Origin: a virus
IMG/VR virus record: IMGVR_UViG_3300005557_000003
Location: 1-32,130 of that record
Length of the DNA: 32,130 nt
Direction: 5' to 3' (one strand)
Below, piece after piece: positions 1 to 32,130 of this stretch. The notes under the pieces are model-generated. The model ran no database searches. It worked only from the letters and a program-made list of their open reading frames with translations, and had not been told where the DNA came from. Within the stretch, counting starts at the first letter, position 1. Every line of letters starts with the position of its first letter. The position numbers and the translations under genes were made by a program.

Positions 1-655
1 GAGATTGGGGCGACTTAATATCGAAATCTACCGCTGACGGTGTAGCCATACTAGGAGCAATGTAATAAGGATTTCTTGCGTTTTCCTCTACCTTTTCCTT
101 GATGGACATTTTTTCCTCAACCTTTTGCGGAGCTTGCTGAAGACTTTTTAATTTCTTATACGTCTTTAACCTTCTCGCATACTCATCAGGCACTTCTAAA
201 ACAGTCTCAATAAACACAGGGTCTATGGATTCAAGATTGGCTATATTTGCTTCGTTCATTACCTGATCGTAATCAGAGTATTGATTCTTAAGCCGTTGTA
301 AATAGTTTTTCTTTTCTTCCTGTTCTCTTTCCTCTCGAATTGTTTGTTGAGCGATTACCTTAGCTTCCTTCTTAAGGTTAGCACTTACTTTTTCGAGCTT
401 TGCTCTTAAACGCGCAGGATCTACATAGTCTTCGGCACCATCTAGAGGATCAACCTCTTTTGGTTGAAGCATTTGCTTGATCTCTTGCAATTCATTTCGC
501 ATTGCTTCCGTTTGCATTTCTGCTCGGATTCGTGCTTCTCTTTCAGCTTCTCTAGCTGCTTCCAGCTTTCGAAAGTTGATTTCTTTATCGCTTGGCGCTT
601 CTTGAGGAATTGCCTTAGGAGGGGCGATCTCCTGATCTGTAACGCCTTCTGTCAT
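1..655 (-). CDS. Scaffolding-like protein (partial, C-terminus off the left edge)
   Basis: The reading frame stays open from an ATG at 655 to the window edge, giving about 218 residues. A good Shine-Dalgarno (AAGGAG) lies 6 nt before the ATG. The protein is very rich in E, K, R, Q and A, with a coiled-coil stretch at about residues 30-60 and a second charged helical stretch at about 90-135. It has no recognisable enzyme motif. Being highly charged and helical and encoded shortly after the portal is the usual profile and place of a phage scaffolding protein, which assembles inside the procapsid and leaves before DNA packaging. In P22 the scaffold gene follows the portal and precedes the coat gene, so the coat gene is expected just beyond the left edge. 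The family call rests on composition and position, not on a sequence motif. Confidence 0.55.
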   Translation of the reverse strand, partial: MTEGVTDQEIAPPKAIPQEAPSDKEINFRKLEAAREAEREARIRAEMQTEAMRNELQEIKQMLQPKEVDPLDGAEDYVDPARLRAKLEKVSANLKKEAKVIAQQTIREEREQEEKKNYLQRLKNQYSDYDQVMNEANIANLESIDPVFIETVLEVPDEYARRLKTYKKLKSLQQAPQKVEEKMSIKEKVEENARNPYYIAPSMATPSAVDFDIKSPQS

Positions 656-714
656 GGATTACTCCTTTGCTGGGACGAACAGCAGCAACGTCTATCGATT
701 ATTTAACAATTCCG

Positions 715-743
715 TTGACGTACGGTAACGTAAGTTATATGTT
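715..743 (+). promoter_or_regulatory. Sigma70-type promoter for the plus-strand gene pair
   Basis: TTGACG at 715-720 and TATGTT at 738-743 are separated by 17 nt, close to the sigma70 consensus. They lie 36 nt before the ATG at 779, in the 123-nt gap between the divergent scaffold-like gene and the plus-strand gene. This gives the two plus-strand genes their own transcription inside an otherwise minus-strand structural block. Confidence 0.45.
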
Positions 744-778
744 AAATTTAAAATTTAGATAACAAGTTTGGGAATATT

Positions 779-1282
779 ATGTCAAATTATTACTTGAAAA
801 CATCAAATATCTGGGAAAATACTGAGTTTTGGAAGGAAAATAGCGAGAAAAGTTATGTGGATTGTATTCAAGGCTTAATCAAATCAAAGCCTTTTGGAGA
901 TCGTAAATTCTACATCTTTTCATTTATCAAAAGGGTGAATGATTCTAGCGGAGTTAAGAAGATGTATCATCAACCGCGTCTGACGCGTCCTGAGCCTCTT
1001 CCTGGCACTAGCTTGATGAAGGTGGACCCAAAGGACCCTGAGACTGCTACGATCATCTGGACGCTTCCTAACCAGGAAAATTTCGGTTTGTATAAATCAG
1101 GCAAAATGTTTGCCGATCAATTTGTCTTTGAATGCATTGAAAAATTCCTAAAAAATCCTAGAGAATTATTGCATCCTGATCCAGATGATCTTAATGATCA
1201 ACAAGCTAGAGAAGTATATAAGGAATTAAGATTTAATCTTAGAGCCAAGAAAGCAGATGAATTGGCTCGCAGGAAATTATAG
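779..1282 (+). CDS. Conserved-looking phage protein of unknown function
   Basis: A 167-residue soluble protein. The N-terminal half contains a hydrophobic strand (FYIFSFIKRV) followed by a polar segment with YHQPRLTRPEPLPGTS. The middle has IIWTLP and a G-K-MFAD stretch. The C-terminal third is helical and charged and ends in a basic tail. I see no enzyme motif, signal peptide or membrane segment. The layout resembles a hypothetical protein I associate with structural clusters of uncultured tailed phages, but that is recollection and not a search result. It lies between the scaffold-like gene and the portal but on the opposite strand. The start ATG at 779 follows a promoter-like element; the ribosome site before it is weak (GGGA). 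Function not assigned. Confidence 0.75.
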   Translation: MSNYYLKTSNIWENTEFWKENSEKSYVDCIQGLIKSKPFGDRKFYIFSFIKRVNDSSGVKKMYHQPRLTRPEPLPGTSLMKVDPKDPETATIIWTLPNQENFGLYKSGKMFADQFVFECIEKFLKNPRELLHPDPDDLNDQQAREVYKELRFNLRAKKADELARRKL

Positions 1283-1316
1283 ATAATGAAATAATCTGAA
1301 TTTTTTCAGGAGGAAT

Positions 1317-1553
1317 ATGCATCTATTAGAATCATTTATTGGTTTAATTCTTTTGGCAGCAATGATTTATTCATCGGTAACAATCGGGATGAAAGACACT
1401 CACAAAGAAATTCAAGAGATTAAGAGAAATTTAAGCGAGATCAAAATGAGAATTGATAAAATGGAATTAAAAATTGAAAGAAATGACTCACGCGTTGATC
1501 ATCTCTATCAGATTTGTATTGAGATGCTTGGCACTAAGCACAAAATTAATTAA
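1317..1553 (+). CDS. Small membrane protein with coiled-coil tail
   Basis: 78 residues with an excellent Shine-Dalgarno (AGGAGGA) before ATG 1317. Residues about 5-25 form one hydrophobic segment (LLESFIGLILLAAMIYSSVTI). The rest is a charged amphipathic helix with heptad-like spacing (HKEIQEIKRNLSEIKMRIDKMELKIE). This is the same plan as the proteins at 14289-14471, 25992-26177 and 26292-26522: a short membrane anchor plus a coiled-coil or charged helix ending near a Cys-containing segment. Holin accessory, spanin-like or superinfection-exclusion roles are all possible, and none is shown. Its 3' end overlaps the convergent minus-strand gene by 8 nt. Confidence 0.7.
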   Translation: MHLLESFIGLILLAAMIYSSVTIGMKDTHKEIQEIKRNLSEIKMRIDKMELKIERNDSRVDHLYQICIEMLGTKHKIN

Positions 1554-1725
1554 ATTTTCTTGGCGGTTTATCGGACTGTAGGCGGCCTGCACGTTTTACT
1601 GAATCCGTGTAACCGCCATCTTTTTTTCCATATTGAGCAGGAATGCCTGGACCATGATATTTCCCTACTTGCTCATTGTTGCGAGTATTATAGGGGAGAA
1701 TATCTTTCTTACCCTTTGTGATCAC
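1546..1725 (-). CDS. Small Gly/Lys-rich phage protein
   Basis: About 59 residues from a GTG at 1725; upstream ATGs at 1743 and 1767 are alternatives, so the start is uncertain. The protein is polar and basic and contains N-x-E-x-VGKY-x-G-x-G. The same short motif occurs in the gene immediately upstream (1709-1909), suggesting a small tandem duplication. It is the last of three small genes after the portal. No known domain is visible. Confidence 0.5.
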   Translation of the reverse strand: MITKGKKDILPYNTRNNEQVGKYHGPGIPAQYGKKDGGYTDSVKRAGRLQSDKPPRKFN

Positions 1726-1909
1726 GGGGAACCAACATTTCATTCTTTTTAGGAGGCATGGCATCAATTGAAGTAGAATTATTTAATCCTACTTTTCCAG
1801 CTTCTCCTACACCACGGTACTTCCCAACATTTTCTATGTTGCGATAATCGTATGGTTCATTAAAAAACTTAGGTTTTGTAAGTTCAGGATATTTAATTTC
1901 ATTGTCCAT
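1709..1909 (-). CDS. Small hypothetical phage protein
   Basis: 66 residues from the ATG at 1909, one base after the stop of the upstream gene (stop at 1911-1913), which makes this start more likely than the in-frame one at 1978. The sequence is soluble and polar, with a segment reading YDYRNIENVGKYRGVG. That segment is echoed in the downstream gene as YNTRNNEQVGKYHGPG. Tight spacing with both neighbours argues for cotranscription with the portal. No recognised domain. Confidence 0.6.
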   Translation of the reverse strand: MDNEIKYPELTKPKFFNEPYDYRNIENVGKYRGVGEAGKVGLNNSTSIDAMPPKKNEMLVPRDHKG

Positions 1910-1910
1910 T

Positions 1911-2126
1911 TTAGTGTCTAAAACCTGTTTTAGGCATATTACTAGATGTTTCTTTAACAAATTGTTCCTGATCTCCATGAACAGCTTCTTCAGTATCAGG
2001 ATATTTAAATCCTTTTATTTCTCCTGCTCTGGCCATTTTTTTATGTTCTGGGTTTTCTGGGAAAAAAGCAGCGCTATCTACTTCGCCTTTTCTCATATCC
2101 ATTTTCTTGTCATTCATAGGCTTCAT
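1911..2126 (-). CDS. Small charged phage protein after the portal
   Basis: 71 residues. Its ATG at 2126 overlaps the portal stop codon as ATGA, with AGGAG in the portal's last codons serving as Shine-Dalgarno, a standard translationally coupled arrangement. The protein is hydrophilic and charged (MKPMNDKKMDMRKGEV at the start) with no membrane segment. Function unknown; its position between portal and scaffold suggests a structural or head-assembly accessory role. Confidence 0.65.
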   Translation of the reverse strand: MKPMNDKKMDMRKGEVDSAAFFPENPEHKKMARAGEIKGFKYPDTEEAVHGDQEQFVKETSSNMPKTGFRH

Positions 2127-4285
2127 AGTAAAGCACTCCTTGTGGGTTGATTTAATTCCATTGTATTTGGAGACTGATTATTTTTCATTAAATTTATCAA
2201 AAACTTATTTGACTCATTAGTGGTCTTTGCAACTATTTTTTCTTCAGCTTCGGTTTCTTCTTGGAGCAATCCGAGACCTTGCAATTCGGCAATTTTTTGG
2301 TTGGCCTCGAATTCACCATGTGACTGATAAAGTTCCAAAAGCTTTTGAAGAGCTTCCACTTTGTCTTTAAGAGCCAAGGCTCTGTTTCTTGTGATTTCTG
2401 AGATCCTTTCTTCAAACAAACCGATGTTTGATTCTGCGCGGCCATGACGCTCTCGTGCCGTCGCAAGATATCCGACCGAACGGGCGTGGATTTCTTGAAG
2501 CTCTGCTTCGAGCTTGCTTTGCTCGATGAGCATTTGTTGTCGCTGCATTTCGGCTTGCTCTTGCTGTTGTTGTTCAATAGCTTCAATGATTTCATTTTTA
2601 CCTTGTATGGTTGCTTTAGAAATAATAAATTTGGCAGGAATAATTCCTCCTACCATCTCATTAAGTTGTCTGATTTGAATGAATTCTTGTTGCTGTTGGA
2701 TTGTAGTGTTTAATCCTTCAGCCACCATTACATCGTATTTAGAAAAAGTTTTTGTAAGAAATTCAGGATTAGGTTCTTTGCCAAGAATTCGTCCAATTTT
2801 TGCCGGTGACCAATTGTTTTGAATGATTTTTTGCTCAAGTTTTCCAATCAATTTTAAAGCGGTATCCCATTGATCAAAGTACTTTTGCAGAGTAACAAGG
2901 CCAGCGCCCTGACGAAGCATAACTTCTATCCCTGTATCAGAATCACTTGCCATTCCTAAAAGTTCTTGGTTTACACCAGAAGTTCTAAAAATGAAATCAG
3001 CCAATTGATCCGCGAGCTGCATATCACTGGGAGGAACAGCGTTTGGTATAATTTTCTGGATGGCTTCTTGGATCTGATTTCCTTCCTTGATAATGATGTC
3101 TTTCCCTTGTCCGGAATAGCGTAGTTCTTCTTCATTAACAATGGCATTTTCAATCCTGTAAAAACCTGAATTCAAGCTACTTTCAGAGATATCATGGTTT
3201 AAAATGATCCTTCGGTTCAAGAGAAATTGAGAGTCTCTCATTGATCTCACTAAAGATCTTACTCTCAAATCATATTGAGCTACGTGGGGATCATAGTTCC
3301 AGTACAAAGGAACCAAGGGACATTCGTCGAATCCCAGAGGATTATAGTTTAAGTACATCATTGATTCATTGATAACGACAGCTAGCTTCCACGTAGGAAC
3401 CGTAACTTCAATTACTTCGAAAAATCCAGTTTTCTCAATGAGTTCATTTAGATGCTGTTGATCTTCTAGATATTCGTAGGCAATTCCATCATTTCGGTTA
3501 TAAAGCATCTTTTTTTTGCGTTTGCTTTTGTACCAAATATGACTCATCACTAAGAGATCATTACGAGCTAGATTGTAATTCTCAGGCAGAAAATAGAATT
3601 TTCCGTATCGATTTCCAAATCCTGACATCGTTCTGATAAGATCTGCCTTTTCAGGGAAATAATTGATTGCCTCTTGTTTTGAGAGATATTGTTGACACCA
3701 GATGAAATTAGCATCTGACATATCTGGTTCTCTAAAATAAGGATCAATCATGAAACTGTTATAGGACCATATCTTTAGGTCCAACGTACCATTAATTGGA
3801 TCGTCAGTGAAATCCAGATAAGGTTGTGCCAATACGAGGCCAGAAATCGTCGATTGCTCATAGCCAGTTGAAAGTTTTTCAAGTATTCCACGGTAATTGT
3901 TTGCATAAGTTACTACTTTGGTTAGATCATCAGAATATTCTTGTTTGGAATTTTCTAAAGGAATGAAATTTATAGATTTACGATGTTGTCTTTGATAGCC
4001 AGTGATCATATTTACTGGCTGTTGTATTAAGTTAAATGCAAAAGTCTGAGCGTTATACTGGGGATAGAAATTAAAATATGAATTAATAAAACGTTGTTCC
4101 CCCGCATAGAACAATGTATCAATATTTCCTTGATTCCATCGTGCTTGCTCTAGGGGTTCAAACTTGCCATATAAATTATCCATCCAAACTTTGACATTTG
4201 ATTCATTAGGTTCAGTGTCAGTATCCCAAGGAGGGAAATACATGGGCATAGGATATCTCTTGTTTACTCTGTGTTTTATACTCAT
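2123..4285 (-). CDS. Portal protein, P22 type
   Basis: 720 residues, close to the 725 residues of P22 gp1. Portal proteins form the dodecameric ring at one capsid vertex through which DNA enters and leaves and to which the tail attaches. The N-terminal two thirds have the mixed alpha/beta character expected of a portal body, with an early stretch (residues about 70-110) reading FNFYPQYNAQTF and then QPVNMITGYQRQHRKS, typical of the P22-like family. From about residue 555 the sequence becomes a long Gln/Glu/Lys-rich helix, matching the C-terminal barrel of P22-type portals. It is divergent from the tail-fibre gene at 4362 and leads a minus-strand set with three small genes and the scaffold-like gene. 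No clear Shine-Dalgarno precedes the ATG; a perfect palindrome sits there instead. Confidence 0.88.
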   Translation of the reverse strand: MSIKHRVNKRYPMPMYFPPWDTDTEPNESNVKVWMDNLYGKFEPLEQARWNQGNIDTLFYAGEQRFINSYFNFYPQYNAQTFAFNLIQQPVNMITGYQRQHRKSINFIPLENSKQEYSDDLTKVVTYANNYRGILEKLSTGYEQSTISGLVLAQPYLDFTDDPINGTLDLKIWSYNSFMIDPYFREPDMSDANFIWCQQYLSKQEAINYFPEKADLIRTMSGFGNRYGKFYFLPENYNLARNDLLVMSHIWYKSKRKKKMLYNRNDGIAYEYLEDQQHLNELIEKTGFFEVIEVTVPTWKLAVVINESMMYLNYNPLGFDECPLVPLYWNYDPHVAQYDLRVRSLVRSMRDSQFLLNRRIILNHDISESSLNSGFYRIENAIVNEEELRYSGQGKDIIIKEGNQIQEAIQKIIPNAVPPSDMQLADQLADFIFRTSGVNQELLGMASDSDTGIEVMLRQGAGLVTLQKYFDQWDTALKLIGKLEQKIIQNNWSPAKIGRILGKEPNPEFLTKTFSKYDVMVAEGLNTTIQQQQEFIQIRQLNEMVGGIIPAKFIISKATIQGKNEIIEAIEQQQQEQAEMQRQQMLIEQSKLEAELQEIHARSVGYLATARERHGRAESNIGLFEERISEITRNRALALKDKVEALQKLLELYQSHGEFEANQKIAELQGLGLLQEETEAEEKIVAKTTNESNKFLINLMKNNQSPNTMELNQPTRSALL

Positions 4286-4288
4286 ATC

Positions 4289-4312
4289 ATATTCAAATTA
4301 TTATTTGAATAT
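4289..4312. promoter_or_regulatory. Perfect palindrome between divergent portal and fibre genes
   Basis: ATATTCAAAT at 4289-4298 and its exact reverse complement at 4303-4312 flank a 4-nt TATT loop. It ends 3 nt before the portal start codon, where a ribosome site would normally be. It could be an operator for the divergent promoters or an mRNA hairpin that controls portal translation. The element is visible; its role is inference. Confidence 0.5.
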
Positions 4313-4361
4313 TAATTATGATCACTGCTAAAGTTAATTAAATATTTAACAGCGAGTGTCC

Positions 4362-6197
4362 ATGGCATCCATTGCTTATCAGTTAGGCGGTTACGGCTCT
4401 ATTCAGGTTCCTAATACCCCTATTGTTTCTCCTAGAGATCCCATTAGTCACCAAGATATTCTTTCTCCAACAGGTGTTCCTTATCAATTAGGACAATTTT
4501 GGGAAAATTCTACGAGTACAAGTGTTTTTCAGTTTTTAGGCGGTGGAGTTTGGGCTGAAATAAGTCAAGGAACGGGAGGACCAATCACCACTCTTACTGG
4601 CAACACTGGCGGCGCTATTTCACCAGTAGCTGGAAATATCAATATTTTAGGAGCAGGTCCTATTGCGATATCTGGAGCGGGTAACACGCTTACCGTGACA
4701 GGCAGTCCTTCTGGATTCCCCGTAACTCCTTACGTAGTAGGACCGGTCGGGCAAGCAGGATATCAGACAATTCAAACTGCTATCAATGCTGCATTTGCCG
4801 CAGGGTCTGGGATTGTTGTAGTTCAGCCAGGCACTTACACTGAAAATCTAACCCTTAGAGATGGCATTCATATAATGGGATTAACTTTCGCTGATGCCGG
4901 AGGAGGAGTAATAATTAATGGAACCCATACTCCTCCTACAACTGGAGGATTTGTATTTAGAAATGTAGCTTTAAACCATGCTACAGCAATTTTTACAAGC
5001 GTAGCTGCTGGAAGTGCACACTTAGTTATTGGCGATGCTGTTATTAACATCACTAATGGTTATACCTTTAATCTTCCAAATTGGACTGGAAAATTAGAAT
5101 CGTTCGACGTTAACGCTGCTATCGGTACTGCAGATGGTTATGTAAATAATCTAGGTGGATCTGAAGTAGATATCTTCGAATGCAGCGTAGGTTCGGGTAC
5201 TGCTAATCCGATGATTGTTTCAGGATTTACTCTGGCAGCAGGAGCAAATCTTTATTGCCCCGTCAATTTTTCTACTGGATCAACAGGACAATGTGACTAT
5301 TCTGATTTCAATAAAGCAGTTTCATTTTTAAATAACTCAACAGGAGAATTGTCAGGTTGTAGAATTAATACAGGTGCCGTTGCAGCAATCACTATGAGCT
5401 CTTCTGCAGGTTGGACTTTAACAAATTGTACAATAGTTAGTTCAAACAATCCAGCGATTGCAGGAGCGGGAGCTGGGACTTTGACTTTGGGAGATATAAC
5501 TTTCACAAGCAATTCTTCAATTGCAGGAACTTTGACCGTAGTGTGGGCAGTTACCAAATTAGGAGATACTACTGTTACAGGAGCTCTTTCTGTAACTACT
5601 ACGATCACCGCAGGTACTGGCATCACTTCCACAACTGGAAATATTGTGGCTACAGCCGGCGCTGTTAACGCAGGTACAACTATTACTGCCGGAACGGGGA
5701 TTACATCTACCACAGGAAATATCACGGCGACAGCAGGAGCCCTGAGTGCTGGAACAACAGTAACCGCAGGAACTGGAATTACTTCAACAACAGGCAATAT
5801 CGTAGCGACTGCGGGAGCGGTAAATGCTGGCACATCTATTACTGCAACATTAGGAGCAATAACCGCTTCTAATGGAAATTTGGTGTTAGGAACAGCGGGT
5901 AACAAAATATTAAGCACAAGTGTAGGAACTACCACAACAGCAGGCGCTAACTCTTTTGGATCAGTCACTCTATCAGGCGGAACAGCTACCATTTCTACAA
6001 CTGCTGTTACAGCGAGTTCATTGATATTTATTTGGAGACAGTCTATTGGAGCTACAGGAGCTGCTGCTATAGGATTACTTACTGTTGGTACAATAGTTGC
6101 ATCTATGAGTTTTGATATCAATGCAGTTTTAGCTGCTAATGCTACGACTCTTGTGGCTACTGATGTATCAGTGGTGGGTTGGATGATCGTCAATTAA
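4362..6197 (+). CDS. Tail fibre / tailspike-like protein with beta-helix module
   Basis: I start at the ATG at 4362, giving about 611 residues, because its N-terminus (MASIAYQLGG) then aligns exactly with MSTQVYQLGG of the next gene; a GTG at 4356 is the alternative. Domains in order: a shared N-terminal module of about 115 residues (likely virion attachment) with FLGGG-x-W-x-EISQGTGGP and TLTGNTGGAISP; a pectin-lyase-like right-handed beta-helix module starting near residue 125 (YQTIQTAINAA, then QPGTYTENLTL); three tandem 26-residue repeats; and a Ser/Thr/Ala/Gly-rich C-terminal beta domain. Such proteins bind or degrade host-surface polysaccharides. No catalytic residues can be assigned by eye, so enzymatic activity is open. 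Confidence 0.78.
   Translation: MASIAYQLGGYGSIQVPNTPIVSPRDPISHQDILSPTGVPYQLGQFWENSTSTSVFQFLGGGVWAEISQGTGGPITTLTGNTGGAISPVAGNINILGAGPIAISGAGNTLTVTGSPSGFPVTPYVVGPVGQAGYQTIQTAINAAFAAGSGIVVVQPGTYTENLTLRDGIHIMGLTFADAGGGVIINGTHTPPTTGGFVFRNVALNHATAIFTSVAAGSAHLVIGDAVINITNGYTFNLPNWTGKLESFDVNAAIGTADGYVNNLGGSEVDIFECSVGSGTANPMIVSGFTLAAGANLYCPVNFSTGSTGQCDYSDFNKAVSFLNNSTGELSGCRINTGAVAAITMSSSAGWTLTNCTIVSSNNPAIAGAGAGTLTLGDITFTSNSSIAGTLTVVWAVTKLGDTTVTGALSVTTTITAGTGITSTTGNIVATAGAVNAGTTITAGTGITSTTGNITATAGALSAGTTVTAGTGITSTTGNIVATAGAVNAGTSITATLGAITASNGNLVLGTAGNKILSTSVGTTTTAGANSFGSVTLSGGTATISTTAVTASSLIFIWRQSIGATGAAAIGLLTVGTIVASMSFDINAVLAANATTLVATDVSVVGWMIVN
5601..5834 (+). repeat. Three tandem 78-bp in-frame coding repeats
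   Basis: Units at 5601-5678, 5679-5756 and 5757-5834 each encode 26 residues of the pattern T-(I/V)-TAGTGITSTTGNI-x-ATAGA-x-x-AGT, followed by a decayed fourth unit to about 5875. The codons differ more than the residues do, so the array is selected as protein and is not a fresh DNA slippage product. It probably forms a repetitive fibre shaft. Confidence 0.85.
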
Positions 6198-6285
6198 ATT
6201 ATCTCATTCGAAGAAAACAATTAATTTTTTGATCTATAATTCATAAAGTGTTATTTTTAATGGAAAGACAGAATCAAGAGGTCAC

Positions 6286-8682
6286 ATGTCAACTCAAGTA
6301 TATCAATTAGGTGGTAATGGAAGTGTAGGAGTTCCAACTGCTCCAATTTTAGCTCCAAGAGATCCTGCAGCCACAGATATTGTTTCTCCTAATGGAGGAG
6401 CATATATCGTCGGTCAATTATGGAGAAATATTCTTTCTGCAAGTGTTTTCGAATTTTTAGGAGGAGGAACATGGGTAGAAATTAGCCAAGGAACAGGCGG
6501 TCCTATTACAACACTAACTGGAAATACTGGCGGAGCAATATCTCCTTCTGCTGGGAATATTAATATAGTTGGGTCAGGAACAACTAATGTTGCAGGTTCT
6601 GGAAGTACTCTTACAATTTCGGCAACAGCCGCTGGTTATCCTATTACTCCGTTTGTGGTAGGAGCTGTTGGTAAAGCAGGTTATCAAACTATTCAATCCG
6701 CAATAACAGCTGCAGTAGCGGCCGGAAGTGGAAGCGTTTACGTTCAGCCAGGCACTTACACAGAAAATTTAACTTTAGCCAATGGCATAAATATTATAGG
6801 AACAATAGAAGGAAATACTACAATTGTAGGGGTGCACACTCCTCCTGCAACTGGATCTTTCTATTTTCAAAATGTGACACTTTCTAGTGCAACACATATT
6901 TTTAATAGTGCTGTAGCTGGCTCGGCAGACTTAACAGTAGAACTGTGTTTAATAAATGTTACGAATGGATATTTATTCAATGTTGTTAACTGGACTGGAA
7001 CCCTTTCATCCTTTAACTGCGGTTCAATTGGAACAAATGATGGATTTATAAATAATACTGGTGGTTCTAATGTGATATGTAATAGTTCAGATTTGGGAAA
7101 TGGAACCGCAAACCAATTTATAATTTCGGGAAATGTTAATTTTAGAGATATAGAAATTCGCCCCGCTGGTACTTTTCAGGGCGTTTCTAAAGAAGTTGAT
7201 ATTTCTGCTTCAATATTTTTAGGAACTGTAACAACTGCAGATTCTGTTACTACTTTCTTTGGCACAAGTATCATACAACCAGCAGGATCAACAACTGCAA
7301 TTTCTCACGGATCTAGTAATCCATTCTTTATCGATGAAAGTGCTATTAATTCTTCAAATGCGACAGTAATAACTGGAGCAGGTGTTGGTGCGCTTAGATT
7401 GGGGAATGTAACTTTTGATGGTAACTCTGCAATCGCTTCTACTTTGACAGTAGTTTATAATAGAGTTATAGGAAGAATATCTCCTTATGTTGTTGGTTCT
7501 TCTGGAAGTTATCAAACGATTCAGGCTGCCATAACAGCTGCGGCTGCGGCTGGTGGTGGAACAGTGTATGTACAACCAGGAACTTATTCTGAGAACCTCA
7601 CATTATCCAACGGAATTAATATAGTTGGTTCCATTGATGGAAATACAACTATTACCGGTGTTCATATACCTCCAGCTTCTGGTAGTTTTTATTTTCAAAA
7701 TTTAACACTAACTAGCTTAACTCACATTTTTAGCAGCGCGGTAGCAGGAACAGCAGCTCTTACCGTTGAATTATGTGTTATCAATGTTACCAACGGTTAC
7801 CTTTTTAACTTACTAAATTGGACTGGGCCGCTTTTAGCATTTGATTCTGGATCAATAGGAACAAACGACGGGTTTATAAATAATACTGGAGGTTCATCGG
7901 TTGATTGCAATAGCTCTGACTTAGGAAACGGTTCTGCTAACGCATGTGTGATTTCGGGGCCAGTAAATCTCAGAGATGTTGAACTAAGACCCCCAGTAAC
8001 TTTTCAAGGTTCTTCTGAAATAGATGTATCCAGTTGTATCTTTTTAGGAACAGTCACTAGCGCAGGATCAGTCACATCATTCTTAGCTACTTCTGTTTTC
8101 CAACCAAATGGTTCTACATCAGCAATATCTCATGGATCTTCAGGAATAATGAGATTAGGACAATCAATAATAAATTCTTCCAATGCGAATTCTATTGCTG
8201 GCGCCGGTGCGGGTATATTGCATATAGAGGATGTTGTTTTTGAAGATAATACTGCAATAGCGGGAACATTGACATTAGGTACAACTTCAGTATTGAAAGC
8301 CACTAATATCCAGTCATTAACAGGAGTTACAGCAACTAGCGGAAACTTTACTGCTTCTGCAGCAGGAACAGGACTTGTTCTTCCAGTGGGAACAGCATCT
8401 GGAGCAACGCCTCAAGTAGTGAATGCGCGTGTTGGTTCTGTAACTTTTACTGGAATTAGTATAGCCGCAGCAGCAGATTTAACCTTGGTGCTGACTAACT
8501 CTACAATTACTGGTGCATCCACTAGAGTCATGCTTAGTCGAGTAGGAGCTACTACTGGATCAGCTACTTCAATTAAAAGTGTAACAGCATCAGCTGGTTC
8601 GCTTTCAATTGTTGTGACAAATGGAACGGGAGCAACTACTACTACGGCAGATATTACATTCGACTTTATAGTCCTAAACTAA
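6286..8682 (+). CDS. Tail fibre / tailspike-like protein with duplicated beta-helix
   Basis: 798 residues. Residues 1-118 repeat the N-terminal module of the preceding gene (YQLGG, APRDP, FLGGGTWVEISQGTGGP, TLTGNTGGAISP). Two copies of a beta-helix module of about 270 residues follow, at roughly 121-390 and 400-670. Each opens with YQTIQ-x-AITAA, then YVQPGTY-x-ENLTL, and later GSIGTNDGFINNTGGS and SSDLGNG. The last 120 residues form a separate Gly/Ser/Thr-rich beta domain (SLTGVTATSGNF onward), a usual fibre tip. The protein likely trimerises and contacts the host surface. It lies in the same orientation as its paralogue 88 nt upstream. Receptor binding versus polysaccharide cleavage cannot be decided from sequence alone. 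Confidence 0.78.
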   Translation: MSTQVYQLGGNGSVGVPTAPILAPRDPAATDIVSPNGGAYIVGQLWRNILSASVFEFLGGGTWVEISQGTGGPITTLTGNTGGAISPSAGNINIVGSGTTNVAGSGSTLTISATAAGYPITPFVVGAVGKAGYQTIQSAITAAVAAGSGSVYVQPGTYTENLTLANGINIIGTIEGNTTIVGVHTPPATGSFYFQNVTLSSATHIFNSAVAGSADLTVELCLINVTNGYLFNVVNWTGTLSSFNCGSIGTNDGFINNTGGSNVICNSSDLGNGTANQFIISGNVNFRDIEIRPAGTFQGVSKEVDISASIFLGTVTTADSVTTFFGTSIIQPAGSTTAISHGSSNPFFIDESAINSSNATVITGAGVGALRLGNVTFDGNSAIASTLTVVYNRVIGRISPYVVGSSGSYQTIQAAITAAAAAGGGTVYVQPGTYSENLTLSNGINIVGSIDGNTTITGVHIPPASGSFYFQNLTLTSLTHIFSSAVAGTAALTVELCVINVTNGYLFNLLNWTGPLLAFDSGSIGTNDGFINNTGGSSVDCNSSDLGNGSANACVISGPVNLRDVELRPPVTFQGSSEIDVSSCIFLGTVTSAGSVTSFLATSVFQPNGSTSAISHGSSGIMRLGQSIINSSNANSIAGAGAGILHIEDVVFEDNTAIAGTLTLGTTSVLKATNIQSLTGVTATSGNFTASAAGTGLVLPVGTASGATPQVVNARVGSVTFTGISIAAAADLTLVLTNSTITGASTRVMLSRVGATTGSATSIKSVTASAGSLSIVVTNGTGATTTTADITFDFIVLN
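6646..8290 (+). repeat. Internal duplication of a beta-helix module within one gene
   Basis: The stretch from about 6646 to 7455 encodes a module repeated at about 7483-8290. The two share long identical or near-identical peptide runs, for example VINVTNGYLFN against LINVTNGYLFN, and IGTNDGFINNTGGS in both. The DNA has diverged mainly at third codon positions. The preceding gene carries one more distant copy, so the duplication probably arose within this phage lineage. Confidence 0.8.
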
Positions 8683-8691
8683 AGGTTTTAA

Positions 8692-9024
8692 ATGTCTTTT
8701 AATGAACAAAAAGCAAGATTTGCTCCTCAACTAACTTATGCTACTGCAATGGGAGACGGAACATACCAAGCCTTTTCTGCTGCATTAACCAAAAATCCAG
8801 CTTTGATAATTTTTGATAACCAATCAACAGTTACTGTCACAATTTCTGATGACGGAGCCACAGATGGTAAAACATTTGTTACTGGAGAGGCGATGATTTT
8901 GGATTTGCGTACAAATAAACTTGAGCCTCCTGGAGAGTTAACTTTTCCTGTAGGAACTCAGTTCTATGCAAAAAGTATTGCAGGTAGTGGATCTTTCTTA
9001 ATTTCACTGGTATATGCTGCATGA
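8692..9024 (+). CDS. Small beta-rich virion protein (tail-associated, unassigned)
   Basis: 110 residues starting 10 nt after the preceding fibre gene and ending in an ATGA overlap with the next gene. The sequence is predominantly short beta strands and turns (ALIIFDNQSTVTVTISDDG, then LTFPVGTQFYAKSIAGSG) with no signal peptide or membrane segment. Size, composition and position inside a fibre cluster suggest a small virion or fibre-associated protein. It resembles small proteins I associate with tail modules of uncultured phages. No catalytic motif is visible. Confidence 0.65.
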   Translation: MSFNEQKARFAPQLTYATAMGDGTYQAFSAALTKNPALIIFDNQSTVTVTISDDGATDGKTFVTGEAMILDLRTNKLEPPGELTFPVGTQFYAKSIAGSGSFLISLVYAA

Positions 9025-9575
9025 GTCAAATATTTAGACCGCAAACGGGGGGAACTCCGGTTATTCCTCCTGATGTACCTGAAGTTTTCGTAACGGATGT
9101 TAATAGCCCCGCTATCCCTGTTGGCAATTCTCTGAACGTGTTTGGAGGACAAACTTCTGATAATAATTTATTGGGAATTCAAACTGACGGTGGAACAGGT
9201 AGTGATACATTAACTATTCAATTAACGAATAGATTGCAGGGAGGTGCTTCTACAAACGATGGTTCGACTCATACTATAATCACTTTTGCTCTGGGAGCTT
9301 CTCCAGCAGTTTTTACTCTAGATGGTTTTGTAAATGGATATAATACTACTGCCGTAGCAGGAGCTGGATATTTCTTCTCTGCAGCCGTTAGAACAGATGG
9401 TGCTACAGCTACAGATTTAGGGAATGAATTTACATCAGTTTTTCAAGAGGCAGGAATGAACGCCGCTTCCGTTACTATTGGAGTTTCAGGAAATAATTTG
9501 ATTATTCAAGTCACCGGTATTGCGGGTCAAATAATTTCTTGGCTTGCCCAAGCAACTTATTCGAGGAATATATAA
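9021..9575 (+). CDS. Beta-rich tail-associated protein
   Basis: 184 residues. The start overlaps the upstream stop as ATGA, and the stop overlaps the next start as TAATG, so the three genes are translationally coupled. The first 50 residues are Pro- and Asn-rich. The rest is beta-structured, with ITFALGASPAVFTLDGFVNGYN, then GAGYFFSAAVRTDG and a C-terminal NNLIIQVTGIAG. This arrangement recalls a small family seen next to fibre genes in uncultured tailed phages, but I cannot name its function. A virion surface or fibre adaptor role is a reasonable guess from the context. Confidence 0.65.
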   Translation: MSQIFRPQTGGTPVIPPDVPEVFVTDVNSPAIPVGNSLNVFGGQTSDNNLLGIQTDGGTGSDTLTIQLTNRLQGGASTNDGSTHTIITFALGASPAVFTLDGFVNGYNTTAVAGAGYFFSAAVRTDGATATDLGNEFTSVFQEAGMNAASVTIGVSGNNLIIQVTGIAGQIISWLAQATYSRNI

Positions 9576-11227
9576 TGCCAGGTTTCAATACAATTACCGG
9601 CGATGAGTCCATAATGTTCGCAGACAACGCCTCTTTTGACGGAACTCAAAGAGGCGGAAAAATGATCACAAACGGTCAATTATGGATAGGAGCTACTGCT
9701 TCTCCTCACGTCAAACTAGGATCACTTACTTCTCCATTAGGCACAATAACTATTGGTTATTCTTCTCCTAACATTACATTAGATTTAGCGGGCGGAAGCA
9801 GCGCTATAGATAGTGTTGCAGTCGATGCTTCTACCGCCCCTGGCTCGAATCCCGTTGTTCCTACAGGAGATGGTTTAATAACCGTAACAGGTGGTCAAGT
9901 AGCTAGTGGTGTCGTAGGCACTCACGTTATTCGAACTGATTCTTTAGCTGCCAATACTTATACCATAGAGATTCAAAGGTCAACTGCAATTGGAGTGTCA
10001 ACCGTTGCTGATAATGGAGTCAGCCACTTTAATTCTGGCCAATTCACTGTTGATGCCAATGGTTTTGTTTCAATAATAGGAGGGACCGCTTCTACTAACT
10101 TTACTGTTGATGCGAGTACGGCTCCGGGAACCAATCCTGTCTTACCGAATGGATCCGGTAATGTAATTGTAACTGGCGCCCAAGTAGCTGCAGGAGTTGT
10201 AGGTACTAATGTCATTCGCACTGATTCAGTTGCTGCTAGCGAATTTACAATTGAGATACAAAGATCTCAGGCAGTGGCTAGTACAACAATTGCAGACAAC
10301 GGAGTTTGTCATTTTAATTCAGCACAATTTACTGTCGATGCTAATGGATTTGTAGCAATAAATGGAACTGGAGTCGGAGAAACGATCACTGGACAATCAG
10401 GAGGAGCGCTTTCTCCTACTGCAGGTAATTGGAATATTTTTGGAGCTTCAACTGCAGCTGGAACTTCTCCAGTTGTTACATCAGGTGCCGTAAGTACGCT
10501 TACCGTCAATGTGCAAAAATCACAAGCAATCGCTGCTACAGATGCAACTAAAGTTGGATTATCGGTTTTCAATTCTGGACAATTCTCAGTAGATGCTAAC
10601 GGATTCGTTTCTCTTGCGGGTGGAGGACAAGCCATAGACAGCGTTCAAGTTGATGCGGCCACAGCCCCTGGAACAAATCCTGTTATTCCAACGGCTGCTG
10701 GACTAATCATTGTAACTGGTGGCCAGGTCGCAGCTGGAACTGTCGGAGCGAATGTAATCAGAACTGATTCTTTAGCTGCTAACACCTACACCGTAGAAAT
10801 ACAAAGATCTACGACAAATGCTACAACTGATTCCACTAAGAATGGTGTTTCTCATTTCAACTCTACTCAATTCACTGTAGATTCAAATGGTTTTGTAAGC
10901 TCTTTAGGAGTGGGATTTGTATGGATTGATCAAGCAACCAGCATAACTCTAGCAGTTAATACAGGATATTTTGTAACAGCTGCTACAACTCAAACTCTAC
11001 CAGCGTCTCCAGTTCAAGGAACGGTTGTAAAGATTGTGGCTGATACCTCGGGTGCCGTTGTTGTTACAGCAAATACAGGACAAAAAATCAGGCTAGGTAA
11101 TCTGATTTCATCTACAGCTGGAACTATGACAAGTACTCTTCAAGGGGACTGTATGGAATTAGTTTACCGCTCTTCTTCTTCAACTTGGATATCAATTGCA
11201 AATAATGGAGTATGGCAAGCTGCTTAA
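9575..11227 (+). CDS. Repetitive tail fibre protein
   Basis: I start at ATG 9575 (MPGFNTITGDESIMF), which overlaps the upstream stop by one base and has a GAGGA ribosome site; the frame is open further upstream. The protein is 550 residues. After an N-terminal module of about 75 residues comes an array of four related repeats of about 100 residues with D-x-STAPG-x-NPV, VTG-x-QVA-x-GVVG, VIRTDS, IEIQRS and F-T-VDANGFV; the third is partly degenerate and includes GQSGGALSPTAGNWNIFG. A different C-terminal domain of about 105 residues (FVWIDQATSITLAVNTGYF onward) ends the protein. The pattern fits a long trimeric fibre shaft with a distinct tip. Confidence 0.75.
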   Translation: MPGFNTITGDESIMFADNASFDGTQRGGKMITNGQLWIGATASPHVKLGSLTSPLGTITIGYSSPNITLDLAGGSSAIDSVAVDASTAPGSNPVVPTGDGLITVTGGQVASGVVGTHVIRTDSLAANTYTIEIQRSTAIGVSTVADNGVSHFNSGQFTVDANGFVSIIGGTASTNFTVDASTAPGTNPVLPNGSGNVIVTGAQVAAGVVGTNVIRTDSVAASEFTIEIQRSQAVASTTIADNGVCHFNSAQFTVDANGFVAINGTGVGETITGQSGGALSPTAGNWNIFGASTAAGTSPVVTSGAVSTLTVNVQKSQAIAATDATKVGLSVFNSGQFSVDANGFVSLAGGGQAIDSVQVDAATAPGTNPVIPTAAGLIIVTGGQVAAGTVGANVIRTDSLAANTYTVEIQRSTTNATTDSTKNGVSHFNSTQFTVDSNGFVSSLGVGFVWIDQATSITLAVNTGYFVTAATTQTLPASPVQGTVVKIVADTSGAVVVTANTGQKIRLGNLISSTAGTMTSTLQGDCMELVYRSSSSTWISIANNGVWQAA

Positions 11228-11236
11228 AGGAAAAAT

Positions 11237-12673
11237 ATGACTTTTACACATGCATTATCAACCAATAATTATGGACCAGAAAAATTTATCGTTTCTGCAA
11301 ATGCTTATGAGGGGACTCATACTACTATTGCTTCTGCTTTAACTGCTGCTGCTAGCGGCGATACAATTTTTGTGCGTCCCGGTACTTACACAGAAAATTT
11401 AACTCTGAAAGCAGGGGTTAATATTGTTGCTAACGAAGTTGATGGTATGACGCCTAATGTCAATATAATCGGAAAAGCTACCTTTACTGCGGCCGGAACT
11501 ACTTCATTGAGCGGTGTGCAACTACAAACAAATTCTGATTTTGCGTTAGCTGTAACAGGATCAGCTGCTTCTATTGTTAACTTATACAATTGTTTCTTAA
11601 ACTTTAGCAACAACACAGGTATTTCTTTCACAAGTTCCAGTGCCTCTTCACAGATTATTGTTTGGGATTGTAGAGGAAATTTAGGTACCACAGGCATCGG
11701 TTATTTTGCTCATTCAGGAGCCGGAGCTATTACCTTTTTGTCCTGTAATTTTGGGAATAGTGGAGGAAGTTCTACTGCAAATACAATCTCTGGAAGCGGC
11801 TCTTTTAATATTGAAACTTGTTATCTACCCTCTCCTTTATCCTATTCATCAACAAGTTTAGGGTCTCAAAGATATTCCACAATTGATACATCTGGACAGA
11901 ATGTTACTGCTATGACAGTCAATATCTCAGGAGCACTTAATAGTGACTTTTGTAAGTATACTTCAGGATCTGCTACTCCTGTTGTAGTAACAGCCGGAAC
12001 TTTATCAATTAGAAATGCAACATTGGAATCCTCTAACGCCACCAATGTTAGCGGCGCTGGCACAATGAATTATTCCAACCTGACTTTCGCTAACACAAAT
12101 CAGGCTTTAACTGTAACAACACCATTCCCTTATAGCGGGACTTCAACAAGTTGGGTTCTTATCTCAACCCAAACAGCAAGTAACGTTGCAACTATTTCCT
12201 TTACTGATATGGTTTCAAAAGGATCATTCAAAAGCTATGTTTTAGTACTTGAGAATGTGGTACCGGCGACTAACTCAGTGACTCCTACGTTGAAAGTCTC
12301 AAGTAATGGAGGTAGCTCTTACATTGCTACTGGTTACAGCTCTACAGCGGTTATTCTTTCAGCAGGAGGAGTTGATGGAACAAATAATACAACTACTTCA
12401 TTTACTTTCACTAAGGCTGCTGACTTAAATAATACAGCTGCAAAAGGCCTTTCAGGAACTTTTTTCTTGGTGGATGTTAATTCCGGAGTAACTCCTTCTT
12501 TTTATGGAGAAGGAACCTATTGGTCTACTCAATATAATGCTACCGTTGGCTCTGTTCCAGTCTGTGTAGGAGCAAACGGTCCAGCTGCTACTACAGTTAA
12601 CGCACTTCAGTTTGCTATGAGTAGTGGTAATGTTTCTACCGGAATCTTTTCACTTTATGGGATCCTCTCTTAA
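11237..12673 (+). CDS. Tailspike-like protein: beta-helix plus C-terminal tip domain
   Basis: 478 residues, starting 9 nt after the preceding fibre gene with AGGAAA before the ATG. The N-terminal 300 residues contain the pectin-lyase-like signature also found in the upstream fibres (TTIASALTAAASGDTIFV, then RPGTYTENLTL), followed by many short Asn/Ser/Gly-rich strands. From about residue 305 a different domain starts (TSWVLISTQTASNVATISF) and runs to the end (VSTGIFSLYGILS), a layout common for the receptor-facing C-terminus of tail fibres. It lacks the N-terminal attachment module of the first two fibre genes, so it may attach through one of the small proteins encoded upstream. It is the last gene of the fibre block. 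Confidence 0.75.
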   Translation: MTFTHALSTNNYGPEKFIVSANAYEGTHTTIASALTAAASGDTIFVRPGTYTENLTLKAGVNIVANEVDGMTPNVNIIGKATFTAAGTTSLSGVQLQTNSDFALAVTGSAASIVNLYNCFLNFSNNTGISFTSSSASSQIIVWDCRGNLGTTGIGYFAHSGAGAITFLSCNFGNSGGSSTANTISGSGSFNIETCYLPSPLSYSSTSLGSQRYSTIDTSGQNVTAMTVNISGALNSDFCKYTSGSATPVVVTAGTLSIRNATLESSNATNVSGAGTMNYSNLTFANTNQALTVTTPFPYSGTSTSWVLISTQTASNVATISFTDMVSKGSFKSYVLVLENVVPATNSVTPTLKVSSNGGSSYIATGYSSTAVILSAGGVDGTNNTTTSFTFTKAADLNNTAAKGLSGTFFLVDVNSGVTPSFYGEGTYWSTQYNATVGSVPVCVGANGPAATTVNALQFAMSSGNVSTGIFSLYGILS

Positions 12674-12720
12674 GAAAAACTTGTTGTGGAAATCTCCATC
12701 ATCTCTTAATCTCTTACTTT

Positions 12721-12830
12721 ATGGCCGCTGGGATATCGGCCTAAAGACTGTGGAGCTGCCTGGGTTACTGGGAGCTATGAAACAGTAATCCTTCGCCTTT
12801 AGGCGACGGAAGTTCAACTGGGAGGATAAC
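12721..12830 (+). other. Structured leader upstream of the secreted protein gene
   Basis: This gap between two genes is more GC-rich than its surroundings and has several possible hairpins: GGCCG 12723-12727 with CGGCC 12737-12741; GGTTACTG 12763-12770 with CAGTAATC 12783-12790; and a 9-bp stem with one mismatch, 12789-12797 with 12802-12810, closed by TTTA. A competing pairing also exists (ACTGT 12747-12751 with ACAGT 12782-12786, enclosing AGCT with AGCT). Exclusive alternative stems just before a ribosome site (GGAGG at about 12821) are typical of a leader that controls translation. No known riboswitch class was recognised. Confidence 0.4.
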
Positions 12831-13733
12831 GTGAAAAAATACATGTTTTTATGCTTTTCGTTTTTGGTTTGCTCAATGGGAGTGGCTCAAAATTCAGTAG
12901 TTTCATTGCCAGAATTGAAGATGAATTTTGAAACCAAAATGAAATTCGCTAGATTTGATAAAGAAAATCTCTATAAAATAGAGAATTCTTTCAAAAGTTA
13001 TGGAGAAAATGATTCGAGTTGGTATGACGGGAATCTTAAATTTTCCATCGCTAATCCAAGTACTTCATTAAAACATACCACAGTATCACTTGAGAAATTG
13101 CTAATCGGCAATAGGTTCTATGAAAATGGTTCAACGATTGTTGATGTTCAAATTGGAAAATGCAAAATGGATGACATTTTTGATTCCAAGCTTCAATTTA
13201 ACAGCAACTTAAATGGAATCGTCATGAACTGCAAATACAAGTGTTTAGACTTAAATATCTCTGAATTTGTGATAGATTCATTGCGAAGTCACTATGGATC
13301 GATAGGACAAATTTCTTATAGTTTTTCAAACAAATTGCCAGCAAAGATTACTTATTCCCTGACTGATTGGCATCATGATAGTGAGTATGTTATCTCTCAA
13401 TTAGGAATGATATACACTCTAAATAATTTTTGTTATCCGGTTGATATTTATGGGGCTTTGTTGAAAAATCATCAACATACTAGTCATGCTAACGGTTGCT
13501 ATGCCGGGATAAAAATAGGCAATATCAAGCAAGCATTTGATTGGATTGTAGATTTCAACTATCAATATGCTGGAGTCAATGCTATTGCCGATTTCGATTA
13601 CAATGGCATAGGAGTTGGATCCGGAGTCAATCTCAAAGCCACCTTAGCGTTGACTGATTTTTTCTCAGTCGAGACTAAATTTGCCTTTGGCGACACTGAA
13701 AGAATAGAAGTTTCAGGAATCTATAAGTGGTAA
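12831..13733 (+). CDS. Secreted protein with barrel-like C-terminus, probable outer-membrane protein
   Basis: 300 residues from a GTG at 12831 with a strong GGAGG 5 nt before it. This start puts two lysines ahead of a hydrophobic core (MFLCFSFLVCSMGVAQ) with an AQ-N cleavage site near residue 20, a textbook Sec signal peptide. The mature part has many short alternating strands. The end (GVGSGVNLKATLALTDFFSVETKFAFGDT, then IYKW) looks like the last strands of an outer-membrane beta barrel, with the aromatic last residue such barrels favour. Phage-encoded outer-membrane or periplasmic proteins often block superinfection or change the host surface. A structured leader precedes it and an intrinsic terminator follows it, so it is a self-contained unit. 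No family can be named with certainty. Confidence 0.6.
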   Translation: MKKYMFLCFSFLVCSMGVAQNSVVSLPELKMNFETKMKFARFDKENLYKIENSFKSYGENDSSWYDGNLKFSIANPSTSLKHTTVSLEKLLIGNRFYENGSTIVDVQIGKCKMDDIFDSKLQFNSNLNGIVMNCKYKCLDLNISEFVIDSLRSHYGSIGQISYSFSNKLPAKITYSLTDWHHDSEYVISQLGMIYTLNNFCYPVDIYGALLKNHQHTSHANGCYAGIKIGNIKQAFDWIVDFNYQYAGVNAIADFDYNGIGVGSGVNLKATLALTDFFSVETKFAFGDTERIEVSGIYKW

Positions 13734-13736
13734 ATT

Positions 13737-13946
13737 TTACTGCAAAGGTGGATTAGATTGATCCCCTTTGCAGATATTTTTATTATAGATCCTGATTTCC
13801 TCATCTAGATCCGCCAATTGTTTAATTAAAAACGAAAGGAGCATACATTGACTCTTCAGAACCGATTCGTGTCTTTGGTAAAAGATTTCTAATCTTCTCT
13901 CTATTTCTTTTTCTTTGCTCTCTTGAAATTCCTCTGGCTGACTCAT
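13737..13946 (-). CDS. Small coiled-coil protein, overlapping its neighbour in another frame
   Basis: 69 residues from ATG 13946, preferred over ATG 13958 because GGA lies 7 nt before it. The sequence is an amphipathic helix (ESKEKEIERRLEIFYQRHES, later LADLDEEIRIYN). It overlaps the 3' end of the 13822-14274 gene by about 125 nt in a different frame, and its last codons lie inside the terminator hairpin. The helical pattern looks like a real protein, but such an overlap is unusual. It could instead be the proper C-terminus of the upstream gene after a frameshift. Confidence 0.45.
   Translation of the reverse strand: MSQPEEFQESKEKEIERRLEIFYQRHESVLKSQCMLLSFLIKQLADLDEEIRIYNKNICKGDQSNPPLQ
13740..13781 (+). 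terminator. Intrinsic terminator after the secreted protein gene
   Basis: CTGCAAAGG at 13740-13748 pairs with CCTTTGCAG at 13765-13773, and an inner GGAT/ATC pairing extends the stem. TTTTT follows at 13777-13781. It starts 7 nt after the stop codon. On the opposite strand the same hairpin is followed only by a weak T-rich stretch, so it may serve both converging transcripts. Confidence 0.75.
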
Positions 13947-14274
13947 GCTTAATTCCATTTTTTTCTAAAATTTCATGGATTATTTCGTCTAAATAATGCA
14001 GTAAATGAATCGTAACATTAAAATTCGAATGTTCCTTTTCCATTTCTCTATCAATGGCTTCCATAATTTCATAGTAAATTTTATAACTATTTCTATTAGA
14101 TGTACATTTAGGATAATTAAATTCGCTTGGTTGCGTAACATAAGACCAATGGTTGCAAACATCACAGATATCCATATGGTCCATTCTTAATTCTCTTGTT
14201 TTTGGTACTTCTCCTCCATTTTCTAATGCACAAAAAGAGCAAATCCACGTCGGATAGTTTCCGTTTTCTTCCAT
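13822..14274 (-). CDS. Small zinc-ribbon protein
   Basis: 150 residues. Two CxxC pairs near the N-terminus (C12-S-F-C15 and C38-D-V-C41), plus further Cys and His residues, indicate a zinc ribbon or knuckle of about 35 residues. The rest is helical and basic (SREQRKRNREKIRNLLPK). Zinc-ribbon proteins of this size in phages are usually nucleic-acid or protein-binding accessory factors. The start ATG at 14274 has AAAGGA upstream. It lies downstream of the recombination genes on the same strand. The C-terminal 45 residues overlap the next frame, so the true end is uncertain. Confidence 0.6.
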   Translation of the reverse strand: MEENGNYPTWICSFCALENGGEVPKTRELRMDHMDICDVCNHWSYVTQPSEFNYPKCTSNRNSYKIYYEIMEAIDREMEKEHSNFNVTIHLLHYLDEIIHEILEKNGIKHESARGISREQRKRNREKIRNLLPKTRIGSEESMYAPFVFN

Positions 14275-14288
14275 AAATTATCATTCCT

Positions 14289-14471
14289 TTAGTTAAAATT
14301 TTTTATTGAGCAAAGATGATTCTGAAGATTATTCATCTTAATATTTATTTCATCTTTCCATTTTCTCATTTCATTTTCAAAAATTCGGGCGTCTGCTCGA
14401 GTCTCTTGTCTTATCCACAAAAATAATCCAAAATTCCCTCCAACAATAGTTAGAACCTGTAGCCAATCCAT
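14289..14471 (-). CDS. Small membrane protein (MDWLQV family in this window)
   Basis: 60 residues with AAGGA before ATG 14471. The N-terminus MDWLQVLTIVGGNFGLFLWI is a single membrane segment and nearly matches the start of the 25992-26177 protein (MDWLQVMTIAGATVGSLWWM). The charged helical tail starts RQETRADARIFE, recalling SRAESRADYRHLE in the 26292-26522 protein, and ends with NLQNHLCSI, recalling DFHGRLCAI. So it is a third member of a small paralogous set, more than 11 kb from the other two. It sits 8 nt downstream of the exonuclease gene. Function unknown. Confidence 0.7.
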   Translation of the reverse strand: MDWLQVLTIVGGNFGLFLWIRQETRADARIFENEMRKWKDEINIKMNNLQNHLCSIKNFN

Positions 14472-14478
14472 ACTTTCC

Positions 14479-15333
14479 TTAAATTAACGCGATCTTATAA
14501 CATTCGATAGGATTTTTCCTATAATTTTCTAATGGTATTCCTTCAAGTTCTGGGATGCTTGCGTAATCCACATTACCCTTTCTAACAAACTTAGATATTT
14601 TTATTCCAGAACCCTTTGAGTTTCTGGCACCTGACATAGCAATTAGGGTTTCTCTAATCTCTTTTTCCTTAGACTCTAATTCTTTTAATTTGTAGTCCAG
14701 CGATTTCCATTGATTAGCAGCTGTTTGCCAAAGCTCATCTGTTCTTTCAACATAATCTCTATCAGTCATTTTAGGAGCTGTCCATGATTGCATACATTCC
14801 CAAAATTCCTCTTCATTTTGCAACATTTTCTTGATATATTTATCATCACGAAAAACCTTAACCAACGTCCCTCGTGTTCCGTCGAAAGAAAAATAATAAA
14901 CCATGTCCAATTCACAAACCTCAAGTTGATGTTGCAGCTGAGGAATATACTTTTCTGGAACTTGACCAGATAACGCAATTGAGTGATCTTCTCTATTGGG
15001 GCATTTTATCTCAGCAATGTACTTACCCTCCGGATCAATGCCATCCAAAGAAGCCATCATATAGGAGATCGAGTTATGGAACTTCACCTGCGGCAAAAAA
15101 AAATGGCCAGTTATCTTCTCCAGTTCAAGACGCGCTGTTTCTTCTAGCGCATGACCCCTTTGCATCGACGTGTTGGTGGGAGTATTGGGCGAAAGACCTA
15201 ATTTTTCTTCCCAAAGCCGGTAAGGGGTTGAATAAGGAGATACATTCATTATGACTGGCGCATCGCTGGCGCCAATCTTGTTCTTTCTCATCTCTAACCA
15301 ATTCTGAGTATTTTGATTATATGTTGATTGCAT
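14479..15333 (-). CDS. YqaJ-type phage exonuclease
   Basis: 284 residues, the usual size for this family. Members of the YqaJ/lambda-exonuclease group degrade one strand of double-stranded DNA and feed a single-strand annealing protein. Visible motifs: IGASDA (20-25), PYSTPYRLWEEK (33-44), MQRGHALEE (57-65), then the PD-(D/E)xK core ASLDG (D97) and AEIKC (E108, K110), and QLQHQL (132-137). The C-terminal part is a charged helix followed by a short strand-rich tail. The ATG at 15333 overlaps the end of the RecT-like gene by 17 nt with GAGGA as ribosome site, so the two are made together as a recombination pair. Confidence 0.9.
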   Translation of the reverse strand: MQSTYNQNTQNWLEMRKNKIGASDAPVIMNVSPYSTPYRLWEEKLGLSPNTPTNTSMQRGHALEETARLELEKITGHFFLPQVKFHNSISYMMASLDGIDPEGKYIAEIKCPNREDHSIALSGQVPEKYIPQLQHQLEVCELDMVYYFSFDGTRGTLVKVFRDDKYIKKMLQNEEEFWECMQSWTAPKMTDRDYVERTDELWQTAANQWKSLDYKLKELESKEKEIRETLIAMSGARNSKGSGIKISKFVRKGNVDYASIPELEGIPLENYRKNPIECYKIALI

Positions 15334-16126
15334 CTTGTTCCTCGTCGTCAGTCACATTTCTGAGACTTACCTGATATTCTTCATGTTTAAGAATAGCAGC
15401 TTTCCTAATCCTTTCGAAAAGATTCGCTGGAATTTGCTCTATGCATTCAACATTGAAAGAAGATTTCTTCAGGTGAGACATCACTTGAGAACAATACGCA
15501 GGATCGCATCCATCGAATATCTCTTTAAGCTCATCAGCCTGATCTTGAGTGATCACGTCAGCTACAACTTCAATAACCTTTTCTTCTTTAAGGGAAGAAA
15601 ATTGGTTGCTTGAGATCTCTTTAAGCTCATCAAATGTATATCCAGCTCCACGGATAACATCAGGAAACAGTTGACGTGCCAAGAAAGACATTGCACGATT
15701 GTACAACATTGTTCCTGGATACTTTTCGTACATGTTCTTAGCAAGTCCCGCTCTCTTGGCATCATCCATCGAAAATGAAATGGTCCATGTGTCCCCATTA
15801 TCACCACGACGACCATGTAAAATACAGATATCGTTGCTGCTTTTAGGATCTTTAGTAATGCTATGTCCGCGCTGACGTATTAAAGCTGCCATAGATTCCG
15901 CTGGCATGCCTACTTTACCTTGGACATAGTAAAGACCCCCATTAAGGGCTTCGATTGAATCCATGCCCAAAGAACGGGCTTTTGAGATGATTGCAAAAAT
16001 GCCTTCATTACCCATCTTTGCATAATGAGGAGTTTTAAGAAGAGCTTGGCACATTTTATGAGTGCTTTCCACTTCCATTAATTGACGATTCATTTCATCT
16101 CCTGAATGTTGTGTTTGTAAAGTCAT
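15317..16126 (-). CDS. RecT-like single-strand annealing protein
   Basis: 269 residues. Features fitting RecT-type annealing proteins are the N-terminal helical part with GNEGIFAIISKARSLGMDSIEAL (about 43-65), GGLYYVQGKVGM, and the strongly conserved-looking MLYNRAMSFLARQLFPDVIRGAGYTFDEL (about 139-167). The last 100 residues are charged and helical and end in an acidic tail. RecT-like proteins coat single-stranded DNA and anneal complementary strands. Its partner exonuclease is encoded directly downstream with overlap. The start ATG overlaps the upstream gene's stop (ATGA), with AAGG before it. I am confident of the functional class, less so of the exact subfamily. Confidence 0.75.
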   Translation of the reverse strand: MTLQTQHSGDEMNRQLMEVESTHKMCQALLKTPHYAKMGNEGIFAIISKARSLGMDSIEALNGGLYYVQGKVGMPAESMAALIRQRGHSITKDPKSSNDICILHGRRGDNGDTWTISFSMDDAKRAGLAKNMYEKYPGTMLYNRAMSFLARQLFPDVIRGAGYTFDELKEISSNQFSSLKEEKVIEVVADVITQDQADELKEIFDGCDPAYCSQVMSHLKKSSFNVECIEQIPANLFERIRKAAILKHEEYQVSLRNVTDDEEQDAINI

Positions 16127-16356
16127 CTTAGTACCTTCCTTGTTATTGTGGGGTCATTTTCTGGTAAATATAATCCAACATGAAAACAAATTTCTGCCAG
16201 CGATCTCTCAAAGTTATCAATACTGAATTTATCTGTGGAATAGCATTGCTCCAACAGGTACTGTAACCAGTACTTGATCTCCTTAATCTTTTTCTCTTTA
16301 TCTCCACAGTCAAAACACTCTTTTTCTGAATATGGTTCTTCTAAATACATATACAT
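16123..16356 (-). CDS. Small hypothetical protein upstream of the recombination pair
   Basis: 77 residues with AGGAG before ATG 16356 and a 4-nt overlap with the RecT-like gene. It is acidic and helical and contains two cysteines close together (KECFDCGDKEKKIKEIK), which is too few for a standard zinc site. No family recognised. The coupling suggests it belongs to the same early operon as the annealing protein and exonuclease. Confidence 0.6.
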   Translation of the reverse strand: MYMYLEEPYSEKECFDCGDKEKKIKEIKYWLQYLLEQCYSTDKFSIDNFERSLAEICFHVGLYLPENDPTITRKVLR

Positions 16357-16421
16357 TTTTGGCTCCTGGTAGTGTACTTATTTTTTAAACTAATGTTTTT
16401 TAGTTTTGTTTTCTACAATCT

Positions 16422-16628
16422 TTACTCGGGGATGCTTAAAGATATCCCTAACATCACCGCCGAAATAATCGGATTTACACATGCAATTTTATTATCTTTG
16501 TGCTTCAACATCTCAATGGTTCCCTTATAAATAAGGATGCTACCCATTGAATCTGAAGGAATTTGCTCAGAATATTCTTCTATTAGCTTGATCACTTTCT
16601 TTTCGAATTCACCTATTGTCTTATACAT
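16422..16628 (-). CDS. Small hypothetical protein, first gene of the leftward operon
   Basis: 68 residues with AAGGCG before ATG 16628. The N-terminal half is a charged amphipathic helix (IGEFEKKVIKLIEEYSEQI) and the last 20 residues are hydrophobic (NPIISAVMLGISLSIPE), possibly a membrane contact. A 65-nt gap separates it from the next leftward gene. The promoter for this strand must lie in 16629-16800; none stands out. Function unknown. Confidence 0.55.
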   Translation of the reverse strand: MYKTIGEFEKKVIKLIEEYSEQIPSDSMGSILIYKGTIEMLKHKDNKIACVNPIISAVMLGISLSIPE

Positions 16629-16755
16629 TTATCGCCTTAATTATTTGGTTCTTCAGAAGCTACAACTCGATGCTTAGTCAGCAATTGCGAGGAGACTTTC
16701 TGTCTTGCTATCAAATGTACCAAATGGATGAATTAAACACAACAATAACTGCATG

Positions 16756-16794
16756 ATTGCCCAAAAACCAATAAGCGTATAACATGTCTGTACG
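16756..16794 (+). promoter_or_regulatory. Candidate promoter and overlapping operator of the regulator gene
   Basis: TTGCCC (16756-16761) and TATAAC (16777-16782) are 15 nt apart, a short but possible sigma70 spacing, 27 nt before the ATG at 16809. An inverted repeat GCGTA (16774-16778) with TACGC (16790-16794) covers the -10 box. An operator overlapping the promoter of a small HTH gene suggests autoregulation. Confidence 0.35.
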
Positions 16795-16808
16795 CGGAGG
16801 TGAAAATT

Positions 16809-17015
16809 ATGGATTTAAGAGAATACGTTTTCAGAAAAAGAACGACCTATGATGAATTGTGTAAAAAAGTTGGATGTTCAAGAAATCATCTAAACAGAGT
16901 AGGGACTGGTGGGAAAATTCCTAGCCTTGTTTTAGCAAAAGTTATTGAAATGGTTACCGAGGGAGAAGTCACAGTTGCAGAACTGTTAAATCCTAATAAA
17001 GAAGACAATAAGTAA
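16809..17015 (+). CDS. Small Cro/YdaS-like DNA-binding regulator
   Basis: 68 residues. I start at ATG 16809, with GGAGG ending about 8 nt before it, not at the alternative in-frame codon at 16800. The protein is one helix-turn-helix domain: TTYDELCKKVGCSRNHLNRV forms the two HTH helices, followed by a helix reading SLVLAKVIEMVTEGEV and the end AELLNP. This arrangement (short HTH, then an SxxLAxxIE-like helix, then V-x-x-x-ELL) is typical of Cro/YdaS-type small regulators. It lies alone on the plus strand between the leftward recombination operon and the rightward replication operon, so it probably sets the balance between the two. A minus-strand structured RNA candidate ends about 45 nt past its stop codon. 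Confidence 0.72.
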   Translation: MDLREYVFRKRTTYDELCKKVGCSRNHLNRVGTGGKIPSLVLAKVIEMVTEGEVTVAELLNPNKEDNK

Positions 17016-17059
17016 TTTTTTTTGTCTTGTGCAGAAAGCATCCAAAAAGATAATTTATC

Positions 17060-17096
17060 AAAAAAAACGACCGAAGCGGAGCCATCCACTTCGGTC
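17060..17096 (-). terminator. Strong intrinsic terminator, leftward
   Basis: Arms 17069-17080 and 17085-17096 pair over 12 bp around a 4-nt loop, followed on the minus strand by eight T (17067-17060). The single non-matching position is a G-U pair in minus-strand RNA but a C-A clash in plus-strand RNA, so the hairpin is suited to leftward transcripts. Confidence 0.85.
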
Positions 17097-17295
17097 TGAG
17101 GTACACTAAAAAACTGATTGAGCTCCAGCTTCCACACCGCTCAATCCAAAACCAATAACGTTTTGAAAGGGATTTTTTATAAAACCCCTTTGTTGACCAC
17201 GGCATCTTCATCAAAAGAGCCGTGTATTTGAAAATGAGGTATGCAACCCCCCCATTTTTGTTTGTTCAGTCTAAGTCATAAGCAGAGACTAAACG
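17061..17295 (-). ncRNA. Candidate structured small RNA with intrinsic terminator
   Basis: On the minus strand a TATAAT lies at 17307-17302, and a run of stable hairpins follows: 17224-17198 (CACGGC/GCCGTG with an inner TCTT/AAGA), 17191-17166 (AAAGGG/CCCTTT), 17146-17116 (perfect 8-bp GATTGAGC stem) and the terminator stem 17096-17069. A run of eight U ends the transcript near 17060. The estimated length is about 235 nt. No convincing protein is encoded. It could be an antisense or regulatory RNA of the control region. A -35 box is not evident, and the 5' end is inferred from the -10 box only. Confidence 0.5.
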
Positions 17296-17354
17296 TTTGA
17301 AATTATAAGGCTCGAATGAATTTAATTAAACAGAAAAAAACTAAGACTGAAAAT

Positions 17355-17387
17355 AAAAAAACCCTTTATGCCTTTCAGCATAAAGGG
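17355..17387 (-). terminator. Strong intrinsic terminator, leftward
   Basis: A perfect 10-bp stem, CCCTTTATGC at 17362-17371 with GCATAAAGGG at 17378-17387, has a 6-nt loop and is followed on the minus strand by seven T (17361-17355). There is no T run on the plus side, so it acts leftward. Confidence 0.85.
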
Positions 17388-17460
17388 CCTCATTATTAGG
17401 AAATAATGATTACCGACTTTTTCTTTACGTAGAGGCGGCTATGTTGTAACCGTATCTACA
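17355..17460 (-). ncRNA. Second candidate structured RNA, leftward
   Basis: On the minus strand, from right to left: a two-tier hairpin (outer GTAGA/TCTAC at 17429-17433 and 17455-17459; inner GGCTA/TAACC with one wobble, 17437-17441 and 17447-17451; symmetric 3-nt internal loop; 5-nt end loop), then a 7-bp hairpin (17391-17397 with 17402-17408), then a terminator hairpin and U run. The 5' end is unknown; no convincing promoter was found, and it may reach up to about 17600. It could be a separate small RNA or a leader or attenuator of a longer leftward transcript. Confidence 0.4.
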
Positions 17461-17545
17461 AAAGAGAATATGAATCCAGAAATTTAAATGGAAGAAAAAA
17501 AACAAAAAATGAAAAATTTCCCGTTCCTACAATTGAATAAGTTAG

Positions 17546-17560
17546 CCGGGATGTCGGAAA
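17546..17560 (-). repeat. 15-nt inverted copy of the sequence inside the initiator gene
   Basis: CCGGGATGTCGGAAA here is the exact reverse complement of TTTCCGACATCCCGG at 18053-18067. It lies 64 nt before the initiator's start codon in AT-rich DNA, where such a GC-rich match is unlikely by chance. It may be an initiator-binding site for autoregulation. Confidence 0.7.
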
Positions 17561-17624
17561 CATTATTTGAAAAACAAGATTTACAAATTTCTTAACGAAT
17601 TATTGAAAATAGGATTATTGAAAT

Positions 17625-18662
17625 ATGAAAAATGAAGAAAGAAAAGTTGGGGGATCATCAACTCCCCCAACAACTACACACTGCGAACTAGATGACCTAG
17701 ATGGCCTAGATCGTAGTAAATCAGATGATTTTGCGCAAGCAACAATTGAAAGATGCCCGCATGATGGAGAAAATCCTTTTGCCCAAATTAGTAGGGATCT
17801 CATAAGAAATAAGACAATCAGTTTGGAATGCAGGATGCTTATTATTTACCTCCTGAGCATGTCCGATAAATGGAAAATCAAAATGACTCATTTGGTTAAA
17901 GAGTTTAAGGATCAGTGTGGTAAGCACAAAGTTTATGAATTAATGAACGAGGCTATTGAAGCTGGGTATGTCCGAAGAGAAGTGGGTAAAACTGGTAATC
18001 TTAGAAGTTTTGTTAAATACTATCTCTCTGAATATCAGCAGTTCAAAAAATCTTTCCGACATCCCGGTTTTCGGGATCCCGAACTTCGGCGTCCCGAAAA
18101 TGAGGACGCTAAAGAAGTAACAATAGATAAGAATAAACAAATGAAGAAAGAACTTATGTCGGACCCTCCTGCGTCGGGCCGACTCGCGCACCTTTTTTTC
18201 AATACACTTCAGAATATCAATCCAACCCAGAAACTTCCAAACTTTGACAAGTGGGCTAAGGAGTTTGACAAGATGATGCGTATCGATGGGCGAACCGAAG
18301 AGGGGATTACTGCAGTGATCAAACACATGGTCCATCTTCACAAGACCACAGTTACGGGGTATACCTGGTTTACTTGGGTTCAGTCTCCCGAAAAGCTCAG
18401 GGAGAAATACGATAAGCTTTCGGTGGAGATGAATACTAAGTCGATTATTAAAGTAAATTCTCCCGAAAATGATGAAAAATTAGCAGAGAAAGTTTTGCGT
18501 AAGTTCTCTAATATAAAAGGCATAACAGTAGGTTATAACTACATTGAATTTGATAATGGTACCAATGCTATCCCTACACACTTGGAGTTTGGAAGCAAAG
18601 ATTTTACGCCGAATGTTTTAAAAGAAGTTAGAAAAAGAAATTTACCAACGGATGGATTATGA
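17625..18662 (+). CDS. Phage replication initiator (winged-helix, O/DnaD-like)
   Basis: 345 residues. Residues about 55-125 (FAQISRDLIRN, then LECRMLIIYLLSMSD, then VKEFKDQCGKHKVYELMNEAIEAGYVRRE) form the helix-turn-helix of phage replication proteins that choose between regular and stress promoters or bind the origin. A short linker follows with five-residue repeats (HPGFR, DPELR, RPENE). A helical domain (about 185-260: NFDKWAKEFDKMMRIDGRTEEGI, then GYTWFTWVQSPEKLREK) resembles the C-terminal part of O/DnaD-like replisome organisers that load helicase. The linker repeats are also DNA repeats, as in lambda O, where the origin lies within the gene. The 3' end overlaps the next gene as ATGA. 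The ribosome site is weak. Confidence 0.72.
   Translation: MKNEERKVGGSSTPPTTTHCELDDLDGLDRSKSDDFAQATIERCPHDGENPFAQISRDLIRNKTISLECRMLIIYLLSMSDKWKIKMTHLVKEFKDQCGKHKVYELMNEAIEAGYVRREVGKTGNLRSFVKYYLSEYQQFKKSFRHPGFRDPELRRPENEDAKEVTIDKNKQMKKELMSDPPASGRLAHLFFNTLQNINPTQKLPNFDKWAKEFDKMMRIDGRTEEGITAVIKHMVHLHKTTVTGYTWFTWVQSPEKLREKYDKLSVEMNTKSIIKVNSPENDEKLAEKVLRKFSNIKGITVGYNYIEFDNGTNAIPTHLEFGSKDFTPNVLKEVRKRNLPTDGL
18053..18183 (+). repeat. Iteron-like repeats, candidate replication origin inside the initiator gene
   Basis: Three consecutive 15-bp units start at 18060, 18075 and 18090, each with TCCCG(G/A) followed by a variable stretch. TCCCG at 18062 also pairs with CGGGA at 18072-18076. Further GTCGG/CCGAC motifs follow at 18158-18162 and in the palindrome GTCGGGCCGAC at 18173-18183. 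The cluster is GC-rich in AT-rich DNA. Repeats in the linker region of an initiator gene are the usual form of lambda-type and many Gram-positive phage origins. Confidence 0.6.
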
Positions 18663-18937
18663 AATTTATAAAGTACCTAGATGAAAAAAATGACGTTCTG
18701 AGATTCATACCGCTTACCTCAGTGCTAGAGCTAAGGAAATGGGTTCTGGAGGATGATTTGTTTGAATATAAAATCTACCTAACTGACGAAGAAGTTTTCG
18801 TAGTGACCTGCAATTCAGATTTTTGCGTTGCATTTGAAGCGTGGCTGGAGGGTATTCCTGTCAGAGACTGTACTCATGAAATGCCTTATGTTTCTTCTCT
18901 GTTTTATATAAACAAATATATTAAAATAAATGAATAG
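18659..18937 (+). CDS. Small hypothetical protein (MxFIK pair, copy 1)
   Basis: 92 residues with an ATGA overlap to the initiator gene. The pattern M-K-FIK, IPLTSVLELRK, then a strand-rich part and CNSDFCVAFEAWLEGIP is shared with the protein at 19271-19543 (M-Q-FIK, IPISRILEIK, CEMDWSAFTSWLSHG). Both look like small alpha/beta proteins that differ in the middle. The two flank a small HTH gene. No family is recognised. Cotranscription with the initiator suggests an early accessory role. Confidence 0.65.
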   Translation: MKFIKYLDEKNDVLRFIPLTSVLELRKWVLEDDLFEYKIYLTDEEVFVVTCNSDFCVAFEAWLEGIPVRDCTHEMPYVSSLFYINKYIKINE

Positions 18938-18971
18938 ATTTGTGAACTTAATTATGTAATAGGAGTAACTT

Positions 18972-19283
18972 ATGAATAAACTAGAAAGTTCAAAAGAAAA
19001 GATAGAAACATTAAAGAAGTTGAATCATACGTTTAACTTTCCGAATTTCGTCAGAGAACTTAGGTTGGCGCTTGGGGTGACTCGCAAAGTTATGTCCCAA
19101 GACTTAAAGATGTGCTACATCAAGCTTTACTATATCGAAAATGGGTCAGGAACCTACATCATTGAGGACAGATTCATAGAAAAGATTGCCAATTACTTTG
19201 GCATTCCATTTTCTGTGATGAAGGCCAAAGCCGAAAAATATTATCCCAGAAATAGAAAGGAGGGAGAACCATGCAATTCATAA
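18972..19283 (+). CDS. Small XRE-like DNA-binding protein
   Basis: 103 residues with AGGAG before ATG 18972. The middle reads FPNFVRELRLALGVTRKVMSQDL, then MCYIKLYYIENGSGTYIIEDRFIEKIANYFGIPF: a helix-turn-helix of the XRE type, with LRLALGVTRKVMSQDL and IKLYYIENG in the places of the two central helices and the usual ENG turn. The C-terminus is basic and helical. Such proteins bind operators as homodimers. Its position in the early rightward operon, between two paralogous genes, suggests regulation within the same operon. Its 3' end overlaps the next gene by 13 nt. Confidence 0.65.
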   Translation: MNKLESSKEKIETLKKLNHTFNFPNFVRELRLALGVTRKVMSQDLKMCYIKLYYIENGSGTYIIEDRFIEKIANYFGIPFSVMKAKAEKYYPRNRKEGEPCNS

Positions 19284-19543
19284 AACTTTGCCAATACAAC
19301 TCAGAGAGATTGATCCCTATATCCAGGATTTTAGAAATAAAATGTGTTAAGAGTCCACCTATGTCGAGAAACAGAATGGAGTTGAACCACAAGATAGAAT
19401 TTTCGGTGGATACTAGGAGCCCGATAGATGAGCCTTTTGAAAGTATAGCCTTCTGTTGCTGTGAGATGGATTGGTCGGCTTTTACTTCCTGGCTTAGTCA
19501 TGGAAACACAGAAGTTCATTCTATGGACGTAAATATTATTTAA
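19271..19543 (+). CDS. Small hypothetical protein (MxFIK pair, copy 2)
   Basis: 90 residues with a strong AGGAGGGAG ribosome site inside the end of the preceding gene. It is a diverged paralogue of the 18659-18937 protein: same length, same MxFIK start, IP-x-x-x-(V/I)LE(L/I), and a C-terminal half with C-x-x-D-(F/W)-x-AF-x-x-WL-x-G. Extra cysteines (CCCEMDW) occur at the conserved C. No known domain. An XRE-like gene lies between the copies. Confidence 0.65.
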   Translation: MQFIKLCQYNSERLIPISRILEIKCVKSPPMSRNRMELNHKIEFSVDTRSPIDEPFESIAFCCCEMDWSAFTSWLSHGNTEVHSMDVNII

Positions 19544-19557
19544 AAAGGAGCAGAGAT

Positions 19558-19902
19558 ATGGAAATTGATTACAGAGAAACCAAAGAGGTTGAAGAGTTTG
19601 CAAATAAATGTAACTTTTATTTTGATAAATTTATGGTGCCTTTTCATGCCTTAATGGATTCTTTCAGAAATGACATTAAGCATGATTTTCCCGAAGACGC
19701 ACCGGTTCACGAAGTGAAGCGAGTAATGTTCGAGGTGATGTTCAATCTATCAGTCAGCAACATAGTTAATTGCCTGATGAACATTTCGAAAGATCACAGG
19801 CTTCCGATTTTGGACAATTGTGTAGTTAACATCAAAGAGCATTTGGTGATTGCAGAAAGCAAAGAGGAGCCAAACCGAGAAGAAGACGAAAGGACAGAAT
19901 GA
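19558..19902 (+). CDS. Hypothetical helical protein
   Basis: 114 residues with AAGGAG before ATG 19558 and an ATGA overlap with the RusA gene. It is helical throughout. The centre contains FEVMFNLSVSNIVNCLMNIS and the C-terminus is highly charged (KEEPNREEDERTE). I do not recognise a family. The tight coupling to the resolvase gene suggests a DNA-metabolism accessory function, which is inference only. Confidence 0.6.
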   Translation: MEIDYRETKEVEEFANKCNFYFDKFMVPFHALMDSFRNDIKHDFPEDAPVHEVKRVMFEVMFNLSVSNIVNCLMNISKDHRLPILDNCVVNIKEHLVIAESKEEPNREEDERTE

Positions 19903-20654
19903 AAATAACAATTGAAGGAGCTCCATTGCCGAAAAGCAGACATAAGTGTGGCTGCCGTGGTGGTCGTCCAATTGTCTACGATCCTCAGATCAAAGATCAA
20001 ATGGAAGACGTTCGAAAGAGAATGCTAGAGGCTTGGAATGGGGCTTGGGAGAGTGAAAATGCTGAAATCGTCAAGGAGGCATCTAATTTGACCAAGGCTC
20101 AATCTTTTGAGGTGGGGTATACGTTCCTATTCCCTACCAATAAAAGTGAAGCTACAAGCAAAAAGAACGCTAAATTATGGGGTTTTCAATCGCATAATAG
20201 TAAACCGGATTTGGATAACCTTGAAAAGTTATATTCGGATTGTGGAAAAGGGATATTTTGGCAAGACGATAGCCAGATATCAATTTGCCACTCAAAAAAG
20301 TTATATTCAGAAAATCCTAGAACGGAAATAGAAATTATGGTTAAAGAAGGTTTGAAATTAGATCCGAATGTTGAAGCTGTATTTTTGGTTTTTGATCCAG
20401 AAAAGCTTCAAGCATTCCAAGAAGACTTATATAAATTCCTAGAGAATTGCCCTGCACTCTATGATTTGCGAGGAGAATCTTCATTGTTTGACGACAGAGA
20501 TAAAAAAGATAATTTTAAAACGCTAGCTAACTTACTTACACAGTTTGCTGGCAAATACGCAAGCGATCTCAAGAAGATACAAAATATTAAAATACAGGAT
20601 TCTGATGAACAAGAGGTTATCAAGGCAATTGAAGAGGGAAAATTTAATATTTAA
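19899..20654 (+). CDS. RusA-family Holliday junction resolvase with C-terminal extension
   Basis: 251 residues, about twice the usual 120. RusA enzymes cut four-way DNA junctions made by recombination or stalled forks. The N-terminal 145 residues hold the family's signature: KPDLDNLEK (D104 and D106) and WQDDSQI (D123 and D124), the usual catalytic aspartates, with the start MKITIEG-x-PLPKSRHK before a basic region. An insert of about 30 residues occurs between the first strand and the core. Residues about 150-251 are an extra charged, helical segment (LQAFQEDLYKFLENCPALY onward) with no recognisable domain. It likely processes branched replication intermediates before packaging. It overlaps the upstream gene by 4 nt. 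Confidence 0.88.
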   Translation: MKITIEGAPLPKSRHKCGCRGGRPIVYDPQIKDQMEDVRKRMLEAWNGAWESENAEIVKEASNLTKAQSFEVGYTFLFPTNKSEATSKKNAKLWGFQSHNSKPDLDNLEKLYSDCGKGIFWQDDSQISICHSKKLYSENPRTEIEIMVKEGLKLDPNVEAVFLVFDPEKLQAFQEDLYKFLENCPALYDLRGESSLFDDRDKKDNFKTLANLLTQFAGKYASDLKKIQNIKIQDSDEQEVIKAIEEGKFNI

Positions 20655-20658
20655 ATTT

Positions 20659-20757
20659 ATGTCAAAAAAAGAGTTAGCTGCAATTATGACTGTAAGTCTT
20701 GTATTAACCGTTTGGTTTTTTTGGCTCGTATGTATGCTTCAAGGAATTATGTTATGA
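20659..20757 (+). CDS. Tiny single-membrane-segment protein
   Basis: 32 residues from ATG 20659. After a short charged start (MSKKELAA) nearly the whole chain is hydrophobic (IMTVSLVLTVWFFWLVCML), one membrane segment. The stop overlaps the next ATG as ATGA. No clear Shine-Dalgarno precedes it. Tiny membrane proteins at such coupled positions occur several times in this genome. Function unknown. Confidence 0.5.
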   Translation: MSKKELAAIMTVSLVLTVWFFWLVCMLQGIML

Positions 20758-20999
20758 AAACGGTGGAATCTCATTTTTTGGCAGTATATATGGCGTCTTC
20801 GGCTGCATGTGATCTCTTAGAGTTATTGCCAGATGCAGATTTGGTAGTGGATCTAGAAGAAATATTACAATCCCAATTAGATATTTTCTCCCATATGGTT
20901 GAGGAGAAACATTATGGAACAAACAATCTAACCGATTTTATTTCTCATACGCAAGAGATTAAAAGACAGGCCTTAAGGTTAAAAGGGGGTTATTGTTGA
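20754..20999 (+). CDS. Small acidic hypothetical protein
   Basis: 81 residues from ATG 20754, which overlaps the stop of the tiny membrane protein; an upstream TTG start is less likely because it would read through that gene. The protein is helical and contains LELLPDADLVVDLEEILQ, and is strongly acidic in its first half. No family recognised. Confidence 0.6.
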   Translation: MKTVESHFLAVYMASSAACDLLELLPDADLVVDLEEILQSQLDIFSHMVEEKHYGTNNLTDFISHTQEIKRQALRLKGGYC

Positions 21000-21358
21000 A
21001 ACAAAGAGTCATAGAGTTTAGAGAGAAGTTTTATTTTGAGTTAGTGCGTTCGATTAATTGCTTCTTTAGAGAACAAGAAGGAGAGCTTTTAGGAATGCAC
21101 ATTATACCGTCTTTGGGTCCTGAAGGTTCGATTACGGCAATTGTAGTTTATACACCATTTGAAAAAGAGGAAACGAGAATGAAAGAGAGTAAAGGAAAAA
21201 AGAAAGTAGAGAAAGTGATGCATGAATTCAAAGAAGGAGAATTGCATTCCGGTTCTAAAAAAGGACCTGAAGTAAAGAACCCAAAACAAGCGATTGCAAT
21301 TGCATTGTCAGAAGCTAGGAAATCAGGAGCTAAAATACCTAAAAAAGGCAAAAAATAA
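20993..21358 (+). CDS. DUF6496-like protein with an N-terminal extension
   Basis: 121 residues if read from TTG 20993; TTG 20996 and the internal ATG at 21180 are alternatives. The last 60 residues (MKESKGKKKVEKVMHEFKEG, then LHSGSKKGPEVKNPKQAIAI, then ALSEARKSG) are a clear lysine-rich module that I know as DUF6496, normally a short stand-alone protein of unknown function. The 62 residues before it look like a separate small fold. Either the module is fused to an extra domain here, or the module starts independently at ATG 21180, where only a weak GAGG lies 11 nt upstream. The stop overlaps the next ATG by one base. Confidence 0.65.
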   Translation: MLKQRVIEFREKFYFELVRSINCFFREQEGELLGMHIIPSLGPEGSITAIVVYTPFEKEETRMKESKGKKKVEKVMHEFKEGELHSGSKKGPEVKNPKQAIAIALSEARKSGAKIPKKGKK

Positions 21359-21615
21359 TGGTTATAAAAATTAGAGAGAAGATGATTAATTTTAACGATT
21401 CATATGAGTCGATTAATTTTATAGAGGAATTCCCGGAATGGCAAAGCAAGAATCCAAGTCGAAAGGACTTAGAAATCGCTGATCAGTTCTCTTTATTTTT
21501 CCAGCATTATGCCGTTGAGAGAACTACTTTCGAATTGCAGTGTGATTTATCTTATCAAATCTTTCAACTTCAACAATGTGTTGAAGGAATATTGGAAGAA
21601 ATGGAGGCTATATGA
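21358..21615 (+). CDS. Small hypothetical protein
   Basis: 85 residues. The ATG overlaps the upstream stop as TAATG, and the stop overlaps the next ATG as ATGA. The sequence is helical and acidic, with a Gln-rich C-terminal helix (FELQCDLSYQIFQLQQCVEG). No recognised domain. It belongs to the run of short coupled genes before the terminase. Confidence 0.55.
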   Translation: MVIKIREKMINFNDSYESINFIEEFPEWQSKNPSRKDLEIADQFSLFFQHYAVERTTFELQCDLSYQIFQLQQCVEGILEEMEAI

Positions 21616-21752
21616 TTTTGAGATCAGTGATTGTTGTCTTTCTAATCCTGACTTGGATGGAAATTAAAGACATGAATTCTAAAATGTTTAATTATAAGGC
21701 ATTATATGAAAAAACCGGTTTGCAAGTCGGATGTAGCCTACATGTTAGGTAA
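21612..21752 (+). CDS. Tiny membrane-anchored protein, partly overlapping the next gene
   Basis: 46 residues from ATG 21612. An N-terminal membrane segment (ILRSVIVVFLILTWM) is followed by a short polar tail. Its last 47 nt overlap the following gene in another frame. The overlap and lack of a family match lower confidence, but the start is coupled to the upstream stop (ATGA) like its neighbours. Confidence 0.4.
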   Translation: MILRSVIVVFLILTWMEIKDMNSKMFNYKALYEKTGLQVGCSLHVR

Positions 21753-21888
21753 GGCAGCTCAGTACTGTGACAGCATCAGAGATATATTCGATGCTCTTGA
21801 TAAGAATTTAGACGATATGGAAAGAGCTATATCGTTTATTGAGAATGAAATAGATAAAGAAATAGACAATTTAAAAGGACAAAAGTGA
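21706..21888 (+). CDS. Small hypothetical coiled-coil protein
   Basis: 60 residues with AAGG 7 nt before ATG 21706. After a short Cys-containing start (KKPVCKSDVAY) it is one long acidic helix (DIFDALDKNLDDMERAISFI, then ENEIDKEIDNLK). The stop overlaps the next ATG by one base. Function unknown. Confidence 0.6.
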   Translation: MKKPVCKSDVAYMLGKAAQYCDSIRDIFDALDKNLDDMERAISFIENEIDKEIDNLKGQK

Positions 21889-22022
21889 TGGATAAAATTA
21901 TCAAGAAAGATAAAAAAAAGATTGAGGTCATGATGGACGATCTCGTAAAGAAAGACATTCCTCGTGATAAAAAGATCGAGAAATGTGATAAAGAAATGAA
22001 GATGAAAAAGAAGAAGAAATGA
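21888..22022 (+). CDS. Tiny lysine-rich protein
   Basis: 44 residues from ATG 21888, coupled on both sides (TGATG and ATGA). More than 40 percent of the residues are lysine, and the end is a run of lysines (MKMKKKKK). Nucleic-acid binding is an inference from charge; it could also be a low-complexity reading frame in A-rich DNA, but the coupling argues for a gene. Confidence 0.5.
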   Translation: MDKIIKKDKKKIEVMMDDLVKKDIPRDKKIEKCDKEMKMKKKKK

Positions 22023-22108
22023 ATCATCAGTATTGGGAAGGCGTGTACTCTAAGTTTCATCAATGGCAAAGCATTCAACAGTTAATGTATTTGCTTTTCA
22101 AGAAATAG
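22019..22108 (+). CDS. Tiny hypothetical protein before terminase
   Basis: 29 residues (MNHQYWEGVYSKFHQWQSIQ, then QLMYLLFKK) with an ATGA overlap to the upstream gene. It is aromatic-rich with no motif. Only the coupling and its place in an unbroken gene chain support it. Confidence 0.35.
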   Translation: MNHQYWEGVYSKFHQWQSIQQLMYLLFKK

Positions 22109-22154
22109 GGCAGCTGGTAAATAAATAATTTAAAACCTATTTTGAGAGAAACAT

Positions 22155-22592
22155 ATGGAAAAACAAAAACATGCTGGTGGTCGTCCTAGAGAATTTACAC
22201 AAGAAGTTCTGGACGATCTTGCTGAAAATCTGCGGGAATGGGTGAGATTCCATGCCAAAAACAAGAAATTCGGAATGCTGAGAGATTGGTGCTTTGATAA
22301 TGATTTTAATGTTAAATACTTTAAAAGATATTGCGAGCAGAATGAAAACTTCAAAGATGCGTACGAATACGCAAAATCTTGGCAAGAACATATTGTCTGT
22401 AGACAAGCACTTACAGGAGCCTTAAATGCAAGATTCGCTCAATTCTTTTTGGGATGTTGTCATAAGTGGAGGAGCAAAGAGGTCGAAGATTCTCGCTATG
22501 AGCTTCTTGGCAACGATTATGGTAGATTTCTTGATCATATGGATAAATTAAAGCATAAAGTCGAGAGTTCTGAAGAAGAAGATGATGATTGA
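22155..22592 (+). CDS. Terminase small subunit
   Basis: 145 residues. The start MEKQKHAGGRPREFTQEVLD is the typical opening of one class of phage terminase small subunits, which recognise phage DNA and hand it to the large subunit. A putative HTH follows (EWVRFHAKNKKFGMLRDWCF), then a helical core with ALTGALNARFAQFFLGCCHK. The end is very acidic (EEDDD). It directly precedes the large subunit gene, with one tiny gene in between. AGAGAAA lies upstream; no strong ribosome site is evident. Confidence 0.78.
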   Translation: MEKQKHAGGRPREFTQEVLDDLAENLREWVRFHAKNKKFGMLRDWCFDNDFNVKYFKRYCEQNENFKDAYEYAKSWQEHIVCRQALTGALNARFAQFFLGCCHKWRSKEVEDSRYELLGNDYGRFLDHMDKLKHKVESSEEEDDD

Positions 22593-22672
22593 TGGAAGAA
22601 TGGAAGATGGGGATCGTTTTTATTGTAATACTTGTAACATTGGCTTTGCTGGGTTCTTTCTCTAATGATTAA
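22592..22672 (+). CDS. Tiny membrane protein between the terminase genes
   Basis: 26 residues. After MEEWKM the chain is one hydrophobic segment (GIVFIVILVTLALLG) ending SFSND. Its ATG overlaps the small-terminase stop by one base and its end overlaps the large-terminase start by 8 nt, so all three are likely coupled. A membrane peptide between terminase subunits is unusual. Function unknown. Confidence 0.5.
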   Translation: MEEWKMGIVFIVILVTLALLGSFSND

Positions 22673-23975
22673 AGACTTCTCGAAAAAACAACTTGAGTTT
22701 TTTAACGATTCGGATGCAAGGTTAAATATTGCTGTAGGAGCAGTAAGGTCGGGCAAGTCCCACGTCACTATCCATAGATTCATGAAAGAGCTGTTTCGTT
22801 CTGGGCCCGATGGGAGATATCTTATTACGGGTAAGTCAGAAAGAACCGTTTTAATGAACATTATAGAACCAATGCAGGAGTTTACAGGTGGTCTCATTAG
22901 ATATAACCGTGGGATGGGAGAATTCACACTATTTGGCAAGAAGGTGTATGTTGTCGGTGCAAATGACGAGCGAGCCGAGGGAAAGATTCGGGGAGCGACA
23001 TTTGCGGGAGCACTCGTGGACGAAATTACCATCTTACCGGAATCTTTCTTCCGTATGTTGCTTTCACGTTTGTCAATCGAAGGAGCGAAGTTATTTGGCG
23101 GAACTAACCCAGATAGTCCGATGCATTGGCTTAAGACAGATTTTCTCGATAAATTTGAAGACGATCCAAGAGCCTTAAAACATTTTAAGTTCAATCTCGA
23201 TGATAATCCTACGCTTACTGAGAATTTCAAAAACTCTCTCAAAAAGGAATATCAGGGACTTTGGCATAAGCGGTTCATTCTTGGAGATTGGGTCTTAGCA
23301 GAAGGCGCTATTTATGACTTCTTCGATACTTCTCTCCATGTTGTAAATAATCCTCCAACCTATGCTAAACATTATTTTCTCGGTGTTGATTACGGGACAT
23401 CGAATGCATTTGCTGCAGTCCTGGTTGGTTATAACGATGATCATAAACCAACTCTTTGGGTAGAAAAAGAATACTATTGGGATTCCAAATCAATGGGTTA
23501 TCAGAAAACTGATGCTGAATATGCCCTTGATCTTCAAAGAGAATTCGGTGGTTATCCTATAAGATTGCTCTATTTAGATCCCTCAGCTGCGAGCTTCCAA
23601 ACAGAACTGCGTAGAGGGAAATTCCCAGTCAAGCAAGCAAATAATGACGTGATCGATGGAATTAGATGTGTCTCTACTCTTCTTTCACAAGGAAATCTTG
23701 TTGTCTGTAAGAACTGCGTTAATCTAATCAAAGAAATCGAGGGTTATGTTTGGGATGACAATGCGGTACGACGCGGAGAAGACAAGCCTGTCAAACAAAG
23801 AGACCATGCGGTAGATGCCATGAGATACGTAATATATTCCCATTTTGGGAATAAAACTTCTCTTAAAGAAACTAGCTATAAGGAATCTCATCAAGCTAGT
23901 CAGCAAAAGGCTTATCAGCAGAATCCAATGGCATATCCCGGTTATACCAACTCGAATGGTTGGCAGAAATATTAG
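22665..23975 (+). CDS. Terminase large subunit
   Basis: 436 residues. The large subunit is the ATPase motor and nuclease that pumps DNA into the procapsid through the portal. ATPase motifs: Walker A GAVRSGKS (25-32), Walker B GALVDE (115-120, with D119 and catalytic E120), and a coupling-type GGTN (145-148). The nuclease domain has GVDYG (D242), LYLDPS (D305) and KQRDHAVDAMRY (D380 and D384), the usual RNase-H-like acidic set. The length and motif spacing match PBSX/P22-type enzymes. Its 3' end is overlapped by a minus-strand gene. Confidence 0.95.
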   Translation: MIKDFSKKQLEFFNDSDARLNIAVGAVRSGKSHVTIHRFMKELFRSGPDGRYLITGKSERTVLMNIIEPMQEFTGGLIRYNRGMGEFTLFGKKVYVVGANDERAEGKIRGATFAGALVDEITILPESFFRMLLSRLSIEGAKLFGGTNPDSPMHWLKTDFLDKFEDDPRALKHFKFNLDDNPTLTENFKNSLKKEYQGLWHKRFILGDWVLAEGAIYDFFDTSLHVVNNPPTYAKHYFLGVDYGTSNAFAAVLVGYNDDHKPTLWVEKEYYWDSKSMGYQKTDAEYALDLQREFGGYPIRLLYLDPSAASFQTELRRGKFPVKQANNDVIDGIRCVSTLLSQGNLVVCKNCVNLIKEIEGYVWDDNAVRRGEDKPVKQRDHAVDAMRYVIYSHFGNKTSLKETSYKESHQASQQKAYQQNPMAYPGYTNSNGWQKY

Positions 23976-24120
23976 CCGTGTCATAGACTTTCTGAATGAA
24001 TGCATCTCCGTATTTTTCATATTCTTTGCGAGAATTCAGTAGCCTTTCTAATACTTCTTTAACTTTTCCAATGCTTTTTCCATTTATATATAGATTATCT
24101 TCGCACTCTGTCAAATTCAT
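23896..24120 (-). CDS. Small hypothetical protein, antisense overlap with terminase
   Basis: 74 residues from ATG 24120 with an AAGGGAAG ribosome site, overlapping its upstream neighbour by 26 nt. It is helical and charged (SIGKVKEVLERLLNSRKEYEKY). Its last 80 nt run antisense into the end of the terminase gene. The first 45 residues look like a real protein; the tail may be a consequence of stop-codon absence. Function unknown. Confidence 0.5.
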   Translation of the reverse strand: MNLTECEDNLYINGKSIGKVKEVLERLLNSRKEYEKYGDAFIQKVYDTANISANHSSWYNRDMPLDSADKPFAD

Positions 24121-24286
24121 CTTCTTCCCTTACTTTTGCAGACCAAGAATATATTCCATGCTCGCCTTTTGAATCATAAGTCCACTCATGTTCGCCAGCA
24201 TAAATGAGCTCTTTTACTACTAGAGCTCTTACTCGTTGACCAATTTCGGGCAATTTAATTTTTACGTCAACCCATTCTTCATCCAT
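24095..24286 (-). CDS. Small protein resembling DUF551
   Basis: 63 residues. The start MDEEWVDVKIKLPEIGQRVRALVV matches the opening of the DUF551 family (W-x-x-V-x-x-x-LPE-x-G-x-x-V-x-x-x-V), small proteins common in phages with no known function. The C-terminal part is less typical. A clearer DUF551 member lies at 24895-25086, so these may be paralogues. Confidence 0.6.
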   Translation of the reverse strand: MDEEWVDVKIKLPEIGQRVRALVVKELIYAGEHEWTYDSKGEHGIYSWSAKVREEDEFDRVRR

Positions 24287-24362
24287 ATCTTTGTCTCCCC
24301 AAGTTTACTTCACCATATTGGGAGCAAAGATAAATTGCTAACGATAAATTAAAATTATTGTT

Positions 24363-24391
24363 TTGGTTGAAAGCAACTTAGAAAATATTTA
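24363..24391 (+). promoter_or_regulatory. Candidate promoter for the 24426 gene
   Basis: TTGGTT at 24363-24368 and TATTTA at 24386-24391 are 17 nt apart, 34 nt before the ATG at 24426. The match to sigma70 is moderate. It lies in the 139-nt gap between divergent genes. Confidence 0.3.
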
Positions 24392-24425
24392 GAATCAGAT
24401 CTCAACAATAGAAAAGGACTAGAAA

Positions 24426-24635
24426 ATGAGTCAGCCTCATAATAATATAATTTTTAGAATCCGATCAGCTGTCTACATTATAGGAATAATCACTTGTGCT
24501 TATGCAGAATATATTCATAGTAGTGAAATAGAAAATGTACGGTGTGAAAATTCTTGGATACCTCTTCCTTGGCCTGCCGATTGGATTCCACATCCCATTC
24601 TTCCAGTACCTGAAACTCTACCTGAAACTTCTTAA
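24426..24635 (+). CDS. Small secreted or membrane-anchored Pro-rich protein
   Basis: 69 residues with AAGGA before ATG 24426. Residues about 9-27 are hydrophobic (IFRIRSAVYIIGIITCAYA), compatible with a signal peptide or anchor. The rest is Trp/Pro-rich (SWIPLPWPADWIPHPILPVP). A short anchored, proline-rich protein recalls the outer-membrane subunit of phage spanins, but no lipobox can be confirmed. It is the only plus-strand gene in a minus-strand stretch. Confidence 0.5.
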   Translation: MSQPHNNIIFRIRSAVYIIGIITCAYAEYIHSSEIENVRCENSWIPLPWPADWIPHPILPVPETLPETS

Positions 24636-24640
24636 TTTGC

Positions 24641-24898
24641 TTACTGATCCAAAGGCTCAATGTTTGCTATTTTTTCTTTTTCGGTATTAGTATCTTTATT
24701 CTCCTGCAAAGCATTCTTAATTGTTCCTTGGAACAGCTGTACAAATCCGGAACCGCCAGATTGTATGGGAAACCAATATAGTTTGTCTGAGTCTTGCATT
24801 TTATGAGCATAGTATTCTTGGCCATTCTCATATTTTATATCCGCAATGCCAAAATCTAACTTATTCATAAAATTAATAAGGTCAGTTTTGTTTTTCAT
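24641..24898 (-). CDS. Small hypothetical protein
   Basis: 85 residues. I start at ATG 24898 because it overlaps the DUF551 stop as ATGA and GGAGG lies 11 nt upstream; an in-frame ATG at 24916 is less likely. It is soluble, with IADIKYENGQEYYAHKMQDS and YWFPIQSGGSGFVQLFQGTI, and a charged tail. No family recognised. Confidence 0.55.
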   Translation of the reverse strand: MKNKTDLINFMNKLDFGIADIKYENGQEYYAHKMQDSDKLYWFPIQSGGSGFVQLFQGTIKNALQENKDTNTEKEKIANIEPLDQ

Positions 24899-25086
24899 TC
24901 TTCTTTTACCCTCCAATGACTGATCTCTCCGAATAATTCTTTCATGTGATCACTCTCTTGAAATGCATTCTCAAAGAAATATGAATGGCCAAATTCAAGT
25001 GGATTTCCATCCCGGGTATGTTTCACATCATAAACTCCATCTTGATCGGGAAACCTATCTTTAATGCTAATCCAAGGATTTTTCAT
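24895..25086 (-). CDS. DUF551-family protein
   Basis: 63 residues. MKNPWISIKDRFPDQDGVYD at the start and GEISHWRV at the end are the two hallmarks of DUF551 (WISVKDRLP near the N-terminus, ITHW or ISHW near the C-terminus), a small protein common in phages. Its function is unknown. It is translationally coupled to the following gene. Confidence 0.8.
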   Translation of the reverse strand: MKNPWISIKDRFPDQDGVYDVKHTRDGNPLEFGHSYFFENAFQESDHMKELFGEISHWRVKEE

Positions 25087-25095
25087 AATTTATAT

Positions 25096-25401
25096 TTATA
25101 TGTTTACATCTACTAATTTAGATTCTTCATGAACCTCGATGGCAATCCTAAACATTTTACATATTCTGGATAATGATTCATATGTAAGGCCTGTAGTACC
25201 TCCGACTAAAGGACAAAAAATCGCCCATTTTGTCCAGTCCACTGTTGGATCCAAAAGAATTCCAGGCGTTCTTATCACTAAGATCGTACTGACTATAGTA
25301 CATATCACCGAGACAATTAACATGAAATCATTGGTAAACGAGTCATGCTTTGTGCAAAATTCGCGGCAGTTATTTCTTTCTGAAATACTTGATGAGGACA
25401 T
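25096..25401 (-). CDS. Small protein with two membrane segments
   Basis: 101 residues with AAGG before ATG 25401. Two hydrophobic stretches, about residues 26-46 (FMLIVSVICTIVSTILVIRT) and 58-77 (KWAIFCPLVGGTTGLTYESL), flank a short loop, and both ends are polar. Two-segment membrane proteins of this size are a common holin class, so a lysis role is possible. No endolysin gene is next to it. Function is not proven. Confidence 0.55.
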   Translation of the reverse strand: MSSSSISERNNCREFCTKHDSFTNDFMLIVSVICTIVSTILVIRTPGILLDPTVDWTKWAIFCPLVGGTTGLTYESLSRICKMFRIAIEVHEESKLVDVNI

Positions 25402-25664
25402 AAATTAGTACCTTAATTAATGTGACTAACAATTTTTTATTTTAAATATAAAGATCATTTTCATTTTCCTTATTGGAATATTAATTAAAGATGATGACAC
25501 AAAGATTGTTTTAATCCAAGTAAACTTTTTCGGTGAACGTCTGATAATCTTCTTTATGTTGTGATGACGATATACTTATCCCATTGAATTTACACGACTT
25601 ATGAAAATACAAAACTATTCAAATTCAAAACGCCCTCACACACTACTGTGGAGGCACTGAATTT
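25402..25664. other. 263-nt intergenic region with a weak hairpin terminator
   Basis: Mostly AT-rich DNA without a convincing gene between two minus-strand genes. At 25632-25654 a hairpin (outer GCC/GGC, inner CACA/TGTG around a GTAG-type loop) is followed on the minus strand by GTTTT, so it could end the upstream minus-strand transcript; a T run is also present on the plus side at 25661-25665. The remaining sequence may hold the promoter of the gene starting at 25401; none stands out. Confidence 0.35.
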
Positions 25665-25937
25665 TTATATAGTTTCATTTCTTTTTGGATTACCATAAAC
25701 ATAATGATCTACCTGTATTGAACCATCTTTTGGTAGCTTTTCCAATTCTTCAGTTGCAACGTCTTTCATAACCTCATCAAAATCATCCAATATATTGGCA
25801 TACCTTTTTTTTGCTAACCAATACCTATAATTTCGCTCTTTGCAATTGCACCAGTACTTACCTTCCCAATGTCCGGTTTCCTTAGATCCCTTCTTTTTAA
25901 ACATGGACTTTTTACTTATCTGCTTCATAATAAGCAT
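25665..25937 (-). CDS. Small basic hypothetical protein
   Basis: 90 residues from ATG 25937; a second ATG at 25928 is an alternative and neither has a clear ribosome site. The N-terminus is basic (KQISKKSMFKKKGSKETG), with a WCNC pair following a WEGKYW stretch, which is too little for a zinc site on its own. The C-terminus is acidic to neutral. No known family. It is divergent from the membrane-protein cassette at 25992. Confidence 0.5.
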   Translation of the reverse strand: MLIMKQISKKSMFKKKGSKETGHWEGKYWCNCKERNYRYWLAKKRYANILDDFDEVMKDVATEELEKLPKDGSIQVDHYVYGNPKRNETI

Positions 25938-25991
25938 AGTTAATTAATATAACTCATGTTATCATCTTTTGTGAAATCGTTGGAGGTTTTT

Positions 25992-26177
25992 ATGGATTGG
26001 CTACAAGTTATGACTATTGCTGGTGCAACTGTTGGTTCATTATGGTGGATGCATAAGCAAACTTTTAATGAGATGAAAGACTTTCATGGCAGGTTATGTA
26101 CTTTGGAAGAAAGGTACATACAACTGATGCAAAGAGTTTTAGAAGGACAAAAAAAAGATAATGAGAAGAAGGAATAG
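25992..26177 (+). CDS. Small membrane protein with coiled-coil tail (cassette A, long)
   Basis: 61 residues from ATG 25992, with GGAGG at 25982-25986; an upstream in-frame ATG at 25956 lacks a ribosome site. Residues 1-20 (MDWLQVMTIAGATVGSLWWM) form a membrane anchor. The tail (KQTFNEMKDFHGRLCTLEER onward) is a charged helix with a single Cys. It is a paralogue of the proteins at 14289-14471 and 26292-26522. Its translation start region is nearly identical to that of the gene exactly 300 nt downstream. Function unknown; holin, antiholin and exclusion proteins are candidate classes. Confidence 0.7.
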   Translation: MDWLQVMTIAGATVGSLWWMHKQTFNEMKDFHGRLCTLEERYIQLMQRVLEGQKKDNEKKE

Positions 26178-26180
26178 AAG

Positions 26181-26276
26181 ATGAGTCTTGTATTTTTGTT
26201 GATAGGATTTGTCGCTCTTTTACAATTGGTGATCTATTGGTGTGACAAAGATGATTCAGAAGAGAATTTTTTTTAA
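26181..26276 (+). CDS. Tiny membrane protein (cassette A, short)
   Basis: 31 residues with AAGGA before ATG 26181, 3 nt after the previous stop. One membrane segment (LVFLLIGFVALLQLVIYW) is followed by an acidic tail (DKDDSEENFF). Same size and plan as the 26526-26627 protein, so it is the short partner of a two-gene cassette. Function unknown. Confidence 0.6.
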   Translation: MSLVFLLIGFVALLQLVIYWCDKDDSEENFF

Positions 26277-26291
26277 TCGATGGAGGTTTTT

Positions 26292-26522
26292 ATGGAAATG
26301 GGAACGATTTTAGGTTTAGTACTAGGAAATGCAGCTTTTATTATTCCTTTGTTTTTATGGAGTCGTGCTGAATCTAGAGCGGATTACAGACATCTTGAGG
26401 AATCAGTAAATGCTAATCTTATCGCTATTAGAGAAGAGATAAAAGATTTTCATGGACGCCTTTGTGCAATTGAAGAAAAGAGTCGTTGGGAATCAAGAAG
26501 AATAGTAACGGAAAGGGAGTAG
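26292..26522 (+). CDS. Small membrane protein with coiled-coil tail (cassette B, long)
   Basis: 76 residues from ATG 26292 with GGAGG at 26282-26286. Membrane segment MGTILGLVLGNAAFIIPLFL, then WSRAESRADYRHLEE and a charged helix, ending with KDFHGRLCAIEEKS, which matches KDFHGRLCTLEER of cassette A. The SRAESRAD segment parallels RQETRAD of the 14289-14471 protein. This is the third paralogue, with a longer linker than cassette A. Function unknown. Confidence 0.7.
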   Translation: MEMGTILGLVLGNAAFIIPLFLWSRAESRADYRHLEESVNANLIAIREEIKDFHGRLCAIEEKSRWESRRIVTERE

Positions 26523-26525
26523 GAA

Positions 26526-26627
26526 ATGGGTTTATTTTATTTATTTTTAGTTTGTATGGCTGGTTTTTGGTGGCTGAATAGAGATGAAATTAGAGAAGAA
26601 GTTGAAAGAGATGAAGAGCCTTACTGA
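26526..26627 (+). CDS. Tiny membrane protein (cassette B, short)
   Basis: 33 residues with GGGAGTAGGA before ATG 26526. One membrane segment (LFYLFLVCMAGFWWL) is followed by an acidic helix (NRDEIREEVERDEEPY). It mirrors the short gene of cassette A in size, order and charge pattern. Its 3' end overlaps the convergent ejection-protein gene by 7 nt. Confidence 0.6.
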   Translation: MGLFYLFLVCMAGFWWLNRDEIREEVERDEEPY

Positions 26628-27961
26628 TTTTCTTTTTCCAGTTCTTTCTCTAATTTCTTGGCATTTTCCCTAATCGCCACAACATCTTCTTTAAGCCCAG
26701 ATTTTATTAGATCAAGATACAGTTTTCTAAGTGTTGGACTTTTTAAAGCTTTGGCAGCAATTTCTCCAGCTCCAACAACTCCAGTTCCCACTAATCCCGT
26801 TGAAGCCAATCCTGTAGCAGTCGGAATTGCTCCTGCAACGTGTCCTACTCCAAATAACGGCAATATAGAATGGGGACCGTACTTTTTAAGAATTTTTCCG
26901 ATTTCTGTACGCGCTCTTTTGCTTTGCTCAATTGCGCCATGAACTTCATTAGCTTGTTTGTAGTAAGTCATCCACTCAGGATTCTGTTTCCCATATTCTT
27001 TTAATGATCCATCGACGGCTTTAGCTACCTGATCTAATCTAGCTTTAGCTGTCCTGATCCCAGGTTTATTTCCTTCAAGTTGCTTATAGATCGAACCTCT
27101 GGCAACATTGATCTTCTTCTTAATCTCCTTAAGCACATCAATTTCTGTTTGTGGACCATTCAAGAGTTTTTCGATCTTGGAGATTTCTTTGAGAGCAGGT
27201 TTATCAGCATCTGAAACCCCTCCCTTTTTGATTTTGTTCTTCAATTCAGTTACAGAATTTCTCAATCTAGAATTGTCCACTGATGCATTCGAAGGTAATG
27301 CAGATGATTCTTTTTGAAAGAGTTGATCTTTAAGATTAACGGCAGCTTTAGGATTTATCATTGAACCAGCAAGAATCGTGCCAAGTTTGGCTAAAGTCTG
27401 TTGATTCTTGCTTCCTCCCATATGCTCTGATAATTCAGAGGCTAGATTCCCACCTAATGCCAGTAATGCTGGCTTAATAACTTTCAGTTGGCTACCTGGT
27501 AAAGGAAGAGCCAGAGCAGCAAAATCAGAAACCAGATCATCAGATTTCCTTTCCCATTCATTTTTTGGCTCCAGTTTTTCTCCGAATATAAACTTTGTTA
27601 CATTTTCCCTGATGTCTTCAGATTTAGGAAATAATTTGTAAGGTGCAGCTTTTTTTGTCAATTCCAGTGCTTTTTCAACAGGTTCTCTAATTCCTATTTT
27701 TTCAGCACCGGCTTTTAAAGCTTTTTCCGGCACTATGCTCTCGAGAAATTGTCCAATAGCCCTTGGTGCTCCTAAAACTGTTTCAGTTGCCCTTGCTGCT
27801 GACCGTCCGGCTGTGCGCAAACCTCTTTTTAAAAACCCTTCTTCAGGTTCTTCATTTTCAATAACTTGTTTTGGCCTGTAAGCAGCAAAGATATCTTCTT
27901 GCGCTTCTTCATTGAAATTGTTGTTTTTAGGCCTATATGCAGCAAATGGATCGTTAGACAT
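26621..27961 (-). CDS. Candidate DNA ejection / internal virion protein
   Basis: 446 residues. The N-terminus carries two copies of a short motif, NDPFAAYRPK and EDIFAAYRPK, about 22 residues apart, a feature I associate with phage internal virion proteins. The centre (residues about 130-330) is helical and charged. Near 350-400 is a Gly/Ala-rich hydrophobic stretch (ILPLFGVGHVAGAIPTATGL and on), possibly membrane-active. It is the last of three proteins in the position of P22 gp7, gp20 and gp16, which leave the virion with the DNA to form a channel through the cell envelope. The start overlaps the upstream stop by one base. Role inferred from layout and composition. Confidence 0.55.
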   Translation of the reverse strand: MSNDPFAAYRPKNNNFNEEAQEDIFAAYRPKQVIENEEPEEGFLKRGLRTAGRSAARATETVLGAPRAIGQFLESIVPEKALKAGAEKIGIREPVEKALELTKKAAPYKLFPKSEDIRENVTKFIFGEKLEPKNEWERKSDDLVSDFAALALPLPGSQLKVIKPALLALGGNLASELSEHMGGSKNQQTLAKLGTILAGSMINPKAAVNLKDQLFQKESSALPSNASVDNSRLRNSVTELKNKIKKGGVSDADKPALKEISKIEKLLNGPQTEIDVLKEIKKKINVARGSIYKQLEGNKPGIRTAKARLDQVAKAVDGSLKEYGKQNPEWMTYYKQANEVHGAIEQSKRARTEIGKILKKYGPHSILPLFGVGHVAGAIPTATGLASTGLVGTGVVGAGEIAAKALKSPTLRKLYLDLIKSGLKEDVVAIRENAKKLEKELEKENQ

Positions 27962-29142
27962 TAAGGCAATCGAGCTCCTAAACTTAGCAATCTTTGTACA
28001 TCTTCCTGAGGAACGTGCAAAGGATTCCCATTTGGATCTAATAAAAGAACCGTTCCTTCGGGAGGAGTTTGTTCTCTATTTTTCCGGCTTCCTTCTCCTG
28101 CAAGTTGATTCATTTCTTCATCAATTTCTGCAGCTCTGTTTCGAAGTTCTTCTATCTGAGAATCCGATATTTGTTGAGCTAAATCTTCAGCATCTTCGGG
28201 AGTGATTTTCCCCTGACCATAATGCTTATAAACTTTCTGGAGAGCATCATAATAAGCCTTATCTGCTTCTACTTGAACTCTCATCCTGTCGATTATAAGT
28301 TCTCTTCCTTCTTCTGAGTTAGCAAGAGTGGGAAGCCTTTTCATAAATTGCTGCAAATCGAAGTTAGTAACTCTAGAACCATAGCTATCTTTAGCTTGGG
28401 TAGTGAAATCATTAATGATTTTCACATATTCTTCTGCTTCTTTTGGTACGAGCTTCAGAGTTTGAGCTAGAGGCCGGATGTTGCCCCCTTTATCATAGAA
28501 GAACCTCGAGAAACCTTGAGGAATTTTAGGGCTTAATTTCTTAAGGTCTTCAAATGATTGACCTTGTTTCTCCAGAGATTTCTTTTTTGTAACGCTTTCA
28601 CGAAATACAGGTTCATTGAATCCACGAAGTTCTTTCTGATAAGCAATCGTTTCCTTCGGTGTCCTACCTTCGGTATTGAGTTTATATTCAGGAAATTCTA
28701 TTTTTTCTCTTATAGCTTTAGGTTTAGTCCCCATTTCTTCTTGAGCTTCACCGAATATCTGTTTTATATCTAATCCTCTAAGGTTTGCATCTATTCCAGC
28801 TCTGAGAAGTTCTGTTCGAGCTCCTGTAGGAGAAGCTTTCCAAACATCAGCGAATTTTTCTCCAAAGGCATCTTTGATGGTATCGTAATTTCCTGAATCA
28901 GCTTCAAATTCACTAGCTTTAGTTTTTTCTGCTTGCTGTCCAGATAATAGGGCTTCTCTAATCCTAGGATTCTTAACTTCCCCAGGAATGTTAAAACCTT
29001 CTCTAGCTAATGCTTCACTTTCCGCAAGTCTTCCTTTTTTTTCGCGATGTCTTTGCATGAGTTGTTCTAAAGCATCTGGGAGTGTCGATAATCCTTGTCC
29101 CAATTGAGAGAGAGCATCGTTAGGTTCTATAATTTGTACCAT
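27961..29142 (-). CDS. Candidate DNA ejection / internal virion protein
   Basis: 393 residues, predicted almost entirely helical with charged, Gln/Glu/Lys-rich coils, for example LPDALEQLMQRHREKKGRLA near the start. No signal peptide or enzyme motif. The C-terminus has PPEGTVLLLDPNGNPLHVPQ, a common short beta module near the ends of phage proteins. It lies between two other ejection-type genes with one-base and one-nt spacing, so the three are made together. In P22 the matching place is gp20. The assignment is from position and composition, without a sequence signature. Confidence 0.55.
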   Translation of the reverse strand: MVQIIEPNDALSQLGQGLSTLPDALEQLMQRHREKKGRLAESEALAREGFNIPGEVKNPRIREALLSGQQAEKTKASEFEADSGNYDTIKDAFGEKFADVWKASPTGARTELLRAGIDANLRGLDIKQIFGEAQEEMGTKPKAIREKIEFPEYKLNTEGRTPKETIAYQKELRGFNEPVFRESVTKKKSLEKQGQSFEDLKKLSPKIPQGFSRFFYDKGGNIRPLAQTLKLVPKEAEEYVKIINDFTTQAKDSYGSRVTNFDLQQFMKRLPTLANSEEGRELIIDRMRVQVEADKAYYDALQKVYKHYGQGKITPEDAEDLAQQISDSQIEELRNRAAEIDEEMNQLAGEGSRKNREQTPPEGTVLLLDPNGNPLHVPQEDVQRLLSLGARLP

Positions 29143-29143
29143 G

Positions 29144-29650
29144 TTAGCCTCCTAGAAGAGATAAAATGCCTGGCAAAGCATGCTTAAGAATGTCTCCAAA
29201 CCCGGACTTCTTTTGCAAAAATGTTTCAAAAGGTTTTTGCCCGAGCAATGTATTAGAAAGTCCTAGCAGCCTGTCTAAAGCATTTTGTTGAATACCCATG
29301 CGTTGAGATCCAAGATTCTCAGAAAGTTCTCTAGCAGCACCTGATGTAGCATTTTGGAAGGCTGAAGAATCAAGAGCACCTAGACCCGAGAATCTAGATC
29401 CGAGTTGTCCCAGAGTTTTTTGAAAAGCTGAATATGCTGGCGCTTCTAACTGTCCGAAAGCTTCTTCATCTCCTCCAGCCAATCCTTGAAGACTTTGCAG
29501 CCCTTTGGACAATCCTTCACCCTGGGTACCTCCAAGTAATTGCGAAAACAATTGCATCTGTTGAGGTGTATAGTTCGGAACATTTCTTGTTTTGTATCCA
29601 GTAATATTCGCTCTGGGTGCACTTAAACCGGTGGGAGCAGACATTGTCAT
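29144..29650 (-). CDS. Small ejection-type virion protein
   Basis: 168 residues with AAGGA before ATG 29650. The sequence is Gly/Leu/Gln/Ser-rich and low in charge. The middle (QSLQGLAGGDEEAFGQLEAP, then RFSGLGALDSSAFQNATSGA) forms amphipathic helices, and the end is hydrophobic (GDILKHALPGILSLLGG). This recalls small phage pilot or ejection proteins such as P22 gp7, which has about the same size and position. The call is from composition, size and neighbours. Confidence 0.5.
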   Translation of the reverse strand: MTMSAPTGLSAPRANITGYKTRNVPNYTPQQMQLFSQLLGGTQGEGLSKGLQSLQGLAGGDEEAFGQLEAPAYSAFQKTLGQLGSRFSGLGALDSSAFQNATSGAARELSENLGSQRMGIQQNALDRLLGLSNTLLGQKPFETFLQKKSGFGDILKHALPGILSLLGG

Positions 29651-29660
29651 TTTTAATCCT

Positions 29661-30164
29661 TTAACCTAAAATATATTCTAATACTATCATAGCACTAAAT
29701 CCTGTCCAATTTCCAGAATTAGTAACAACTTCTATATTATTAGTTGTTCTATTGACCCTTAGATATGGAGCATCATCTGTCCTTGTCATATTCCACGGGG
29801 TAAAAGCTACAGAAATAGTAGAAGACTCAACAGTGCCGTATATGTTTACAAATTGAGTGTTTGCGGTTATCACAAAGTTTACTGGAATTGTTGTTGTACC
29901 TGTATTGGGAAGAGCTGCCAAAGTATAAACTTGGCGATATGCTTGTCTTTTAACATTAAAATCGGGATTGCTCCCATTATTATAATATTTGTCTGCTATC
30001 GCTACCTGAAGTTTCTCATAAATTCCTGTAGTTTTGACATTTACTACATTAGCTGTATCAATATAGGACTTAGATAAGACTGGTTCTAATTCAACTGGAT
30101 CAGTCGGAAACTTTCTAGTAGCAAGTAGATATGGTGATTGAAACTGACTTGTATTTGTACTCAT
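29661..30164 (-). CDS. Small virion protein of unknown role (tail region)
   Basis: 167 residues with an ATGA overlap to the gp10-like gene. The first third (SQFQSPYLLATRKFPTDPVE, then SYIDTANVVNVKTTGIYE) looks like a conserved module I associate with virion proteins of uncultured tailed phages. The rest is beta-rich (TGTTTIPVNFVITANTQFVN, then ending SAMIVLEYILG). It occupies the place of the P22 tail needle (gp26) in gene order, but it is not the long helical needle type, so I do not call it that. Confidence 0.6.
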   Translation of the reverse strand: MSTNTSQFQSPYLLATRKFPTDPVELEPVLSKSYIDTANVVNVKTTGIYEKLQVAIADKYYNNGSNPDFNVKRQAYRQVYTLAALPNTGTTTIPVNFVITANTQFVNIYGTVESSTISVAFTPWNMTRTDDAPYLRVNRTTNNIEVVTNSGNWTGFSAMIVLEYILG

Positions 30165-32130
30165 AATCCCAACGCCGGTCCTGGATATAAATCCATAACG
30201 ATGGCGTGTAAGATTATATCTTGTTGGTTTATATCTTCATTTCTCATTTGAAGATCACTGAGAGTAAATCCTAGCTGAACTGTGTCCCCGTTGATGCTTG
30301 TGTTTAATCTATGCCATATCTGTGCTTGCTGAGATTCCCATGGAGGTGTAGCGCTAGAATAGAGACTTGGTTCAGCACAGGTTAAAACAGTAGTAGTAAA
30401 GGGAATATATGGGCTAATTAAAGGATCATTTGATGGAGTATTCGCATTTTGACTTGAGAAGATGTTAACAGTGATTGCTCCTGTTGCAGTCGTATCTAGA
30501 AGAAATCTCGAAGTTCCTATCCTGGCCCCCCTTGCTGCATCCCAATACAAAGGAAATTGCTTAGTTTGAATAATCGGTCTGCTTAATCGTGCGAATACTC
30601 CGCCACCGAGATAAGTTCCCACAGCGGCTTCATTTATAGAAAAAGTGTTCTCAGTCAAAACCACGATTTGTTGGATGGTTCCATTAAGATTCGTACTGCC
30701 TATCATTCCTGAGATTTCAATAAAGTCTCCGGTATTCAGCCCATGACTTGGAGATGTTACGATGTTTCCGCTAATGGATTGGATGATTTCTGAAGGACCT
30801 TCAAATACTGAAAGTCCCTTCTGCATGATAAATCCATGCTGATTGCCTCCTACGATTACTGGAAAGAATGCTTCGTTGGCTCCAAAATCCCAAAAGTCTG
30901 TCCATTCTTCCCACGTAGGGTAATATTGGCCAATGTTCGACCAAGTTCTATTAGTGGTTCTTCGAAATGTTCCATAAGTTGTGTAATTTTCTTTGAAAAT
31001 AGCCCAGTTATTTTCCCTGTAATTATAGAGAAGAGTTTGAGAAGGGAAAGTCTTATTCTGAACAATGCCAGGAGCATAAGTAAAGTAGACAAATTCTTTT
31101 TGGTAATCTCTTACAGCAGCCACTCTTTGGGGATTATTATTAGCAATTCCAAAGTCAAAAACTTGGTCAGGGATCTGTAGATCAATTCTTTGTACACTTG
31201 TCGATGTGCACATCGTGATGCCATAGCTTCCTACTGATAATACTCCAGTATCAAGTTTAACAGCTGAAAAAGTACTTAGAGATCCGAGTTCGGCGCTGAC
31301 GGTTTGGAAGATGAATGGAAGAGTATCATCTGAAGTATAGATCAGTTTTAAAGGTTGGCTCTCAAATATTGTGATTAGAATGTCTTCATTTTCCATGACG
31401 ACAATGAGTTGATCATCAATGGGAGCAGCAATAAAGCCACCTTTACCAGCGACATTTTGATACCAAGCTGTTACATCGGGAGTAGATGTAGCTATGTCGA
31501 AAGGTAGAGGATTAGTGTAGAAAGGCGTTCCGACTTGGCTATAGACTACTCTATTTGGAAAGAATTGAACTCCAGGAGAGGCTGCACTTGTTCTTAGATA
31601 AACAGCAAAGAAAAGTAAACGGTTTTTAAATGGCAGAACAAGTTTAGCTCCCACAAGATAAGTAGGATGAGGATTAGTAACGGGATCATAAGCACTTAAA
31701 GGAGGAGCAAAATTAACCCATCCAAGATTATTAGGAGGAGCGCTAAGATTAGGATCTCCATCGTACCAACGAATACCATCTTGATTAGGAAGAAAATTGG
31801 TCATCATTTGCACAATGCCTGTCAGTGTTACGGCAACATTTTTAGCTGAAGCAAAAGTAACTTGATATTGACCAAGAGCTGCATTAACAATCGCTGAGAC
31901 CGTTCCGCTTACACCATTTACATCTGTAGATCCAGCCCATTCGTTGAACCAAAGAATATCCCCTACTTTTAACGTTTGAAAAGGTGCCCCACCAGGATCA
32001 GTAAAAGTAATATTCCAGGTAGCTGTTCCTGTACCAGCCGTATATGTAGCTAATAGATAATGAAATCCTGGTTCTCCATTAGTTGCCCAGAGACATCCAG
32101 TTGGATTATTGACATTTGAAATTGTGGTGG
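30161..32130 (-). CDS. P22 gp10-like head-completion / tail hub protein (partial, N-terminus off the right edge)
   Basis: The frame is open from the right edge to the stop at 30161, at least 656 residues; an internal GTG at 31813 is not a credible start because the coding frame continues upstream without stops. The sequence is nearly all beta with repeated aromatic strands, such as VAAVRDYQKEFVYFTYAPG and QTLLYNYRENNWAIFK, a pattern I associate with gp10-like stabilisation proteins and other podoviral tail hub proteins. At about 30600-30780 an inserted module reads SPSHGLNTGDFIEISGMIGS, then LNGTIQ, similar to small beta inserts resembling the E1 FCCH fold. In P22 such a protein binds below the portal and adaptor and seals packaged DNA. 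Gene order supports this; the exact family needs a profile search. Confidence 0.5.
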   Translation of the reverse strand, partial: TTISNVNNPTGCLWATNGEPGFHYLLATYTAGTGTATWNITFTDPGGAPFQTLKVGDILWFNEWAGSTDVNGVSGTVSAIVNAALGQYQVTFASAKNVAVTLTGIVQMMTNFLPNQDGIRWYDGDPNLSAPPNNLGWVNFAPPLSAYDPVTNPHPTYLVGAKLVLPFKNRLLFFAVYLRTSAASPGVQFFPNRVVYSQVGTPFYTNPLPFDIATSTPDVTAWYQNVAGKGGFIAAPIDDQLIVVMENEDILITIFESQPLKLIYTSDDTLPFIFQTVSAELGSLSTFSAVKLDTGVLSVGSYGITMCTSTSVQRIDLQIPDQVFDFGIANNNPQRVAAVRDYQKEFVYFTYAPGIVQNKTFPSQTLLYNYRENNWAIFKENYTTYGTFRRTTNRTWSNIGQYYPTWEEWTDFWDFGANEAFFPVIVGGNQHGFIMQKGLSVFEGPSEIIQSISGNIVTSPSHGLNTGDFIEISGMIGSTNLNGTIQQIVVLTENTFSINEAAVGTYLGGGVFARLSRPIIQTKQFPLYWDAARGARIGTSRFLLDTTATGAITVNIFSSQNANTPSNDPLISPYIPFTTTVLTCAEPSLYSSATPPWESQQAQIWHRLNTSINGDTVQLGFTLSDLQMRNEDINQQDIILHAIVMDLYPGPALGL

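Follow-up and report, generated by a model that had tools for sequence, protein, structure and literature searches.

A predicted in-gene phage replication origin with one solitary, inverted copy of its element in the initiator leader

Why should a sequence that lies inside a phage replication initiator gene recur, in inverted orientation, in the leader of that same gene? The window analysed here is an entire 32,130-nt IMG/VR virus contig, which encodes a P22-like portal, a terminase large subunit, RecE/RecT-like proteins and a RusA resolvase. A preliminary description of this DNA had singled out a 15-nt sequence, TTTCCGACATCCCGG, shared between the initiator gene and the region upstream of it, and had proposed that the initiator uses both sites in the manner of iteron plasmids. 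We addressed what the two copies are, whether related phages have them, and what the upstream copy may do.

The inverted 26-nt pair

The sequence TTTCCGACATCCCGG was verified at 18053–18067 on the plus strand, and its exact reverse complement at 17546–17560. While both copies of the 15-nt site exist, the true unit is longer than had been described: 17546–17571 on the minus strand and 18042–18067 on the plus strand are identical at 24 of 26 nt, with two mismatches. Scored without gaps (match +1, mismatch −2), this pair reaches 20, against a best score of 15 among 151 dinucleotide shuffles of the leader and gene. Since the match runs past the 15-mer and exceeds the shuffles, the observation is confirmed, the unit being an A-tract (TTCAAAnAAT) joined to an iteron.

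Copies of the 15-mer scattered through the genome were considered and rejected, as the 32,130-nt record contains no further copy at up to three mismatches. Of 36 exact matches in IMG/VR, the sole one adjoining an initiator gene is in a sister contig of the window (L011), and the others fall in unrelated contigs. By itself the 15-mer is uninformative across collections. Besides the 26-nt pair, one inverted pair in the whole window scores at least 17, a 33-nt repeat at 14440–14472 and 25991–26023. Judged by eye, both of its copies seemingly encode MDWLQV(M/L)TI(A/V)G, which suggests coding paralogy between two small membrane/holin-like ORFs on opposite strands.

The predicted in-gene origin and its conserved element

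The gene that carries the inner copy (17625–18662, plus strand) encodes a λ-O/DnaD-like protein of 345 amino acids. It matches phrog_2514 (2.7e-18), a DnaD-like helicase loader family, together with phrog_4880 (2.5e-15) and phrog_391 (6e-15), the families matched also including replisome organizer and O-like replication initiation proteins. By tblastn its C-terminal half is approximately 30% identical to φ80 and lambdoid O proteins. Together with an AlphaFold model, these matches uphold its earlier identification as a replication initiator. The predicted protein comprises a winged helix (residues ~40–134), a disordered linker (~143–180, pLDDT below 50), a helical C-terminal domain (183–274) and a small C-terminal α/β domain. 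A sequence search of the PDB with the initiator gave no significant match, and at the level of fold the model matched best, and weakly, domain 1 of Vibrio cholerae RctB (5ube, E=0.025), with further weak matches to Geobacillus primosomal DnaB in the PDB and to phage HTH/replication initiators in BFVD. Weak as they are, these fold matches appear apt for a modelled initiator. RctB itself differs from the window protein in being a chromosome initiator with several classes of site, and a sequence match between the two was not found. Near the N-terminus, at 17688–17714, 9-bp repeats (CTAGATGAC/CTAGATGGC/CTAGATCG) code for DLDGLDR.

The inner copy forms the start of three contiguous 15-bp units at 18053, 18068 and 18083, as had been described, and these tandem dyad units are the coding DNA of the disordered linker, between the DNA-binding and C-terminal domains. 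The 26-nt element at 18042–18067 (plus strand) consists of the A-tract TTCAAAAAAT, one unspecified nucleotide and the first iteron. The second iteron, TTTTCGGGATCCCGA (18068–18082, plus strand), is part of a perfect 14-bp palindrome, TTCGGGATCCCGAA, and the third is ACTTCGGCGTCCCGA (18083–18097, plus strand). To the right of the iterons an A-rich stretch at 18100–18155 is a candidate unwinding element, placed by analogy with λ; in a nearest-neighbour stability profile, 18100–18150 is moderately unstable, at around the least stable 10% of the window.

Approximately 30 homologous initiators were collected from terminase relatives and from scans with an initiator profile. These uncultured phages are diverse (~35–59% identity to the window phage in the initiator domain), and they share the in-gene element TTCAAAAAATnTTTCCGACATCC and the iterons. 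In nearly all homologs the linker codons contain dyad repeats, the sequences of which differ by branch; in the branch of the window phage the array starts with TTCAAAAAAT-n-TT(T/A)(C/A)CGACATCC and continues with 15-bp units such as GGATCCCGA. Codon choice within the element is strongly biased. For Phe, TTC is used in 22 of 25 cases, compared with 33% in the remainder of the same genes (p=2e-8); for Lys at the third codon, all 23 of 23 cases are AAA (p=1e-4); and 12 of 14 Arg codons are CGA, compared with 15% in the background (p=9e-9). As the p-values assume independent phages and the sequences are related, the strength of the bias that they give is an upper estimate. Such a bias across diverse phages indicates that the DNA of the element itself is very likely under selection.

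Conservation of the linker iterons across the relatives supports the assignment of the inner copy to an in-gene origin, and homology and anatomy together point to an origin of the λ/φ80 kind inside the initiator gene. The setting is a phage of the λ-O/φ80/SPP1-G38P kind and not an iteron plasmid, with which it had first been compared. In λ (O and oriλ) and in φ80 (gene 15), as here, tandem dyad iterons lie where the initiator gene encodes the linker, with an A-rich stretch to their right, and the C-terminal domains are related. The annotated binding sites of λ O and φ80 gp15 fall in the same part of the gene as the window iterons, and λ-type binding sites within the initiator gene have been described (PMC7466680). 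The window phage differs from λ and φ80 in having iterons of its own sequence that recur every 15 bp, a conserved A-tract element ahead of them, a winged helix closer to those of DnaD/RepA-like phage initiators, and an extra, inverted copy in the leader. The origin would thus be of an ordinary kind, and the extra site is what is unusual about it.

The leader copy in the window and in related phages

The leader copy of the 26-nt element (17546–17571, minus strand) lies 53 nt before the start codon. A 27-position matrix was derived from the sites that the other phages carry within the gene, leaving the window phage out. It gave 34.0 bits for the inner copy and 29.1 bits for the upstream one, while 100 shuffles of the leader reached at most 9.2. 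A score so far above the shuffles, and derived from other phages, identifies the upstream copy as a family-specific site and not a chance match, in keeping with the earlier view that a coincidental match is improbable and that both copies are the same site. When the iterons alone were used as a matrix, just the three in-gene units and the upstream site exceeded the highest shuffle score. By sequence, then, the upstream copy qualifies as a full-strength family element.

We searched for the same arrangement elsewhere. Across 145 related loci (1.50 Mb, some of it overlapping), all other matches above 17 bits were in the sense orientation and inside initiator genes. Leader sequence of 300 nt or more was available for 23 relatives, none of which has a comparable site within 600 nt, and a leader copy of the phage's own in-gene repeats was found in none of ten named phages, including λ, φ80 and TP901-1. 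Inverted A-tracts of 12–13 nt at −250 to −540 in three relatives (L122, L131 and L133) were rejected as leader copies because their common context, TTTTTTGAATTTATGGCAAG, resembles the start of another gene. Among 22 relative contigs searched whole, 14, many of them near 40 kb, have the element at a single position that fits the initiator gene; in the remaining contigs it has diverged beyond three mismatches. One relative (L048) carries two adjacent in-gene copies. A second, distal origin was sought in the same 22 contigs at up to three mismatches and none was seen. These results suggest that, among the phages compared, the window phage is the only one with the element in its leader, and that an ordinary in-gene phage origin is accompanied here by one solitary, inverted fourth site. 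They also argue that the leader copy is no conserved control of the phage family. The sister contig L011 begins inside the initiator gene, which leaves the window as the one genome of this phage with leader sequence; IMG 3300026532 contains a sister contig.

The leader is bounded on its left by a plus-strand terminator-like hairpin at 17362–17387. Upstream of this, and preceding the initiator, a small Cro/CI-like HTH gene (16809–17015, plus strand) has weak matches to Pfam HTH_31/HTH_3 and to PHROG transcriptional repressors. A promoter scan of the leader gave no σ70-like promoter, a result that bears on hosts with promoters of that type; scans of genome contigs for the host gave no relative. 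A pattern match located a minus-strand terminator-like hairpin at 17646–17671, in codons 8–16 at the 5' end of the initiator gene, which is possibly the end of an antisense transcript; an antisense RNA ending there could be compared to λ oop or φ80 M3 RNA.

The closest relative by terminase, L040 (91%), aligns with the window at 16991–17123 and 17320–17387 (76–78%); homology stops at the terminator-like hairpin, and 17388–17624 has no counterpart. The initiator of L040 is a different one with iterons of its own, and all that L040 keeps is an orphan winged-helix ORF; this indicates that the replication module was exchanged, and strong differences between the initiators of the relatives indicate that this has happened often. 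The orphan ORF (L040:4777–5112) resembles the N-terminal domain of the window initiator, and the different initiator (L040:5108–6139) has iterons TGGGCAAAAGTGCCCA, with TTCAAAAAATATTTCCGA inverted beside them. Repeats of other types were seen in two further leaders. In L138 (on the same contig as L067), the leader of an initiator starting at 2974 has three copies of CTTTAATATAG, two direct and one inverted, a sequence absent as an in-gene iteron, so that the array is operator-like but of another kind. In L041 a 40-nt tandem repeat (TAATCAATTAAATGAGTGAACCTAATACATAACCCCCATG) at positions 1–91 directly precedes the initiator start, at the contig end, and is possibly an assembly-end effect.

Possible roles of the leader copy

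That the initiator uses both sites, as the preliminary description proposed, is a reasonable reading of these sequences. The origin would consist of the A-tract, the three 15-bp dyad iterons and then the A-rich unwinding region, all in the linker-coding stretch. As the protein accumulates, its winged-helix domain would bind the inverted copy in the leader, at which a promoter is presumed to lie, and binding would modulate, and probably repress, transcription of the initiator gene; a loop of approximately 480 bp might form between the leader copy and the in-gene iterons. If the initiator does bind the copy, the placement of the copy 53 nt ahead of the start codon points to an initiator that modulates its own expression. 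A single λ-type iteron can be bound by O (PMC7466680). The F plasmid offers a parallel, as its RepE binds the oriS iterons and also, between repE and its promoter, a set of inverted repeats (PMC13028717). Both systems have initiator sites at two places, the origin and the region preceding the initiator gene; in the window these are assigned by sequence, with 17546–17571, at 29.1 bits, as the site before the initiator's own gene. In F, however, repE does not contain the origin, and the operator takes the form of an inverted repeat, whereas the window has a predicted origin within the gene and a single copy of iteron type in the leader. One site only, no σ70-like promoter in the leader scan and no such copy in the 23 relatives or the ten named phages count against this reading. 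On balance we place binding of the leader copy through the winged helix, with modulation of the initiator's own transcription and perhaps looping to the in-gene iterons, at just short of an even chance. The more specific proposal, that the phage senses initiator concentration through one transplanted leader element, and that an inverted loop of 0.5 kb couples transcription to origin occupancy, is somewhat unlikely.

Autoregulation by the initiator has to be weighed against a copy with no function at all, a short inverted duplication left by template switching or recombination while replication modules were exchanged. The absence of the copy from all relatives argues for a recent origin and keeps such a relic under consideration, as do the stretch 17388–17624, which lacks a counterpart in L040 between flanks aligning at 76–78%, and the strongly differing initiators that speak for frequent exchange. 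However, the limits of the copied unit are approximately those of the conserved unit (TTC...CCCGG), which argues for function; a random duplication would be unlikely to share these limits or to keep 24 of 26 identities and 29 bits. The surrounding DNA has no further gene homology, and the copy was rejected as the remnant of an inverted initiator gene, since homology ends with the element and there is an in-frame stop. We regard a functionless relic as unlikely.

Distinctly unlikely, in our estimate, is a role for the copy in origin architecture, as an outlying site that flanks 17561–17645 and aids unwinding, loops to or handcuffs the iterons, or blocks a fork. The AT-rich stretch that runs from the copy into the gene at 17561–17645 has 50-nt windows among the least stable 1–2% of the window by the nearest-neighbour profile, although AT-rich leaders are common. 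A precedent exists in SPP1, whose G38P binds both oriL, within gene 38, and the distant oriR (PMC3485210, PMC6316719); the proposed action of oriR is to halt forks and set off recombination-dependent replication (PMC3485210, PMC6316719), and the window phage likewise encodes RecE/RecT-like proteins and a RusA resolvase. The two phages are alike in having an initiator with an in-gene origin and a second binding place (PMC6316719), the latter assigned in the window by sequence. The oriR of SPP1, however, comprises an array of repeats together with an unwinding element of its own, 12–13 kb away, whereas in the window the inverted site is single and its distance from the in-gene origin is 0.5 kb, so a dual origin of the SPP1 type is not what is seen here. 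The single place of the element in 14 relatives' contigs also speaks against such a role.

A small ORF of 35 codons (17488–17595) spans the copy, but a chance match, or one that merely coincides with coding sequence of this ORF, has a negligible probability. The ORF lacks a convincing homolog among the related loci, and this explanation is effectively refuted by the comparisons with shuffles (20 against 15 for the repeat score and 29 against 9 bits for the matrix from other phages).

To our knowledge, λ-type phages control their initiator through the early promoter and regulators and not through the initiator itself. Against this background, a site for the initiator in the leader of its gene would act as a simple self-limiting switch, and the sensing loop, if true, would be a plasmid-like autoregulatory circuit acquired by one phage lineage. 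One phage with the leader site and relatives that lack it provide a natural before-and-after comparison. More widely, the constant element (TTCAAAAAATnTTTCCGA and iterons) in the coding linker of approximately 30 diverse uncultured phages may serve as a signature for locating their origins.
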